This document shows positions 1-64,000 of a stretch of 64,000 nt of DNA, in pieces. The notes under the pieces were generated by a model. That model saw nothing but the letters and a program-made list of their open reading frames with translations. It was not told the origin of the DNA and made no database searches. The DNA is from Paucidesulfovibrio longus DSM 6739 (lineage in GTDB: Bacteria; Desulfobacterota; Desulfovibrionia; Desulfovibrionales; Desulfovibrionaceae): the NCBI RefSeq assembly GCF_000420485.1, contig NZ_ATVA01000003.1, forward strand, positions 1 through 64,000. The letters run 5' to 3'. Within the stretch, counting starts at the first letter, position 1. Each line of letters opens with the position of its first letter. The translations under genes were made by a program, and so were the position numbers.

Positions 1-17
1 CCTTCTGAATTTCATGG

Positions 18-206
18 TTAGTCGTCCAACGGCAAGCAGAGCACCGTCATCACCGCTTCGCCGTTGTCGCCCGGGCCGATTGTCGCCACGCACCGGACCT
101 TTTCGATAATCCGTGGACGCATCAAGAAAACGCAGTCGACCTCTATCCTCATGCCATCCCAGCGTTTTACGGCGGCTGCCTGCACCATCTTCAGCAGGTC
201 ATGCAA
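18..206 (-). CDS. Small hypothetical protein
   Basis: A 62-residue open frame starting with ATG, with a weak AAGG about ten bases upstream. I do not recognise it. It has no signal peptide or membrane segment and is read divergently from the broken ATPase fragment that starts at 307. Its length and isolation at the window edge make it uncertain. It could be a remnant in a decaying island. Confidence 0.3.
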   Translation of the reverse strand: MHDLLKMVQAAAVKRWDGMRIEVDCVFLMRPRIIEKVRCVATIGPGDNGEAVMTVLCLPLDD

Positions 207-306
207 TCAGCCTTAAATTCATATACAGATACAAAGGTTACCGACTTGTGCGGTGATGCTCCGTAGTCATTTCCCTAAAACCCTTCACATATCCCAAGGA
301 GATGCA

Positions 307-620
307 ATGCTCCTCGACTACCTGAAGGCGGGCGCCCCGCCTTGTGCATCGTCACGTCCGACCCCGACCGGGACGAAGGCGTCATCAAATGTCCTGGCTG
401 GAAATTCTTCAGCTGGGACTGCCGCGGCGGCATCCGCGAGACTGCGAACCTCAAACCCATCGAAAAGGTCCGTGATCCCGTGGAAGCCATTCGGTGGCTC
501 GAAGGTTACAAGGACTCGGTCCTTGTCTACATTAGCCTTCAGCTGTCTCTGGACATCCCGGAGAGGCAAGTCAACTCCGAAAAACAGATTTACAACGCCC
601 CTCCATGTGGCATAGTGTAG
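307..620 (+). pseudogene. Frameshifted, truncated AAA-ATPase N-terminal fragment
   Basis: An AAGGAG motif at 296-301 precedes ATG 307, which opens MLLDYLKAG. At about 330 the similarity moves to another frame, reading RPALCIVTSDPDRDEG and later DPVEAIRWLEGYKDSVLVY. Joined across one missing base, the text resembles the N-terminal, substrate-side domain of Ycf46-like AAA ATPases (hydrophobic strand, then acidic/basic dipeptide pairs, then DP-x-EA-x-x-WL). The frame stops at 620, so the Walker A and B ATPase domain is absent. I read it as a decayed gene fragment. The family assignment rests on pattern recognition and is moderate. Confidence 0.45.
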
Positions 621-638
621 CCACACGCAGGAGGCAGC

Positions 639-911
639 ATGCAGGAAACCATCCGGGCGCGCGTCGATACCGCCCTCAAGAACAAGTTCGAGGCCATCGC
701 CAAAAGCCAGGGCAAGAACTCCAGCCATCTATTACGCGAATTCATGGTCGATTTCATCAACAGACACGAAGAACGGGAGAAGCGCCGCACCGAGACCCTG
801 CTGGCCATCGAGAGCATTGAGGCTGGCCGGTACATTGACGGCGAGGAGGTCTTCGCCTGGCTGGACAGCTGGGGATCAGAAACAGAGTCGGATGCGCCTG
901 AATGCGGATAA
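639..911 (+). CDS. Ribbon-helix-helix type antitoxin (ParD/RelB-like)
   Basis: 90 residues. The N-terminal half (about 1-40) has the short strand plus two helices expected of a ribbon-helix-helix DNA-binding domain (MQETIRARVDTALKNKFEAI). The C-terminal part carries the motif GRYIDGEEVFAWLDSWG, typical of antitoxins that bind RelE/ParE toxins through the V-x-AWL-x-SWG segment. The stop overlaps the start of the toxin gene by ten bases, so the pair is translationally coupled. By family knowledge it should neutralise the toxin and repress its own promoter. The start ATG has a GGAGGC motif ending five bases upstream. Confidence 0.85.
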   Translation: MQETIRARVDTALKNKFEAIAKSQGKNSSHLLREFMVDFINRHEEREKRRTETLLAIESIEAGRYIDGEEVFAWLDSWGSETESDAPECG

Positions 912-1171
912 GGTTCTCGCCGGAGTCAGTTGAGGATCTGAAACGGCTGCACGACTTTCTGGCGCTGCATGATCCAGAGATGGCCCGTTCCACGGTGCTG
1001 AACCTCAAATCGGCCATCATCCGCTTTGCTGAAATGCCCCACATCGGGCGTCCTCTTGAAGACATTGAAGGCGTGCGGGAGTTCGTGTTCGGTCGCTATG
1101 TAGTCCGTTACCTCGTCAAACCCGAGGTGGTCTATATCCTGCGGTTCTGGCACTCGAAAGAGTCACGATAA
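902..1171 (+). CDS. RelE/ParE-family toxin
   Basis: 89 residues, about the family's usual length. The order of elements fits the RelE/ParE fold: an N-terminal strand and helix (RIRFSPESVEDLKRLHDFLA), a central helix ending in MPHIGRPLEDIEGVREFVFGRYVVRYLV, and a C-terminal strand with VYILRFWHSKESR. The R-x-F-x-x-x-x-V-R-Y segment and the C-terminal R-x-W-H residues are characteristic of the superfamily. Its start lies inside the antitoxin gene. Whether it acts on ribosome-bound mRNA (RelE) or gyrase (ParE) cannot be decided from sequence alone. Confidence 0.85.
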   Translation: MRIRFSPESVEDLKRLHDFLALHDPEMARSTVLNLKSAIIRFAEMPHIGRPLEDIEGVREFVFGRYVVRYLVKPEVVYILRFWHSKESR

Positions 1172-1758
1172 CTGTCGTTTCGCACAAACACAGGGGCGGA
1201 TCGCCATGGCGGGTCTAGCAAGTATGGTTCACAATCTGGACTGGACCCAACTGTTTGCCGACACGTTATGCCTCAGGCTCTGGATAAATTGAAAACGAGA
1301 TTGGACTGTTTCAGAAATTCGACTCAATAATTCTTCCGAAGTAGAGCTGCAAGGCATCCATTCGCATCAACACTCCCTCCTCAGACAATTTGAACAGGGC
1401 ATAACACGCTGACTCTTCTCCCTCTCGTCGCTCGTTTTACTGTTTCTGCACAGCTTCTGAGAGCTTTAGAAAGCCTCCCTGGAGCACTCTGGGGAGGCTT
1501 TTTTATATTCTGCGTCAAACGCACAGTCGACATGCTGCTCAGATCAAATCGAAATAACTTTCGATTTTCTCTCTTCTGTAAATTAAAGCCAGCTTGATGT
1601 GTTGCAGAACAGAACTTTTTCAAATCCAAGGAGTAGACTCGGTGCTATTAGGTAATATCAAATACTCAAATATAACAATCAATCCCAATTCATAGTATGG
1701 ACACAGCAAGTTACTTTTAATTTTATTCAACATATTATGAATAAAAGGGAGGCTTCAA
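1172..1758. other. Gene-free stretch, increasingly A+T-rich
   Basis: About 590 bases between the toxin gene and the Gp2-like gene. I see no convincing coding frame. It holds one strong terminator (1470-1504), and from about 1,500 onward the composition shifts to A+T-rich, marking the left side of the low-GC island core. The last 100 bases probably contain the promoter of the gene at 1759. Confidence 0.5.
1470..1504 (+). terminator. Rho-independent terminator
   Basis: Perfect stem AAGCCTCCC / GGGAGGCTT with a 12-base loop, followed by a run of six T. No recognised gene ends just before it on this strand, so it either terminates read-through from the toxin operon or belongs to an unrecognised small RNA. 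Confidence 0.75.
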
Positions 1759-2406
1759 GTGAACTATAAGCAAACGACAAATGGAAATCACTACTCGGAA
1801 CAACCAATCAACACGGGTGTTTTTGGTCAGTATTACTGCTACAATGATATCCTACAAAAGCTCTACGAACGGATGAATTTCATGACCAGCAAGCATGCAA
1901 GGGTTCTGTTTGTTCGGTTTGATATCCGATTTCCTCATGGGTACGAAACGTCTGGGCGGAACGTGGAAATTGGCTGGCTTTTCAAAGTATTACAAGAGAA
2001 TGCCAACAACAATGGCATTCATCTGGCCTATGTCTGGGTTCGAGAATGCAAATCAAGCAGCCTCCCCCACTACCATGCCGTCCTGATGGTCGATGGCCGA
2101 AAAGTTCGGAATTACCGGAACCTTCTTATGGAGGTTGAACGCATCTGGGGACGAGTGCTTGGAACAAACGCCAAAGGCCTGATCGACTGGTGCGACAAGC
2201 CGCATGGCATCCACTCAGGAGAAAACGGCGTCATGCTTCAGCAGCCATTACGAGATGCTACCCGGATTGAACAGGATCACCAGCAACAGGAATTTGATCA
2301 TAATTACAAGCGTTGTTTCGAAAGGGCCAGCTACTTGGCCAAAGTCAGCCAAAAGGAAGACACCCCGCATGGGGTTCGTCGCTTCGGATGTTCTCAACTC
2401 CGCTAG
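1759..2406 (+). CDS. Inovirus Gp2-like / YagK-YfjJ domain replication protein
   Basis: 215 residues from a GTG start preceded by GGGAGG. It has the PHYH motif (residues about 108-111, in LPHYHAVLMVDG) typical of the YagK/YfjJ C-terminal domain family, called inovirus-type Gp2 in many prophages and related to rolling-circle replication proteins. The C-terminal motif YLAKVSQKEDTP-G-RRFG-S also fits. Members occur on filamentous phages and satellite-like integrated elements. Codon use is A+T-rich compared with the core genes to the right. A terminator follows directly. It is the clearest sign that positions 1,300-5,450 are mobile DNA. Confidence 0.8.
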   Translation: MNYKQTTNGNHYSEQPINTGVFGQYYCYNDILQKLYERMNFMTSKHARVLFVRFDIRFPHGYETSGRNVEIGWLFKVLQENANNNGIHLAYVWVRECKSSSLPHYHAVLMVDGRKVRNYRNLLMEVERIWGRVLGTNAKGLIDWCDKPHGIHSGENGVMLQQPLRDATRIEQDHQQQEFDHNYKRCFERASYLAKVSQKEDTPHGVRRFGCSQLR

Positions 2407-2425
2407 GGCAGGAGCTGTAAAGGGT

Positions 2426-2456
2426 AAGGGCTGAGCGAGATGCCCAGCCCTTATTC
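2426..2456 (+). terminator. Rho-independent terminator after Gp2-like gene
   Basis: Stem AAGGGCTG / CAGCCCTT with an 11-base loop, followed by TTATT. It lies 20 bases after the stop of the Gp2-like gene and faces the convergent small regulator gene. Confidence 0.65.
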
Positions 2457-2522
2457 AGAAGCTACACGAGAAGTGGTTGCATCAGGTGAGGTGGCATCGT
2501 AGCCACCTTCGCGGTAAAGCCT

Positions 2523-2741
2523 CTAATCAATCTGTCCCATCCACCAGTCCACAAATAAATCCCGAACAACTAGTACCTTGCGGCTCCCCTGGCGCACAAA
2601 ACACTCTCCGGGAATTTTCTTTTGGGATCGAAGATTCTGAATGGTTCGCCAGCGGAGGGCATCACCGGTCAATCTATCCAAGGACGTACCAGCAAATAAT
2701 GGCGGAAGATGCTTAATCAATTCTTGTCTAATATTTTCCAT
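2523..2741 (-). CDS. Small AlpA/excisionase-like DNA-binding protein
   Basis: 72 residues from ATG 2741, chosen over an upstream TTG because GGAGG sits at the right distance. The middle (TSLDRLTGDALRWRTIQNLRSQKKIP) and end (VRQGSRKVLVVRDLFVDWW) match the layout of AlpA/excisionase-like winged helix proteins: a helix-turn-helix followed by an R-x-x-KVL strand pair and a C-terminal W-rich helix. Such proteins regulate phage or plasmid replication genes. It is convergent with the Gp2-like gene and divergent from the DUF927-like gene, so it may control the latter. Confidence 0.6.
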   Translation of the reverse strand: MENIRQELIKHLPPLFAGTSLDRLTGDALRWRTIQNLRSQKKIPGECFVRQGSRKVLVVRDLFVDWWMGQID

Positions 2742-2793
2742 AGGGACCTCCAACTTTGCCTTGTAGCTTCATAGGATGTCACCTGTCGGTAAA

Positions 2794-2807
2794 AAATGTC
2801 TACATTT
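2794..2807. promoter_or_regulatory. Inverted repeat, candidate operator
   Basis: AAATGT-CT-ACATTT, two perfect six-base arms around CT, in the 147-base region between the divergent starts at 2741 and 2889. Its place fits an operator for the AlpA-like protein, but such a short site may occur by chance in A+T-rich DNA. Confidence 0.3.
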
Positions 2808-2888
2808 CGTTCGTTCAGGGATAAAAACGTTGCCACGCCCGTTGCGTGAGTTTATTTGTGATGATCCCTTGAGATCGGAGACCAAGAC

Positions 2889-5399
2889 ATGACCTCCAAT
2901 GCAAGATTTCGATATGCGCTTATGGATGACAATAGTATCATATGGTTCACACCCTTCTCCAATGACAATTACGATCGCCGCAACACACCTTGGTTAGGAG
3001 TTTCAGCTCTGAGCGTGCACTCCTATTCGCAAAAATTGAAATACTATCCGAAGCCAACACGAATATGGGGAGATCTCCAGCTAATATTTCATTGCCGACA
3101 TGAAATGCAACCAGAAGAAATCGGAAGCCTGGACCGTTATCCCGACATCCCTCTCCCGTTGAAAGCAACTAATTTTTTCCGTTATTATCGAATACCATTG
3201 AACTGTCTGACTGCTTATTTCCAACCTGGAAAGGTGACAATTCTCATTCCTGAAAAGCTGTTTCGGGGAGATATCGGTGCACCCTGGCGGCTTGATTTTG
3301 ACCGTGCCATTCAACGACGCCTTGGTGCTGTCGAAGATGTAGAAAACCACATGAATCCGTCTTCTATCCTCTTCAGCAAGGCAGCTTTATTGGCCCAAAA
3401 GCTTCAGCATCCTAAAGTGCCAATATCTCCTATGGCTGAACTATACTTTGATTGGATCCAAAAAGCCCAAGGGAGAAGCGACTATTTCCTGCCGGCGCCA
3501 GCTTTCATATTGAAATGTAGCGTGTTTTCATCCCTCGTCTCCCAACATTCCGTAACGGAGGAAGATCTCGCCAAAGTTTGCACGCTGTCCGGGATGGAGC
3601 CAGACCTCTTTCTGAAGCTGATTGTACAATGCGGGAGCTCCCATCTGTTGAGCAGTCTCGACAGAACACGCTTCAATACGGCCCTGCAAGCCCTCACGAC
3701 ACTTCACTCATGTGCCGATATCATGAAACTCCTGACGCAATTCGACAAGAAATATCCATGTAAGGAGAATTGTGGGGTAACGAGTCCACACGCTCTCGCA
3801 TACACGTGCGCGTACGATCTGACGCAAGCGACTTCGCATTTGAATCTATACTTCGATCTACATCGTGATGGGGTATATTCGTTTGGCAGGACAAGAAAAC
3901 GGGTACGGGTTATGGACCCGATCTGGGCAGAGGATGTCTTGGGTGCGGACTCTGATTTGGTTCAGGCAAAACGAATTCATTGTTATGACAGAGTGGGGTT
4001 CAAGAAAGCTGTCACTATCAGCGTCGAAGGCATTCGTTCGCCGCAATTGTTCAACATTCTCAGCCGCCATGACATTCATCTCCCCTCTGACAAATACGAG
4101 AAGGGACTGTTACGAAGATACTTGCTGAGCCTTCTTGGCAATCGGAACAAATCAGAAACCCCGCCCAGGTTTTCCGTGTCCAGAGGCTGGCAGGCTGACG
4201 GTAGCTTTGTCTTCCCTTGTCAGGACAACGATTCATCAAACCGATCTCTTGCTTCAAGTTTAACGCTCCCGAAAGGCGAGAATCTCCTATGCCGGATACC
4301 CCCTTTTGGCGACATGAGTTCGACAGCTGATCCCTATGTCTTATTAGCTATCACCGCAGCTCTGGCCGCCCCATTTCTAAAGCCGCACAAACTATCCGGC
4401 GTGGCGGTCCATTTCTATGGAGGAACGCAAGCTAAGCGACTGTCCGCTGTGCTTGCCGCAAGTTCTGTTTGGTCCGGAACCGCCTATTCTTTCCGACAAG
4501 CTCATGACCATCTGCGCGAACTCAAGCAACACTACAAGGACACGGCGCTGTGTATATACGAAGTGCCGCAACCGGACATAAAGTCCATGCGGAGTCTGGT
4601 TCGCCGATTTTTCAATGGCAGAAAGGGGGCGGAGGAAGGAGTTGTTGCCGTTATCGTGTCCAGCGGAGAATCACCGCTGGGACAAACAAAGAACCACCAA
4701 GAAAGCGCATCCACGTTCGTTGATCGCGACAAACTTCTTGGGATTGACATCAAAATCACTGACAGATTCATTCAGGCTTTTATCTTTGATGCTCATTTAA
4801 CAAATTCGCTCGTAGAAAGTGCAAAAGGACAGCAGGGAGAGTCGACCAAGGCCATCCAAGCCTATTTAGAGGAAGGCAAAACCTATTGGCCGAGCGCGCC
4901 AAACCCTACCCCCATAAAACAGGCTCAAAAATTCCTGTCTCTTTGCTTTGCAATCGGTCGTCTTGCCCAAGCAAAACAGCCCGATTGGTGGCACGGAGGT
5001 CCTCTTTCGGAGATTTTTAATGATTTCATGATAGACATCAGCCATCATCATTTTAACATGCTGAATATGCTTCAAAAACTAAAGATGCATTTCCCCTCGA
5101 ACCTGCTGTCACCTAAAATCGAATCCCGCATTGCAAGGCCATTAATCCAACTTTCCAAGAGATTCTTCCTTGTTCGTACCGACATAATGACACAAATAGC
5201 ACAGGCCAAATCCACACGCTTGGAATTCACTCGTTGGCTTGAAAAAGAGAAGATCCTCCTTCCAAAGCGCTCTGGAATTTTGTGCGGCGAGTACTATTCC
5301 CCGAAACACAAGAAGACCATACGGGCTTACAAAGTAGACCGCAGCCGCCTATACAAGGTTCTTGCTCAGTTAGACAAATACCACGTCAAAAGGCGATAA
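2889..5399 (+). CDS. Large DUF927-like protein with decayed nucleotide-binding motifs
   Basis: 836 residues, low GC, ATG start with GGAG nine bases upstream. Residues about 1-400 are unrecognised. From about 440 to 680 the text follows the order of DUF927 domains: F-x-VSRGW-x-x-D-x-FVFP, then DPYVLLAITAALAAPFL, then HFYGGTQAKRLSAVLAASSVW where active relatives have G-x-S-x-x-GKT, then LCIYEVP where they have a Walker B DE, then NGRKGAEEG and VSSGESPL. Both catalytic motifs therefore look lost. The C-terminal 150 residues include basic helices. Nothing shows the substrate. It is probably a replication or defence-type protein of the island that has become non-enzymatic. Confidence 0.6.
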   Translation: MTSNARFRYALMDDNSIIWFTPFSNDNYDRRNTPWLGVSALSVHSYSQKLKYYPKPTRIWGDLQLIFHCRHEMQPEEIGSLDRYPDIPLPLKATNFFRYYRIPLNCLTAYFQPGKVTILIPEKLFRGDIGAPWRLDFDRAIQRRLGAVEDVENHMNPSSILFSKAALLAQKLQHPKVPISPMAELYFDWIQKAQGRSDYFLPAPAFILKCSVFSSLVSQHSVTEEDLAKVCTLSGMEPDLFLKLIVQCGSSHLLSSLDRTRFNTALQALTTLHSCADIMKLLTQFDKKYPCKENCGVTSPHALAYTCAYDLTQATSHLNLYFDLHRDGVYSFGRTRKRVRVMDPIWAEDVLGADSDLVQAKRIHCYDRVGFKKAVTISVEGIRSPQLFNILSRHDIHLPSDKYEKGLLRRYLLSLLGNRNKSETPPRFSVSRGWQADGSFVFPCQDNDSSNRSLASSLTLPKGENLLCRIPPFGDMSSTADPYVLLAITAALAAPFLKPHKLSGVAVHFYGGTQAKRLSAVLAASSVWSGTAYSFRQAHDHLRELKQHYKDTALCIYEVPQPDIKSMRSLVRRFFNGRKGAEEGVVAVIVSSGESPLGQTKNHQESASTFVDRDKLLGIDIKITDRFIQAFIFDAHLTNSLVESAKGQQGESTKAIQAYLEEGKTYWPSAPNPTPIKQAQKFLSLCFAIGRLAQAKQPDWWHGGPLSEIFNDFMIDISHHHFNMLNMLQKLKMHFPSNLLSPKIESRIARPLIQLSKRFFLVRTDIMTQIAQAKSTRLEFTRWLEKEKILLPKRSGILCGEYYSPKHKKTIRAYKVDRSRLYKVLAQLDKYHVKRR

Positions 5400-5903
5400 T
5401 CTTATCTTAAAAAAGAAGCGTAAGCGTAATATGTTATTATAGATATAGCAAGCATGTTTCAAACTTTGAACTCTGCCTGATGGACCTATTCTGCGGATAC
5501 GCTCGCCAAGAGAGTTCATCCGCCTGTCATTAACGGCAGTATGTCCGGTTTTATAGGGGCAACTCCAGGCGTCGAAAACTCGGCCTGCTGGGCGTCCGAC
5601 GGCTGGTGGATTCGGCCACGGCCCTGGCCCAAGGATCCCTGCCTATTCGACGCCCCCTGGACCCTGCCTTCGCCACCTGGGAACCGGCCCTCACCCGGAT
5701 CACCCTGGCCACGCGCGCACGCGCTTAGAAGCCTCCGTGCCAACTAAAAACGGGGGACCCGGCGTTTCTCATGTCAGGTGACCCGTTTTCTCAACTTACG
5801 TTTCTGGATTACAGCCGCATAGCTACTGTTCGTTGCACAATTCGCCTGCTTGCTGAAGTGGGGAGTGTCATCCTGAAAAGTTGTACAGGGGTTGTACAGA
5901 ATG
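5400..5903. other. Gene-free stretch at island/tRNA boundary
   Basis: About 500 bases with no convincing gene. A+T-rich sequence gives way at about 5,540 to high-GC sequence whose frames have poor coding character. Two copies of TTGTACAG lie at about 5,880-5,900, next to the tRNA terminator. No integrase or recombinase is visible, although this is where one would be expected beside a tRNA 3' end. Confidence 0.45.
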
Positions 5904-5943
5904 GCAAAAAAGAAAAACCCTTTCGGCTAACTAGCTGAAAGGG
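5904..5943 (-). terminator. Terminator of tRNA-Ala
   Basis: Read on the minus strand, a stem CCCTTTC-x-GCTA / TAGC-x-GAAAGGG with a two-base loop (5918-5943) is followed by a T-rich run. It starts 12 bases after the tRNA 3' end. Confidence 0.75.
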
Positions 5944-5954
5944 CTTTGTGTTCT

Positions 5955-6030
5955 TGGTGGAGACGAAGAGATTTGAACTCTCGACTTCTGCCTTGCGAAG
6001 GCAGCGCTCTCCCAACTGAGCTACGTCCCC
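5955..6030 (-). tRNA. tRNA-Ala(CGC)
   Basis: 76 bases with the full cloverleaf: acceptor GGGGACG pairing with CGTCTCC and including the G3:U70 pair that marks alanine tRNAs, the D arm GCTC-AGTTGGGA-GAGC, the anticodon arm CTGCC-TTCGCAA-GGCAG with anticodon CGC, the T arm with GTTCAAATC, and an encoded CCA end. The accessory island lies directly at its 3' side, a usual integration site. Its anticodon arm is repeated at 6162-6186. Confidence 0.95.
5985..6009. repeat. Direct repeat, copy 1 (inside tRNA-Ala)
   Basis: 25 bases covering the anticodon arm of the tRNA, identical to 6162-6186. Many tyrosine integrases use a tRNA anticodon arm as crossover core, so the pair may be attachment-site remnants. 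Confidence 0.7.
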
Positions 6031-6046
6031 ACGTGGTAAGGGCGAT

Positions 6047-6075
6047 TGATTACCGTTTTTCGTTCCGGGGCACAA
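6047..6075 (-). promoter_or_regulatory. Promoter of tRNA-Ala
   Basis: On the minus strand TTGTGC, 17 bases, then TAATCA. Transcription would start about ten bases before the tRNA 5' end. Spacing and position fit a sigma-70 tRNA promoter. Confidence 0.5.
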
Positions 6076-6560
6076 GTGTTTTTTCGCGTTATCCGCAGCG
6101 GCTTGCCGTTGCCGGATTTCCCGCCAAGAAATGCCCGCAGGAAAGCGCCCGCGACTCATGCCTTCTGCCTTGCGAAGGCAGCGCTCGTCAGTTTGATGGA
6201 CAGAAGTCGCGTTTTTTCTCTCCAAACGGCATGAACCGGGCCAAAGCACCTTGCGCAGCCGCGGCTCGCCTGCGCAGGTGCCGTGGCGCAATCCCGCTTA
6301 ATGTAAGTTCATTGTTCACCAATTTGACAACCAGAACCCGTAGCTCTATTGATCCGTCACGGCTTGACGCGAGCCGCCGCACGAACGGCCGGCGCGAGCG
6401 GCAGCAGGCGGATGCGCCCCAGCCGCGCAACCGACGAACCGGCAGTGCGGATTGCGACAACCAGACCGGCGCATCCCCCCTCCATTCCGCGCAAGCGCAG
6501 CATCGCGCCGCAGAACGCGCAATATGCAACATACGCCGCCCTGGCGAAGGCATCCCGCAG
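6076..6560. other. Gene-free stretch between tRNA-Ala and membrane-kinase fusion gene
   Basis: About 490 bases. The only structured element seen is the second copy of the tRNA anticodon arm at 6162-6186. The frame of the downstream gene stays open through this region by chance, but the protein similarity starts only at 6561. Confidence 0.5.
6162..6186. repeat. Direct repeat, copy 2 (tRNA-Ala fragment)
   Basis: 25 bases identical to the anticodon arm of tRNA-Ala (5985-6009). Flanks on both sides differ from the tRNA, so this is a fragment and not a second gene. Confidence 0.7.
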
Positions 6561-7853
6561 ATGAAGATCACAAAACGAATTGTCGTCGCCGTATTGGGAC
6601 TGTTTTGCATGGCGCTGGGCGTGGCCCTATCCGTCAAAGCAAATCTCGGCGTCTCGCCGATCTCCTGCATTCCCTACATCTACAGTTTGAGCTTTGATTT
6701 CACCCTGGGCCAGTTGACGATCCTCATGAACACGCTGTTCGTCATCGCCGAGTTCCTAATTCTGCGGAAGCGATTCACGCTTCTGCATCTCTCGCAGCTC
6801 GCCGCAGTTTCCGTGTTCGGGTTCTGCATCGACCTCGCCATGTATCTGCTCCAGGGGCTCAACGTCTCGTCCTATGTCTGGCAGGTGTCCTGGTGTCTGC
6901 TCAGTTGCGCGGTCATTGCCTTTGGAATTTTCCTGCTGGTCAAGGCGAATCTGACGTATCTTCCCGGCGATGGGCTGGTGGTCGTCCTCGCCGATACCTT
7001 CAAGAAGGAATTCGGCAAGCTGAAGGTCGGGCTCGACAGCTCCATGGTCATCATCGGCGTGGCCAGCTCGTTCATCCTCCTGAACCGATTGGAAGGCGTG
7101 CGCGAAGGAACCGTCTTCGCCGCCCTGCTGGTCGGCATGCTCGTCAAGTTCTACAACAGCAGATTGCCCTGGCTCGGCTCCTGGTTGAGCGCCGGGATTC
7201 CGGAAGAAGTAGGGCGCGAGCTCCAGCCGGACGCCCAGAACAAATTCCTCGTGGTCACGATCTCCCGCGAATACGGCAGCGGCGGGCATCGGATCGGCCA
7301 GGCCATGGCCAGAAAACTGGGCATCGCTTTTTATGACAAGGAAATCATCGACATCACCGCGAAGGAAAGCGGATTCACCGAGGAGTACATTCAGGAAAAC
7401 GAGCAAAAGCTGGCGGGAACGCTGCTCAATGAACTGTTCATGCAGAACTATGCCTATGTGAACGACCAGCTTCCTCCGTCCGACATCCTCTTCCTGGTCC
7501 AAAGCAAGATCATCCGCGACATCAGCAGCAAAGGGCCCTGCGTCATTGTGGGCCGCTGCGCGAATTTCATTCTGAAGGACCACCCGCACTGCTTCAGCGT
7601 CTTCATCCATGCCGGCGAGGAATACCGCAAGGCGAAGATCGCCGAGGAATACGGCGTTGAATCCGCTGTTTCGTCCGAGGAAATACAGAAGCTCGACCGC
7701 GAGCGGGCCTATTATTGCCGGAAGTACACCGGCGCGGACTGGAAGGATTCCGGCAATTATCACATCACGATAGACAGTTCGCTGTATGCCGAAAGCGAGC
7801 AACTGGCCGATGCGCTGATCGGGATTCTGCGGGGCGCCGCATTGCAGCCGTGA
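6561..7853 (+). CDS. YczE/YitT-type membrane domain fused to cytidylate-kinase-like domain
   Basis: 430 residues. The start ATG 6561 was chosen because the hydrophobic domain begins there. Residues 1-205 form about five membrane helices with motifs of the YczE/DUF6198 family (VALSVKANLGVSPISCIPY; FLLVKANLTYLPGDGLVV). Residues about 232-425 match the cytidylate-kinase-like family: ISREYGSGGHRIGQAMARKLG carries the P-loop-like GSGG, followed by FYDKEII, CVIVGRCANFIL and R-x-YY-KYT-x-x-W. The soluble kinase-like half would face the cytoplasm. Known relatives of each half occur separately and sometimes fused. The substrate is unknown. A weak GAAGG lies ten bases upstream. Confidence 0.8.
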   Translation: MKITKRIVVAVLGLFCMALGVALSVKANLGVSPISCIPYIYSLSFDFTLGQLTILMNTLFVIAEFLILRKRFTLLHLSQLAAVSVFGFCIDLAMYLLQGLNVSSYVWQVSWCLLSCAVIAFGIFLLVKANLTYLPGDGLVVVLADTFKKEFGKLKVGLDSSMVIIGVASSFILLNRLEGVREGTVFAALLVGMLVKFYNSRLPWLGSWLSAGIPEEVGRELQPDAQNKFLVVTISREYGSGGHRIGQAMARKLGIAFYDKEIIDITAKESGFTEEYIQENEQKLAGTLLNELFMQNYAYVNDQLPPSDILFLVQSKIIRDISSKGPCVIVGRCANFILKDHPHCFSVFIHAGEEYRKAKIAEEYGVESAVSSEEIQKLDRERAYYCRKYTGADWKDSGNYHITIDSSLYAESEQLADALIGILRGAALQP

Positions 7854-7897
7854 ACCTGCTGCGGCTGCGGCCTGCGCCCGATAGCCCTCACAGCCCC

Positions 7898-9406
7898 TTA
7901 CAGCCCCACAGTTTTGAGCACCTTGCGCACGCGCTGGGTGTAGGTGTGTTCCGCGAGGATCAGGTCGCGCCAGGCACGGGCCAGTCCGGAGCGGGCCGCT
8001 GCCGAGCGGTGCCGCGCGAACAGCGCCGGGATTTCCGAAGGCTTGTGGAAGGACACCTCGCGCACCAGCTCGGTCGGAAAGATCTTCAGTCCGGGCGTGT
8101 CGTCCGTGAGCAGGAACCCGCCCACGGCCCAGACGTCGAAGTGCCGCTGGGTCAGGCCGCTGGGCAGAAGCGGGCTGGTCATGTTCAAGCAGGCCGAGGC
8201 CCTGGCGTAGATCGAGGGCAGCGCGCCGTAGTAGTCCACCGGAGGCCGCACGTCCACGCCGCTTTCCAGCAGCGCCCGCCAGTTCGCGTCTCCGTAGACC
8301 ACGATGCCGCTCCCCGCCGCGATGAGGCAGAGGGAGCGCCAGCGGCGCCCGGTCTCCTCGGCCATGAACCCGGCGCGGCGCACGTCGTTGCCCGGCCAGG
8401 GCGGGTCGATGCCCAGACGCTTCAGCCACCAGCCGAAGTCGGGCCGCTCGCCCTGCGCGAGCTTGGCGCGCGCCTCGGGCCAGAGCGTCTCGTCGCGGCG
8501 GATGCCCGCGAAAAATTCCTTTTTCTGCGGGAATTCGGAGCGCCCCACGAACACAAGCCTGTCTTCCAGCCCGTGGGCCGAGGGGGCGTCCTTGTCCTTG
8601 AACAGCGCGGGGCTGGCGGCCAGCGGCAGATGGTGCACGCTCTTCGCGCCCAGCCGCCTCAGCGGCTCGATGAACCAGTCGTCCGTGACGAAGAGGTCCA
8701 GCTCCGTCCAGTAGCGCGACTTGATGCCCGTGAGCAGGTGGAAGGGGTTGTCCACGCACCAGACCGCCACCCGCGCCCCGGCTTGGCGCAGCAGGTAATA
8801 CAGGCCGCCGAAGGAATCGAGTCCCTTGAAATTGACGGAAAAAAACAGGTGTGGCCGCTCCTTGGTCAGACGCCAGGGCAGGTCCATGCTGCTGGCCTCG
8901 CGGTCGAGCCGGGGCCGGACCACCTCGTAGCCTTCGGAACGGAAGGCGAGGTCCAGCTCGCGCATGAGCAGGTCCGAGCCCTCGCCCGGCAGCCAGACAA
9001 CGTCCTTTTCCGGCCGGGGCATTCCCTCGAGGTGGGGCAGGCCGCAAAGCGCCCAGAGCGGCCCCCAGAACGAGGGGAACAGCCGGATGTTGCGCAGGTA
9101 GCGCCGGGTGGTGCAGGACCGGGCCAGGGCCGGGGTCAGCTCCTGCGGCCTAATGCGCGTAAACCCTTCGGGAATGGATTTTTTCCAGTCCGGCGGCATC
9201 TGCCGCTCGAATTCCGGACATTCCACATAAAGCGCCTCCTTGACGGAGGGAAAATATTCGGACAGTTTGCCGGGCTCCGGGCCGAGTCCGAGGAAGAGTT
9301 CCTTGCGGCCCTGGCCCAGGCGGTCGAAGTGGGCCGGACCGGACGGCAGGCTTTGCGTCAGCCCGATCTCCGTGACCACCTGAACGCGGCGCGGCCGGAT
9401 TTGCAT
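7898..9406 (-). CDS. CgeB-type glycosyltransferase
   Basis: 502 residues. ATG 9406 is preceded by GGAGG, so I prefer it to the longer frame. The central part has LPGEG-DLLMRELDLAFRSEGY and HLFFSVNFKGLDSFG, and the C-terminal half has DLFVTDDWFIEPLRRLGAKSVHHLPLAA, VVYGDANWR and a closing LNMTSPLLPSGLTQRHFDVWAVGGFLLTD. This order (DUF3880-like domain, then a glycosyltransferase group 1 domain with a sugar-nucleotide site near H-FD-AVGGFLL) is that of CgeB-like proteins, often encoded with flagellin or surface-polysaccharide genes. It is divergent from rlmE. Donor and acceptor are not shown by the sequence. Confidence 0.8.
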   Translation of the reverse strand: MQIRPRRVQVVTEIGLTQSLPSGPAHFDRLGQGRKELFLGLGPEPGKLSEYFPSVKEALYVECPEFERQMPPDWKKSIPEGFTRIRPQELTPALARSCTTRRYLRNIRLFPSFWGPLWALCGLPHLEGMPRPEKDVVWLPGEGSDLLMRELDLAFRSEGYEVVRPRLDREASSMDLPWRLTKERPHLFFSVNFKGLDSFGGLYYLLRQAGARVAVWCVDNPFHLLTGIKSRYWTELDLFVTDDWFIEPLRRLGAKSVHHLPLAASPALFKDKDAPSAHGLEDRLVFVGRSEFPQKKEFFAGIRRDETLWPEARAKLAQGERPDFGWWLKRLGIDPPWPGNDVRRAGFMAEETGRRWRSLCLIAAGSGIVVYGDANWRALLESGVDVRPPVDYYGALPSIYARASACLNMTSPLLPSGLTQRHFDVWAVGGFLLTDDTPGLKIFPTELVREVSFHKPSEIPALFARHRSAAARSGLARAWRDLILAEHTYTQRVRKVLKTVGL

Positions 9407-9465
9407 GCTTCCTCCATGTGACGTAGAATGTTCGCCGGGCTGTATCACCTTCTTTTCGACGGTTT

Positions 9466-10065
9466 ATGAAAAAATATCAAGACTACTACTTCAAGCGCGC
9501 CAAGCAGGAAAACTACCCTGCCCGCAGCGTCTACAAGCTCCAGGAAATCGAAAAGAAATTCTGCGTGTTCCGGCGCGGGCAAAACGTGCTGGAACTGGGC
9601 GCGGCTCCCGGCTCCTGGAGCCTTTTCGCCGCCAAGAAGGTCGGCCCGGAGGGCCATGTGCTCGGCGTCGACCTCCAGACCACGGACACGGAATTCCCGC
9701 CCAACGTGGAATTCTTCCACGGCGACGCCTTCGAGGAGGACGGCCCCTTTGCCGCGCGCCGGGCCGAGCTCGCCCCCTACGACATGGTCATCTCGGACAT
9801 GGCCCCCAAGACCACGGGGGTGAAATTCGCGGACCAGGCCCGCAGCCTGGACCTCTGCGAGATGGCCCGCGACCTGGCAGTACAGGTTCTCAAGCCGGGC
9901 GGGCACTTCGTCATCAAGATTTTCGACGGGCCGGACATGCGCGCCTATACGGATTCGCTGCGGCCCCTGTTCGACAAGGTCAAAACGTGCAAGCCGAAAA
10001 GCTCCAGGGCCGAGTCCAAGGAAATGTTCGTTGTGGGACTTGGCTTTCGGGACACGGCACGGTAA
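9466..10065 (+). CDS. rlmE: 23S rRNA 2'-O-methyltransferase RlmE
   Basis: 199 residues, about the family length. It methylates U2552 of 23S rRNA using S-adenosylmethionine. Visible are [18 protein letters not shown], the SAM loop [11 protein letters not shown], the K-D-K-E catalytic set (K in SVYKL, D in [10 protein letters not shown] in HFVIKIF, E in SRAESKEMF) and the usual C-terminal strand. It starts a rightward run of information-processing genes (yebC, ruvC, ruvA, ruvB). Confidence 0.95.
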
Positions 10066-10116
10066 ATACGCTCCACATCGCCGACAACAACACTTTCGCC
10101 ATATACGGAGGTTTCC

Positions 10117-10863
10117 ATGGCCGGACACAGTAAATGGGCCAACATCCAGCACCGCAAGGGTCGCCAGGATGCCAAAAAGGCCAAGTTCTTCACCAAAGCC
10201 GCCAAAGACATCATCCTCGCCGCCAAGGCGGGCGGCGGCAACCCTGAGGACAACTCCACGCTGCGCCTCGCCATCCAGAAGGCCAAGGCCGTGAACCTGC
10301 CCAAGGACAAGATCGAGAACGCGATCAAGAAAGGCACGGGCGAGCTGGCCGGCGGCGACATCTGGGAATTCATGTATGAAGGATACGCGCCCGGCGGCGT
10401 GGCCGTGCTCATCGAAGTGGCCACGGACAACAAGAACCGCACCGTGGCCGAGGTGCGCCACATCCTCGGCAAGCACGGCGGCAGCATGGGCGAGGCCGGA
10501 TGCGTGGCCTGGATGTTCGACAAGAAGGGCGTGCTCGTCTTCAACGGCGAGAAATACACCGAGGACGACGTCATGGAGATCGGTCTGGAGGCCGGAGCCG
10601 AGGACGTGCTCGACGAGGACGGCACCCTGACCGTGCACACCGCCCCCAGCGACTTCATGGCCGTGCAGAAGGCCTTCGAGGACGCGGGCTACGAATTCGA
10701 GAGCGCCGAAGTGACCTGGGTTCCGCAAAACCTCATCGAGGTGGACGTGGATACGGCCCGCAAGGTCATCCGGCTCATGGACGCCCTGGAAGACAACGAG
10801 GACGTGCAGAACATCCACGTCACCGCCGACTTCCCGGACGAAGCCCTGGAAGGGATGGACTAG
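10117..10863 (+). CDS. yebC: YebC/PmpR-family protein
   Basis: 248 residues, the normal length. N-terminal [21 protein letters not shown] and the E[11 protein letters not shown] segment are signatures of the family. Members help translation of proline-rich stretches and some act as transcription regulators. GGAGG lies eight bases before the ATG. It sits just upstream of ruvC, a widely conserved order. Confidence 0.95.
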
Positions 10864-10866
10864 CGC

Positions 10867-11361
10867 GTGGTCGTGGTTCTCGGCCTCGATCCCGGCTCCC
10901 GCGTCACCGGGTACGGCATCGTGGCCGAGACTTCGGGCTGCCTCAGCCTCGTGGAGGCGGGCACCATCCGCCCCCCCGCCAAAAAAGACATGCCCTTTCG
11001 TCTGGGCGTGATCTACACGGACCTCGCGGAAATCATCCGCCGCCATGCGCCGGACGAGAGCGCCTTCGAGAACGTCTTCGTCTCCAAGAACGCGCTCAGC
11101 GCGCTCAAGCTGGGCCAGGCGCGCGGCGCGGCCCTGGCCGCGTGCAGCGTGGCCGGGCTCAGCGTGGCCGAATACGAGCCGAGCAAGGTCAAGAAGAGCA
11201 TCGTGGGCGTGGGCAACGCGCCCAAGGACCAAGTCGCCTTCATGGTCGCCCAGGTGCTGGGCATGAAGAATCCCGGCTGGGCCGAGGACGCCTCCGACGC
11301 CCTGGCCGTGGCCATCTGCCACCTGAACCAGCGGCGCATGAAACGATTGGCGGGACTCTGA
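10867..11361 (+). CDS. ruvC: Holliday junction endonuclease RuvC
   Basis: 164 residues from GTG 10867, three bases after the yebC stop. It resolves Holliday junctions as a dimer with RuvAB. The four acidic residues are visible: D in LGLDPGSRVTGYG, E in DESAFENVF, E in SVAEYEPSKVKK, and D in EDASDALAVAICH. The operon order ruvC-ruvA-ruvB is complete. Confidence 0.95.
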   Translation: MVVVLGLDPGSRVTGYGIVAETSGCLSLVEAGTIRPPAKKDMPFRLGVIYTDLAEIIRRHAPDESAFENVFVSKNALSALKLGQARGAALAACSVAGLSVAEYEPSKVKKSIVGVGNAPKDQVAFMVAQVLGMKNPGWAEDASDALAVAICHLNQRRMKRLAGL

Positions 11362-11449
11362 TCGTTTGCCTTGCCTTGCGGGCGGCTGCGCGGGTAAGGT
11401 GCCCGAAATCGGCGGCCCCCCGAATCGCAACCCGGCCCAAGGAAGCAGC

Positions 11450-12058
11450 ATGATCGCCTACCTCAAGGGAACCCTGGTCGAGAAGGACGAAGCGAGCCTG
11501 ACCCTGCTCACTGCGGGCGGCGTGGGCTACCATGTGGCCGCGCCCACCTCGGTGATCGCTGCCCTGCCCGGTTCCGGCGGCGAGGCGGAACTCTTCGTGC
11601 ACACCATCGTGGGCGAAAAGGCCATCGATCTCTACGGCTTTCTCGACGCCGAGGAACGCCGCCTCTTCCGCACGCTCATCTCCATCGACAAGCTCGGCCC
11701 CAAAAAGGCCCTGGCCATCCTCTCGCACTTCGACGCGGAGCGCCTGCGCGAGATCGCCTTCCGCGAGGACGACAAGGCCCTGGCCACGGTGCCGGGCATC
11801 GGTCCCAAGTCGGCCAAGCAGATTCTCTGGTTTCTCAAGGACAAGGTGGGCGGCCTGGGCGAATTCAAGGCCCGCGTGGGCGCGCCCGAAGGCGTTTCCG
11901 GTTCGGAGTTCATGGACGCCCTTGCGGGCCTGGGCAACCTGGGCTACTCCGACGAGGAGGCCCGTCCCCTGCTCAAGGAGATCTTCGAGGCCGAGCCCGA
12001 CCTGGACGCGGCGGGAGCCATCCGCCAGACACTGCGGCGCATTGCCTCGGCGCGCTGA
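11450..12058 (+). CDS. ruvA: Holliday junction DNA-binding protein RuvA
   Basis: 202 residues. ATG 11450 has AAGGAAG upstream and starts at the family's MIAYLKGTL. Domains are an N-terminal OB fold (1-65), two helix-hairpin-helix motifs (LISIDKLGPKKALAIL and LATVPGIGPKSAKQIL) and a C-terminal RuvB-binding three-helix domain (MDALAGLGNLGYSDEEARPLL). It tetramerises on four-way junctions. Confidence 0.95.
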   Translation: MIAYLKGTLVEKDEASLTLLTAGGVGYHVAAPTSVIAALPGSGGEAELFVHTIVGEKAIDLYGFLDAEERRLFRTLISIDKLGPKKALAILSHFDAERLREIAFREDDKALATVPGIGPKSAKQILWFLKDKVGGLGEFKARVGAPEGVSGSEFMDALAGLGNLGYSDEEARPLLKEIFEAEPDLDAAGAIRQTLRRIASAR

Positions 12059-12067
12059 CGAGAAGCC

Positions 12068-13045
12068 ATGACCACATGCACCGTTGACGAAAACGTACGC
12101 CCCCGACGCCTCGCGGACTTCATCGGCCAGGACGAGCTGCGCGCCAACCTGGAAGTTTTTCTGCGCGCGGCGCGCGAGCGCCGAAGAGCCGCCGACCATA
12201 CCCTCTTCTACGGCAACCCCGGCCTGGGCAAAACCACCCTGGCCAAGATCATCGCCTCGGAAATGGGCGTGAACCTCGTGTCCACCTCCGGCCCGGTCAT
12301 GGAACGGTCCGGCGACCTCGCGGCCATTCTGACCAATCTCCAGGCCCACGACATCCTCTTCATCGACGAGATCCACCGCATGCCCGCCAACGTGGAGGAA
12401 GTGCTCTACCCCGCGCTGGAGGACTTCAAGCTCGACCTGATCATCGGCCAGGGACCGGGCGCCCGCACGGTCAAGATCGACCTGGAGCCCTTCACCCTCG
12501 TGGGCGCGACCACCCGCCTCGGCCTGCTGACCTCGCCCCTGCGCGACCGCTTCGGCTGCATCTTCCGCATCGACTTCTACTCGCCCGAGGAACTCGCCCG
12601 CATCGTCCAGCGCGCGAGCGGCATCCTCGGCGTGACGCTCACGGACGAAGGCGCCCTGGCCATCGGACGCCGCTCGCGGGGCACCCCGCGCATCGCCAAC
12701 CGGCTGCTGCGGCGCGTGCGCGACTACATGGTCGTGGCCGGAAAAGAGGAAGTAGACATGGAACTGGCGGAAATGGCGCTGGAGCGGCTGGACGTGGACC
12801 CGCACGGCCTGGACCAGATGGACCGCAAGATCCTCGACGTGGTGGTCAACCAGTTCGGCGGCGGCCCCGTGGGCGTGAAGACCCTGGCCGTGGCCTGCGC
12901 CGAGGAGGTCCGGACCATAGAGGACATCTACGAACCCTACCTGATCCAGTGCGGCTTTCTCAAGCGCACCTCCCGCGGCCGGGTGGCCACTGCCAAGGCC
13001 TACCGCCATCTCAAGGCCGACCCGGCGGATTCCGTCCTGCTGTAG
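12068..13045 (+). CDS. ruvB: Holliday junction helicase motor RuvB
   Basis: 325 residues. AAA+ motor for branch migration: Walker [10 protein letters not shown], Walker B LFIDEIHR, sensor 1 and arginine-finger region [18 protein letters not shown], sensor 2 [16 protein letters not shown] and the C-terminal winged helix ending in [17 protein letters not shown]. It lies nine bases after ruvA. Confidence 0.96.
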
Positions 13046-13128
13046 ACCGCGCGCCCCGCGGCGACCGAACTCCTGCCCGTCTCGCCCGGTCTTGCCATTG
13101 GGCACGTTGCATGCGAAAAATAGAAATC

Positions 13129-14376
13129 ATGAATCGAGTTCTTCTTGTAGACAATTCGAAAAGCCTGCTCATGGCGCTTTCGGAGATGATCCGCTCGCGC
13201 CTCGGCATGGAGGTGGTCTGTAGCCTGAGCCTTGCGGACGCGATGCACGCCGTGAAGGAGGAAGGCCCCTTTCTCGCGGGGATTTTCGGGACGGTGCTCG
13301 TGGACGCGGAAGCCGAGGAAATCGTGCGGACCGCCGCACAGCGCGTGCCCACCGTGATCTTCACGGCGCGGCTCGACGCCGCCACCCAGATCATGCTCTG
13401 GGAGCGCGGGATCGTGGACTACGTGGCCAAGGAGAGCATGGAGAGCTTCGAGCACGTCGTGTCGCTGCTGGACCGCCTTGAACGCAACCCCGGCGTGGGC
13501 GTGCTCGTGGCCCACAACGACGCCGCGTTTCGCCGACGGGTCGCGGGCTTGCTCGCCCGACACAACTTCGCCGTGCACGAGGCCGCCTCGCCCGACGAAA
13601 TGCTCCTGGCGGTGCAAAACGTTCCCGACCTGCGGCTGATCCTGCTGGACGCCCGGCTGGACGGCGCCGCCACCACCAAACGGCTCAACCAGGTCCGCAA
13701 GATCCGCTCCAAGGAAGAACTGGCCGTGATCGTCCTGGCCAAGCCGGAGGATCGCCACAGCGTCGCCCGCCTGATCAAGTTCGGAGCCAGCGGATCCATG
13801 TCCGACGATTTTTCCCTGGAGGAATTCTACAGCCGCGTGGCCCTGAACCTGGAAAACATCGAAACCCTGAACCGCCTGCGGGAGAGCGCCATTCGGGACT
13901 TGCTCACCGGAGCCTACAACCGCCGCCACCTTCTGGAACGGGGCGGCGAGGAATTCTCGCAACACCAGCGCGGCAATCAGCGCCTTTCCCTGATCATGCT
14001 CGACGCGGACCATTTCAAGGCCGTGAACGACAATTACGGGCACGAAACCGGCGATGAAGTGCTGCGCCGCATTTCGGACACGGTGCGCAAGGCGCTGCGC
14101 CAGAGCGACCTCTTCGCCCGCATCGGCGGCGAGGAATTCGTCGTTCTCGCCCCTGGAACGGATGGTCGCGGCGCGCAGGAACTGGCCGAACGCATCCGCG
14201 AGGCCATTGAAGACCTCCGCATCCCCCTGAACAAGGGGGAACTGCGCGTGACCGCGAGCCTGGGAGTCGCCGAGGCGGCAAGCTCGGACAGGAGCGTGGA
14301 AGACCTGCTCCGGCGCGCGGACCTCGCCCTGTACGAGGCCAAGCAGCAAGGCCGCAACCGGGTCCGCTCGGCCTGA
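13129..14376 (+). CDS. Two-receiver diguanylate cyclase response regulator
   Basis: 415 residues from ATG 13129 (ATG 13111 is an equally possible start, and neither has a clear ribosome site). Receiver 1 spans about 1-120 and receiver 2 about 125-245. The GGDEF domain at about 255-415 has the active-site motif GGEEF (about 333-337) preceded five residues earlier by RQSD, a product-inhibition I-site, so it should make cyclic di-GMP. Receiver 2 keeps the phospho-accepting aspartate (LILLDARLDG) but has Ala and Ser where the switch Thr and Lys are usual, so its phosphorylation chemistry may be altered. A terminator follows. Confidence 0.85.
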   Translation: MNRVLLVDNSKSLLMALSEMIRSRLGMEVVCSLSLADAMHAVKEEGPFLAGIFGTVLVDAEAEEIVRTAAQRVPTVIFTARLDAATQIMLWERGIVDYVAKESMESFEHVVSLLDRLERNPGVGVLVAHNDAAFRRRVAGLLARHNFAVHEAASPDEMLLAVQNVPDLRLILLDARLDGAATTKRLNQVRKIRSKEELAVIVLAKPEDRHSVARLIKFGASGSMSDDFSLEEFYSRVALNLENIETLNRLRESAIRDLLTGAYNRRHLLERGGEEFSQHQRGNQRLSLIMLDADHFKAVNDNYGHETGDEVLRRISDTVRKALRQSDLFARIGGEEFVVLAPGTDGRGAQELAERIREAIEDLRIPLNKGELRVTASLGVAEAASSDRSVEDLLRRADLALYEAKQQGRNRVRSA

Positions 14377-14382
14377 TCCTGC

Positions 14383-14409
14383 CCGGACGCCCCTGTCCGT
14401 CCGGTTTTT
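14383..14409 (+). terminator. Rho-independent terminator after diguanylate cyclase gene
   Basis: Stem CCGGACG / CGTCCGG with an 8-base loop, then TTTTT. Confidence 0.7.
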
Positions 14410-15266
14410 CCCGGCTTCCTTTCCGGAAACCACCTCTTCCCATGTCCGCGCAGGCTTGTTCTGCTTGCCCGTCCGCCCCCTGTCTTCCCGTATTCCCTCC
14501 TGCCCCTCTTGATTTCCCATGCCGGACGCGCCGGCGCATCCTGAGCGCGCCGCCCCCCTTCTCCCAGCAGGCGCACCCGGCGCTGTCATTTCCCCGTCAC
14601 CACGCTTCCCATCGGCTGAAAATCCTTTTTTTCAAGATGGTTACAGCAAGAACCGCTCGCCACGCCGAAACCGCGAAAAACGATGCTTTTTTGAGAAAAT
14701 CGACAGAAAACAGAGAAAAACAAAGGATGAACCTCACAAGGGACTCCAATCGCCGGAGAACGTCTCCAAATATCTTCAATATCTTGCAATGAAAAAATAA
14801 TAGCGTAGTTGACAAAATGAATTCATTTATGTAGGACAATTAAAGAATAACAGCTTCAGCAAAATGATGTTGCGGCCATTTCACGCCTTTTTTTTATTCA
14901 AATGTAATACATGACTCAACAGTATCGATTTACATCCTGTTCACAAGATAGATCGGTTATTGTTCTTGTACTACATCTTTGACTTTGTTTTACTGCTATG
15001 AAAATTTATTGCATTTTGGGATATTGTATTTTTAAAAATCTGCACTCCTTTTGCGCGGCGGCCGCTTCAGGCCCCCCCAATCCAGCGACGATCTCCGCTT
15101 TGCCCTGCGGATTGCGCGACCGCTACCCTCTCCTCCCGAACTGACCCTCTCGCACACGTTGCGAGCAGCTCGTTCTCGCGGTCCGGCCCGCGACGGCCAG
15201 GCGCAATTCCCGAAAGCGGATTTTCCTTTCACCCTTCAATGAGACCGGCTCTGCCCCGGAGGAAAC
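14410..15266. other. Long gene-free region before the betaine transporter
   Basis: About 860 bases. The first 350 are high-GC with no convincing gene. From about 14,640 to 15,045 it becomes strongly A+T-rich and contains likely promoters, including TTGACA at 14809 with a palindrome in the spacer and TTGACT near 14979. Such a long A+T-rich leader before an osmoprotectant operon suggests layered regulation. Confidence 0.5.
14809..14837 (+). promoter_or_regulatory. Promoter with palindromic operator in spacer
   Basis: TTGACA, then the perfect palindrome AAATGAATTCATTT (14815-14828), then TAGGAC at 17-base spacing. The -10 match is weak (three of six). A palindrome filling the spacer is a classic repressor-site position. 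It lies 430 bases before the betaine transporter start, so the target is an inference. Confidence 0.35.
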
Positions 15267-16457
15267 ATGGCAAAAATCGAGGTCGAGAACCTCTACAAAA
15301 TCTTCGGCCCCCACCCGAAACGCACTCTTGAATTCGTCAAGAAGGGGGCCTCCAAAGCGGAAGTGATGGAGAAGCACAAGCACGGCATCGGCGTGAACAA
15401 CGCCTCCTTCCAGGTGGAAGAGGGCGAAATCGTCGTGGTCATGGGTCTTTCCGGATCCGGAAAGTCCACCCTTGTGCGCTGCATCAACAGGCTCATCGAG
15501 CCCACGGCGGGCAGCGTGCGCATCGACGGCCAGGACGTGACCAAACTGGACCCCAAGGCCCTGCGCGAACTGCGGCTGAGCAAGCTGGGCATGGTCTTCC
15601 AGAACTTCGCGCTCTTCCCCCACCGCAGCGTGGCGGACAACGCGGCCTACGGCCTTGAAATCAAGGGCGTGGACCTCCAGACCAGGCGCAAGAAAGCCCA
15701 GGAAGCGCTGGAACTCGTCGGACTCGGCGGCTGGGAGAATTCCAGCCCCGGCCAGCTTTCCGGCGGCATGCAGCAGCGCGTCGGCCTGGCCCGCGCCCTG
15801 GCCCTCGACGCGGACATCCTGCTCATGGACGAAGCCTTCTCCGCTCTGGACCCGCTGATCCGATCGGACATGCAGGACGAGCTGATCAATCTCCAGGAGC
15901 GCATGCAGAAGACCATCCTCTTCATCAGCCACGACCTGGACGAGGCCATCAAGCTCGGCGACCGCATCGTGCTCATGAAGGACGGGGCCATCGTGCAGAT
16001 CGGCACGGCCGAGGACATCCTGACCAACCCCGCCAACGACTACGTGGCCAGGTTCGTGGAAAACGTGGACATCACCAAGGTGCTCACCGCGGACAGCGTC
16101 ATGAAGAAGGCCAAGGCCCTCGGCTACATCGACACGGACGGCCCGCGCGCCTCCCTGCGCAAGATGAAGAAGGAAGGCATTTCCAGCCTCTTCGTCATCA
16201 ACAAGGGGCACCGACTCCAGGGCATCATCTACGCGGAAGACGCCTCCGAGGCCGCCGGACGAGGCGAACGGGACATCAAGTCCATCCTCAAGTCCGACAT
16301 TGAAACCGTGCGCGCGGACACCCCCGCCATGGACCTCATCAACCTGCTGCACAACCTGCCCTACCCGCTCGCCGTGGTGGACGATGAAAACCGCATCCTG
16401 GGCGTCATCAACCGAGGCGCGCTCCTGGGCGCCATCGCTGAAAGGGGAGGCAACTAA
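15267..16457 (+). CDS. proV: Glycine betaine/proline ABC transporter ATPase with CBS domains
   Basis: 396 residues, GGAGG before ATG. ATPase of a ProVWX/OpuA importer for compatible solutes. Walker A is GLSGSGKST, Q-loop MVFQNFALFP, signature LSGGMQQR and Walker B ILLMDEAFSALDP. The N-terminal YKIFGPHPKRTLEFV extension is typical of ProV. Residues about 275-396 form tandem CBS domains, which in OpuA sense ionic strength. It is followed at once by the permease and the binding protein with good ribosome sites for each. Confidence 0.93.
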   Translation: MAKIEVENLYKIFGPHPKRTLEFVKKGASKAEVMEKHKHGIGVNNASFQVEEGEIVVVMGLSGSGKSTLVRCINRLIEPTAGSVRIDGQDVTKLDPKALRELRLSKLGMVFQNFALFPHRSVADNAAYGLEIKGVDLQTRRKKAQEALELVGLGGWENSSPGQLSGGMQQRVGLARALALDADILLMDEAFSALDPLIRSDMQDELINLQERMQKTILFISHDLDEAIKLGDRIVLMKDGAIVQIGTAEDILTNPANDYVARFVENVDITKVLTADSVMKKAKALGYIDTDGPRASLRKMKKEGISSLFVINKGHRLQGIIYAEDASEAAGRGERDIKSILKSDIETVRADTPAMDLINLLHNLPYPLAVVDDENRILGVINRGALLGAIAERGGN

Positions 16458-16460
16458 CCA

Positions 16461-17300
16461 ATGAATATTCCTCGCATACCTCTCGGACAGGGCATCGAAG
16501 CCCTGATCGGCTGGCTCGTGGACCACTTCGCGTTCGCCACCAAAGCATTTTCAAAAGTCATGGAGACCGGGCTCACCGGGCTGCAAACCGCCTTGCAGTT
16601 TCCGCCGCCGTGGCTCTTCATCATCGTCGCGGCCGGCCTGACCTGGTGGCTGACGCGCAAACGCGGCGTCACCCTGCTGACCCTGTTCGGCCTTGCCCTG
16701 GTCTGGAACATGGAACTCTGGGCCGCGACCACGAGCACCATCGCCCTGGTGATCATCTCCACGCTGGTGGCCATCCTCATCGGCGTGCCGGTGGGCATCA
16801 TGGCCGCCATGTACAAGCCCGTGGACAAGACCGTGACGCCCATTCTGGACGTGATGCAGACCATGCCCGCATTCGTCTATCTCATCCCGGCCATTCCCTT
16901 TTTCGGTCTGGGCAAGGTGGCTGCCATCTTCTCGACCGTGGTCTTCGCCGTGCCCCCGGCGATCCGCCTGACCAGCCTGGGCATCAAGCAGGTGCCGCGC
17001 GAGCTGGTGGAATGCGCCGAGGCCTTCGGCTCGAACCGCTGGCAGCGGCTGATCAAGCTGGAGCTGCCCCTGGCCACCCCGACCATCATGGCCGGAGTGA
17101 ACCAGACCGTCATGCTGGCCCTGTCCATGGTCGTCATCGCGGCCATGATCGGCGCAAAGGGCCTTGGCGGCGAAGTCTGGAAGGCCATCCAGCGCCTTGA
17201 GATGGGCAACGGGTTCGAGGCCGGCATCGGCATCGTCATCGTGGCAATGATTCTGGACCGCGTGCTCCAGAAAGTCGGATCTAGAAGCAAACGTAAATAA
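16461..17300 (+). CDS. proW: Glycine betaine/proline ABC transporter permease
   Basis: 279 residues. Multi-pass membrane protein with the ABC-permease coupling loop EAFGSNRWQRLIKLELPLATPTIMAGVNQT. The N-terminal PLGQGIEALIGWLVDHF matches ProW-type permeases. GGGGAGG precedes the ATG, and the gene lies three bases after proV. Confidence 0.93.
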   Translation: MNIPRIPLGQGIEALIGWLVDHFAFATKAFSKVMETGLTGLQTALQFPPPWLFIIVAAGLTWWLTRKRGVTLLTLFGLALVWNMELWAATTSTIALVIISTLVAILIGVPVGIMAAMYKPVDKTVTPILDVMQTMPAFVYLIPAIPFFGLGKVAAIFSTVVFAVPPAIRLTSLGIKQVPRELVECAEAFGSNRWQRLIKLELPLATPTIMAGVNQTVMLALSMVVIAAMIGAKGLGGEVWKAIQRLEMGNGFEAGIGIVIVAMILDRVLQKVGSRSKRK

Positions 17301-17317
17301 CCCAAGGAGGAAATGTA

Positions 17318-18163
17318 ATGAAACGTACCTTAACATTGTTGGCGGTTCTGGCCCTGTGCCTGTCCCTGGCCGTTCCCGCGTTCGCGGGCAAGGGCAAGGT
17401 CCGCCTCGCCTATGTCGAGTGGGATTGCGCCGTGGCCAGCACCAACGTGGTCAAGGCCGTGCTCCAGGAAAAGATGGGCTACGAGGTGGAGGTTCTGCCC
17501 GTGGCCGCCGCGGCCATGTGGCAGGCGACCGCCACCGGCGACGTTGACGGCTTCGTCACCGCCTGGCTGCCCGTGACCCACGCCGACTACCTCAAGAAGG
17601 TCGAAGGCAAAGTCGAAAACCTCGGCCCCATCACCGGCGGCGCGCGCCTCGGCTGGGCCGTTCCTTCCTACGTGACCATCGACTCCATCGCCGAACTGAA
17701 CCAGTACAAGGACAAGTTCGACGGCAAGATCATCGGCATCGACCCCGGCGCGGGCCTGATGAAGCTCTCCGAGCAGGCCGTCAAGGACTACGGTCTGGAC
17801 CTCGAGCTGATGGAAGGCTCCGGCGCGACCATGACCGCCGCGCTCCAGAACGCCATCAAGAACAAGGAATGGGTCGTGGTCACCGCCTGGTCCCCGCACT
17901 GGATGTTCGGCAAGTGGGACCTCAAGTACCTCAAGGATCCCAAGGGCGTCCTCGGCGGCGAGGAAACCATCAACACCATCGTGCGCAAGGGCCTCAAGGC
18001 CGACATGCCCGACGTCTACAAGTTCCTGGACAACTTCTCCTGGAAGGACGCGAACCAGCTCCAGATGGTCATGGCCTGGAACCAGGACAACGGCAAAGTC
18101 TACGAGAACGCCGTGAAGTTCATCAACGAGAACCCCGAGCAGGTCGCCGGCTGGCTGAAATAG
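17318..18163 (+). CDS. proX: Glycine betaine-type substrate-binding protein
   Basis: 281 residues with a signal peptide (MKRTLTLLAVLALCLSLAVPAFAG). The mature part KVRLAYVEWDCAVASTNVVKAVL and YVTIDSIAELNQYKDKFDGKIIGIDPGAGLM are typical of the OpuAC family that binds betaine or proline betaine through aromatic residues. The strong AAGGAGG and an operon-end terminator fit high expression of the periplasmic component. The exact ligand is not fixed by sequence reading. Confidence 0.9.
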   Translation: MKRTLTLLAVLALCLSLAVPAFAGKGKVRLAYVEWDCAVASTNVVKAVLQEKMGYEVEVLPVAAAAMWQATATGDVDGFVTAWLPVTHADYLKKVEGKVENLGPITGGARLGWAVPSYVTIDSIAELNQYKDKFDGKIIGIDPGAGLMKLSEQAVKDYGLDLELMEGSGATMTAALQNAIKNKEWVVVTAWSPHWMFGKWDLKYLKDPKGVLGGEETINTIVRKGLKADMPDVYKFLDNFSWKDANQLQMVMAWNQDNGKVYENAVKFINENPEQVAGWLK

Positions 18164-18183
18164 CCGCCCGACCCGCAGAATTG

Positions 18184-18226
18184 AAAAGGCCGCCTTCCGG
18201 AAACGGAGGGCGGCCTTGCCGTTTTA
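18184..18226. terminator. Bidirectional terminator between betaine operon and exported-protein cluster
   Basis: 12-base-pair stem GGCCGCCTTCCG / CGGAGGGCGGCC with a GAAA loop, with T-rich flanks on both strands. It serves the converging genes that end at 18163 and 18224. Confidence 0.8.
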
Positions 18227-19531
18227 TTCTCCTTCCGCCTTGCGGACCTTCTTGATCTTCCGGTCCACCTCCGAGCCGACATACGGGCAATAATCCATGC
18301 CCCCGAACCACGGCGAGCAGCGCACGGTGATCAGCAGCCCGTCGTCGCGGTAGCGAATCTCGTGCATGTCCTGGCGGTCGCCGCGCACCAGAATGTAGCC
18401 GCCCTGGCCGAAATCGAAATCCTGGATGCGCCTGATGCCGGACAGCTCTCCGGTCTTGTCGCCGGCCTCGAACCGCGCTTCCAGCTCGGCCCGGTGCGCG
18501 GCGAAGTCCCGCTCGATGGCCGCGGCGTCTCCCCGCGCGATGCTGATGTAGGTTTCATAAAGATCCTTGCCTTCCTCGTCGATGGTCCCCTCCACGAGCG
18601 CGGTGTATTTCCAGGTCAGGGTTTCAAGGCCCGTCTTCGGATTGCGCGCCTCGAAGAGCGGGTAGCGCTCATCGTCGGTCACGCTCCAGACGCGGGGATT
18701 GTCCCCCCGGAACATGGGCAGGGGAAACTCGCCGCGCAAGGGCATGAACCGCTCCAGATAGGCGGAATCGCCCCCTCTGAACGGCGGGGGAGGCGGTGTT
18801 TTGCGCTGGCCCGGCATCGGCGCGGACGCCGGTGCGGACGCCGATGCGGATGTCGATGCGGACGCCGGTGCGGATGTCGGTGCGGCTGCGGCTGGCGCGT
18901 CCTTTTTCGGCGCGGCCGCCGCGCCGCCGGTTCCCGCAGCTGGGTCGGAAGACGCTTGCGGCATGGCCGCCGGTTGCGGTTCGGCGGCTGCCTGGCCCGC
19001 CGGTTCCGTGGCCGCGACGCTTTTCGGAGCCTGAGCGGCCTCCGCCTGGTTTTGCTGCGCGCCCAGGTCCGCATCCAGGGGCAACACGCTCAGCCTGCGC
19101 CCCGTAAAGGCCGTGGGCACATCGCCGCACGCGCTCCAGGAGCCGCTGAGCTCGCCCGCCCCGAAATGAATCTCCACCTCGCCCCAATAGGCCTTGCCCT
19201 CGTGTGACGAGGCACAGGGCTTGCCGTCCTTTGGCGTCGCGCTCCAGATGGCGTTCAGCCGCGTCCCCTCCAGCCTGCCCTGAAAGCTGCCGTGACCGCC
19301 CGCGCCGAACGCGCCGCGCACGGTCCCGTCCGCGCCCTGGCGGAGCAGCATGTCCACCCAGTTCGTGCGCCAGACCCCGCCCACATTGCCGTCGGCGTCC
19401 CCGGCAAACGCGCCGCGCACCCCCATGAGACAGCCCGCCGACCACAACGAAACCGCAACAAGAAGCAACAGGCGCCCGGCGCGGGGGCGATCCTTGGTTC
19501 CGACCATACGGCGCACTCCATCTCGTTCCAT
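18224..19531 (-). CDS. Exported two-domain protein of unknown function (cluster protein A)
   Basis: 435 residues. ATG 19531 is preceded by GGAGA. An N-terminal hydrophobic segment (LLLLVAVSLWSAGCL, then AFA-GDA) is a signal peptide or weak lipobox. Residues about 50-155 form a glycine-rich domain (GGVWRTNWVDMLL, AYWGEVEIHFGAGELSGSW, FTGRRLSVL) with two cysteines, shared with the protein from 21886. An Ala/Pro/Ser linker runs from about 160 to 255. Residues about 258-420 form a second domain (GGDSAYLERFMP-GE-P-P, GLETLTWKY, FGQGGYILVRG, CSPWFGGMD) shared with the protein from 20850. I recognise neither domain. It is last in a three-gene minus-strand unit. Confidence 0.75.
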   Translation of the reverse strand: MERDGVRRMVGTKDRPRAGRLLLLVAVSLWSAGCLMGVRGAFAGDADGNVGGVWRTNWVDMLLRQGADGTVRGAFGAGGHGSFQGRLEGTRLNAIWSATPKDGKPCASSHEGKAYWGEVEIHFGAGELSGSWSACGDVPTAFTGRRLSVLPLDADLGAQQNQAEAAQAPKSVAATEPAGQAAAEPQPAAMPQASSDPAAGTGGAAAAPKKDAPAAAAPTSAPASASTSASASAPASAPMPGQRKTPPPPPFRGGDSAYLERFMPLRGEFPLPMFRGDNPRVWSVTDDERYPLFEARNPKTGLETLTWKYTALVEGTIDEEGKDLYETYISIARGDAAAIERDFAAHRAELEARFEAGDKTGELSGIRRIQDFDFGQGGYILVRGDRQDMHEIRYRDDGLLITVRCSPWFGGMDYCPYVGSEVDRKIKKVRKAEGE

Positions 19532-19596
19532 ATGAATCTCCGGCAACAGCGCTGTTCGTTTTCGATGCACGGGGGACAACCGACCGGCAATCCCGC

Positions 19597-20850
19597 CTAC
19601 TTGAGCTTCGCGGCCACGGCGGCGGCGGCCTTCTTGCCCACGTCCAGCCCCCCTGCCCAGGGCGAGGAGCGAATCTCGACCATGATCCCGCCCTTGTAGA
19701 AGATGATCGAGTGGTTCATTCCCCCGCTGCGCTTCGCGGCCATGACATGGCCCCCCTGCCCCAGCTTGAGGTCCGCTATGGTTTCGTAGTCGTTCAGGTT
19801 TCCGGCCTGCTGCATCTGCGTGATGAAGGCGCGGTTCTGCTCGTAGGACGTGCGGATCGCCTCGGGCGTGCCCCGATACAGATGCACGTAGACGTCGTAG
19901 CTGTATTCCTGCTCCGGATCCGTGGTCTGGCTCACGTGTGTATAATAGCTGTAGGTCAGTTCCTCGAATCCGGTATACTTGTCATGGGCATTGTAGTGCG
20001 GGAAAGGTTGCCCCCCGTCCGAAATAGTCCATTGCTTGTTGGGTTCGCCCGCCGCGTTCTTGGAGGGCGGCATGGGAATTTCTCCGGCTCCGGGCATGAG
20101 GCTCTCCAGGTAGGCCCGGTCGCCCCCGGCTGCCGGGGAAGCGGGCTTCGGGATCTGCTCCTCCAGCTTGGCGGCCACCTCCAGCAAGGTCCGACGCTGC
20201 TCGCGCAGGGAGGCCAGCTCCCGGTCCATGACTGCCACGAGCTTCTCGCTGAGATTCTTGACCACGTTCAGCTTGCGGGTCACCAACTCGATCTCGTCGT
20301 CCGCCTTGCCGTCGCCGGGATACCGCCACCAGCCCTTGGCCGAGCGCATCGGCGGCTGGTCGTCGTCGAACCGGCTCAGGGGCGCGCGCATGATCGCGCC
20401 CAGGTCGCCGAGATAGAGGCTGATGCGCCCGCCGGAGCGCAGGGCGTCGGCGTTCAGCCCGGCGAGCCTTGCCCGTTCCGTGGAGTTCGGCTGCCGCAGC
20501 ATGGAGCCGTAAAGCCCCGGATCGACCCAGAGGTTCTGCACGGTTTCCAGCGCGAGGTTGACCCCGTCCACCCAGCCGCCGGGCGCGCTGACCCTGCCGT
20601 ACACGTCCACGATGCCCTTCATGTAGACCTTGTAGGCGTTGTTCTGAAAATTGACCGTGCTCACGTGCCGGACGTTCTCGACCTCGTCGCGCATGGCCTG
20701 GAGTTCGTCGTGGGCCGCGCGCAGCTCTTCCGCGGCCTTGCGCAGGCGCAGCGCGGATTCCTTGTCCCCGTCCGGATTGAGCGAGGCCGCCGAAACGGGC
20801 AGCGCGGCGAGGCAAAGCAGCGCCAAGATGGTGATGATGCGTATCTTCAT
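19597..20850 (-). CDS. Exported coiled-coil protein of unknown function (cluster protein B)
   Basis: 417 residues. ATG 20850 has GGGGAAG upstream and a clear signal peptide follows (ITILALLCLAALPVSA-AS). Residues about 30-65 and 190-240 are heptad-rich helices (RLRKAAEELRAAHDELQAMRDEV). The C-terminal domain, about 250-410, is related to that of protein A: GGDRAYLESLMPGAGEIPMP, TGFEELTYSYYTHV, LGQGGHVMAAKRSGG, RSSPWAGGLD. It starts 13 bases after the stop of the upstream cluster gene. No known family is recognised. Confidence 0.75.
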   Translation of the reverse strand: MKIRIITILALLCLAALPVSAASLNPDGDKESALRLRKAAEELRAAHDELQAMRDEVENVRHVSTVNFQNNAYKVYMKGIVDVYGRVSAPGGWVDGVNLALETVQNLWVDPGLYGSMLRQPNSTERARLAGLNADALRSGGRISLYLGDLGAIMRAPLSRFDDDQPPMRSAKGWWRYPGDGKADDEIELVTRKLNVVKNLSEKLVAVMDRELASLREQRRTLLEVAAKLEEQIPKPASPAAGGDRAYLESLMPGAGEIPMPPSKNAAGEPNKQWTISDGGQPFPHYNAHDKYTGFEELTYSYYTHVSQTTDPEQEYSYDVYVHLYRGTPEAIRTSYEQNRAFITQMQQAGNLNDYETIADLKLGQGGHVMAAKRSGGMNHSIIFYKGGIMVEIRSSPWAGGLDVGKKAAAAVAAKLK

Positions 20851-20863
20851 GCTTCCCCCAGCG

Positions 20864-21886
20864 TCATCGGGCCTGAAGGACCAGTTTCGCAAGCTGGTCC
20901 GCGAGCCCGGCTTCCGGCGCGGAAACCCGCACCAGGGCCTGCGCCGTGCGGAACCAGAGCACGGAGCGGCCGTTCTCCCGCCCCCGGATCGCTCCGGGAG
21001 CCAAGTCCGGAGCCGGGGAAACCCCTTCCAGCCCCTCGCCCGCGGAGCTCTCCAGCATCTTCAGGGCGGGCTCCTGCCCGGTGAACACGCGCACGTCCAG
21101 CAGGGGGCCGCTTTCGTTCAGGGGCAGATAGGAGGCATAGGCCGTGCGGTAGGTCCAGCCCACGGGCAGGGCCTTTTCCGGGGCGCGGTCCAGCAGGGCG
21201 TCCGTTTCCCAGACCTTGCCGAGCAAGACGTTGTCCAGGGCCGTGTCCGGCGGAAGCAGGCTCGCGGGGTCCGCATGGGCGCTGCCGACCTGGAAGGAAT
21301 TGGGCATTTTCGGGAAGTCGGTCGGCGGCGATTCCGGGCCGGGGTCCACTGCGGGCTGCGCTCCGGGCGCTGATCCGGGGAGTGCGTCTTGCGCCGCGTC
21401 CGCCCGCAGGCCCGGCGCGGAAGGGTCCGGGGCGGAGGGAAGGGTCTTCCCGGCGGGCATGCCGATCTCCGCGTTCATGTCCAGCGGGCTCAGGCGGCGG
21501 CCCGTGAACGGTTTGTCCGGAGCCTGTCCGCAGGCCCCCCAGACGCCGCTGAGCTGCCCGGCTCCGTCGGCGAAATCCATGACCACCTCGCCCCAATAGG
21601 GGCTGCCCCAGCGGGGCTCGGCGCAACGGGTCTCTCCCTGGTCCGCGGCCCAGTTCGCCCGCAGCCGCTGCACCCGGACCGTGCCCGCGAAGCGGCCGTT
21701 CATTCCCGGACCATACACGCCGCGCACGCCCCCCTCGTAATCCATGCTGAACATCACGTCCTCCCAGCCTGTACGCCAGATGCCCCCGTAATTGTCCTCG
21801 TAGGGCGGCGACTCCGCATGGGCGGAAGCGGCCGGAAAAAGACAGAGAATGCCCGTCAGGACAAAGGACATGAAACGATTCTGCAT
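20864..21886 (-). CDS. Exported protein of unknown function (cluster protein C)
   Basis: 340 residues from ATG 21886 (a second ATG at 21871 is possible). Signal peptide SFVLTGILCLFPAASAHA. Residues about 33-145 are related to the N-terminal domain of protein A: GGIWRTGWEDVMF, GVYGPGMNGRFAGTV, YWGEVVMDFADGAGQLSGVW, PFTGRRLSPL, with both cysteines kept. A Pro/Ala linker follows, then about 120 residues (VGWTYRTAYASYLPL, LLDVRVFTGQEPALKML) that may be a diverged form of the second domain. It is first in the unit, so it is probably co-transcribed with B and A. Confidence 0.75.
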   Translation of the reverse strand: MQNRFMSFVLTGILCLFPAASAHAESPPYEDNYGGIWRTGWEDVMFSMDYEGGVRGVYGPGMNGRFAGTVRVQRLRANWAADQGETRCAEPRWGSPYWGEVVMDFADGAGQLSGVWGACGQAPDKPFTGRRLSPLDMNAEIGMPAGKTLPSAPDPSAPGLRADAAQDALPGSAPGAQPAVDPGPESPPTDFPKMPNSFQVGSAHADPASLLPPDTALDNVLLGKVWETDALLDRAPEKALPVGWTYRTAYASYLPLNESGPLLDVRVFTGQEPALKMLESSAGEGLEGVSPAPDLAPGAIRGRENGRSVLWFRTAQALVRVSAPEAGLADQLAKLVLQAR

Positions 21887-22117
21887 GGATGCGGAAAACA
21901 CATGTAGCACGAAGCCCCCTCCCACCCCGGCGCACAACAATGCGGATAGCCCGCATTCCATTCGGCGCAACAGTGGTTCTCGCCTTGGCTCATACCAGAA
22001 GCAGGGATTCGCGTACAGGATTATGGAGCCCTTCGGAACGCAACAGTCCAGCCGGAAATAACGGCTTCGAACCTTGCCAAAATCGATTTCGGCGATTACC
22101 CAACGGGGAGGAACACG

Positions 22118-22975
22118 ATGATCAACAAGGAATATACATATTCGGTCTGGTGGAACCTGCTGCTGCTGACGACGGGCAGCGTGGTCTTCGCCATCGGGGC
22201 CCAGGGTGTGGCCGTGCACCACGAATTCATCACCGGCGGGCTGTTCGGCCTGGCGCTGTTCATCAGCTACTCCGCCAAAGCCCTGAGCGCGGGAATCTGG
22301 TACGCGCTGCTCAGCATTCCCCTGTTCGTGCTCGGCTGGGTCTACGTCAGCCGCCGTTTTTTCTGGTACTCGCTCTACTCGACCGTCATCACCATCCTCG
22401 CCTTCGACTTCATCAAGCTGGATTTCGGAGTGCACAACCAGCTGTATGCGGCCGTGGCCGCGGGGGTGATCTGCGGCACGGGGGGCGGCATCATGCTGCG
22501 GTCCCTGGGCTCGGCGGGCGGCCTGGACGTGCTCGCGGTGCTCCTGAACCGCAAGTACAACATCGGCGTGGGCAAGACCTACATCTTCTTCAACGGCCTG
22601 CTCTTCATGCTCATGCTCACGCGCATGGAGGCCGACCTGGTCATCGCCTCGCTGATCCTGGTCTTCATCTCCTCGCTGACCGTGGAGTACGTGCTTTCCA
22701 TGTTCTCGCAGCGAAAGATCGTCTTCATCATCGCGAAGGAGCCGGAAGAGCTGGCCCAGACCATCCTCAAGAAGCTGCGCATCGGCGCGACCTTCCTGCG
22801 GGGGCGCGGAGCCTACACGGGCTGCGACCGCGACATCCTCATGTCCGTGATCAACAACATCCAGCTCAAGCGCCTGGAAGAGATCGTCTTCACGCACGAC
22901 GCCGGAGCCCTGTTCATCGTGGAGAACACCTTCAACGTGCTCGGAGCCAGCTTCTCGCGCCGCAAGATCTACTAG
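22118..22975 (+). CDS. YitT-family membrane protein
   Basis: 285 residues with GGGGAGG before ATG. Residues 1-200 form five or six membrane helices with the family motifs TTGSVVFAIGAQGVAVHHEFITGG and GTGGGIMLRSLGSAGGLDV. Residues about 205-285 form a cytoplasmic DUF2179 domain (FIIAKEPEELAQTILKKL, GAYTGCDRDILMSVINN, DAGALFIVENTFNVLG). The function of the family is unknown. Confidence 0.9.
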   Translation: MINKEYTYSVWWNLLLLTTGSVVFAIGAQGVAVHHEFITGGLFGLALFISYSAKALSAGIWYALLSIPLFVLGWVYVSRRFFWYSLYSTVITILAFDFIKLDFGVHNQLYAAVAAGVICGTGGGIMLRSLGSAGGLDVLAVLLNRKYNIGVGKTYIFFNGLLFMLMLTRMEADLVIASLILVFISSLTVEYVLSMFSQRKIVFIIAKEPEELAQTILKKLRIGATFLRGRGAYTGCDRDILMSVINNIQLKRLEEIVFTHDAGALFIVENTFNVLGASFSRRKIY

Positions 22976-22990
22976 TCGGCCCTGTTCGCC

Positions 22991-24265
22991 TCAGCGCAGC
23001 AGGAAGTAGTAGAGATACCCGGCGGCGAAGACCACGGACGCGGGCAGCACGAGGCGTCGCCAGACCCCGCCCAGATCCGTGGCGAAATACTGGCAGGTGA
23101 GCACGAGGCAGATGTGCAGGGGCGAGGCCAGCACGCCCGCGTAGCCGGAAAACATCCCCAGGACCACGCAGGGCAGCGGATCCACTCCCGCATTGGCGGC
23201 CATGCCCAATATCAGCGGGAAGGTCGCGCCCACGAAGGCCACGGTGATGCCGGTGACGAGCCCCACCAGGAGCGGCAGCAGGCCCGTGGTCAGCGCCAGG
23301 GCCGCCGCGCCGCCCGTCAGCTCCGCGATGCGGGCCACGGCTCCGGACTGCTCCAGCACGTCCTGATATCCGAAGATGCCCACGATGACGAAGAGCATGG
23401 ACAGGAAGGCGCGGCCCGTAAGCGCGGCCAGGAGCAGCCGGAACCCGCCCGGATTCTGGGCCAGGGCCACGGCGATGGAAAGCGCCAGCGCCGCGCACAT
23501 GCCCGCCTCGAAAGGCAGCTCCGGCCAGAGCGCGCCGATGAGCATCTCCAGCCCCACCGCCCCCAGAATGGCCACGAGAAGCGGCAGGCCCTCGCGCAGG
23601 ATGTCCCGCCAGCAGGCCTTTCCCGCGACCTCGGCCACGAGCCGGGGCAAAGGCAGCACGCCGGGCCGCAGGATCAGCAGCCAGCCCAGCCCCAGGCTCA
23701 GGAGCAGCCCCGGGAAGGTCAGGGCGATCAGGGAGCTGATGGGCAGGCCGGCCAGCGATGCCGCGAGGATCACGCCGGGATACAGCGGCCAGGCCACCTC
23801 CCAGACATGGCGGAACCAATAGTTCACCAGGGAAAGCTGGCCCGGCGTCGCGTCCAGCCCTTCGGCCGCGCCCTTGACCAGCGGCGCGGAAAAAATCGCC
23901 CCTCCCGGCATGGGCAACAGCCCGATCAGCGAGGTGAAGAAAGCCATGCGCAGGCGCGGATTGGTGATCAGCCCGGCCACCGCGCGCATCAATCGGCGGG
24001 TCTGCCCGCTTTTCTCCAGAAGATGGCTCAAAGCCATGATCAGAGCGATGATGGCCGTGAGGAAGAGCGGTTTTTCCTTGAACGGGGCGGCCAGCACCGC
24101 CGCGCCCCAGTCGGGCAGAGGCAGTCCGAAGAGCAGCCCCAGGGCCAGGCTGCCCGCGAGGATGGCCGCTCCCAGGGGAGCGCGCAGGCGCACCAGCAGC
24201 AGCATGGCCCCGAAGGAGAGGAGCACCTTGCCAAGAGGAATGGCGGAGGGGGAAATGAGCGTCAT
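22991..24265 (-). CDS. DUF401-family membrane permease
   Basis: 424 residues, about ten hydrophobic helices. The text LLSFGAMLLLVRLRAPLGAAILAGSL, LIGLLPMPGGAIFSAPLVKGAAEG and NYWFRHVWEVAWPLYPGVIL is typical of the DUF401 family, distant relatives of ion/anion transporters with two related halves. The substrate is unknown. It is convergent with the YitT-like gene. Confidence 0.85.
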   Translation of the reverse strand: MTLISPSAIPLGKVLLSFGAMLLLVRLRAPLGAAILAGSLALGLLFGLPLPDWGAAVLAAPFKEKPLFLTAIIALIMALSHLLEKSGQTRRLMRAVAGLITNPRLRMAFFTSLIGLLPMPGGAIFSAPLVKGAAEGLDATPGQLSLVNYWFRHVWEVAWPLYPGVILAASLAGLPISSLIALTFPGLLLSLGLGWLLILRPGVLPLPRLVAEVAGKACWRDILREGLPLLVAILGAVGLEMLIGALWPELPFEAGMCAALALSIAVALAQNPGGFRLLLAALTGRAFLSMLFVIVGIFGYQDVLEQSGAVARIAELTGGAAALALTTGLLPLLVGLVTGITVAFVGATFPLILGMAANAGVDPLPCVVLGMFSGYAGVLASPLHICLVLTCQYFATDLGGVWRRLVLPASVVFAAGYLYYFLLR

Positions 24266-24351
24266 CGACGGGCAGTTACATCATTTCCGATGCGCTGAGA
24301 AGCGCTTTGACGGGGTCCGTCTCCGGCGGATTCCGCAATAAACCGCGAGCT

Positions 24352-25524
24352 TCAGGATTCTTGCCCGGCGGACGTACGCCCGGACAGGAAGCCTCCGCAG
24401 GTCTTGGCCTCCGCAAGGGTTTCCTCCAGGCGGGCGGGCAGGGTCTGCGCGTCGTCGTCCAGGGCCAGCATGCGCACTCCCACGAGGACGGAAACGCGGA
24501 TGCCGCCGTGAAAACGGTTGGCCTGAATCAGACAGGCGAGCTTGTCCGCGAGGGCCGTTGCTCCCGCGCGGTCCGTGCTCGGCGCCAGGACGGCGAAGCG
24601 GCTGCCGTCGTAGCGGAAAACGTAATCAGAAATCCTCACGTTGTTCAGCAGCAATTGGGCGACTTCTTCGAGGAGGCGGTCCCCGGAGGGCGCGCCCCGG
24701 TCCCGGTTGACCTCCGCCAGCCCCTGAATGTCGAGCAGCAGCGCGGAAAGCGGATTGCCGTGCCGCCGGGAAAAGGCGAGCTCGCGCGCGACCAGCTCGC
24801 CGAACATGCGTCTGTTGAGCACGTGGGTCAGAGGATCGCGCGATGCGGAATCCTCCAGCTCGCGGCGCAGGCCGGACATTTCCTCGGCATCGCTGCGGAC
24901 CCGGCGCAGCAGCGGACGGAAGACCAGCAAGCCGTCCAGGGCCAGCAGCAGGTAGATGGCCCCCAGGATGCCGAGCCTGAGGTATTGCAGCCAGCGCAGA
25001 CGCCCGGCCACTTCCTTCTGGTATTCCTTGACCGCCAGGGCCAGTCCCTCGGTGAAGTTGCCCTGGGACAGACGCAGCAGGTTCTGCTCGTAGCTGGCGC
25101 GGGCGTGATCGTCCTTGGCCGCGAGCAGGTTCTCCGCATCCTGGAGATATTTCCTGATCCGCACGTCCAGATGGTACGGCGCGGCGAAATAAAGGCGTTG
25201 GAGGGTTTCCGAGTCGCGGAAGAGGTCGGCCAGGGGGCCTCGGCTGGAGGTCAGCAGGGAATGCGAGTTGCGCATCACGTCCACGGACTGGCGCAGCAGG
25301 GCCGCTGCCGAGGTGCGGTTCTCCGGCAGGTCCGCGTCCACCAGGGCGACGGCGGATGTCGCTATGCGCTGGGCGTGCAGAAGCTGGCTGCCGCTGATGC
25401 CCACGACCTCGGCCATGTCCTCCTGGGCCACGATGAGCCGCTGCACCGCGAAGTACGCGCCGGTGCTGAGAATGGCCAGCAGGCTCACGAGTATGAAAAA
25501 GCGGGCGGTCAGGCTTTGCGCCAT
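24352..25524 (-). CDS. Membrane-bound degenerate GGDEF protein with PilJ-type sensor
   Basis: 390 residues. Two membrane helices (about 9-30 and 182-202) flank a periplasmic helical region resembling the type IV pili methyl-accepting N-terminal domain (SGSQLLHAQRIATSAVALVD and SVDVMRNSHSLL). The GGDEF-type domain starts at DPLTHVLNRRMFGEL, but the active-site loop reads YDGSRF (about 304-309) instead of GG(D/E)EF, and D-IQGLAEVN replaces the usual metal-site text. It therefore probably makes no cyclic di-GMP and may bind GTP or act as a partner. A typical I-site is not seen. Confidence 0.8.
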   Translation of the reverse strand: MAQSLTARFFILVSLLAILSTGAYFAVQRLIVAQEDMAEVVGISGSQLLHAQRIATSAVALVDADLPENRTSAAALLRQSVDVMRNSHSLLTSSRGPLADLFRDSETLQRLYFAAPYHLDVRIRKYLQDAENLLAAKDDHARASYEQNLLRLSQGNFTEGLALAVKEYQKEVAGRLRWLQYLRLGILGAIYLLLALDGLLVFRPLLRRVRSDAEEMSGLRRELEDSASRDPLTHVLNRRMFGELVARELAFSRRHGNPLSALLLDIQGLAEVNRDRGAPSGDRLLEEVAQLLLNNVRISDYVFRYDGSRFAVLAPSTDRAGATALADKLACLIQANRFHGGIRVSVLVGVRMLALDDDAQTLPARLEETLAEAKTCGGFLSGRTSAGQES

Positions 25525-25649
25525 GGTTCGTCTCCGGTAAAAAGGGCCGGAGCCACGCTACCCGATCAACGGGGAAACGACAACGTCCCGGTCTTGCCCC
25601 GGCCCAAGGCTTCGGCTACCTTGCGCCCAAAACATGAACCGGAGGAAGC

Positions 25650-26150
25650 ATGGCCGACAGGAATCTATTGCGGGAACAGCTGTACGGAGTGATCATGGAG
25701 CGCGTGGACCAGGACGCGGAGCGCCGCAAGGAAGCCCTGACCGAGTATCTGCTGGTCACGGGCTCCGCCGCCGAGGGAGCGGCCGAGCAGGTCGCCGAGC
25801 TGGTGCCCCCGGTTCTGCCGGAGCTGTACGCCAAGTGGGTGAACATGTTCCTGGACCGGCTCTTCGAGACCGTGCCCGTGGAACAGATCGAAATACTCGC
25901 GGACGGCAGCGAGCAGAACAACGCCGCCGCGATCATGGCCTACCTGATGTTTCTGGAGTCCGAACGCATGGAAAAGCAGGTGGCCGAGGATCTCGCAGGC
26001 TGCGGCCTGAGCGCGGGCGGCCAGGGGCAGGACGGCGCGGGCGGCATTTCCGCGGAGTTCATCCGCACCCGCATGGCCGAAGTCGCCGAGGACATGCACC
26101 GCAAGCGGGTGGCCAAGGCCGAGGAATACAAGCGGCGCAAGGCCAACTGA
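25650..26150 (+). CDS. Conserved-looking helical hypothetical protein
   Basis: 166 residues with GGAGGAAGC before ATG. Mainly helical, acidic-basic, with no signal peptide or membrane helix, and ending in a basic tail (HRKRVAKAEEYKRRK). The text KWVNMFLDRLFETVPVEQIEIL is the most distinctive part. I do not recognise a family. It is convergent with the TPR gene, five bases apart. Base and codon use match the surrounding core genes, which supports that it is real. Confidence 0.65.
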   Translation: MADRNLLREQLYGVIMERVDQDAERRKEALTEYLLVTGSAAEGAAEQVAELVPPVLPELYAKWVNMFLDRLFETVPVEQIEILADGSEQNNAAAIMAYLMFLESERMEKQVAEDLAGCGLSAGGQGQDGAGGISAEFIRTRMAEVAEDMHRKRVAKAEEYKRRKAN

Positions 26151-26155
26151 GGCGC

Positions 26156-26707
26156 TCAGCCCGCCTGTCGGGCGCTCCATTCCTCCATGGCGGCCTCCAC
26201 GGCGTCGGCCATGGCGTTCCCGTCCGGCGCGTCCAGGTCGTCGGATTCGAGGAAGGCGAGCTGGACGTTGATTTCGCGCTGCACGGGAATGGCTTCCGGG
26301 TCGAAGTACATCTGCCAGATCACGGCGGCCTTGCCCGGCTTGTTCAGGCGGGCCAGGGCAAGTCCCAGGAAGAGCATGGCCTGCTTGTCGTCCCGGCGCT
26401 CGCGCAGCACCCGCTCGAACTCGACCTTGGCCTGGATGTGCTTGCCGAGCTTGTAGAGGCAGCGGCCCAGGCGAAGGCGGGCGTCCGCGTTTCGGGTCTC
26501 CGTGGCGAGGAATTCCTTGTACAGGGCGTGGGCCTTTTCGTAGTCTTGGTCCCGGAAGGCGAGGTTGGCGTCCCGAAGCACGTTGAACGTCTCGTCCAGG
26601 GAGGCCTGGGGGGCCTTGTCCTCTTCGGGTTCCTTCTTCACGATGCGGCGAAAGCCCGTCAGGAAATTGCGGCGGGAAAGGTCGATGCGGTCTTCTTTCT
26701 TGGCCAT
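26156..26707 (-). CDS. Tetratricopeptide repeat protein
   Basis: 183 residues from ATG 26707. At least two TPR units are visible between about 45 and 130 (ANLAFRDQDYEKAHALYKEFL; RLGRCLYKLGKHIQAKVEFERVL; AMLFLGLALARLNKPGKAAVIW). The N-terminus contains SRRNFLTGFRR, which looks like a twin-arginine motif but has no hydrophobic stretch after it, so the protein is probably cytoplasmic. It is divergent from the aldehyde oxidoreductase operon with 127 bases between starts and could be an accessory factor for it; this is inference. Confidence 0.8.
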   Translation of the reverse strand: MAKKEDRIDLSRRNFLTGFRRIVKKEPEEDKAPQASLDETFNVLRDANLAFRDQDYEKAHALYKEFLATETRNADARLRLGRCLYKLGKHIQAKVEFERVLRERRDDKQAMLFLGLALARLNKPGKAAVIWQMYFDPEAIPVQREINVQLAFLESDDLDAPDGNAMADAVEAAMEEWSARQAG

Positions 26708-26834
26708 GCTGCTCTGGTGCTCCCCTGTTTTGCTCCGGCGCGGCGGGCGGCTGCCCCCGGTCCGAAGGATTGGGGCAAGATGTAGACAAGATCGGGGTGC
26801 GGCGTCAACCGGCGACCGCACATCGGACGGGGAC

Positions 26835-28604
26835 ATGCGCGAATCGAACGATTTTTTCGGCTGGACGGGCCGCCTGCTCCATGTGGACCTGACCAGGGGC
26901 CGCTGCGAAGCCCGCGCTCTCGACGCGGAGACTCTGCGCGCCTGGCTGGGCGGGCGCGGCCTGGGCGGCCATTTCCTGCGCCCGGCCTGCACCCTGGCCT
27001 GGAACGATCCGGAAATGCCCGTGGCCCTCTGCGCAGGGCCGCTGGTGGGAACGGTCTCGCCCACGTCGGGCCGCGCGCACCTGACCAGCCGCTCGCCCCT
27101 GACCGGGGCCGTGGGCGACTCGTCCGTGGGCGGCAGGCTCGGCACCCAGCTCAAGCGCGCCGGGTGGGACGCGGTGCTCGTCACGGGCCGGAGCGCGCAG
27201 CCCTGCGGACTGGAAATCACGGACAGCGACGCCCGCATCGTGGCCGCCGGCGCGCTTTCCGGCCTGCGCACGGGCGAGGTCTTTTCCCGGCTCGCGCACT
27301 TCCGCTCCGTGGCCTGCGTCGGCCCGGCCGCGGAAAACGGCTCGGCCCTGGCCTGCGTGGCCGTGGACAGCCACCACGCGGCCGGGCGCACGGGCCTGGG
27401 GCTGGTTCTTGCCGCGAAGAATCTCAAATACCTGGCCGTGCGCGGCTCCGGCAAGGTCCGCGTCGCGGACAAGCCCGCCCTGCTCAGGGCGCGCGAGTCC
27501 ATCATCCGGCTGACCAACGCCTCGCCCGTGCTCATGGGCCAGCAGGGCATCGGCTGCTTCGGCACGGCCTCGCTCTACGACCTCATGGACGCCCGGCGCA
27601 TGATGCCCACGGACAACTTCCGGCGCACCCGCTTCGAGCGCGCGTCCGAGCTGAACGCCTTCGCCTACCGCGAACGCTACCATCCGGAGCGGCACGGCTG
27701 CGCGGGCTGCCACGTGCAGTGCAAGAAGACGGCGCACGGCTCCGCCCTGCCGGAATTCGAAGCCATGAGCCATTTCACCGCCCTGATCGGCAACGCCGAC
27801 CTGGATCTCGTGGTCCGGGCCAACGCGCTCTGCAACGCTCTCGGCCTGGATTCCATTTCCGCCGCCTCGACCCTGGCCTGCCTGCGCGAGCTGCGCGGCC
27901 GCGACTTCGCTCCCGGCGAGGTCGAGAGGCTCCTGGAGGACATGGGCGAGGGCAAGGGCGCCCTGGCCCAGGGAGCCTCGGCCCTGGCCGGCGAAGCGAG
28001 CCGACCGGAGCTGGCCATGACCGCCAAGAACCTGGAGCTGGCCGCCTACGACCCGCGCGGAGCCTACGGCATGGCCCTGGCCTATGCCGTGTCCACGCGG
28101 GGAGGCTGCCACCTGCGGGCCTACCCGGTGAGCCATGAGATTTTGCGCAAGCCCGTGGCCACGGACCGTTTTTCGTTCTCCGGCAAGGCGCGCATGGTCA
28201 AGCTCGCCGAGGACCAGAACGCGGCTGTGGACTCGCTGACGGCCTGCAAATTCCTCTTTTTCGCCGCGACCCTGGAGGAATACGCCAGGGCCTATGCGGC
28301 GGCGACGGGCCTGGACGGGGCCGAAGCCACGGCCCAGGGGCTGATGCGCGCGGGCGAACGCATCGTCTACAACGAACGGATCATGAACGCGCTGAACGGA
28401 TTCGCCGCCGGGGACGACGACCTACCCGACCGCTTTTTCCGGGAAGCGGGCACGGGCGGCGAAGGCATCGACGTGCCGCCCCTGGACCGGGCCGCCTTTC
28501 TTGAAGCGCGGGCGCGCTACTACCGCATTCGCGGACTGGACGAAAACGGCCTGCCCACGCGGGAAAAAACCTTGGAGCTGGGACTGGAATGCAGCGACTC
28601 GTAG
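26835..28604 (+). CDS. Aldehyde ferredoxin oxidoreductase (tungsten/molybdenum)
   Basis: 589 residues. ATG 26835 starts just before GWTGRLLHVDLTRG, the usual N-terminus. The family oxidises aldehydes to acids with ferredoxin, using a bis-pyranopterin tungsten or molybdenum cofactor. The [4Fe-4S] ligands are visible as C289-x2-C292-x3-C296 and C471 (DSLTACKF). Cofactor-binding texts GGRGLGGHFLRP, GPLVGTVSPTSGRAH and AAGRTGLGLVLAAKNLKYLAVRG are present. It opens an operon whose next gene overlaps its end by 16 bases. The substrate aldehyde is not determined by sequence. Confidence 0.93.
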   Translation: MRESNDFFGWTGRLLHVDLTRGRCEARALDAETLRAWLGGRGLGGHFLRPACTLAWNDPEMPVALCAGPLVGTVSPTSGRAHLTSRSPLTGAVGDSSVGGRLGTQLKRAGWDAVLVTGRSAQPCGLEITDSDARIVAAGALSGLRTGEVFSRLAHFRSVACVGPAAENGSALACVAVDSHHAAGRTGLGLVLAAKNLKYLAVRGSGKVRVADKPALLRARESIIRLTNASPVLMGQQGIGCFGTASLYDLMDARRMMPTDNFRRTRFERASELNAFAYRERYHPERHGCAGCHVQCKKTAHGSALPEFEAMSHFTALIGNADLDLVVRANALCNALGLDSISAASTLACLRELRGRDFAPGEVERLLEDMGEGKGALAQGASALAGEASRPELAMTAKNLELAAYDPRGAYGMALAYAVSTRGGCHLRAYPVSHEILRKPVATDRFSFSGKARMVKLAEDQNAAVDSLTACKFLFFAATLEEYARAYAAATGLDGAEATAQGLMRAGERIVYNERIMNALNGFAAGDDDLPDRFFREAGTGGEGIDVPPLDRAAFLEARARYYRIRGLDENGLPTREKTLELGLECSDS

Positions 28605-29869
28605 CCAAATACGAAGCCAAGCTCCTGCGCGCCGGACTGGCCGACCCCGAACGCCCACCGCTCGTCGCGGGCCTGGACGACGAACTTGTCTGGAACCCCG
28701 CCGCCCTGGCTCCGGACGCCGCTCCGCTGCGCGCCGCGCTGGAACCCCTTTTCGATGCGCTGAGCATCAACTCCCTGGTCCTTCTGCGGCCTGCCGAACC
28801 CTACGCCACGATCATGGACCTGCTGGCCCGCGAGGCGCTGGACGGACCAGGAGCCGCAGAGAAGGCGTGCATCACCCCGGAAGACTGCGAAACGCGGACC
28901 TTCCTGCACGATCTGCCCGTGCGCGCCAAGACGGACGCCATCCCCCTGGCGCAGGCGCTCGGCACCCGCAAATGCTGCGTCGTTCCCGGCCTGGGCGTGC
29001 TGGCCACGGGCACGGTCAGCCCGGAACAAGGCTTCGTCACGGTCAGCTCGGCCTGCTTCGCCTGTTTCGTGCTCTTCTTCTCCCGCTATCTGCGCGACCT
29101 GCGCGCCGATTCCCTCCGGCCCGGCTGGCGCTCCGCGTTTTCGCGGGTCCGCGCCCTGCTCCCCCCCCTGCGCACGGTCTTGCCCGACCTCGCCCCCGGT
29201 CCCTTCGACGACCGCGAAAGCGCGCTGGCCGCCATGGCCGAGGCAGGGCGAGCCACCGTGGACTACGGGCTGGTGGATTCCTATTTCGGCAACGTCTCCT
29301 GCCTGCTCCCGCAGGACAGCGGCGGACTGCTGCTCATCTCCCAGACCGGCAGCTCCCTGGACGAACTGGAAGGCCACATCGATCCCTGCCCCCTGGACGG
29401 CTCGTCCACGGCCTGCCTGACCGCCTCCAGCGAACTCTCGGCCCACCAGCGCAGCTATGCGGCGGATGCGGCGATCCGCACCATCCTGCACGGCCATCCC
29501 CGCTTCGCGGTGATCCTTTCCATGGACTGCGCCCGCGCGGATGCGGACGACTGCGCGGTGCGCCGGGCCGGGCAGTGCCACATCCGCTGCCCGGAGCCCC
29601 GGACGCTGGACGCCCCGGACGCAATGGGTGTACGCATAGTACCGGGCGAAGTGGGCACCGGCCCCACCGGACTCTGCAACACCCTGCCCCCGGCCCTGGC
29701 CGGGCGCGGCAGCGCCGTTGTCCACGGCCACGGCGTGTTCGCAGCGGGCAAGATCGACTTCCGGGAAGCCTTCGCCGGCCTGCTGCACATCGAAAACGCC
29801 TGCCGCCGCGCGTACTTCGCAAAGATCGAAACCGCCCTGGCAACGCGGCCCAGCAAGGAAGACACATGA
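28589..29869 (+). CDS. Duplicated class II aldolase/adducin-family protein
   Basis: 426 residues. The C-terminal half (about 215-415) is a class II aldolase/adducin domain: SYFGNVS, LLISQTGSSLDEL, the metal-site HGHP, and VVHGHGVFAAGKIDFREAF. The N-terminal half contains VVPGLGVLATGTVSPEQGF, which aligns with that last motif but lacks the metal-binding histidines, so the protein seems to be an ancient tandem duplication with one dead half. It overlaps the oxidoreductase gene and its stop overlaps the start of the amidotransferase (ATGA). A lyase that releases an aldehyde for the oxidoreductase is a reasonable inference. Confidence 0.82.
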   Translation: MQRLVAKYEAKLLRAGLADPERPPLVAGLDDELVWNPAALAPDAAPLRAALEPLFDALSINSLVLLRPAEPYATIMDLLAREALDGPGAAEKACITPEDCETRTFLHDLPVRAKTDAIPLAQALGTRKCCVVPGLGVLATGTVSPEQGFVTVSSACFACFVLFFSRYLRDLRADSLRPGWRSAFSRVRALLPPLRTVLPDLAPGPFDDRESALAAMAEAGRATVDYGLVDSYFGNVSCLLPQDSGGLLLISQTGSSLDELEGHIDPCPLDGSSTACLTASSELSAHQRSYAADAAIRTILHGHPRFAVILSMDCARADADDCAVRRAGQCHIRCPEPRTLDAPDAMGVRIVPGEVGTGPTGLCNTLPPALAGRGSAVVHGHGVFAAGKIDFREAFAGLLHIENACRRAYFAKIETALATRPSKEDT

Positions 29870-30570
29870 AGATCAAAACCCTGATGCACGTTCCCTTCGA
29901 AGGCCCGGCAGCCATAGCCGACTGGGCCGCCGAGGGCGGACACTCCCTGGACGAGACGCACCTCTTCGACGGGGCGCGCCTGCCGGAACAAGGCGAATTC
30001 GACCTGCTCGTGTGCATGGGCGGCCCCATGGGCGCTGCGGACGACGAGCAATACCCCTTTTTGCCGCCGGAGCGCGCCCTCCTGGCCGAAACGGTCCGCC
30101 TGGGCAAGCCCGTGCTCGGCATCTGCCTGGGCGCGCAGCTGCTCTCCCTGGCGCTGGGCGGCGCGCTCAGCCGCAACCGCATGCCGGAAATCGGGGTCTT
30201 CCCAGTGCAGCTCAGCGAAAAAGCGCAGGAACTGGAACTCTTCAAAGGCTTTCCGGAATCCTTCGACGTCCTGCACTGGCACGGCGACACCTTTTCCATT
30301 CCGGCAGGGGCCACGCTGGCGGCCTCTTCCGTGGCCTGCGCCCACCAGGCGTTCGTCCACGGCAAAAACGCCGTGGGGCTGCAATTTCACATCGAGGCCA
30401 CCCCGGCCAGTCTGGAACGCATGATCGAGCACTGCTGCGACGAGCTGCAGGAAGCGGACTTCGTGCAGAGCGCCGAAACCCTGCGAGCCCACGCACCGGC
30501 CCTGGCCGCCATGAACCCGCTGCTCTTCGGCCTGCTCGACCGGCTGGCCGCCACGGCGAAACAGGGCTGA
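29866..30570 (+). CDS. Class I glutamine amidotransferase-like protein
   Basis: 234 residues, AAGGAAG before ATG. The nucleophile elbow GICLGAQLLSLALGG (Cys about 86) and the catalytic H-x-E in LQFHIEATP are present, with VLHWHGDTFSIPAGATLAAS between them. This is the pattern of stand-alone GMP-synthase-like amidotransferases, some of which are gamma-glutamyl hydrolases or peptidases. Its translational coupling to the aldolase suggests a role in the same pathway. Confidence 0.88.
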   Translation: MKIKTLMHVPFEGPAAIADWAAEGGHSLDETHLFDGARLPEQGEFDLLVCMGGPMGAADDEQYPFLPPERALLAETVRLGKPVLGICLGAQLLSLALGGALSRNRMPEIGVFPVQLSEKAQELELFKGFPESFDVLHWHGDTFSIPAGATLAASSVACAHQAFVHGKNAVGLQFHIEATPASLERMIEHCCDELQEADFVQSAETLRAHAPALAAMNPLLFGLLDRLAATAKQG

Positions 30571-30714
30571 TCCGACGGGCCGCGCCGCGCCCCATTCCAA
30601 CGGCAGTTTCAGACCGCGGCCCCGGCGGGCGACGCTTCGCCCGCCGGACCGAATTTCCCCCGGCCCCGCCGCCCTGTTCGGCGGTCCGCCGCACACAGCA
30701 ACCCACGGACTCCC

Positions 30715-32871
30715 ATGACCGAATCCCATATCAACCGCATGGCCGGGGAGCTTTCGCTTCCCGAAGCCGGGGTGCGCGCCGTTCTCCGCCTGCTGGAGGA
30801 CAGAGCCACCATCCCGTTCATCGCCCGCTACCGCAAGGAGGCCACTGGCTCGCTGGACGAGGTGGCCGTAGCCGCCGTGCGCGACCGCAACGAGCAGCTC
30901 GTGGAGCTGGATAAACGCCGCGCCGCCGTGCTCAAATCCCTGGACGAGCGCGAACTGCTCACGGACGAGCTGCGCGGAGCCGTGGAAGCCGCGCCGGACC
31001 TGCCCGCGCTGGAAGACATCTACCTGCCCTACCGCCCCAAACGGCGCACCCGCGCTACCATGGCCCGCGAACGCGGCCTGGAACCGCTGGCCGCGCGCCT
31101 CTTCCGGCAGGAGGAGTTCGACCCCGCGGCAGAGGCCGAAAAGCATGTCTCCCCGGACCGGGACGTGCCCGACGTCGAGGCCGCCCTGGCCGGAGCGCGG
31201 GACATCGTGGCCGAATGGCTCAGCGAAGACGCCCGCGTGCGCAAGGCGCTGCGCGCCCTGTATGAACGCCGGGCCGCCCTGCGCACGGCCCTGGCGCGCG
31301 GAAAAAAGGCCGAAGACCCGGAATGCGCCCGCTTTCGCGATTATTTCGAATACGAGGAGCCGCTTTCGCGCATTCCCTCGCACCGCGCCCTGGCGGCCTT
31401 TCGCGGCGAGGCCGAAGGCGCGCTCTCGCTGAGCCTGCGGCCCGGCGACGAGGAAGCCGTGGAACTGCTGCGCCGGGGCGTGCTCAAGAAGCGCAACAAG
31501 GCCGCCGCCCAGGTGGACGCGGCCATTGCCGACGCCTGGAAGCGTCTGCTCGGCCCCTCCCTGGAAAACGAGTTTCGCAAGGAACTCAAGGAACGCGCGG
31601 ACCGCCAGGCCATCGCGGTGTTCGCCTCCAACCTGCGCGAGCTGCTCCTGGCCGCGCCCCTGGGACCGCGCCGCGTGCTGGCCCTGGACCCCGGCTTCCG
31701 CACGGGAGCCAAGGTCGCCGCGCTCGACGCGCAAGGCTCGCTGCTGGAACACGCCACAGTCTACCCCACGCGGGGCCGGGCCGACGCCGAACGCGCCGCC
31801 GAGGCCCTGCGCGCCCTCGCGGCCAGGTGCCGCATCGACGCGGTGGCCATCGGCAACGGCACGGCCTCGCGCGAGACCGAGGAATTCGTGCGCGGACTGG
31901 ACCTGCGCACCCCGGAAGGCCGCGCCGTGGACGTCATCGTGGTCAACGAGGCGGGCGCGTCCGTCTATTCCGCGTCCGAAACCGCCCGCAAGGAATTTCC
32001 GGACCTGGACCTGACCGTGCGCGGCGCCGTGTCCATCGGCAGGCGGCTCATGGATCCGCTCGCCGAGCTGGTCAAGATCGACCCCAAGTCCATCGGCGTG
32101 GGCCAGTATCAGCACGACGTGGACCAGCCCGCCCTGCGCCGCGCCCTGGACGAGGTGGTCCAGAGCTGCGTCGGCGCCGTGGGCGCGGAAGCCAACACGG
32201 CCAGCCCGGACCTGCTGCGGGCCGTGCCCGGCATCGGCCCGGCCGTGGCCGACAACATCGTGGCCCACCGCGAGGCGAACGGCCCCTTCAAGACACGCCG
32301 CGAGCTGCTCAAGGTCAAGGGCCTCGGCCCCAAGGCGTTCGAGCAGTGCGCGGGCTTCGTGCGCGTTGGCGGCGGACCGGAACCGCTGGACGCCAGCGCC
32401 GTGCACCCGGAGCGCTACGGCCTGGTGCGGGAGATGGCCGCGCGCCTGGGCTGCACTGTTGAACAATTGATGAACAATGCTGAACAACGAAAAAAGATCC
32501 GCATCGAGGATTTCGTGGACGGCGACGTGGGCCTGCCCACCCTGCGCGACATCCTGGCCGAGCTGGAAAAGCCGGGCCGCGACCCCCGCGCGAGCTTCGA
32601 GGTGTTCCGCTTTGCGGACGTGCACGAGCTTTCCGACCTGGAACCGGGCATGGTCCTTCCCGGCATCGTGACCAACGTCACGGCCTTTGGCGCGTTCGTG
32701 GACGTGGGCGTGCACCAGGACGGCCTCGTGCACGTCAGCCAGCTCGCGGACCGCTTCGTGCGCGACCCCGCCGAGGTGGTCCGCGCCGGGCAGCAGGTCC
32801 GGGCGCGCGTGCTGGAAGTGGACCCGGCCCGCAAGAGAATCGCGCTGAGCATGAAGGGACTGGGAAAATAG
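30715..32871 (+). CDS. tex: Tex-family RNA-binding transcription accessory protein
   Basis: 718 residues, close to the family norm. N-terminal helical region with ATIPFIARYRKEATGSLDE, a YqgF/RuvC-like domain at about 310-450 (LALDPGFRTGAKVAALD), tandem helix-hairpin-helix motifs at about 490-560 (LLRAVPGIGPAVADNIV; LLKVKGLGPKAFEQCAGF) and an S1 domain at about 640-715 (GMVLPGIVTNVTAFGAFVDVG). Tex acts in RNA metabolism and transcription. A terminator follows. Confidence 0.95.
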   Translation: MTESHINRMAGELSLPEAGVRAVLRLLEDRATIPFIARYRKEATGSLDEVAVAAVRDRNEQLVELDKRRAAVLKSLDERELLTDELRGAVEAAPDLPALEDIYLPYRPKRRTRATMARERGLEPLAARLFRQEEFDPAAEAEKHVSPDRDVPDVEAALAGARDIVAEWLSEDARVRKALRALYERRAALRTALARGKKAEDPECARFRDYFEYEEPLSRIPSHRALAAFRGEAEGALSLSLRPGDEEAVELLRRGVLKKRNKAAAQVDAAIADAWKRLLGPSLENEFRKELKERADRQAIAVFASNLRELLLAAPLGPRRVLALDPGFRTGAKVAALDAQGSLLEHATVYPTRGRADAERAAEALRALAARCRIDAVAIGNGTASRETEEFVRGLDLRTPEGRAVDVIVVNEAGASVYSASETARKEFPDLDLTVRGAVSIGRRLMDPLAELVKIDPKSIGVGQYQHDVDQPALRRALDEVVQSCVGAVGAEANTASPDLLRAVPGIGPAVADNIVAHREANGPFKTRRELLKVKGLGPKAFEQCAGFVRVGGGPEPLDASAVHPERYGLVREMAARLGCTVEQLMNNAEQRKKIRIEDFVDGDVGLPTLRDILAELEKPGRDPRASFEVFRFADVHELSDLEPGMVLPGIVTNVTAFGAFVDVGVHQDGLVHVSQLADRFVRDPAEVVRAGQQVRARVLEVDPARKRIALSMKGLGK

Positions 32872-32933
32872 TCCGTAACGCCTGAAGAAGCCGGGCTGTC
32901 GGCGCACCACGTTGCAATTCCGTACAGATACGG

Positions 32934-32968
32934 AAGGCCCGTGCGGAACTCCGCACGGGCCTTGTCGC
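32934..32968 (+). terminator. Terminator after tex
   Basis: 13-base-pair stem AAGGCCCGTGCGG / CCGCACGGGCCTT with an AACT loop. The T-run is short (TTGTC). Confidence 0.65.
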
Positions 32969-33028
32969 ATGAATGCGGCAACGGCCTGTCCCTTTCCGTC
33001 TACCGGATTTCCTGGCCGCCTTCCGCGA

Positions 33029-33562
33029 CTACGGGTGCAGGCGGCGGAATACCTCCACGGCTTCCGGCGACGGCTGGAGTTCGACCCGCCGATACTCCCG
33101 GCCGTCAGGGGTTCTGGTCATGAGTCCGTGGTCCACAAGAAAGCGCCGGAGCAGCGCGGCATCGCCGAAGAGGTGCTCCTTTCCGAGCAGCCCGTTAAGC
33201 TCGCTCTCCGTGTACGCCGTGCGGGCGGCAATGCGCGACCAGATCACCCAGAGGCAGATGACCCGCTCGCTGTGCTTCTTGGGCCAGTGCACAAGGCGGG
33301 CTTCCCCGTCGTACAGACGTAGGAATCGCTTCACGAGCTTGTAATTGATTTCCGCGGGCAATGGCCGGGGGGCATCCAGTTCGGCGCGGGCATCGTGCTG
33401 CGCCTTGAAATGCTGGAAATTCCTATAGCCGCCGGCCTTGACCAGCAGATTCAGCATCTCGACATGGCCGGGAAGGCGCTCGGCTTCCTGCAATTGCTGC
33501 CGAAGGCTGCGGGCCAGAGCGGAAACGTCGCCCACGAAATAAGGCATGAGTGTTTTCGACAC
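33029..33562 (-). CDS. DUF2087-domain protein
   Basis: 177 residues from GTG 33562 with AGGAC upstream (ATG 33547 also possible). Residues about 90-170 match DUF2087: RLVHWPKKHSERVICLWVIW, Y-ESELNGLLG, FGDAALLRRFLVDHGLMTRTPDGREYRRV, a predicted winged-helix-like fold. The N-terminal 70 residues with GYRNFQHFKAQHDA are common in such proteins. It is probably a regulator, but no target is visible. Confidence 0.75.
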   Translation of the reverse strand: MSKTLMPYFVGDVSALARSLRQQLQEAERLPGHVEMLNLLVKAGGYRNFQHFKAQHDARAELDAPRPLPAEINYKLVKRFLRLYDGEARLVHWPKKHSERVICLWVIWSRIAARTAYTESELNGLLGKEHLFGDAALLRRFLVDHGLMTRTPDGREYRRVELQPSPEAVEVFRRLHP

Positions 33563-33867
33563 GACTTGTCCTCGCGTTCGCGCCTACCGAAATAACGGAT
33601 TGCCGGTGGTCGCCGACTTCCGACTCGGCACGCATACAAGGTGTCGGGTGGGGTGAGGAAAGCGCAGGTTTAGCTCCCCGGATGGGGCGGCGACGCCTCG
33701 GTGAACTGCGGACCGGAGCGTTCTCGCTACCACAACGCCGCGCGACCGGCAAGAGCGCGCCGGAAGCTCGGCTATTGACCGCCACGCCTGAATTCAGCTA
33801 ACCAGACGGAACGGAAACCACCATATTTCCCGACCTGTTACCTACCCAACCCCAGCACGAGGCAACC
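33563..33867. other. Intergenic region between DUF2087 gene and ppnP
   Basis: 305 bases with no convincing gene, separating divergently read genes. It must hold the promoters of both, but I could not pick out a clear -35/-10 pair. Confidence 0.4.
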
Positions 33868-34182
33868 ATGTCAGACTTTCCCAATGTGACAATCACCAAG
33901 AAGGCCAACGTCTATTTTGACGGCCGGGTCACCAGCCGCAAGATCACCTTTGCCGACGGCTCGTACAAGACGTTGGGGATCATGCTTCCCGGCGAATACG
34001 AATTCGGAACGAACCAGGCCGAAGTGATGGAAATCATGCAGGGAACCCTGAAGGTGCTCCTGCCCGGAGCCTGGGACTGGAAGAGCGTGTCCGCCGGCGA
34101 GAGCTTCGAGGTTCCCTCGGAATCGCGGTTCAAGCTGGTGGTGGAATCCCTGGTGGACTACTGCTGCTCCTACGTGGACTGA
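33868..34182 (+). CDS. ppnP: Pyrimidine/purine nucleoside phosphorylase PpnP
   Basis: 104 residues, a single cupin-like DUF1255 domain: ANVYFDGRVTSRKITFADGSYKTLGIMLPGEY, EVMEIMQGTLKVLLPG and the final F-VPSESRFKLVV-DYCCSY. The family phosphorolyses several nucleosides. ATG has GAGG 8 bases upstream. A strong terminator follows. Confidence 0.93.
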   Translation: MSDFPNVTITKKANVYFDGRVTSRKITFADGSYKTLGIMLPGEYEFGTNQAEVMEIMQGTLKVLLPGAWDWKSVSAGESFEVPSESRFKLVVESLVDYCCSYVD

Positions 34183-34229
34183 CGCGCTTCCCCCTTTCCG
34201 AAAGCGCCCCGCCTTTCCGGCGCAGCGCC

Positions 34230-34262
34230 AAAAGCCCCTGCAAGCTTCTGCGGGGGCTTTTC
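34230..34262. terminator. Bidirectional terminator
   Basis: 13-base-pair stem AAAAGCCCCTGCA / TGCGGGGGCTTTT between the convergent ppnP and polyferredoxin genes, with T-rich ends on both strands. Confidence 0.75.
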
Positions 34263-34306
34263 GTTTATCGCGCGAGGACAACGCCGCGCGGACGGAACGC
34301 TCTTCC

Positions 34307-35245
34307 CTACCGGCTCTTGGCCAACAATTCCTCGACCTTGAGCGGAGCGCCCTTTTCCGGCGCAAGCACAAGCGAGAGCGCGTCCTTGGGGCATTTCGAC
34401 ACGCAGATGCCGCAGCCCATGCAGCGTTTCGGCCGGATGCGCAGCACCTTGCGCCCGTCCTTTTCCTGCACGCGCATGGCGTTGAACTGGCAATACTTGG
34501 CGCAATTCCCGCAGCCCACGCATTTGTCATGATCCACCACGGCCACGTAGCCCGACGAGCAAAGCATGGGCACGCCCGACTTGTGCGCCTGGATGGCCCC
34601 GCAGCAGCAGGAGCAGCAGTTGCAGATGGCATAGAAGCGGCCCAGCACCGCCTCCTTGAAGAACGCATGGTGCACGTGGCCGCGCTCGTCCGTCTCCTTG
34701 AGCACGCGCACGGCCTCCTCCACGCCGATCTTGCGCGCCCGCTTGGGCTGGTGGTCGAGAATGAACTGGGCCACGGGGTCGCCGATGATCAGGCAGACGT
34801 CGAGAGGCAGGCAGGGATTGGGCCGCACGGCCCGGCAGGGGCAATCCAGGAGCACGATGTTTTCCGGGTTGCGCAGCACGATCTCGCGGGCCTGCCGGTA
34901 GGGCACGACGTGTTCCAGGTCCGGCACGTGCACGGGCCGGTTCAGGGTCACGATCCTTTTGGCCTCTTCCAGGGGCACGGCCTTGCCGTGGTAGGAGTCG
35001 GCGAAGCTGACCCGTTCATCCCCGGCCTTCAGGCGCATGGGATTGTGCTTGTTGATCCAGTAGAGCATGGGAAAAAGCAGCAGGGCCGCGAGCTTCTTCT
35101 CGCCAGTGGCGATGCCGATGTACGTATAGGGCCAGCGGCCATATAAATAGCCGTGGACCTTCTCGTAAAACCCTTTTCCCGCCCTGTCCGCCTCCTCGAA
35201 GAAGGCGCGGGTGGAAGGCCGCATGAACCGCCGCAAAAACTTCAT
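34307..35245 (-). CDS. Iron-sulfur polyferredoxin-type protein
   Basis: 312 residues. ATG 35245 is preceded by AAGGAG. One possible membrane-associated helix (LAALLLFPMLYWIN). Three cysteine clusters: DCPCRAVRPNPCLPLDVC at about 150, CNCCSCCCGA at about 225, and two classic 4Fe-4S motifs, KCVGCGNCAKYC and RCMGCGICVSKCP, at about 255-295. It is probably an electron carrier or subunit in anaerobic metabolism. It stands alone, so its partner is unknown. Confidence 0.85.
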   Translation of the reverse strand: MKFLRRFMRPSTRAFFEEADRAGKGFYEKVHGYLYGRWPYTYIGIATGEKKLAALLLFPMLYWINKHNPMRLKAGDERVSFADSYHGKAVPLEEAKRIVTLNRPVHVPDLEHVVPYRQAREIVLRNPENIVLLDCPCRAVRPNPCLPLDVCLIIGDPVAQFILDHQPKRARKIGVEEAVRVLKETDERGHVHHAFFKEAVLGRFYAICNCCSCCCGAIQAHKSGVPMLCSSGYVAVVDHDKCVGCGNCAKYCQFNAMRVQEKDGRKVLRIRPKRCMGCGICVSKCPKDALSLVLAPEKGAPLKVEELLAKSR

Positions 35246-35561
35246 CGCGCAACTCTCCTTGTTTATACCGCAACCAGCATAACAAACACCTTCTCCGGAG
35301 TGAACAGGCAATTCCCCCGTGCGCAGCGGGCCTCGCGTCGGGTCCGGCAGCTGCGCCGGCTTCTTGTGTGTTGCACGGTCGGCAGGACGCGGCAATGCAA
35401 CAAAGCGGCCTGCGCTGCCCGCCGGACGCATTGCAATGCTTCTTTCGTATTGAAGGCCTGTTTACACTGTGCTAATTTTTCGCACCGTTTACAAAGAGAT
35501 GGCATGTGGCTTCGTCATCTCCCGCCTGGTCGAGAACCGTACAACGCAGCACGAGGACATC
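35246..35561. other. Intergenic region between divergent genes
   Basis: 316 bases. No gene seen. It contains an inverted repeat TGTTGCA...TGCAACA around 35370-35402 and a candidate promoter just before the exported protein gene (TTGAAG near 35450 and CTAATT near 35472). Both are weak. Confidence 0.35.
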
Positions 35562-36602
35562 ATGCATCCGCAATTCGCTTTCGCAACCATCGCCTTGTTT
35601 TTCCTGTTCTGTTCCACTCCGGCCTTTGCCAGCTGCGAAGCTGATTTCGCGGCCGGCGTTTTTCTCACGGACCAGGCGGAAGAAGCGGTGGAGCAGTCGG
35701 ATTGGAGCGTGGCCGCCGACTATTTTGATCGCGCTGCATCCCAATTCGACAGCGCGGCCAAATCCTGCACGGGTGAAGACGCCAGGACCAGCAGCAAAAA
35801 CGCGCAGACCGTCCGCAACAACGCCGAGGTCGCGCGAAGCAAGATGCGCTCCGGGAAGAGCATGAGCGCCAGGGACAAGGCCTATGCCGATTCCCAGCGC
35901 GCCGCCGAGCTGTTCAAGGATGGCGTTGCGTTGACGAAGCGCAACGATTTCGCCGCCGCGCTCCCGCTGTTCCGGGAGGCGGAAAAGCTCTGGCAGGGTT
36001 CCGTCGCCGGACTGGACGAGAAAGACAAGCCCAAGGCCCGCGAAAACGCGAAGACCGCCGCCAGCAATGCGGGCGTCTGCGAGCGGAAAAGTTCCGGAAA
36101 ATCCGCCGCGCAGCAGCCCGATCAGAAGGAAATGGATCAGCTCATGACCCTGGCCCTGGCCGAGCTGGCCAAGGACAAGGCCCGGGAGGCCGAAGAGGCC
36201 GGCGACCTGGAAACCGCCAAGGAAGGGTATTCCAGCGCTGCCGAGGCGTTCCGCAAGCTGCTCCCCGCCCTGCGCGACCCCGAGCTCAAGACCATGGCCA
36301 AGGATTCGCTCGCCGAGGCCGAAAGCGGCCTGCAACGGGTCACGGGCGAAGCCGCCTCTCCCGAGGACAAGCTCATGGCGGAAATGGTTCTGTATGCCAT
36401 GGCGGAAACCATCTTCGACCAGGCTCAGGAAGCCTATGACAGGCGGGATTGGGGCACGGCGCTCCAGGGCTTCAACGACTTCCGGGAAGCCTTTGCCAAG
36501 CTCCGCCCCAAGATGAGCGACCCCGACCTGCTCGAACGCGGAAACAGCTACGACGCCACGGCCAAGGACAGGATCTCGGAATGCCGCAAAAAAATGATCT
36601 AG
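35562..36602 (+). CDS. Exported helical repeat protein, paralogue 1
   Basis: 346 residues. ATG 35562 follows GAGGA and begins a signal peptide (FATIALFFLFCSTPAFA). The mature N-terminus, SCEADFAAGVFLTDQAEEAVEQ, then DWSVAADYFDRAASQF and C, is closely similar to the next gene product. The rest is TPR-like helical pairs (KDGVALTKRNDFAAALPLFREAEKLW; FDQAQEAYDRRDWGTALQGFNDFREAF). Two cysteines about 45 residues apart in the mature N-terminus could form a disulfide. I do not recognise a named family. It is probably periplasmic. Confidence 0.8.
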   Translation: MHPQFAFATIALFFLFCSTPAFASCEADFAAGVFLTDQAEEAVEQSDWSVAADYFDRAASQFDSAAKSCTGEDARTSSKNAQTVRNNAEVARSKMRSGKSMSARDKAYADSQRAAELFKDGVALTKRNDFAAALPLFREAEKLWQGSVAGLDEKDKPKARENAKTAASNAGVCERKSSGKSAAQQPDQKEMDQLMTLALAELAKDKAREAEEAGDLETAKEGYSSAAEAFRKLLPALRDPELKTMAKDSLAEAESGLQRVTGEAASPEDKLMAEMVLYAMAETIFDQAQEAYDRRDWGTALQGFNDFREAFAKLRPKMSDPDLLERGNSYDATAKDRISECRKKMI

Positions 36603-36661
36603 GCCTTCCGGCTTCGCACGTCCGTCCAGCCCCGGAAAGAGCAGCAGCACTGCCGAAGCGG

Positions 36662-37720
36662 ATGTCCCGATACGGCTTTCCGTTGCTCTTGCTGTGGCTG
36701 CTCATCGGGCTTGCCGCCCCTCCCGCGGCGGAATCCTGCCAGGAGGACTTCGAGTGGGGGGTGAACCGCATGGACAACGCCGAAGCCGCCGCAGACCGCA
36801 AGGACTGGGCGGCTGCGGAAGAATATTACAAGGAAGCCGTCTACGGTTTCGAGCGGGCCGCCCAGGTCTGCGACGCGGACAACGCGGCCCAAGCCCGCGA
36901 GAACGCCGATCTGGCGAGAAAGAACGTCAGGCTTTGCGAGGAGAACCAGGTTCTCGCCCAGGGGAATGAGCTTTCCCAGCAGGCAAGCGACGCCTTCCAT
37001 CGTGGGGTGGAACAATTCGGCAACGGGAAATACCCGGAGGCGGCGAACTCCTTTGCCGAGGCCGAACGCCTTTACCGTTCCGCCTCGACAAAGCTGAAGG
37101 ACGGCAGCTCCGCACTCAAGAACGCGGACACGGCGGCTGAAAACGCGGAAAAATCGCGCCGCAAGCAGGCGTCGCAGGAAGTAGCGGCGACAAAGGCCAC
37201 CAACGACGCCCTCGATGAAGCCATCGACGACGCGAGCAAAAAAGCGAGCAAAGAGGCGGGCGAAAAAGAGGGTGAAAAAGAGGGCGAAAAAGCCTTTGCC
37301 CGGAAAGTGCTCCGCATCAAGGCGAATACGTACTACGAACTCGGCCTGAAACTGTTCGGAGACAACCGGCTGCCCGAAAGCCAAAAGCAGTTCGAGTACG
37401 CTCTGGCAGCGTACTCCAAGCTGCTGCCCGAGCTGAAGGACAAGGAACGGGAGGAGGCCGCGGACAGGATCCAGACCTGCGAGGCGAAACTTGCCCTCAT
37501 CCGCGAACGGCTCGAAAGGAAGGCGGATGCGGCTACGGTCGGGAAGACGCCCCCTCCTGCGGACTGCATGACAGCCATGCGCAGGGGCATGGAGCTGCGG
37601 ACGCAGTGCGGCAATGCTGGAAAATGCCCCGCTGCCGCCGAGGCGTTCGAAGCTGCCGCCGCCGTCTGCACCTCGGCACGGGCCAAACTGGCCCGCGACC
37701 TTGCCGAGCAGCTGCGCTAG
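36662..37720 (+). CDS. Exported helical repeat protein, paralogue 2
   Basis: 352 residues. ATG 36662 begins a signal peptide (LLLLWLLIGLAAPPAAE). A longer start overlapping the previous gene is possible. The mature start SCQEDFEWGVNRMDNAEAA, then DWAAAEEYYKEAVYGFERAAQVC mirrors paralogue 1. It then has coiled, charged helices including a tandem KEGEKEGEKA segment (about 200-212), TPR-like pairs, and a C-terminal domain with four cysteines (ADCMTAMRRGMELRTQC, KCPAAAEAFEAAAAVC). The tandem arrangement and shared N-terminus indicate duplication. The role is unknown. Confidence 0.78.
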   Translation: MSRYGFPLLLLWLLIGLAAPPAAESCQEDFEWGVNRMDNAEAAADRKDWAAAEEYYKEAVYGFERAAQVCDADNAAQARENADLARKNVRLCEENQVLAQGNELSQQASDAFHRGVEQFGNGKYPEAANSFAEAERLYRSASTKLKDGSSALKNADTAAENAEKSRRKQASQEVAATKATNDALDEAIDDASKKASKEAGEKEGEKEGEKAFARKVLRIKANTYYELGLKLFGDNRLPESQKQFEYALAAYSKLLPELKDKEREEAADRIQTCEAKLALIRERLERKADAATVGKTPPPADCMTAMRRGMELRTQCGNAGKCPAAAEAFEAAAAVCTSARAKLARDLAEQLR

Positions 37721-37748
37721 GCGAGACGATCGCGAAGTCCCCGACATG

Positions 37749-37780
37749 AAAAAGGCGGTCCTTTCGGGCCGCCTTTTCGT
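37749..37780. terminator. Bidirectional terminator
   Basis: Stem AAAAGGCGGTCC / GGGCCGCCTTTT with a TTTC loop, between convergent genes ending at 37720 and 37809. Confidence 0.75.
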
Positions 37781-37808
37781 TGTGTCGGGGTTGGATCGCG
37801 CCGAAGGC

Positions 37809-39644
37809 CTAGATGCCCTTTTTGCGCTTCTCGGCCAGCCGCCTGTCGTGCGGGTTGAGCGCCTGCTTGCGCAGCCGGATGGACTGGGGAGTGACCTCCA
37901 CCAGCTCGTCCTCGCTGATGAAGTGGATGGCCCGCTCCAGGCTCATGGGCCGCACCGGGGTCAGGGTCAGGGCTTCGTCCTTGCCGGAGGCGCGCATGTT
38001 CGTGAGCTTCTTTTCCTTGCAGGGGTTGACTTCGATGTCGCCCGCCTTGTTGCGCTCGCCCACGATCATGCCGTCGTAGATGGGGTCGCCGGGAACCACG
38101 AAAAGCTCGCCGCGCGGCTCCAGGTGGAAGAGGCCGTAGGCGACGGCGCTGCCCGCGCGGTCCGCCACGATGGAGCCGGTGCGCCGGGTCGGAAACTCGC
38201 CCCGATGCTCGCCGTAGCCCTCCAGGTAGGAGTTCAGCAGGCCCGTGCCCTTGGTATCCGTGAGGAATTCGTCGCGGTAGCCGATCAGGGAGCGGGACGG
38301 CACGGAAAACTCCATGCGCACCCGGCCCGAACCGTTGTTGGTCATGTTGACCATGCGGCCTTTGCGGGCGGAAATCTTTTCCGTGACCACGCCGGTGAAT
38401 TCGTCGCCGCAGTCCACGAAAAGACGCTCGATGGGTTCAAGCACCTTGTCGTCCACCTTCTTGAGGATGACCTCGGGCCGCCCCACGGTGAGCTCGAAGC
38501 CCTCGCGGCGCATGGTTTCCACGAGAATGGCCATCTGGAACTCGCCGCGTCCCTTGACGATGAAGCTGTCGCGCTCCGCGCCGTCCTCGACGCGGATGGC
38601 CACGTTCATCAGGGCTTCCTTTTCCAGGCGCTCGCGGATCTTGTTGGCCTGGACCAGCTTGCCCTCGCGCCCCGCCAGCGGCGAGGTGTTGATGGCGAAG
38701 CGCATGGACACCGTGGGCTCGTCCACGCTGATGCGCGGCAGGGCCTTGGGCTGCTCCTTGGTGCAGATGGTGTCGCCGATCTTCACGGCCTCGATGCCGG
38801 AGAGCACGACGATGTCGCCGGGCTCGACGCTTTCCACGGGCACGACGCGCGGCCCCTGGTAGGTCTGAAGACGCGTCACGCGCAGGGGCGCGGCATCGCC
38901 TCCGGCCTTGATGCAGACCAGGGCGTCGTTGGCGTGGACGTGTCCGTTGAAGACCTTGCCGATGGCCAGGCGGCCCAGATAGTCCGAATAACCCAGGTCC
39001 GAGACGAGCATCTGGAACGGGGCCTCGGTGTCGAAGCCGGGACCGGGAATTTCTTTCAGGATGAGTTCGAAGAGCGGGGTCAGGTCCGTGCCCTTGGTCT
39101 CCGGGTTCGTCATGGCCACGCCCTCGCGGCCGATGGCGTAGAGCAGCGGGAATTCCAGCTGCTCCTCGTTGGCGTCCAGGTCGATGAAGAGGTCGTAGAT
39201 TTCGTCCAGAACCTCGGCCACGCGGGCGTCCGGACGGTCGACCTTGTTGACCACCACGATGATGGGCAGGCCGCGTCCCAGCGCCTTCTGGAGCACGAAG
39301 CGCGTCTGGGGCAGCGGCCCCTCGGACGCATCCACAAGCAGCACGGCGCCGTCGGCCATGGACAACGACCGCTCCACCTCGCCGCCGAAGTCGGCGTGGC
39401 CGGGCGTGTCGATGATGTTGATCTTGATGCCCTTCCACTGCACGGAGCAGTTCTTGGCGGCGATGGTGATGCCCCGTTCCCGCTCCAGGTCCATGCTGTC
39501 CATGAGCCGATCCTGGACTTCCTGGTTCTCCCGGAACAGGCCGGACTGCCGAAACATGGCGTCCACGAGGGTGGTCTTGCCATGGTCGACGTGCGCAATG
39601 ATTGCGATATTGCGCAGATTCTCGTTTCTCGAGCTGATATTCAT
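37809..39644 (-). CDS. typA: Ribosome-associated translational GTPase TypA/BipA
   Basis: 611 residues, the normal length. GTPase motifs are G1 AHVDHGKTTL, switch II DTPGHADFGGEV and G4 NKVDRPDA. EF-G-like domains follow, and the C-terminus carries the TypA-specific NNGSGRVRMEFSVPSRSLIGYRDEF region. TypA helps ribosome assembly and stress responses. Confidence 0.96.
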   Translation of the reverse strand: MNISSRNENLRNIAIIAHVDHGKTTLVDAMFRQSGLFRENQEVQDRLMDSMDLERERGITIAAKNCSVQWKGIKINIIDTPGHADFGGEVERSLSMADGAVLLVDASEGPLPQTRFVLQKALGRGLPIIVVVNKVDRPDARVAEVLDEIYDLFIDLDANEEQLEFPLLYAIGREGVAMTNPETKGTDLTPLFELILKEIPGPGFDTEAPFQMLVSDLGYSDYLGRLAIGKVFNGHVHANDALVCIKAGGDAAPLRVTRLQTYQGPRVVPVESVEPGDIVVLSGIEAVKIGDTICTKEQPKALPRISVDEPTVSMRFAINTSPLAGREGKLVQANKIRERLEKEALMNVAIRVEDGAERDSFIVKGRGEFQMAILVETMRREGFELTVGRPEVILKKVDDKVLEPIERLFVDCGDEFTGVVTEKISARKGRMVNMTNNGSGRVRMEFSVPSRSLIGYRDEFLTDTKGTGLLNSYLEGYGEHRGEFPTRRTGSIVADRAGSAVAYGLFHLEPRGELFVVPGDPIYDGMIVGERNKAGDIEVNPCKEKKLTNMRASGKDEALTLTPVRPMSLERAIHFISEDELVEVTPQSIRLRKQALNPHDRRLAEKRKKGI

Positions 39645-39814
39645 ATTGGTTTCCTCCCGCCGGGGGCGCCCCGGCCATGCGGGCTATACGCCAACGGGAC
39701 ACGGGCCGCAAGTGTCCGGGCACGGGCGTTGCAAATTGGTAACCGAGGCGGAACTTCTTTCCGCATGCACCGCCGGGGAGGGACCCGGCAGGGAAATCGA
39801 TTCCGGAGGATTCC

Positions 39815-40651
39815 ATGTACCGAACCACTGTCCTGACCGTCCTCACCGCCGCGCTGCTGCTTTCCGGCTGCGCGTCCATGGACGGGATCTTCGGCAGGCC
39901 CGCTCCCTCGCGCCCGAACTACGGAGGCTACTCGGCCCCCGGTTCGAGCGTCGCACCAGGCCGCCAGTACGACCCCAAGACCCAGCCGTACACCGTCATG
40001 GGCAAGCGCTACTATCCGATGCAAAGCGCCGCCGGATACGACGAAGTCGGCACCGCCTCCTGGTACGGCGCGGACTTTGACGGCAAGCCCACGGCCAGCG
40101 GCGACATTTATAACATGAACGCCATGACCGCCGCGCACAAGACCCTGCCCCTGGGCACCATCGTCCAGGTCACGAACCTGGACAATGGACGCCGGGTCGA
40201 TCTCCTGGTCAACGACCGGGGGCCGTTCGTGGGCACGCGGGTCATCGACCTCTCCTACGCCGCGGCCCGCGCCCTGGGCAGCGCCCAGGCGGGACTGGCG
40301 CGCGTGCGCATCCAGGCCGTGGGCACGGCCACGGCACGCGGCGCAGTGCCGATCCGGCAAGCGGCGAACGAGACTCCGCGCCCGGCTCCGCGCCGCAGCG
40401 CTCCCGAACGAGTCGCTTCGGCTGCTTCGGGCTGTGACGTGCAGGTGGGCGCCTTCCGCGATCCGGCCAACGCGGAGAAGGTCGTGCAACACCTGCGCAG
40501 CAAGGGTTTCGACAGCGCCCACATCGCCCGCGTGAACTCCGGCGGCGGCACGCTCAACCTCGTCCGGGTGCGCATGCCGGACAAGAGCCGCGCGCAGCAG
40601 GCCCTGCAACAGGTCCGGCTCTACTACCCGTCGAGCTTCATCTCGTCCTGA
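39815..40651 (+). CDS. rlpA: RlpA-like septal lipoprotein with SPOR domain
   Basis: 278 residues. Lipoprotein signal with lipobox LLSGC (Cys 19). Residues about 80-170 form a double-psi beta-barrel (GTASWYGADFDGKPTASGD, MTAAHKTLPLGT, VNDRGPFVG, IDLSYAAARALG), the RlpA lytic transglycosylase fold. The C-terminal SPOR domain (about 205-278; VQVGAFRDPANAEKVVQHL) binds denuded septal peptidoglycan. The GGAGG before ATG and a strong terminator after the gene make it a single unit. Confidence 0.92.
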   Translation: MYRTTVLTVLTAALLLSGCASMDGIFGRPAPSRPNYGGYSAPGSSVAPGRQYDPKTQPYTVMGKRYYPMQSAAGYDEVGTASWYGADFDGKPTASGDIYNMNAMTAAHKTLPLGTIVQVTNLDNGRRVDLLVNDRGPFVGTRVIDLSYAAARALGSAQAGLARVRIQAVGTATARGAVPIRQAANETPRPAPRRSAPERVASAASGCDVQVGAFRDPANAEKVVQHLRSKGFDSAHIARVNSGGGTLNLVRVRMPDKSRAQQALQQVRLYYPSSFISS

Positions 40652-40656
40652 TGAGA

Positions 40657-40684
40657 AAAGGCCCCCGCATCGGGGGCCTTTCTT
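40657..40684 (+). terminator. Terminator after rlpA-like gene
   Basis: Stem AAAGGCCCCCG / CGGGGGCCTTT with a CAT loop, then TCTT. Confidence 0.8.
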
Positions 40685-40726
40685 CGCATGCTGGCAGGCA
40701 GGGCAACGGTCCCGGTGCGGTTCGGA

Positions 40727-41680
40727 CTAGGCCGGCAGCAGCCCGGCCAGAGCCTCCGGCAAATCCTGCATGTCCGCCTTGGAAATCTGGGCGTCCGCGC
40801 CCACGGATTCGCCCTTGTGCGCGAGCGTGCTCGAAACGATGGACGAGCAGAGCACCACGGGCAGACCGCGCAGCACCGCGTCCTCCTTGATCCGCAAGGT
40901 CAGGCTGTGGCCGTCCATGACCGGCATTTCCACGTCCGAGACCACCGCGTTCACGAAGTCCGTTATGGGCCGTCCCGACTCCACGGCCTCGCGTTTCCAG
41001 CCCTGAAGCGTCTCCAGCGCCTCCCGGCCGTTGGTGGCCAGGGTCACGCGCGCGCCCACGTCCACCAGCAGGTCGCGGACAACGTTGCGGGCCAGGGCGG
41101 AATCGTCCACCACGAGGAGCTTCGGCCGCTTGCTCAGCAGCCGCGCGCGCAGCTCCTCGTCGGCGAACGAGGAGGAAAGATGCTGCGGGCTCAGCTCGGC
41201 CACGATCTTTTCCATGTCCAGGATGTAGATGATCCGGTCCTCGATCTTGACCACCCCGGTGATGGAATTGGCGGCAAGGCTGGAAACGTAGAAATTCGGC
41301 GATTCCACGTTGCCCCAGCTGACGCGGTGGATGCGGGTCACGCCGGAAACCCGGAAGGCGGTGGTGACCTTGTTGAACTCGGTGACGATGATCTTGGGCG
41401 CCTCGGCCTCGACGATTTTCTTGCGCAGCCAGACACCGAGATCCACGAGGGGAATGATCCGGTTGCGCAGGTTGAACGCGCCGAGAACGGCCGGGTGGGA
41501 AATTTCCGGAAGCTCCGTCAGATCGGGCATGCGAAGGATTTCGAGCACCTTGGCCACGTTGATGCCGTAATAGCTGCGCTCGAAGCCTTCTCCGCCCTTG
41601 CGGGGAGCCTCGTTCATGTAGAACTCGACGATTTCGAGCTCGTTGGTTCCGGATTCGAGAAGAATATTGTTATGCGGCAT
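40727..41680 (-). CDS. cheV: Chemotaxis coupling protein CheV
   Basis: 317 residues. ATG 41680 follows GGAG. The N-terminal CheW domain (about 10-165) has GINVAKVLEILRMP and GAFNLRNRIIPLVDLGVWL. The C-terminal receiver (about 185-315) has LLVVDDSALARN, phospho-acceptor VVSDVEMPVMDG and LCSSIVSS. CheV couples chemoreceptors to CheA, and receiver phosphorylation adjusts sensitivity. The large kinase next to it is read in the same direction. Confidence 0.93.
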   Translation of the reverse strand: MPHNNILLESGTNELEIVEFYMNEAPRKGGEGFERSYYGINVAKVLEILRMPDLTELPEISHPAVLGAFNLRNRIIPLVDLGVWLRKKIVEAEAPKIIVTEFNKVTTAFRVSGVTRIHRVSWGNVESPNFYVSSLAANSITGVVKIEDRIIYILDMEKIVAELSPQHLSSSFADEELRARLLSKRPKLLVVDDSALARNVVRDLLVDVGARVTLATNGREALETLQGWKREAVESGRPITDFVNAVVSDVEMPVMDGHSLTLRIKEDAVLRGLPVVLCSSIVSSTLAHKGESVGADAQISKADMQDLPEALAGLLPA

Positions 41681-41767
41681 GCGGCTCTCCAGCGGGTCTT
41701 GGGCCGAGGCCCGTTGCCAACCATTCGCCGCCGGGGGGCGGTTTGTCAAGAATATCCGGCGGAAATC

Positions 41768-44620
41768 CTATTTGCCGAGCAAGCGTCGCATGAGCTGCAC
41801 CAGCGCGTCCAGGTCCACGGGCTTGGACAGGTAATCGTCCATGCCCGCTTCCAGGAAACGGTCCCTGTCCCCGGCCATGGCGTGGGCCGTGAGCGCGGCG
41901 ATGGGCACGTCCCGGTTCCGCGCGCCCGCCTCCCCGGCCCGGATGCGGCGGGTGGCCTCGATGCCGTCCATGACCGGCATCTGCACATCCATGAGCACCA
42001 TGTCGAAACGCCCGTCTACAAGGGCGTCCAGCGCGCTGCGACCGTTTTCCGCGGCCACGGCCTCGGCCCCCAGCTTCTGCAGGAACCGCTGGAGCATGAT
42101 CCGGTTGACCCGGTTGTCCTCGACCACGAGCACGCGCGCTTCCGAGGTCGGCAGCTGAATGCCGTTTTTTTGGATATGGGCTCTGGAACGCCGCAGGTCC
42201 AGCGGCACGCAGATGTATATTGTGGTTCCCTGGCCGCGTCTGCTGGCAACGGCGACCTCGCCGCCCATGATCTGCAGGAGGCGGCGCACGATGGCCAGCC
42301 CCAGGCCTGTGCCCTGGTAGTCCCGCGTGTAGGATCCGTCCGCCTGGGTGAAGGTCTCGAAAATCTGCTCCAGCTTTTCCTCGGGGATGCCGATGCCCGT
42401 GTCGGACACGGCGATCAGCAGCCGGGCGCGGCGGGAATCGCCCGGCGATTCCGCCGGGTAGATCTCCAAACGCACCTCGCCCTCGTGGGTGAACTTGACC
42501 GCATTGCCGAGCACATTGAACAGCACCTGCCGCAGCCTGCCCGGATCGCCGGAAAGTCCCTCCGGCACGTCCTCATGGATGTCCACCTGGAAATCGATGC
42601 CGCGCGCCCGGGCCTGTTCCCGGAACATGATCACCACGGGCTGGATGTATTCGCGCAGACGGAAGGGCTCGCGCCGCAGCACCAGCTTACCGGATTCGAT
42701 CAACGAGAAATCGAGAATGTCGTTGAGCACGCTCATCAGCCCGCGGCTCGACTCCAGGGCCGTGCTCACGTACTCGCTCTGCTCCGGCTCCAGACTCGTG
42801 ATGCCGAGCAATTGCAGCATGCCCATGATTCCGTTCAGCGGAGTGCGGATCTCGTGGCTCATGTTGGCCACGAATTCGCCCTTGGCCCGGCTGGCGACCT
42901 CGGCGGCGTCCCTGGCGCGTTCCAGCTCCCGCACGAAGCGGTTGCGCTCGGTGATGTCCAGGGCCGAAAAAATCAGCCCCGCGTCGAAATCGCCCTGGGA
43001 CATGAAGGAAGAACTGAGCAGGATGTCGATTTCGTAGCCGTCCCGATGCACGAACCGGGTTTCCACGGAGCCCATGCCATCTTCCCGAACCTGCCTGTAC
43101 AGCCGCGTGCCTATCCGCTCGAACTCCTCGGCGGCGGCATAGAGCCGCCTTGCAGGCAGGCCGTTGAGTTCCTCGCGGGTATAGCCGAGCATGCGCGCGA
43201 GGTGCTCGTTGGTCCAGCCCACGACCCTGTCGCGGACCATGCCGATGCCGATGGGCGCGGCCCGCAGGATGCCCCGGACCAGCGCCTCGCGTTCGCGCAA
43301 TTCCTGCTCGATGAGCTTGCGTCGCTCTATCTCGTTCTGCAGGTCGCGGTTGGAGGCCAGGAGCTGCTCGTTCATGGCCGCCATCTGCTGGTTGGCAGCG
43401 TCCACTTCGCGCTCGGCCATCTTGCGGTCGGAAATGTCCGTGGAAATGCCGCAAACACCGAGAATGCGCCCCCGCTCGTCGCGCAGCGGGAACTTGGTCA
43501 CCAGCCAGTGGTACTCCCGCTCCCGGTGGTTGACGCAGACCTCGTGGTTCGAGGCTTGCCCGCTTTCGAGCACCTTCAGATCCCACTTGCGGTGTTCGCG
43601 CGCCCGCTCCCGCGAAAAAAGCTGGGCGTCGGTCTTTCCCAGAATCTCTTCCGGGGCCAGGCCGAGATATTCGCAAAGGCGCACGTTGCAATACAGGTAT
43701 TTGCCGCCCCGGTCCTTGGCGTAGATCATGGGCGCGGAATTCGCCATGATCCCGGCGAGCAGGGCCGTGTATTCCCGCAGGCGGCGCTCGGCCACGCGCT
43801 CTTCCGAGGCGTCGCGCACCACGGAGCAAACGTACTTGCGCCCCTGGATCTCAAGAGGCCCGCTGAAGACGTTCACATCCCTGCGTTCGCCGCTCTTGAG
43901 CTTGTGGCGGAAGCGGAAATGGGAACGGCTCCCCTCGCTGGCCCGGCTCACGGCCCGATACAGCCCCTTTTTGGCGATGGGGTTGATGCGTTGCAGGGGC
44001 AGCCCGCAGAACTCCTCCCTGGAATACCCGTAAAACTCGCAGGCGGCGTTGTTGGCGTCCACGACGACCATCGCCTCCGGGTCGAGAAGCAGCCGGATGG
44101 CGGGATCATTGATGAACAGCGAGCGGAAATGCGAAGCTTCCTGAAGAACATGCAGGGATTCCGAATCGCCCTGCGCAGGCCGGAGCAGACAGGTGTACGT
44201 CGTTTTCCGCCCGTACCGGACATGCACTGCGTCCACAAGCAGGCGCAGCGGCTCGCCTCCGGGAGCCTGGAGCAGCCAGTCCCCGCCCTGCATCCTGCCG
44301 TTGACGGCCACTCTTTTCAGAATGGCCCGCAGCGCCTTCAGAGAAACGTTCGTGAGGCAGGAATCCACGAGCTTTCCGACGAGCGCTTCCGGCGTGGTGC
44401 CCAGAGCGCCGGCAAAAGAACCGTTGCACCGTTCCACGCGCAGCTCGGAATCGAACTCGACGCACCCCAACGGGGAGAGCGTGCAAAGCCGATACAGCCC
44501 TTCCAGGCGCTTCTCGGTTTCCCGCAGACGCCCGTGCAACTCTTCATACGCGTTGCGCAGAGCCGCCTCATCCATGCCGGACGTTCTGCCGTCGGTGTTT
44601 CGCCGTTCCGAATCAGACAC
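41768..44620 (-). CDS. Cytoplasmic four-PAS hybrid sensor histidine kinase
   Basis: 950 residues from GTG 44620 with GAGGTGA upstream. No membrane helix. Four PAS domains lie at about 40-160, 165-285, 300-415 and 455-575; then HisKA with [12 protein letters not shown] (His about 590), the HATPase domain with N-box LFNVLGNAVKF, DTGIGIP and GTGLGLAIV, and a receiver at about 825-945 with VVEDNRVNR and phospho-acceptor LMDVQMPVMDG. Such kinases sense internal redox or energy signals. No phosphotransfer (Hpt) domain is fused, so a separate partner is needed. Confidence 0.93.
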   Translation of the reverse strand: MSDSERRNTDGRTSGMDEAALRNAYEELHGRLRETEKRLEGLYRLCTLSPLGCVEFDSELRVERCNGSFAGALGTTPEALVGKLVDSCLTNVSLKALRAILKRVAVNGRMQGGDWLLQAPGGEPLRLLVDAVHVRYGRKTTYTCLLRPAQGDSESLHVLQEASHFRSLFINDPAIRLLLDPEAMVVVDANNAACEFYGYSREEFCGLPLQRINPIAKKGLYRAVSRASEGSRSHFRFRHKLKSGERRDVNVFSGPLEIQGRKYVCSVVRDASEERVAERRLREYTALLAGIMANSAPMIYAKDRGGKYLYCNVRLCEYLGLAPEEILGKTDAQLFSRERAREHRKWDLKVLESGQASNHEVCVNHREREYHWLVTKFPLRDERGRILGVCGISTDISDRKMAEREVDAANQQMAAMNEQLLASNRDLQNEIERRKLIEQELREREALVRGILRAAPIGIGMVRDRVVGWTNEHLARMLGYTREELNGLPARRLYAAAEEFERIGTRLYRQVREDGMGSVETRFVHRDGYEIDILLSSSFMSQGDFDAGLIFSALDITERNRFVRELERARDAAEVASRAKGEFVANMSHEIRTPLNGIMGMLQLLGITSLEPEQSEYVSTALESSRGLMSVLNDILDFSLIESGKLVLRREPFRLREYIQPVVIMFREQARARGIDFQVDIHEDVPEGLSGDPGRLRQVLFNVLGNAVKFTHEGEVRLEIYPAESPGDSRRARLLIAVSDTGIGIPEEKLEQIFETFTQADGSYTRDYQGTGLGLAIVRRLLQIMGGEVAVASRRGQGTTIYICVPLDLRRSRAHIQKNGIQLPTSEARVLVVEDNRVNRIMLQRFLQKLGAEAVAAENGRSALDALVDGRFDMVLMDVQMPVMDGIEATRRIRAGEAGARNRDVPIAALTAHAMAGDRDRFLEAGMDDYLSKPVDLDALVQLMRRLLGK

Positions 44621-44834
44621 TCTGGTTCACCTCGGTGCAGATTGATGCGAATGTGGTCTCATCCAGGGCCGGGAATCCGTTTTCAGCCGGGCCGCATGCG
44701 AAGGCCGTTCACGGGCGGGGCCGACGGAACCATGCATATTCTCTTTCCGTTTAGAAAGGCGCAAGGTCAAGCAGTGCGACAGGCCCGGATCGATCCGTCT
44801 TTCCCCGGTCTTGTTGCGGCCAGGAGGAACTGCT

Positions 44835-45347
44835 ATGAAAAACGGCAAACAGAAGGAGTCCGCCATGCGCTTTTCCGGCCTCATCGGCACCTGCCTCGCG
44901 CTCATCGCCATCCTGGGAAACCTCTTGCTCTACGATCAGTTGGCGGCCTTCATATATATACCCGCCCTGACCTTCTGCGTCTTCCTCTGCCTGGGGCTGA
45001 GCTATCTTTCCTACGGAGCGCTGGATTCGTTGCGCGCCCTGAGCGCCCTGCGCCTGCTGCTGCTCCGCTCGAGCGGCCTGGACGCCCCTGCCCGACGGGC
45101 CGAAGTCCTGGCCGGAAACATCGCGCACATGTATGCGGCCGGAGCGGCCGGGACGCTCATCGGCCTGCTCAAGATGCTCCACCACGCCTCCCAGACCACG
45201 CCCCCGGAATGGAGCCTCGCGTCCACCCTGGTCGTCCTTCTGCCTTTGTTCTACGCGCTCTGCCTGGCCGAGCTGCTCCTGCGGCCCGGCGCGCGCAGGC
45301 TGGCCGCGCTGGCGAGCATTCCGCGCGGAGAACCCGAAGACTTCTAG
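44835..45347 (+). CDS. Small MotA/TolQ-like four-helix membrane protein
   Basis: 170 residues from ATG 44835, AGGAGG seven bases upstream. Four hydrophobic helices. The third and fourth (MYAAGAAGTLIGLLKMLHH and TLVVLLPLFYALCLAELLLRP) resemble the last two helices of MotA-type proton-channel proteins (G-x-x-GTLIGL...TTFYG...ANL). The large cytoplasmic domain of MotA is missing. The assignment is an inference from helix motifs. It is divergent from the hybrid kinase and overlaps the converging DJ-1 gene by four bases. Confidence 0.55.
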   Translation: MKNGKQKESAMRFSGLIGTCLALIAILGNLLLYDQLAAFIYIPALTFCVFLCLGLSYLSYGALDSLRALSALRLLLLRSSGLDAPARRAEVLAGNIAHMYAAGAAGTLIGLLKMLHHASQTTPPEWSLASTLVVLLPLFYALCLAELLLRPGARRLAALASIPRGEPEDF

Positions 45348-45871
45348 CCCCGGCCGAGCAGGTCCAGAAACGCCGGGCAGAACACGGGCAGATCGTCCGG
45401 CGTGCGGCTAGAAACCAGATTTCCGTCCACCACCACGGGCTCGTCCACCCAGTTGGCTCCCGCGTTGACCATGTCGTCGCGGATGGAGGAAAACGAGGTC
45501 ACGGTCCGTCCCCGGAGAATGCCCGCCGAGATCGGAACCCAGCCCGCATGGCAGATGAAGCCCAGGGGACGGCCCAGCTCGTGCACTCTCCGCACCAGCT
45601 CAAGCGCGGCCTTGCTGCGCCGGATGCGGTCCGGGGCATATCCGCCCGGAATCACCAGACCGTCGAGGGCGTCCGCGTCCACGTCCCCGAAGGCCACGTC
45701 GGCTTTCGCGGGCAGCCCCACCTTGCTCTTGCAGGTCGCCCCGGCTTCCGGTCCGGCCACGACCACATCGGCTCCAGCCTCCGCCAGGCGCAGCTTGGGA
45801 TACCAAAACTCCAGCTCATTGTAAAAATCATCCAACAAAATCAGAACTTTTTTACCATTCACACCGGCCAT
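45344..45871 (-). CDS. DJ-1/PfpI-family protein
   Basis: 175 residues, AGGAGG before ATG. Class I glutamine-amidotransferase-like fold: KVLILLDDFYNELEFWYPKLRL, GLVIPGGYAPD and the nucleophile elbow GFICHAGWVP (Cys about 106, His next to it). The family includes deglycases, chaperones and proteases, and the substrate is unknown. An upstream minus-strand promoter is possible: TTGGCT, 17 bases, TACATG around 45903-45931. Confidence 0.88.
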   Translation of the reverse strand: MAGVNGKKVLILLDDFYNELEFWYPKLRLAEAGADVVVAGPEAGATCKSKVGLPAKADVAFGDVDADALDGLVIPGGYAPDRIRRSKAALELVRRVHELGRPLGFICHAGWVPISAGILRGRTVTSFSSIRDDMVNAGANWVDEPVVVDGNLVSSRTPDDLPVFCPAFLDLLGRG

Positions 45872-46019
45872 GTCACCTCCTGGCGAATTTCAAATTCAAG
45901 ATATAGACATGTAGCACGAGAGCCTCCCCGAGCCAAGGGGGGAGATGAAAATTTGGGTGTTCGCTGTTGCATTGAAGCTTCGCGCAAGAACAGGAACGCA
46001 CAAAAAACAACATGTGTTC

Positions 46020-46048
46020 TTGACAAGATTTATAATCAAAAATAGAGA
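46020..46048 (+). promoter_or_regulatory. Promoter of small membrane protein gene
   Basis: TTGACA, 17 bases, TAGAGA in an A+T-rich 240-base region, about 65 bases before the ATG at 46115. Confidence 0.5.
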
Positions 46049-46114
46049 CATTACAACATTCATTGTATTGCGTGACAACAAGGCATCGCGCAGCAGAACA
46101 CTCGTGGAGGGACA

Positions 46115-46435
46115 ATGGAAATCGTACTCTGGTTGGTCATCACCGTCGCCATCATCGCCGGATACTGGAAAACTTTCGAAAAAGCCGGCCAGCCGGGTTG
46201 GGCCGCCGTCATTCCCATATACAACCTCATCGTGATGCTGCGCATCGTACACCGTCCGCTCTGGTGGATTCTGCTTTTGTTCGTCCCGCTGCTGAACATC
46301 GTCATCTTCATCGTCATCGGCATCGACCTCGCCAAGCGCTTCGGCAAGAGCGCGCTGTACGGCGTGGGCATCGCGCTGCTCGGCTTCATCTTCGTTCCGA
46401 TGCTCGGATTCGGGAACGCACGCTATCTGGGCTGA
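46115..46435 (+). CDS. Small DUF5684-type membrane protein
   Basis: 106 residues, GGAGGGAC before ATG. Three hydrophobic helices and the motifs WKTFEKAGQPGWAAVIPIYN and GIDLAKRFGKSALYGVGIALLGFIFVPMLGFG, which match the DUF5684 family, sometimes found fused to signal peptidase I. Role unknown. A strong terminator follows. Confidence 0.85.
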   Translation: MEIVLWLVITVAIIAGYWKTFEKAGQPGWAAVIPIYNLIVMLRIVHRPLWWILLLFVPLLNIVIFIVIGIDLAKRFGKSALYGVGIALLGFIFVPMLGFGNARYLG

Positions 46436-46464
46436 GCGCACTGCATGGACCCAACGGCAACGGC

Positions 46465-46492
46465 AGCGCCTCTTTCGGGAGGCGCTTTTTTT
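46465..46492 (+). terminator. Terminator after DUF5684-type gene
   Basis: Stem AGCGCCTC / GAGGCGCT followed by seven T. Confidence 0.85.
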
Positions 46493-46576
46493 ATGCCAAT
46501 GCAAACATATTTTCGCCAGACCATAAACATCTCTACATATTCACCGATAAGTCTTGAGAAACATCAAGGAGGCGAC

Positions 46577-47026
46577 ATGAGCATCCCAAAGCTCTCCAAC
46601 GCGCTGCACATCAATACGGATTCTCTCGTCAGCGAGGCGAAAAACGCGGAACAGTCCGCTCGGCAGGGCCTGACACTGAAAATGGGGGATACCGGGAAGG
46701 ACGGCGACCGCATCACGCTCTCCAAGGACGCCGTGAGCATGTCCAAGGCCATGCAGGCCGCCAAGGGCGACGAATCCGACTCCAAGACGGCCGTGGAACA
46801 GCAAATCGACCGCCTGAAAGAACAAATCGAAAAATTGAAGGAAGAAATCCGGGAAAAACAGCAGAGCGACCTGCCGGACGAGCAGAAGCAGCAGGAAATC
46901 GCCCAGCTTCAGCAGCAGATGATGCAGTACCAGAGCCAACTCGCGGAACTGAATAAGCAGCAGAACGGCGGAGGCGTCACCGTGGGGGGCACCGACGCCC
47001 AGGGCTTCGCCAACAGCCTGACCTAG
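46577..47026 (+). CDS. FlxA-like coiled-coil protein
   Basis: 149 residues from ATG 46577 with AAGGAGG. Residues about 70-125 form a Gln- and Lys-rich coiled coil (VEQQIDRLKEQIEKLKEEI, QQEIAQLQQQMMQYQSQLAEL), the layout of FlxA-like proteins. The N-terminus has RITLSKDAVSMSKA, reminiscent of small flagellar-regulon proteins. No signal peptide. Function unknown. Confidence 0.7.
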   Translation: MSIPKLSNALHINTDSLVSEAKNAEQSARQGLTLKMGDTGKDGDRITLSKDAVSMSKAMQAAKGDESDSKTAVEQQIDRLKEQIEKLKEEIREKQQSDLPDEQKQQEIAQLQQQMMQYQSQLAELNKQQNGGGVTVGGTDAQGFANSLT

Positions 47027-47080
47027 CCCGCCCGCCGGGTCCATCTGGCGGGGAGGGCCAAAGCGTGCTACCTCCCCGCC

Positions 47081-49474
47081 ATGCAGACCCACATCGACTT
47101 CCGGCGCATCGACGCCCTCTTTCATTCCGTGGCCGAGGAAGGGCGCGACCAGCTCTTCGAATACGAGACGTACGAACTGCTGCGGCTGTCCGGGGCGGAA
47201 TCCGTGCCCCGCGCGCTTATGCTGTCCAAGGGCTCCCGCCCGTCCAACGAAGAGCTGGCCGCCCTGCCCGGCGACCGCGCCGTGCTCAAGATCGTCTCGC
47301 CCTGCATCGTGCACAAGACCGACGTGGGCGGTGTGCGCATCGTGGAAAAGCAGCCCGGAAAAATCCGCTCGGCCTGGCGGCGCATGCTCGACGAAGTGCC
47401 GGAGAACTATGCGGCCTTCCTGGAGCGGCGTCCGGAGCTGACCCCGGAACGCTATGCCGGGCTCGCGGGCAGGGAGCTGCGCCGCGCCATCTCCGCGGAC
47501 ACGCGCGGGGTGCTGCTCGTGGAATTCATGCCCCCGGACTCTCTCGCCTTCGGCAATGAACTGCTCGTCAGCCTGCGCCGCACGCGCGAGTTCGGCACGG
47601 TGCTCACCGCCGGGCTCGGCGGCACGGACACGGAAATCTACGCGGCCCGCTTCCGGCCCGGCCAGGCCGTGGTTTCCGCGTCCACGCGCATGACCACCCC
47701 GGAGCAATTCTTCCGGCTCTTCCGCTCCACCATCGCCTATGAAAAGCTCGCGGGACGCAGCCGGGGACAGGCCCGCATCGTTTCCGACGACCAGCTCGTG
47801 GAATGCTTCGCCTCGTTCATCGAAATGGCGGACCGCTACTGCCCGGACAACCCGGACGCGCCCGCGATCATCGAGGAGCTGGAGGTCAACCCCTTCGCCT
47901 TCACCGACTACCAGATGGTTCCCCTGGACGGGCTCTGCCGCATTTCCCGGCCCCAGGCCCTGCCCGCGCCGCGCCCCGTGCACAAGATCCGCAACCTGCT
48001 CCAGCCGGAGCGCATCGGCATCGCGGGGGTTTCCGCCTCCCGGCCCAACTTCGGGCGCATCATCCTGAAAAACATCCTGGCCGCAGGCTTCGACCCGGAA
48101 AACGTGGCCGTGATCCGTCCCGGCGCGCGTCCGGAAGAACGCGTGGACGGCGCGCCCTGCGTACCCGACCTGGAAAGCATGGGCCGCGTGGATCTCTTCG
48201 TGGTGGCCGTGGGCGCGGAGCACGTTCCGGCCCTGGCCGAGGAGATCATGGACAAGGATCTGGCCGCGTCCGTGCTGCTCATTCCCGGCGGCCTGGGCGA
48301 GACGGCCGAAAGCGCCGAACGCGGCCGCGCCCTGCGCGAACGCATCGACCGCGCGCACGCGGACGGCGGCGGCCCGGTCTTCCTCGGCGGCAACAGCCTG
48401 GGCGTGCTCTCCCGGCCTGGAAGGTACGACACCATCTTCATTCCCGGCGAAAAGCTGGAAAAGCCGGCAGGGCCGGGCGGCAGGACGGCCTTCGTGAGCC
48501 AGTCCGGCGCCTTTCTCGTGACCCGCGCCAGCAAGCTCGCCCTGCTCGACCCGGCCTATCTCGTCTCCATCGGCAACCAGTCCGATCTCACCGCGGGCGA
48601 CTTCCTGCGCTACTTCCAGGACGCGGACGACATCGACGTGATCGCGCTCTACATGGAAGGATTCAAGGATCTGGACGGGCTGGCGCTTTGCCGGGCCGTG
48701 CGCGCCGCGGTGCGCGCGGGCAAGGAGGTGGTCTTCTACAAGGCCGGGCGCACCCCGGAAGGCATGCACGCCACGGCCGGGCACACCGCCTCGGTCGCCG
48801 GGGACTACATGGTCTGCGCCTCGTGCGTCCGGCAGGCCGGGGCCATGGTCGCGGACACCCTGACCCAGTTCGAGGATCTGGCCCAGCTCGCGGCCCTGCT
48901 GCACGACAAGGACGTGCCGGGCAACCGCCTCGCCGCCATGAGCGGCGCGGGCTTCGAGGCCGTGGCCATGGCCGACTCCATCCAGGGCGACGGCTTTGCC
49001 ATGCGCATGGCCGATTTCTCGGAGCAGACCCGCGCCGAGGCGGCCCGGCTCCTGGCGGCGCAGGGCCTGGACCGGCTCGTGGAGGTGCGCAACCCGCTGG
49101 ACATCAACCCCGCGGCCGACGACCGCCTGCACGCGGACATGGCCCGGCTCCTGGCCGCCGATGCCCGCGTGGACGGCGTGGTCGTGGGCCTTGATCCGCT
49201 TTCCCCGTCCATGAAGACCCTGCCGGCGGGCCAGCGCGCGGGCGAATCCCTGGACGATCCCCAGGGCATCGCCGCGCTCTTTCCGGCCGTGGTCGCGGAA
49301 ACCAGGAAACCCATGGTGGGTGTGGTGGACGGCGGTCCCCTTTTCGATCCCCTGGCAAAGCGGCTGCTGGACCGGGGCGTGCCCGTGTTCCGCTCCTGCG
49401 ACAGGGCCGTGGCCGCCCTGGCCAAATACATGGAAGGCAGGCTCCACGCGCAGCGGCTGCGGGATTCGGATTGA
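47081..49474 (+). CDS. ADP-forming acyl-CoA synthetase (acetate-CoA ligase family)
   Basis: 797 residues. The fused subunit order is ATP-grasp domain first (about 20-290: VLKIVSPCIVHKTDVGGVRI, DTEIYAARFRPG, EELEVNPFAF), then CoA-binding (about 310-440: GIAGVSASRPNFGRIILKNI) and succinyl-CoA-ligase-like domains (about 460-780: AFVSQSGAFLVTRASKLALL, and AGHTASVAGDY with the phospho-histidine). It converts acyl-CoA and ADP to acid and ATP, useful for energy conservation in fermentative or sulfate-reducing growth. It would fit downstream of aldehyde or 2-oxoacid oxidation. The acyl substrate is not known. Confidence 0.92.
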   Translation: MQTHIDFRRIDALFHSVAEEGRDQLFEYETYELLRLSGAESVPRALMLSKGSRPSNEELAALPGDRAVLKIVSPCIVHKTDVGGVRIVEKQPGKIRSAWRRMLDEVPENYAAFLERRPELTPERYAGLAGRELRRAISADTRGVLLVEFMPPDSLAFGNELLVSLRRTREFGTVLTAGLGGTDTEIYAARFRPGQAVVSASTRMTTPEQFFRLFRSTIAYEKLAGRSRGQARIVSDDQLVECFASFIEMADRYCPDNPDAPAIIEELEVNPFAFTDYQMVPLDGLCRISRPQALPAPRPVHKIRNLLQPERIGIAGVSASRPNFGRIILKNILAAGFDPENVAVIRPGARPEERVDGAPCVPDLESMGRVDLFVVAVGAEHVPALAEEIMDKDLAASVLLIPGGLGETAESAERGRALRERIDRAHADGGGPVFLGGNSLGVLSRPGRYDTIFIPGEKLEKPAGPGGRTAFVSQSGAFLVTRASKLALLDPAYLVSIGNQSDLTAGDFLRYFQDADDIDVIALYMEGFKDLDGLALCRAVRAAVRAGKEVVFYKAGRTPEGMHATAGHTASVAGDYMVCASCVRQAGAMVADTLTQFEDLAQLAALLHDKDVPGNRLAAMSGAGFEAVAMADSIQGDGFAMRMADFSEQTRAEAARLLAAQGLDRLVEVRNPLDINPAADDRLHADMARLLAADARVDGVVVGLDPLSPSMKTLPAGQRAGESLDDPQGIAALFPAVVAETRKPMVGVVDGGPLFDPLAKRLLDRGVPVFRSCDRAVAALAKYMEGRLHAQRLRDSD

Positions 49475-49485
49475 TTCCACGCAAA

Positions 49486-49522
49486 CGGCCCGGAATCCCG
49501 CTCAGGACGGAATTCCGGGCCG
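49486..49522. terminator. Inverted repeat between convergent genes
   Basis: Arms CGGCCCGGAAT / ATTCCGGGCCG with a 15-base loop, no clear T-run. Its place between genes ending at 49474 and 49550 suggests a terminator. Confidence 0.5.
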
Positions 49523-49549
49523 CGTAGTCCCGCCGGATGCGCAGGGCCG

Positions 49550-50356
49550 CTACATCACGCCCATCTGCTTGAGCAGCATGCGCGTGGCCACCACGATGAG
49601 CAGCAGGGCGAAGATGCGCTTGAGCTTGTTCGTGTCCAGGCTGTGGGCCAGCTTCGCGCCCAGCGGCGCGGTGAACACGCTCACGCAGACGATGCCCAGC
49701 AGCACCGGGATGAACACGTAGCCCAGGGACGGGCCGGGAATTCCGGTCACGCCCCAGCCGCCGAGGATATAGCCCAGGGTGCCGGACACCGCGATGAAGA
49801 AGCCGATGGCCGAGGCCGTGCCGATGGCCGCGTGGATGGTGGTGTTGCACCAGAGCAGGAAGGGCACGGAGAGCGTGCCGCCCCCGATGCCGACCCAGCT
49901 GGAGATCAGGCCGATGAAGTTGCCCGCGCCGAACATGCCCGCGCTGCCGGGCAGGGTCCGCGACGCCGGGGGCTTCTTGCCGGTGAGCATCTGCCAGGCC
50001 ACGTAATACAGGAAGACGATGAAGAAGATGCGCAGGAAGTCCGTGGGCAGCCAGTGGGCCGAGTAGGCCCCCAGGAAGGTGCCGATGAGGATGCCCGGCG
50101 CGATGCCGAAGACGACCTTCCAGAGCACGGCCCCGCGCTTGTTGTGGGCCAGGGTGCTGGAAACGGAAGTGAAGATGATCGTGGCCAGGGACGTGCCAAG
50201 GGCCACCTTCATGATCAGGTTCGGGTCCATGCCCTGCCACTCGAAGGCCAGCACGAGCATGGGCACGATGACCAGCCCGCCGCCGATCCCGAACAATCCC
50301 GCCAGAATACCCGCCACGCCGCCGAGCAGCGCATAGGTGATGAGAAGTTGCAACAT
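49550..50356 (-). CDS. TauE/SafE-family anion exporter
   Basis: 268 residues, about eight membrane helices in two related halves: GILAGLFGIGGGLVIVPMLVL with MKVALGTSLATIIFTSVSSTLAHNKRG, and GLISSWVGIGGGTLSVPFLLW with AIGTASAIGFFIAVSGTLGY. The family exports sulfite, sulfoacetate or related anions, apt for a sulfur-metabolising anaerobe. The FadR-type regulator gene ends seven bases before this gene's start on the same strand, so the two form one transcript. Confidence 0.92.
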   Translation of the reverse strand: MLQLLITYALLGGVAGILAGLFGIGGGLVIVPMLVLAFEWQGMDPNLIMKVALGTSLATIIFTSVSSTLAHNKRGAVLWKVVFGIAPGILIGTFLGAYSAHWLPTDFLRIFFIVFLYYVAWQMLTGKKPPASRTLPGSAGMFGAGNFIGLISSWVGIGGGTLSVPFLLWCNTTIHAAIGTASAIGFFIAVSGTLGYILGGWGVTGIPGPSLGYVFIPVLLGIVCVSVFTAPLGAKLAHSLDTNKLKRIFALLLIVVATRMLLKQMGVM

Positions 50357-50362
50357 CCCGCT

Positions 50363-51109
50363 CTATCCTTTGTCCGTTGTGGGTTGGTTTTCGCCGAGAG
50401 CCGCTGTTTCCACGGCCAGCAGATGCCGCTCCATGGCGGCGGCCGCGGCTGCGTCGTCGCGCGCCTCCAGCGCGTCGATGATCCGCAAGTGCGCTTCCAC
50501 CGCGAGCCTTCGCCGCTCCTGCGTCTGCAAAAAGCTGGACCGCGTTTCCGACAAGATTTCATGCAGTGCGGCCAGCGCTTCCGTCACGACCCGGTTGCCC
50601 GACGCGCGGGCCAGCTCCAGGTGAAAGGCCGCGTCCAGGTCCGCGTCGCCCTCGCCCGCGAGCAGGCGGCGCTGCTGATCGCAGACGATGATCTTGAGCC
50701 TGTCGATGCGCTCCGTGGAGGCGTTCTTCGCGGCCAGGGCCGCTATGGGCGGCTCGATCATCCTGCGGAACTGGAAGATGTCCGCGATGCGGCTGCGCTG
50801 CGCCTCGAAGCTCGCGGCAAAGGCCGAAGCCAGGGACTCGCCGTCCGGCTCGCGGACATAGGTGCCGTCGCCCCTGCGGCTTTCCAGCACGCCCTGCTCC
50901 GCCAGCGAACGGATCGCCTCGCGCAGGCTGTTGCGGGATACGCCAAAACGTTCGGCCAGGCTTCGCTCCGCCGGGAGCCTGTCGCCGGGGCGAAGCGCTC
51001 CGGAAAGAAGCATCTCCCGGATACGGGCCGTGATTTCCTCGTAGCGGCGCAGATCGCTCTGCGCGTTTCCCGGAACCTTCGCGGTCTGACCAATTTCATT
51101 TGCGCTCAT
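50363..51109 (-). CDS. FadR/GntR-family transcription regulator
   Basis: 248 residues from ATG 51109. An upstream TTG at 51139 is also in frame but has no ribosome site. The N-terminal winged helix (about 20-90: ARIREMLLSGALRPGDRLPAERSLAERFGVSRNSLREAIRSL) is of GntR type. The C-terminal all-helical FCD domain (about 100-235) includes AFHLELARASGN, with the aspartate/histidine metal-ligand layout. Such proteins sense organic acids. A perfect operator lies across its own start, and the TauE-type gene follows in the same operon, so it probably represses both. Confidence 0.92.
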   Translation of the reverse strand: MSANEIGQTAKVPGNAQSDLRRYEEITARIREMLLSGALRPGDRLPAERSLAERFGVSRNSLREAIRSLAEQGVLESRRGDGTYVREPDGESLASAFAASFEAQRSRIADIFQFRRMIEPPIAALAAKNASTERIDRLKIIVCDQQRRLLAGEGDADLDAAFHLELARASGNRVVTEALAALHEILSETRSSFLQTQERRRLAVEAHLRIIDALEARDDAAAAAAMERHLLAVETAALGENQPTTDKG

Positions 51110-51124
51110 ATTGGTTGGACCAAT
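51110..51124. promoter_or_regulatory. FadR-type operator
   Basis: ATTGGTTGGACCAAT, a perfect inverted repeat with the TGGT-N3-ACCA core of FadR-subfamily GntR regulators. It touches the regulator's start codon, indicating self-repression. Confidence 0.75.
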
Positions 51125-51203
51125 ACGCCTGTTCTCCAAAGTCCGTCAAGCGGAAACATGCTCCCCGACATCCGTCCCGGCGTCCCTGGCCCGGCGCAAC
51201 GGC

Positions 51204-51237
51204 AAAAGGCCCGGAGAGCAGTCTCTCCGGGCCTTCT
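51204..51237 (-). terminator. Terminator of 39-codon gene
   Basis: 13-base-pair stem AAGGCCCGGAGAG / CTCTCCGGGCCTT with a four-base loop. Read on the minus strand it ends in TTTT, 52 bases after the small gene's stop and before the regulator gene. Confidence 0.7.
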
Positions 51238-51288
51238 TATGGACGGGGCCGCAGCCCCCGAAGCGTCTTTGCGGTTCTGAACCTGTGC

Positions 51289-51408
51289 CTAGAAACGATC
51301 CCGGGGGTAGATTTCCGCCTGCTCCAGCCTGCGGCACGCGGAGTGCATCAGGGTGTAGCGGACGCTGTTCATGGATCCCCGGAGCTTATTCAAAATGCGC
51401 TTGGCCAT
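51289..51408 (-). CDS. 39-residue basic small protein
   Basis: ATG 51408 is preceded by GAGGAGA at ideal spacing. The product begins MAKRILNKLRGSMNSVRYTL and ends LEQAEIYPRDRF. It is short, basic and helical, with one cysteine and no membrane segment. A terminator lies downstream on the same strand, so it is a stand-alone unit between the FadR-type gene and the chemoreceptor gene. Codon choice is like the core genes. I know no family for it. Ribosome site, start, length and terminator together make it credible. Confidence 0.6.
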   Translation of the reverse strand: MAKRILNKLRGSMNSVRYTLMHSACRRLEQAEIYPRDRF

Positions 51409-51424
51409 GTTGGTCTCCTCGGTT

Positions 51425-51840
51425 GTCGTATCCGTTTCGGAATCCGACGCCGCGAGCCATGGGCCGCCGATGTCCGCGCAATGACGGACACATCCCGCAG
51501 CCTGGGCCGCGACGCCGCCGACGCGAACGGAGCGCTCTCTTCCGGCACGCTTTCATGCCGGGGTCGCTCCCGTTGTCATCAAAAAGTTGCCGCCTTGAGG
51601 CGCCGCCGGCGAGACCTTGGGTATCCGGCTGACGCGCCCGCCCGGAAGACCGGGAACCTGGGCCGAGCTATGGTCTCTTGCCCGCGGAAAAATCGGCGCG
51701 ATTTCTCCGCTTCGCGAAATTCGAGTTCAATATTCTGCGCGGAAGCCTTTTTCGCTTGCGCAAGATTCAGATAACAACCGGATTCGCGCTTGGCAAGCCT
51801 CTGAGCACAGGCGCGGGCGCGCGGAATTGTAACGCTTAAC
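51425..51840. other. Gene-free region with inverted repeats
   Basis: About 415 bases between the 39-codon gene and the chemoreceptor promoter. It contains small hairpins (CCGGCA...TGCCGG at about 51553-51570 and CGCC-TTGA-GGCG at about 51592-51603), and the last 150 bases turn A+T-rich. It may be a structured leader of the small gene, but I cannot match it to a known RNA family. Confidence 0.35.
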
Positions 51841-51843
51841 GTT

Positions 51844-51872
51844 TTGACAACATTGCTGAATGAACATAAAAA
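51844..51872 (+). promoter_or_regulatory. Promoter of chemoreceptor gene
   Basis: TTGACA, 17 bases, TAAAAA. It lies about 70 bases before the GTG start and is followed by a run of eight G at 51890-51897. Confidence 0.5.
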
Positions 51873-51940
51873 GTGCCCTCTATTTCTGCGGGGGGGGTCA
51901 TGTTTAATGTTTCGGACGCTTCGCTTCCGGCCTTGGCCGG

Positions 51941-54415
51941 GTGCGGAATCATCTGCCCAAGGGCCTGAGCGTACCCTGGTTCCGGGATCGCGGCATCGGC
52001 CTCAAGATCGGCGTGGGCTTCGGCGTCATCCTGCTCTTCTTCCTTTCGGCCGGAGCGACCACCTACCACGCGCTCCAGAGCGCCTCGGACGGCTTCGTGG
52101 AATACCGGGCCATCGCCCGGAGCACCAACCTGCTCGACAAGGTCCAGACCGACCTCCTGAACATCCGGGACACGGTCAAGGACTACCTGATCACGGGCAG
52201 CGAGGACGCGCTCAAGAGCTACGACTCGCACATCACGGCCACGCGGGCCCGCCTCGCCTCCACCAAGTCCGAGATGGACGAGCCGGAGCGCATCGCCCGC
52301 CTCGCCGAGGTGGAAGCCAAGCTCGCCCGCTACGACGAGGCCTTCGGCCAGATCGTGGCCCTGCGCAAGAAGCGCGACCACCTCGTGGACGACGTGATCT
52401 ACGTCCTGGGGTCGCAGATGGGCGAGCAGATCAACGACCTGTTCCAGCGCTTTCAGGCCACGGGAAACGCGGACGCGCTGTACCAGCTCGGCAACGCCTT
52501 GAAATACCTGAACACTGGCCGCCTGTACGTCAGCCGCTTTCTGGACACCGGGGATGCGGCCCAGGTCGATTCCGCCGATTCCGAGCTCTTTCTCTTCGAG
52601 GATTATCTGTTCGCGCTGGAACAGATTCTCGACGAATATTCGCTGAAGACCCTCGGGGAGATCAAGAAATCCCTGGCGAGCTACAAGGACGCGCTGGCCC
52701 AGGCCGTGGGCACGGTGCAGCGCCAGGACGTGCTCGCGGACGAGATCATCGAAAAGATCGGCCCGGACGTGGCCGCCGCCATCGGCGACCTGACCGACTC
52801 CATCCGCGTTCGCCAGGACAGCCTCGGCCCCAAGCTCGTGGCGCGCAACGCCTCGGCCACCGCCATGGTGGCCGGGTTGCTCGCCGCCGCCCTGATCCTG
52901 GGCACGCTCATCGCCCTCTCCCTCGCGCGGAGCATCGCCCTGCCCCTGCGCCGGGCCACCAGGGTCATGGAGCACATCCGGCTCGGCAGACTCGACCAGC
53001 GCGTGGGCATCGCGCAGAAGGACGAGGTCGGCCGCCTCGCCAGGGCCGTGGACGATTTCGCCGACACCCTGGCCGCCTTTTCGGAGCTGTTGCGGCGCAT
53101 GGGCCAGGGGGATTTTTCCATGCAGGTGCCCCTGCAAAGCGCGGAAGACGAAATGGGCAGGGCCGCGCAACAGATGGTGGAGGGAGTCCGCGCCCTGGCC
53201 ATGGGCGCGCGCCGCGCCGCGGAGCAGGTCAACGCGGGAGCCGAGGAAATGCTCGACTCCAGCCAGAGCCTCTCCCAGGCCGCCACGCAGCAGGCCGCGT
53301 CCGTGGAGGAAATCACCAGCACCATGCAGGTCATCGGCTCCCAGGCCAGAACCAACGCGGACAACGCGGCCAAGGCCCACGCCCTCGGCCAGGAGGCCGA
53401 AGCGTCGGCCCAGTCCGGCGTCCGAGAGATGGACGGCCTCGTGGGAGCCATGCACGACCTGAACGAATCCAGCAGGAACATCGCCAGGATCATCAAGGTC
53501 ATCGACGAGATCGCCTTCCAGACCAACCTGCTGGCGCTCAACGCCGCTGTGGAGGCTGCCCGCGCGGGCAAGCACGGGCGCGGTTTCGCCGTGGTGGCCA
53601 ACGAGGTCCGCAACCTGGCCTCGCGCAGCGCCAAGGCCGCCGAGGAGACCGAAACCCTCATCGAGGCCACCCTGGGCAAGGTCGCCCAGGGCACCAGGCA
53701 GGCCAACCGGACCGCCGAGATGTTGGATGAGATCGTGGACATCGGGCATCGCTCCGCGCTGCTCGTGGGCGAGATCGCCACGGCCTCGGAAGAGCAAGCC
53801 AAGGGCGCAGCCGAAGTGGGCATCGCCCTGGATCAGGTCCAGAGCGTCACCCAGGACAACACGGCCCAGGCCGAAGAGGTCGCGGCGGCGGCCACCGAGC
53901 TTTCCTCGCAGTCCCAGGCCCTGCGGCGGCTGATCAACAGATTCCGCATCGGCGACGGCAGGCTCCGCGAACTTTCCGCATCCTGCCCCGACGAATGCGC
54001 CGGGCCGGACGCGCCCGAAGCCGAGGCGCAGGACATTCCCCCCGCGGATGTGCCGCCCGTGAACCTGACTCCCGTTGATCCGGTCCTTGCGGACGTGCCC
54101 CCTGCGGAAGCCGATCCGCAAGCCGCGACGGCAGGACCGACGGAAGCCACGGAAGCGATGGAAGCGATGGAAGCGATGGAAGCGATGGAAGCGATGGAAA
54201 ATGCGGCAATGCGGCATGCCGATGCGGACGCCCGGAAAGATTTCCTCCCCTCCGCAGAGGCGGAAAGCGATCCTGCCGCCGCAGCGCAAGACGCGAACAC
54301 GGATACGGCGCGGAACGCACCGCAAGGGGAGAACCCTCCCCGCGAGAACATGGACGAATTCGTCCTTCCCGACCAGGTCATCGCCCTGGACGACGAAGAA
54401 TTCGGCCGCTATTGA
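51941..54415 (+). CDS. Methyl-accepting chemotaxis protein
   Basis: 824 residues from GTG 51941, the only start codon after an in-frame stop at 51904-51906. The ribosome site is poor. A first membrane helix at about 23-42 and a second at about 303-325 flank a long helical periplasmic sensor (about 45-300). HAMP spans about 326-380, with the signalling domain at about 420-670, including the kinase-contact hairpin tip [23 protein letters not shown]. After residue 675 there is an unusual 140-residue Pro/Ala/Glu-rich tail with five EAM repeats, ending in DDEEFGRY, not a CheR-binding pentapeptide. Confidence 0.92.
54152..54196 (+). repeat. Five tandem copies of GAAGCGATG
   Basis: Exact nine-base repeats inside the chemoreceptor tail, encoding Glu-Ala-Met five times. 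Copy-number change would keep the reading frame. Confidence 0.95.
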
Positions 54416-54458
54416 TCCGGCCGCTGTTGATCCGGCGCAAAGACGGAACGGCCGGCCG

Positions 54459-54920
54459 TCACTCCTGGATTTCCCGCCCCAGGCAACGGAAGGAAATGCC
54501 CTGCTGGCCCTGGGTTCCGATCATCACCGTCTCGATGATCGGGGCGTTGACCGTCTTGTCCGCGCGCCAGCGCACCACGAAGTTGGCCCCGGAGCCGCCC
54601 GAGGAATCGCTCTCGTCCACGAGGATTTCCCGCGTGGCCAGCGGCCCCAGACGTTCCGGCTTGAGCAGGTGAACCTTCACCAGCTTGCCCTGCGTGTCGT
54701 AATAGTCCACGCTGGTGAGCATGACCGCGTTGCGGGGATCGGTGTTGCGAATGCTCAGCGTCACCGCGAGGGCGAAGGGCCGCGACTTGGAGCCGTGGTA
54801 AATGTGCGAATAGGCGGGCACGTACACGGTCTGTCCCGTGGATAGATCCTGCGCGAAGACGCTGCCCGGCCAGGCGGCCAGCAACAGCGCTGAGACGATC
54901 GCAAAACGCAAGACGCTCAT
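54459..54920 (-). CDS. Exported DUF3124 protein
   Basis: 153 residues, AGGAGG before ATG. Signal peptide FAIVSALLLAAWPGSVFA. The mature protein has VYVPAYSHIYHGSKSRPFALAVTLSIRN-D and VDYYDTQGKLV, the DUF3124 family pattern (beta-sandwich, periplasmic or outer-membrane-facing). Function unknown. It is convergent with the chemoreceptor. Confidence 0.85.
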   Translation of the reverse strand: MSVLRFAIVSALLLAAWPGSVFAQDLSTGQTVYVPAYSHIYHGSKSRPFALAVTLSIRNTDPRNAVMLTSVDYYDTQGKLVKVHLLKPERLGPLATREILVDESDSSGGSGANFVVRWRADKTVNAPIIETVMIGTQGQQGISFRCLGREIQE

Positions 54921-55058
54921 CGATACCTCCTGTTCCTGATGTTCACGCTTTCTCCATTACGTTACGGCGCGCTCCCGCGCAACGAACTTCGGATTGTTTC
55001 GAACCCGTTTTTCCCGCGCCCCACTTGCCCCGGCCCGTCTGCGGCGGTATGAAGCGGC

Positions 55059-55427
55059 ATGAACAAGAACGCCCCCAAGAAGATGAATGCGGACCCGCAG
55101 CTCCAGGAATCGGAACGCACCCTGATCAACGAGGCCCAGCTCCTGCTGGCCGAGAAGCGCACCTCCCTGGCGGCCATGCGCACGGGCATCGCCATCGTGG
55201 CCCTGCCCATGTCCATCGTCAGCGTGCTCGTGGCCACCTCCAAACTCTACAACCCGCTTGACGTCCTCTACCTCATCGGACCGCTCCTGCTGCTCTGCGG
55301 CGCGCTGATCCTCTTCGGCATCTTCCTGATGCTGCGCTCCCTGCTGCGCATCCGCCACCAGGACAGCCTGATCCTGCGCATCAAGCGCGCGCATCCGCGC
55401 CTCGCGGACCTCATCGACCCGGCCTGA
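55059..55427 (+). CDS. DUF202-like small membrane protein
   Basis: 122 residues. Cytoplasmic N-terminus, then LLLAEKRTSLAAMRTGIAIVAL, which matches the LA-ERT-LAW-RTG motif of DUF202/YidH proteins, and two or three membrane helices (ending LLLLCGALILFGIFLML). A basic C-terminal tail follows. Function unknown. Confidence 0.7.
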   Translation: MNKNAPKKMNADPQLQESERTLINEAQLLLAEKRTSLAAMRTGIAIVALPMSIVSVLVATSKLYNPLDVLYLIGPLLLLCGALILFGIFLMLRSLLRIRHQDSLILRIKRAHPRLADLIDPA

Positions 55428-55493
55428 GGCGCACGCCCCGGCGCGAGGCGTCCAAGCCCCTTGCCCGCCCCCGTTTTCCGGGGTTGACCGTCC

Positions 55494-56732
55494 GTGCCCG
55501 CCGGGAGTATTCAGGTCTTCCCTTCCCGCAAACCTCCCGAACCGGACGGAAATCCCGACGTGCCGAACCTTCTTCTGCTCGCCTTGCTGGCGACCTTTCC
55601 TTCGTTGTCCACGGACATGTACCTGCCCGCCATCCCGCTTTTGGAGCGGATCTGGGGAATTTCCCTGCCCCTGGCCAACCTTTCCCTCGTGGTCTTCTTC
55701 GCCAGCTTCAGCTTCTTCCTTCTGGTGCACGGCCCGCTCTCGGACCGCTTCGGCCGCAGGCCCGTGCTGCTCTGGGGCATCCTGCTCTTCATCGCGGGCA
55801 GCCTGAGCTGCGCCCTGTCCACGTCCATCGGCATGCTCATCGCGGCGCGCGCGGTCCAGGCCGCCGGAGCCGCAGCGGCTTCGTCCCTGTCCCTGGCCCT
55901 GTCCAAGGATCTCTATTCCGGCCAGGACCGCCAGCGCATCCTCGCCTATATCGCCGTGATCCTCTCGGTCTGCCCCATGCTCGCGCCGACCCTCGGCAGC
56001 TGGGTCATGCTCGTGGCCTCCTGGCGCTGGATCTTCGTCTGCCAGGCGGTGCTGGCCCTGGCCGGGCTCTACGGCTCCTTCCGGCTCAAGGAGCCGCTCG
56101 CGAACCGCACCAGGGGCGGCGTCCTGGCCGTGGCCGGACGCTATCTCGTGCTGCTGCGCAACGGCCGATTCCTGCTCGTGACCCTGGCCTTCTCGATCAT
56201 GTCCATGCCCCACTTCGCCTACATCGGCGGCTCGTCGAGCATATTCATCTCGGATTTCGGCGTCAGCGAGCAGGCCTACGGCATCTATTTCGGAATCAAC
56301 GCGCTTGGCCTGATGCTCGGCGCCATGCTCTGCTCGCGCATCGGCGCGGCCCGCGACGGCGGCTTCGTGCTGAACACGGCCCTGTTCGGGCTGCTCGCTT
56401 CGGGCTGCGCCCTGCTGCTCACGGGCGGCTCGACCCCGCTCCGACTGGTGCTGCCCATGTTCTGCTGCACCTTTTTCCTGGGCCTCTCCCGGCCCATCAG
56501 CAACAACATGGTTCTGGAGCAGGTCGAATCCGACGTGGGCGCAGCCTCTTCCGTGCTGACCTTCTGCATCTTCACCCTGGGCGCGTTCGGCATGTGGCTG
56601 ATCTCGCTGGACTGGCACAGCAAGCCCATGCTCGTGGGCGTTCTTGCCGTGCTCGGCGCCCTGACCCCGCTGGCGGCCATGCGCCTCTTCCGGAGGATCG
56701 AACGCCGCGATGCGGAACGCAAAAGCGGCTGA
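55494..56732 (+). CDS. Bcr/CflA-type multidrug MFS exporter
   Basis: 412 residues from GTG 55494 (GTG 55560 also possible and starts nearer the first helix). Twelve predicted helices. The opening PSLSTDMYLPAIPLLERIWG matches the D-x-Y-LP-P motif of the Bcr/CflA (DHA1) group, and MFS motif A is GPLSDRFGRRPVLL. Proton-driven drug efflux is expected; the substrate is unknown. Confidence 0.9.
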   Translation: MPAGSIQVFPSRKPPEPDGNPDVPNLLLLALLATFPSLSTDMYLPAIPLLERIWGISLPLANLSLVVFFASFSFFLLVHGPLSDRFGRRPVLLWGILLFIAGSLSCALSTSIGMLIAARAVQAAGAAAASSLSLALSKDLYSGQDRQRILAYIAVILSVCPMLAPTLGSWVMLVASWRWIFVCQAVLALAGLYGSFRLKEPLANRTRGGVLAVAGRYLVLLRNGRFLLVTLAFSIMSMPHFAYIGGSSSIFISDFGVSEQAYGIYFGINALGLMLGAMLCSRIGAARDGGFVLNTALFGLLASGCALLLTGGSTPLRLVLPMFCCTFFLGLSRPISNNMVLEQVESDVGAASSVLTFCIFTLGAFGMWLISLDWHSKPMLVGVLAVLGALTPLAAMRLFRRIERRDAERKSG

Positions 56733-56830
56733 GGTCCGCGCGGGGATTCCGGACTTCCCCTGCGGGGAAAAAGCGTGGTAGACGGGAGGAGCCGGAAGCG
56801 TTCGCCCGGCAAAGCCCAAAGGACACGAAC

Positions 56831-57658
56831 ATGATCGACTTCCGCATCGACAGGGAGCGCTGCGTGCAGTGCGGCGAGTGCGCCCAGGACTGCCCCATGC
56901 AGATCATCTCCATGGATTCCGGATATCCGGACGTGCCGCCCGAAAAGGAAAGCATCTGCATCAACTGCCAGCACTGCCTGGCCATCTGCCCTTCCGAGGC
57001 GCTCTCCATCCACGGCAGCCGCCCGGAGGACAGCCTTCCCCTCGACGGAGCCCTGCCCCGGCGCGAGGAGCTGGAAACCCTGGTCATGGGCCGCCGCAGC
57101 GTGCGCCGCTACAGCGACGCCCCCGTGGACAAGGGCGAGATCGACAGGCTCCTGCAGGTCGCGTCGTACGCTCCCGCGGCCAGGAACAACGAGGCGCGGC
57201 TGCTGACCGTGGTGGACGACGCCGGGGTCATGGACCAATACCGCAAGCTGACCTACCACGGCCTGAGCCTGGCGGCCAAGAACGATCAAATCCCCCAGTC
57301 CCTGGCTTTTTTCTCCCGCTTTCCGGAAGCCTTCGCCCAGGGCCGCGACGTGATCTTCCGGGGCGCGCCGCACATGCTCGCGGTTTCCAGTCCCAAGGAC
57401 GGCCCCGCCCCGGAGGCCGACTGCTTCATCTGCCTGAGCACCTTCGACCTGCTGGCCACCGGCGCGGGCCTGGGCACCCTCTGGTGCGGGCTGGCCAAGT
57501 GGGCCATGGAAATCGTGCCGGAGATGCGCATCGCGCTGGGCATTCCGGGCGACCACGTTCTCGGATACGTGATGGTCTTCGGCAAGCCCGCCGCGAAGTA
57601 CCGCAGAACCGTCCAGCGCGGCCCGGCCCTTGTCCGGCGACTCAAAATCAAGTCCTGA
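56831..57658 (+). CDS. Ferredoxin-nitroreductase fusion protein
   Basis: 275 residues from ATG 56831. N-terminal two-cluster ferredoxin (residues 1-65) with CVQCGECAQDCP and CINCQHCLAICP, then an FMN-dependent nitroreductase domain (about 85-270: MGRRSVRRYSDAPVDKGEIDRLLQVASYAPAARNN, ATGAGLGTLWCG, LGYVMVFGKP). Such fusions are common in anaerobes and take electrons from ferredoxin. It lies 19 bases before the AlaX-like gene, perhaps in one operon. Confidence 0.92.
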   Translation: MIDFRIDRERCVQCGECAQDCPMQIISMDSGYPDVPPEKESICINCQHCLAICPSEALSIHGSRPEDSLPLDGALPRREELETLVMGRRSVRRYSDAPVDKGEIDRLLQVASYAPAARNNEARLLTVVDDAGVMDQYRKLTYHGLSLAAKNDQIPQSLAFFSRFPEAFAQGRDVIFRGAPHMLAVSSPKDGPAPEADCFICLSTFDLLATGAGLGTLWCGLAKWAMEIVPEMRIALGIPGDHVLGYVMVFGKPAAKYRRTVQRGPALVRRLKIKS

Positions 57659-57677
57659 GGCGGGCAACGAGGAATCC

Positions 57678-58118
57678 ATGGCGAAAATCTACGACGAACG
57701 CATGCACACCGCCGAGCACGTGCTCAACCAGGCCATGGTCCGCACCTTCGGCTGCGGGCGCTGCTTCTCCGCGCACATCAACAAAAAGAAATCCAAGTGC
57801 GACTATCGGTTCGAGCGCCCGATCACGGACGCCGAGGCCGCTGCCCTGGAAGCGCTGGTCAACGAGCAGCTGGCGCGCGACCTCCCGGTGCGCGAGGAAC
57901 TGCTCAGCCGCGAGCGGGCCGCCAGGGAGTTCGATCTTTCCCGCCTTCCCGAAGAGGCCGGGGACGAGGTGCGCATCGTGCGCGTCGGCGACTTCGACGC
58001 CTGCCCCTGCATCGGACCCCACGCCGCGTCCACGGCCGAGCTGGGTCAGATGCGGATCATTTCCCACGACTTCGAAAACGGAGTGCTCCGGCTGCGGTTC
58101 AAGCTCGACGCTTCCTGA
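57678..58118 (+). CDS. Alanyl-tRNA editing protein (AlaX-like)
   Basis: 146 residues from ATG 57678 with GAGGA. The zinc-site pairs HTAEHVLNQA (H-x3-H) and CPCIGPHAAST (C-x3-H type) are those of the second additional domain of threonyl/alanyl-tRNA synthetases. Free-standing forms hydrolyse mischarged tRNA(Ala). The short length indicates a truncated type lacking the N-terminal barrel. Confidence 0.85.
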   Translation: MAKIYDERMHTAEHVLNQAMVRTFGCGRCFSAHINKKKSKCDYRFERPITDAEAAALEALVNEQLARDLPVREELLSRERAAREFDLSRLPEEAGDEVRIVRVGDFDACPCIGPHAASTAELGQMRIISHDFENGVLRLRFKLDAS

Positions 58119-58391
58119 CCTCCGCTTCCCCCGAACCGGCCTGAACGGCCCCTCCTGCGGCGGCCCCTCTGCATCTTCTCCAGCCGCTCCAAACGATTCC
58201 GGAGATTCTTCGGTCCGCCAATCGATTTCCGCGCCTTTACTCTTGAAAAAACCTCCGGTTTAGTGGAAAATGCGACGCTTTTGTTACAATCCGCCCTTTG
58301 CGGAGCGGAGGCTTTTCAGGACCATACGCCCGAACGCCGGGCGATTCGGTTGCGGGATTTATCGCTTTCCACCCAACTTCGAGGAGGATCC

Positions 58392-59138
58392 ATGAAACGC
58401 ATCGTGACCCTGCTGCTGGCCGCCGCCCTGGTCGTCAGCGCCGCCACCGCCTTTGCGGGCAAGCTCGTCGTCGCCACCGACACCAACTTCCCCCCCTTCG
58501 AGTTCAAAGACCCGGCCAGCGGCAAGCACACCGGCTTCGACGTGGAGCTCTGGGACGCCATCGCCAAGGAGATCGGCGCGGAGTACGACCTCCAGCCCAT
58601 GGACTTCAACGGCATCATCCCCGGCCTCCAGTCCAGCCAGATCGACGTGGGCATCGCGGGCATGACCATCAAGCCCGAGCGCGCCGAAGTCGTGGATTTC
58701 TCCGACCCCTACTACAACGCGGGCCTGCTCGTGCTCGTCAAGGCTGACAACGATGCCGTGAACGGCATCGAAGACCTCAAGGGCAAGGTCGTCTCCACCA
58801 AGACCGGCACCACCTCCGAGGACTTCGTCAAGGCCAACGCCCAGGCCGCCGACATCAAGCTCTTCCCCAACAACGACGCCATGTTCATGGAGCTGCTTTC
58901 CGGCGGCGCCGACGCCGTGGTCTTCGACTCCCCGGTCATCGCCGACTTCATGAACAAGGCCGGCAAGGGCCAGGTCAAGGTCGTGGGCCCGCTCTACCAG
59001 GGCCAGTCCTACGGCATCGCCTTCCCCAAGGGCAGCACTGAGATGGTCGCCAAGGTCAACGCCGCGCTGGCCAAGCTGAAGGAAAACGGCACCTACCGCG
59101 CCCTGTACCTGAAGTGGTTCCAGACCGAACCCAAGTAG
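58392..59138 (+). CDS. glnH: Polar amino-acid ABC transporter binding protein (GlnH-like)
   Basis: 248 residues from ATG 58392, strong GGAGGATCC. Signal peptide [18 protein letters not shown]. Family text [38 protein letters not shown], and the ligand-carboxylate site [22 protein letters not shown]. It is first in a glnH-P-Q-type operon. Glutamine is likely but not proven. A hairpin between this gene and the permease would favour expression of the binding protein. Confidence 0.92.
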
Positions 59139-59162
59139 TTTCGCCGCCAAGCACGTAACGAC

Positions 59163-59196
59163 GAGGGGGCCCGCGTCTCGCGGTCCCCCTCCTTTC
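59163..59196 (+). terminator. Intra-operon attenuator hairpin
   Basis: 13-base-pair stem GAGGGGGCCCGCG / CGCGGTCCCCCTC (one mismatch) with a TCT loop, then CTTTC, between binding-protein and permease genes. Confidence 0.65.
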
Positions 59197-59218
59197 AGTT
59201 TCAACCATCGAGGCATCC

Positions 59219-59890
59219 ATGGCATTCCAATTCGAACCCAGCGTGGTCATAGAGACGCTGCCCATGCTCACGCGCGGCCTCAAGCTGACCATCATCATCA
59301 CCCTCGGCGGGCTGGGCCTCGGCTTTTTCCTCGGCGCCACCGCCGGACTGATGAAGCTCTCGCGCAGCCTGCTGGTGCGCAAGCTCGCCGGCTTCTATGT
59401 GGAAACCATCCGCGGCACCCCCATGCTCGTCCAGGCCATGTTTCTGTATTTCGGCGTGCCCATGGCCGCCGGCATACGCATCCCGCCGCTGATGGCGGGC
59501 ATCCTGGTCATCGCGGTCAACTCCGGCGCCTACATCGCCGAGATCGTGCGCGGTGCGGTCCAGTCCATCAACCCCGGCCAGATGGAAGCGGCCCGCTCCA
59601 TCGGCCTGCGCCGCAGGGACGCCATGATCTACGTGATCTGGCCCCAGGCCTTCAAACGCATGATCCCGCCCCTGGGCAACCAGTTCATCATCAGCCTCAA
59701 GGACACCTCCCTGCTCATGGTCATCGGCGTCGGCGAACTGCTGCGCACCGGGCAGGAAATCGTGGCCGTGAACTTCCGGGCCTTCGAGGTCTACCTCGCC
59801 GTGGCCCTGGTCTACCTGGTCATGACCAATTCCATTTCCTGGGCCTTGCGGCGGCTGGAAATGCGCCTGCAACTCAAGGGCGGCCGCTAG
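59219..59890 (+). CDS. glnP: Polar amino-acid ABC transporter permease
   Basis: 223 residues. About five membrane helices and the His/Glu/Gln-type permease motifs [19 protein letters not shown] and the coupling loop [34 protein letters not shown]. The ATPase gene follows eight bases later. Confidence 0.94.
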
Positions 59891-59898
59891 GAGACGCC

Positions 59899-60630
59899 AT
59901 GATCGAAATCAAGAACCTGCACAAGAGCTTCGGCTCGCTGGAAGTCCTCAAGGGCATCGACCTGAGCATCCGCAAGGGCGAGGTGGTCTGCATCATCGGC
60001 CCTTCCGGCTCCGGAAAGTCCACGGTCCTGCGCTGCATCAACAAGCTGGAGGTGCCCACTTCCGGAACGGTCATCGTGGACGGACACGACATCATGGACC
60101 CGGCGACGGACATCAACTACGTCCGCACCGAGGCGGGCATGGTCTTCCAGCAGTTCAACCTCTTTCCCCACATGAGCGTGCTTGAAAACGTCACCCTCGG
60201 CCCCATCAAGGTCCGGGGACTGAAACGCGCCGACGCGAACAAGCTCGGCCTGGAACTGCTGGACAAGGTCGGCCTTGCGGACAAGCCCAAGGCCTACCCG
60301 GAGCAGCTTTCCGGCGGCCAGAAGCAGCGCGTGGCCATTGCGCGCTCCCTCGCGCTCCAGCCCAAGGCCATGCTCTTCGACGAACCCACCAGCGCCCTCG
60401 ACCCGGAACTGGTCGGCGAGGTGCTCGAGGTCATGAAGCAGCTCGCCCAGGAGGGCATGACCATGATCGTGGTCACCCACGAGATGAACTTCGCGCGGGA
60501 AGTCGCGGACAGGGTCATCTTCATCGACCAGGGCGTGATTCAGGAGCAGAACGAGCCCAGGGAGTTCTTCGCCAATCCTTCGAACCCCCGTCTGCGGGAT
60601 TTCCTCGGCAAGGTCCAGCTCGCCTGCTGA
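59899..60630 (+). CDS. glnQ: Polar amino-acid ABC transporter ATPase
   Basis: 243 residues, AGGAGA before ATG. Walker [11 protein letters not shown]-loop [18 protein letters not shown], signature LSGGQKQR, Walker [20 protein letters not shown]-loop VVTHEM. Complete and typical of the GlnQ/HisP group. Confidence 0.96.
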
Positions 60631-60644
60631 GCCGGGCTGTCCGC

Positions 60645-60680
60645 AAAGCGCCTGCCGGACCGTTGTCCGGCGGGCGCTTT
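60645..60680 (+). terminator. Terminator after glnQ-like gene
   Basis: 16-base-pair stem AAAGCGCCTGCCGGAC / GTCCGGCGGGCGCTTT with a CGTT loop, no long T-run. Confidence 0.65.
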
Positions 60681-60842
60681 GGGCCGCTGCCGCCGAATGC
60701 CGCCTTCGCGGAAGGCGGACCGGGGCGGCGCAATGGACAGGGCGGCGGCTTTCGAGCTAGACTCCCTTCGCGTTCAGAGTACGCGGCTTTCGCCGCCCGG
60801 CCACGTGATCGCCCACTCAACAGCGCAAGCCGCAGGACAGCC

Positions 60843-64000
<3,158 letters not shown>

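Follow-up and report, generated by a model that had tools for sequence, protein, structure and literature searches.

Three neighbouring genes of Paucidesulfovibrio longus predicted to encode modular exported proteins with avidin-type barrel and PknH sensor-like domains

Introduction

Among the described proteins nearest to those treated here is TM1622, which we take to have a Mog1p/PsbP-like fold. The same fold has been reported in the N-domain of PA1624, a two-domain periplasmic protein of no known function (PMC7716261). The sensor domain of PknH contains two disulfides and a cleft that is taken to bind a small molecule (PMC3601408). The locus analysed here consists of three genes, referred to as C, B and A, and lies within a stretch of 64,000 nucleotides, henceforth the window. 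An earlier sequence-only reading had described the three products as exported proteins that share two domains; the present analysis compares these domains with sequence libraries, with structures by way of predicted models, and with homologues in other genomes of the class.

Results

Layout of the locus

Genes C, B and A follow one another in that order on the minus strand (Table 1), with 13 bases between C and B (20864 to 20850) and 65 bases between B and A (19597 to 19531). The coordinates, common direction and gap lengths given by the sequence-only reading were thus correct. An alternative in-frame start codon for C, the GTG at 21910, is located downstream of the Shine-Dalgarno-like sequence GGGAGGGGG and may be the start of the gene. 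Inspection by eye also bore out the signal peptides assigned to all three proteins, as each N-terminus has a hydrophobic, signal-peptide-like stretch with an A-x-A-type site at its end. Cys34 of A, in the context S-A-G-C, sits within this stretch, so a lipid anchor is possible on A; B and C are devoid of a lipid-anchor cysteine. An outer membrane, and with it a periplasm, is presumed for the host.

Table 1 Features of the C-B-A block, in window positions.
Feature	Positions	Strand	Content or basis
Gene C	20864..21886	-	signal peptide, avidin-type barrel, Ala/Pro linker and PknH/PsbP-type domain (predicted)
C N-terminal barrel, residues about 34-134, Cys88 and Cys119	21485..21787	-	structure model, alignment
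C Ala/Pro-rich linker, residues 137-197 (analyst's cut)	21296..21478	-	
C C-terminal domain, residues 198-340 (fold match 203-340), PknH-sensor/TM1622-like	20867..21295	-	model, sequence comparison
Gene B	19597..20850	-	signal peptide, helical region and PknH/PsbP-type domain (predicted)
B helical region, residues 26-231	20158..20775	-	model, conservation
B C-terminal domain, residues 244-417, PknH-sensor-like fold	19600..20121	-	model
Gene A	18224..19531	-	chimera: C-type barrel and B-type C-terminal domain
A N-terminal barrel, residues about 49-160	19052..19387	-	by homology to C
A Ala/Pro-rich linker, 92 residues (analyst's cut)	18776..19051	-	
A C-terminal domain, residues 253-435, cysteine pair Cys405/Cys415 absent from B	18227..18775	-	by homology to B
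Terminator-like hairpin, 14 pairs	18186..18217	.	between convergent A and proX genes

The block is adjoined by genes for a convergent glycine-betaine-type ABC transporter and by a YitT gene. The seven neighbours scanned encode ABC_tran+CBS, BPD_transp_1, OpuAC, YitT, DUF401 and two GGDEF proteins, and no partner, receptor or enzyme gene is contained within the block itself. As regards a possible mobile island, no tRNA gene was found near the block and no integrase among the seven neighbours. The G+C content of the block is 67.6% compared to 63.8% for the whole 64,000-nt window, and GC3 ranges from 0.82 to 0.88 in its genes and from 0.86 to 0.93 in the neighbouring genes.

Family and database searches

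Searches of A, B and C against Pfam, NCBIfam, PHROGs and PADLOC returned chance or low-complexity matches, apart from a weak match of phrog_6057 (function unknown) to residues 294-348 of B (E 0.0028). Pfam sensor-domain models gave no match to A, B or C at E up to 10, a nominal limit, as few matches with E beyond about 0.1 pass the HMMER filters, and none at E up to 1 to the two C-terminal domains of G537, a MAG that carries homologues of C and B. The avidin family of Pfam was likewise not matched. B had no match in plasmid and phage records, a scan of IMG/VR by two peptide patterns revealed no relative of B, and the viral fold library gave nothing at E below 0.001.

Comparison with the PDB by sequence was convincing neither for the barrel profile, which retrieved no avidin chain at E up to 10, nor for the A/B C-terminal domain, nor for the N-terminal head of the G537 C homologue; the profile of the C-type C-terminal domain retrieved the engineered proteins 4ney and 4nez at E about 0.002. 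A literature query for avidin-like barrels was without match, which does not prove that the barrel is undescribed. Neither domain has a curated family in the libraries searched, and their folds, an avidin-type barrel and an alpha-beta sandwich of the PknH sensor/TM1622 type, are recognisable in the predicted models. The sequence-only reading had called both domains unrecognised, which holds for the sequence libraries and does not hold for the models.

The N-terminal barrel of A and C

The proposed sharing of domains was upheld by shuffling. The N-terminal domains of A and C align with a score of 229 (z 37, blastp 1.5e-30) and the C-terminal domains of A and B with a score of 253 (z 49, blastp 4.4e-28), and neither score was reached in 1000 shuffles. 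A C-terminal motif had been written as R-SSPW-x-GG; this spelling is correct for B (RSSPWAGG) and incorrect for A (RCSPWFGG), and the form common to both is R-x-SPW-x-GG. The Ala/Pro character of the linkers was also confirmed, Ala and Pro accounting for 54% of 92 residues in A and 41% of 61 residues in C.

The N-terminal domain of A and C models as an avidin-type eight-stranded antiparallel barrel. Among the 50 VIA rows listed for C, 40 are avidin-type proteins, with Z of 9.2-10.2, about 90-100 residues aligned, and rmsd of 2.2-2.8 in 27 rows and 3.2-6.9 in 13. Three designed barrels (6czj, 8ah9 and 6czi) score level with the avidins, as does 1jmx, a domain of quinohemoprotein amine dehydrogenase, so the match is one of fold only. 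Both of the cysteines noted earlier as conserved are present in eight of nine aligned copies and both are absent from the ninth, in an alignment that omits the copies from G036, G067, G093, G102 and G111; by eye, the copies from G111, G036 and G093 do not have the pair at the same places.

Elsewhere the barrel is found as a tandem repeat, behind a TPR-like region and behind a caspase-like domain, in unrelated proteins that look exported by eye, and this recurrence fits a portable head. In the barrel tree C groups with C2 (support 0.978) and the barrel of A branches before the C/C2 split; A is thus in all probability an old gene whose reading frame has stayed open. Two further barrel matches were rejected as chance, one inside an acyl-CoA-dehydrogenase-like frame of G438 (product by eye) and one with an internal stop in G298.

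The helical region of B and the C-terminal domains

The N-terminal half of B had been read as a coiled coil, whereas several helices are predicted in its place with low confidence. This region includes the most conserved stretch of B, FDDD..P.RSAK.WWR...DG..DD.IEL.TRK...NLSE, and the G537 homologue of B shares the helical half (z 42).

The model of C, residues 203-340, matched the PknH sensor 4esq with Z 11.5 and rmsd 3.1 over 131 residues, tied with TiME 7cu8 (Z 11.1), and matched TM1622 (1vr8) with Z 9.4 and rmsd 3.5 over 112 residues; in the separate Foldseek search of C, 1vr8 had a probability of 1.00. The model of B, residues 244-417, matched 4esq with Z 13.5 and rmsd 3.2 over 154 residues, again tied with TiME (Z 12.6). 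DcrB 6e8a was listed solely by Foldseek, for B (E 0.46). The models of C and B were built from shallow alignments of 9 and 3 rows with pTM of 0.52 and 0.42; model confidence is moderate for C and low for B, the latter model being poor (mean pLDDT 59.9). On these models the C-terminal domain of C appears to share the fold of its counterpart in B, contrary to the earlier assignment of this domain to A and B only.

Direct sequence comparison of the C-terminal domain of C with those of A and B remained at chance level (score reached by 699 and 947 of 1000 shuffles), and profile comparison of the C type with the A/B type was weak when G537 was left out (P 0.029). The C-terminal domain of the G537 B homologue, however, scored against those of C and C2 with z 8.4 and 10.8 (0 of 1000 shuffles each), against B and B2 with z 3.2 and 5.3 (8 and 1 of 1000), and against A with z 2.8 (20 of 1000). 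The hhalign results agree that it is closer to the C type than to the B/A type. Judged by sequence, this homologue would bridge the C and B versions of the C-terminal domain, a link that passes through one MAG. A shared fold of these domains implies nothing on function.

Distribution and module exchange

Among 348 genomes of the class, B was found in three. C was located directly before B in each of them, 13 bases away in one, 8 bases away in another and overlapping B at an ATGA in the third. The two genes thus stay adjacent in two genera and in two genomic settings; the spread of the pair is narrow, so its conservation says little. A accompanies B in one of the three genomes, which does not agree with the fixed three-gene system first envisaged, while C and B were together in every genome holding B and no strong match of the proteins to one well-described family was found. 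The same two flanking neighbours are present without the block in the related genome G199, whose proX is closer to that of G147 (90%) than the proX of the window is (82%).

The G537 homologue of C retains the C-terminal domain (z 17-20 by shuffles) and has an N-terminal domain unlike that of C (z 0.2, score reached by 360 of 1000 shuffles). Module exchange, as supposed from the reuse of modules at this locus, is therefore seen in that this homologue carries another N-terminal module. An impression on reading that the G537 head or the post-barrel domain of G357 is DcrB-like was dropped, as 88 and 103 of 1000 shuffles reached their scores against the C-terminal domain of C; the two have no mutual link either (818 of 1000). 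Also discarded as chance were a 15.7-bit match in G181, which runs antisense to a 682-residue frame, and, from the C-type search, matches in G016 (stop inside), in G547 (strand opposite a permease-like frame) and in G580 (within a metallo-hydrolase-like frame), the last two products being assigned by eye.

Discussion

We consider it plausible, at somewhat less than an even chance, that C and B constitute a rare two-protein extracytoplasmic recognition unit to which A adds an extra chimeric subunit; the ligand and partners of the three proteins can be approached by inference only. C is predicted to consist of a variable head, here a barrel, an Ala/Pro linker and a sandwich of the PknH-sensor/TM1622 type, B to place its helical region ahead of the same type of sandwich, and A to carry a C-type head on a B-type sandwich. 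The barrel may serve as a non-enzymatic head that binds a ligand or a surface and is held by one disulfide, and the sandwich domains may be the coupling elements that bring C and B together or join them to a common partner in the envelope. B's helical region, with its most conserved stretch, could represent a scaffold or an effector end, and A might allow a C-type head to be recruited in place of B or compete with both.

Other explanations bear on the same evidence. The two halves of A match the N-half of C and the C-half of B, as recombination between neighbours would give, A occurs in a single B-holding genome, and G199 has the flanking neighbours without the block; these observations would suit ordinary paralogous exported proteins placed side by side by tandem duplication, with no joint action and with A as a recombination by-product. 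The probable age of A and its kept open frame, together with the persistence of C-B adjacency over two genera and two surroundings, argue against that explanation, which we regard as rather doubtful. Surface proteins often have Ala/Pro stalks that separate their globular heads, and the stalks seen here, along with a signal-stretch cysteine of A that could carry lipid, are consistent with an adhesin or cell-surface attachment unit and not a soluble periplasmic one; such a role is unlikely, as inspection of the three C-termini by eye revealed no anchor, autotransporter or sorting sequence and no such family was matched.

Whole-chain C, searched with Foldseek against the PDB, returned RseB chains, and not PknH, in its first 8 rows (best E 2.0e-4, 346 alignment columns), and for B an RseB match appears further down (E 0.38). 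RseB/MucB is also a two-domain periplasmic protein, and an RseB-like envelope-stress sensor that gates an anti-sigma factor would account for these rows, yet their TM-scores for C do not exceed 0.23 by query length and their rmsd is above 15 Å (best row 0.23, 17.3 Å). A, B and C have no MucB/RseB match in Pfam or NCBIfam, and the transporter, YitT, DUF401 and GGDEF genes that make up the seven neighbours scanned include no sigma or anti-sigma gene. We judge this sensor quite improbable, noting that the lack of RseB chains among the 50 VIA rows listed for C does not exclude a likeness to RseB. The prevalence of avidin-type proteins among those rows would also be expected of a true avidin-like binder of biotin or another small molecule, with the cluster scavenging a cofactor, but neither the PDB profile search (E up to 10) nor Pfam returned an avidin, and the tie with designed barrels and 1jmx reduces the match to one of fold; this explanation has very little chance of being correct.

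The two-protein recognition unit can be extended, tentatively and with a fairly low expectation of being right, to a modular extracytoplasmic recognition system in which a PknH-type coupling domain recurs in two co-inherited proteins, the head of one is exchangeable (an avidin-type barrel or, in a second genus, another domain), the helical region of the other is conserved, and a chimeric third subunit, with the head of the first on the tail of the second, re-routes the complex or competes for it. If true, the locus would offer a compact natural case of head, linker and coupling modules swapped between neighbouring envelope-protein genes, and of PknH-sensor-like domains employed in soluble exported proteins without a kinase. 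The unnamed avidin-type barrel with its cysteine pair, recurring in several exported proteins, merits a family entry.

C and B end in domains whose predicted fold is that of the PknH sensor, with 131 and 154 residues of the 194-residue chain 4esq aligned. Unlike PknH, the proteins described here have no kinase or membrane segment, and whereas the PknH sensor has two disulfides, the C-terminal domain of C and mature B are without cysteine and the C-terminal domain of A has one pair. TM1622, DcrB and PA1624 have an alpha-beta sandwich, as B and C are predicted to have, but differ in their partner domains, show no sequence match, and contrast with B and C, which have no lipid-anchor cysteine, and with A, which has a possible one. 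The barrel appears to be the same eight-stranded one as in avidin and streptavidin, with no detectable sequence relation to them and with two conserved cysteines that are peculiar to it.

Arrangement of the gene block

Genes C, B and A lie in that order on the minus strand, with gaps of 13 bases (C/B) and 65 bases (B/A), and the N-termini of their products were judged by eye to be of export type. The proX-type gene convergent with A is part of a glycine-betaine-type ABC transporter. The signal stretch of A contains Cys34, which might carry a lipid. At the thresholds used, the same genome yielded no second copy of A, no further copy of the barrel, the N-terminal domain common to A and C (12 of 16, then 25 of 44 candidates scored), and no further C-terminal domain of either the A/B or the C sequence type. 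Elsewhere in the window, a match to the cis-regulatory Rfam family COG3860 RNA scored 73.1 bits (gathering 42.5).

Coordinates of the features described, in the window unless a locus (L) of another genome is named
Feature	Position	Strand	Remarks
Gene C	21886-20864	minus	340 aa; start perhaps GTG 21910
Gene B	20850-19597	minus	417 aa
Gene A	19531-18224	minus	435 aa
Terminator-like hairpin	18186-18217		14 pairs; between A and the proX-type gene
YitT gene	start 22118		divergent from C
Helical half of B	20158-20775	minus	
C-terminal domain of A	18227-18775	minus	cysteine pair Cys405, Cys415; none there in B
Rfam COG3860 RNA match	33662-33715	minus	
G537 C homologue	L033 941-2002 (JAHJKV010000234.1)		unrelated N-terminal domain, ~135 residues
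G357 barrel protein	L011 34-2988		984 residues
G111 caspase-like protein	L037 472-1791		named by eye

Domains shared by A, B and C

The sequence-only reading, which built the three proteins from two unrecognised domains, was right about the sharing, since the N-terminal domain common to A and C (score 229) and the C-terminal one common to A and B (score 253) each outscored all of 1000 shuffles and no convincing match to A, B or C was found in Pfam, NCBIfam, PHROGs or PADLOC. The least weak match outside low-complexity sequence lay in B (19600-20850, minus strand), whose residues 294-348 matched the functionally uncharacterised phage protein family phrog_6057 (E 0.0028). The observation is real and under-described; both folds are recognisable in structural models.

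AlphaFold2 models were obtained for C (9-row alignment A9, mean pLDDT 75.1) and B (3-row alignment A6, mean pLDDT 59.9). C comprises eight strands (residues 35-134) and a strand/helix sandwich (residues 203-340), while B is mostly helical over residues 26-231 and ends in a sandwich (residues 244-417) with the same order of elements: three strands, helix, strands, helix. By VIA-align, both sandwiches fit best on the PknH sensor 4esq (C: Z 11.5, rmsd 3.1, 131 aligned; B: Z 13.5, rmsd 3.2, 154 aligned); in both cases TiME 7cu8 ties with it (Z 11.1 and 12.6, respectively).

Direct comparison of the C-terminal domain of C with those of A and B gave no sequence match (699 and 947 of 1000 shuffles reached the score), and profile comparison of the two types gave P 0.029. 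The C-terminal domain of the B homologue in G537, a metagenome-assembled genome, scored z 8.4 against C and z 10.8 against C2, the G147 homologue of C (0/1000 shuffles each), compared with z 3.2 against B (8/1000), z 5.3 against the G147 homologue B2 (1/1000) and z 2.8 against A (20/1000). In hhalign comparisons its match to the C type had P 3.7e-5, and its 20-column match to the A/B type had P 1.7e-3; the A/B type against a set including this domain gave P 0.0033 (probability 9.7%). Because the models of C and B share the 4esq/TiME fold and the G537 protein bridges the sequences, A, B and C probably all carry one kind of C-terminal domain, a link whose weak points are the poor B model, the shallow alignments and a bridge consisting of one MAG. 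The domain had been assigned to A and B only; by model, C too ends in that fold.

The barrel domain

Avidin-type proteins made up 40 of the 50 rows of the VIA list for C (Z 9.2-10.2; rmsd 2.2-2.8 in 27, 3.2-6.9 in 13). They were tied with designed barrels and with a quinohemoprotein amine dehydrogenase domain, so the avidin likeness is a fold match only. Both cysteines were present in eight of nine aligned barrels and both were missing from the ninth, a pattern that fits a disulfide; five more distant copies lay outside this alignment.

A profile of three barrels matched 7/345 genomes of the phylum sample at E <= 0.01: the window's own, G295, G357 and G395 (strong), G402 (moderate, 2e-4), and G298 and G438 (weak). 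A nine-row profile matched 7/199 genomes of the order sample at E <= 0.001, including the window's own and G147. The barrel occurs in differing proteins across genomes: in tandem pairs in G395 and G295, after a TPR-like region in G357 (TPR below the Pfam cut-off), and elsewhere alone or nearly alone. The G357 protein is a single chain of TPR-like region, cysteine-paired barrel, linker and a last domain that is PsbP/DcrB-like by eye; it perhaps joins C and B modules, and its last domain showed no significant sequence link to that of C (103/1000 shuffles). In G111 a barrel of this type forms the C-terminal end of a caspase-like protein; the cysteine pair was not seen in it by eye.

Distribution and history of C, B and A

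With profile A6 (whole B), B was found in 3/348 genomes of the class sample at E <= 0.001, namely the window's own, its congener G147, and G537 from a different genus in the family. In the family sample 4/288 genomes matched at E <= 0.01; the fourth, G181, was rejected as a chance match (15.7 bits, opposite a longer frame). A second genome collection gave no match to B as a single query, and with A6 only the G537 record JAHJKV010000234.1. The A/B-type C-terminal domain profile matched only the window's genome (1/345, phylum sample). The C-type profile matched 6/149 genomes of the family sample, of which we regard three as real (the window's genome, G147 and G537) and the other three as chance, with loci read for two of the latter. 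Only part of the candidates was scored in some genomes during first-look scans, so relatives may be missed.

In G147, homologues of C (54% identical) and B (62%) are separated by 8 bases and occupy the same site between proX and yitT, but no A was found. G199 resembles G147 more than the window does (proX 90% vs 82%, yitT 89% vs 76%). Its proX and yitT lie inside a single contig, and the 424 bases that separate them show no DNA match to any of the three genes; nor was B found elsewhere in this 89% complete genome. The C-B pair was therefore probably present in the common ancestor and then lost in G199. A is probably old too, and lost in G147, since its barrel branches off before C and C2 part (C+C2 support 0.978) and its C-terminal domain before B and B2 do (support only 0.565).

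The G537 pair overlaps by ATGA at another site, where its neighbours, named by eye, are a methyltransferase-like gene and an ABC transporter of the branched-chain-amino-acid type. The C homologue of this pair keeps the C-terminal domain of C (z 17-20) behind a different N-terminal domain (z 0.2 to that of C), which is direct evidence of module exchange. Neither Pfam nor a PDB sequence search gave a convincing match for this other N-terminal domain. The G537 B homologue keeps the helical half (z 42), which is more conserved than the C-terminal domain of B. A run in this half, FDDD..P.RSAK.WWR...DG..DD.IEL.TRK...NLSE, is almost invariant across the three homologues and suggests a binding site of its own.

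Proposed workings and comparison with known systems

The analysis shows export-type N-termini (by eye), a modular build, C and B side by side in those few genomes with B, and, by model, a common C-terminal fold. A, B and C could be simple side-by-side paralogues without joint action, a reading we consider possible but rather unlikely. We tentatively favour coupling, in which the C-terminal domains would link the proteins with one another or with a shared partner, a ligand would be bound by the head of C (and of A), and the helical region of B may serve as scaffold or effector. A would be a chimera recruiting a C-type head via a B-type tail. The three-gene system originally proposed is reduced to a C-B core, with A as an accessory chimera.

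Against this reading, the whole-chain Foldseek list for C is topped by RseB (E 2e-4) and not by PknH, but the best RseB row has a TM-score of only 0.23 and an rmsd of 17.3 A. The PknH sensor is described as having a cleft proposed to receive a small molecule of unknown identity (PMC3601408). DcrB is described as a periplasmic protein, anchored in the membrane, from the functionally diverse Mog1p/PsbP group (PMC7716261), and TiME as a tube for secretion, and possibly a channel open in both directions, in the outer envelope of mycobacteria (PMC11434571). These likenesses point to the envelope but to no single function.
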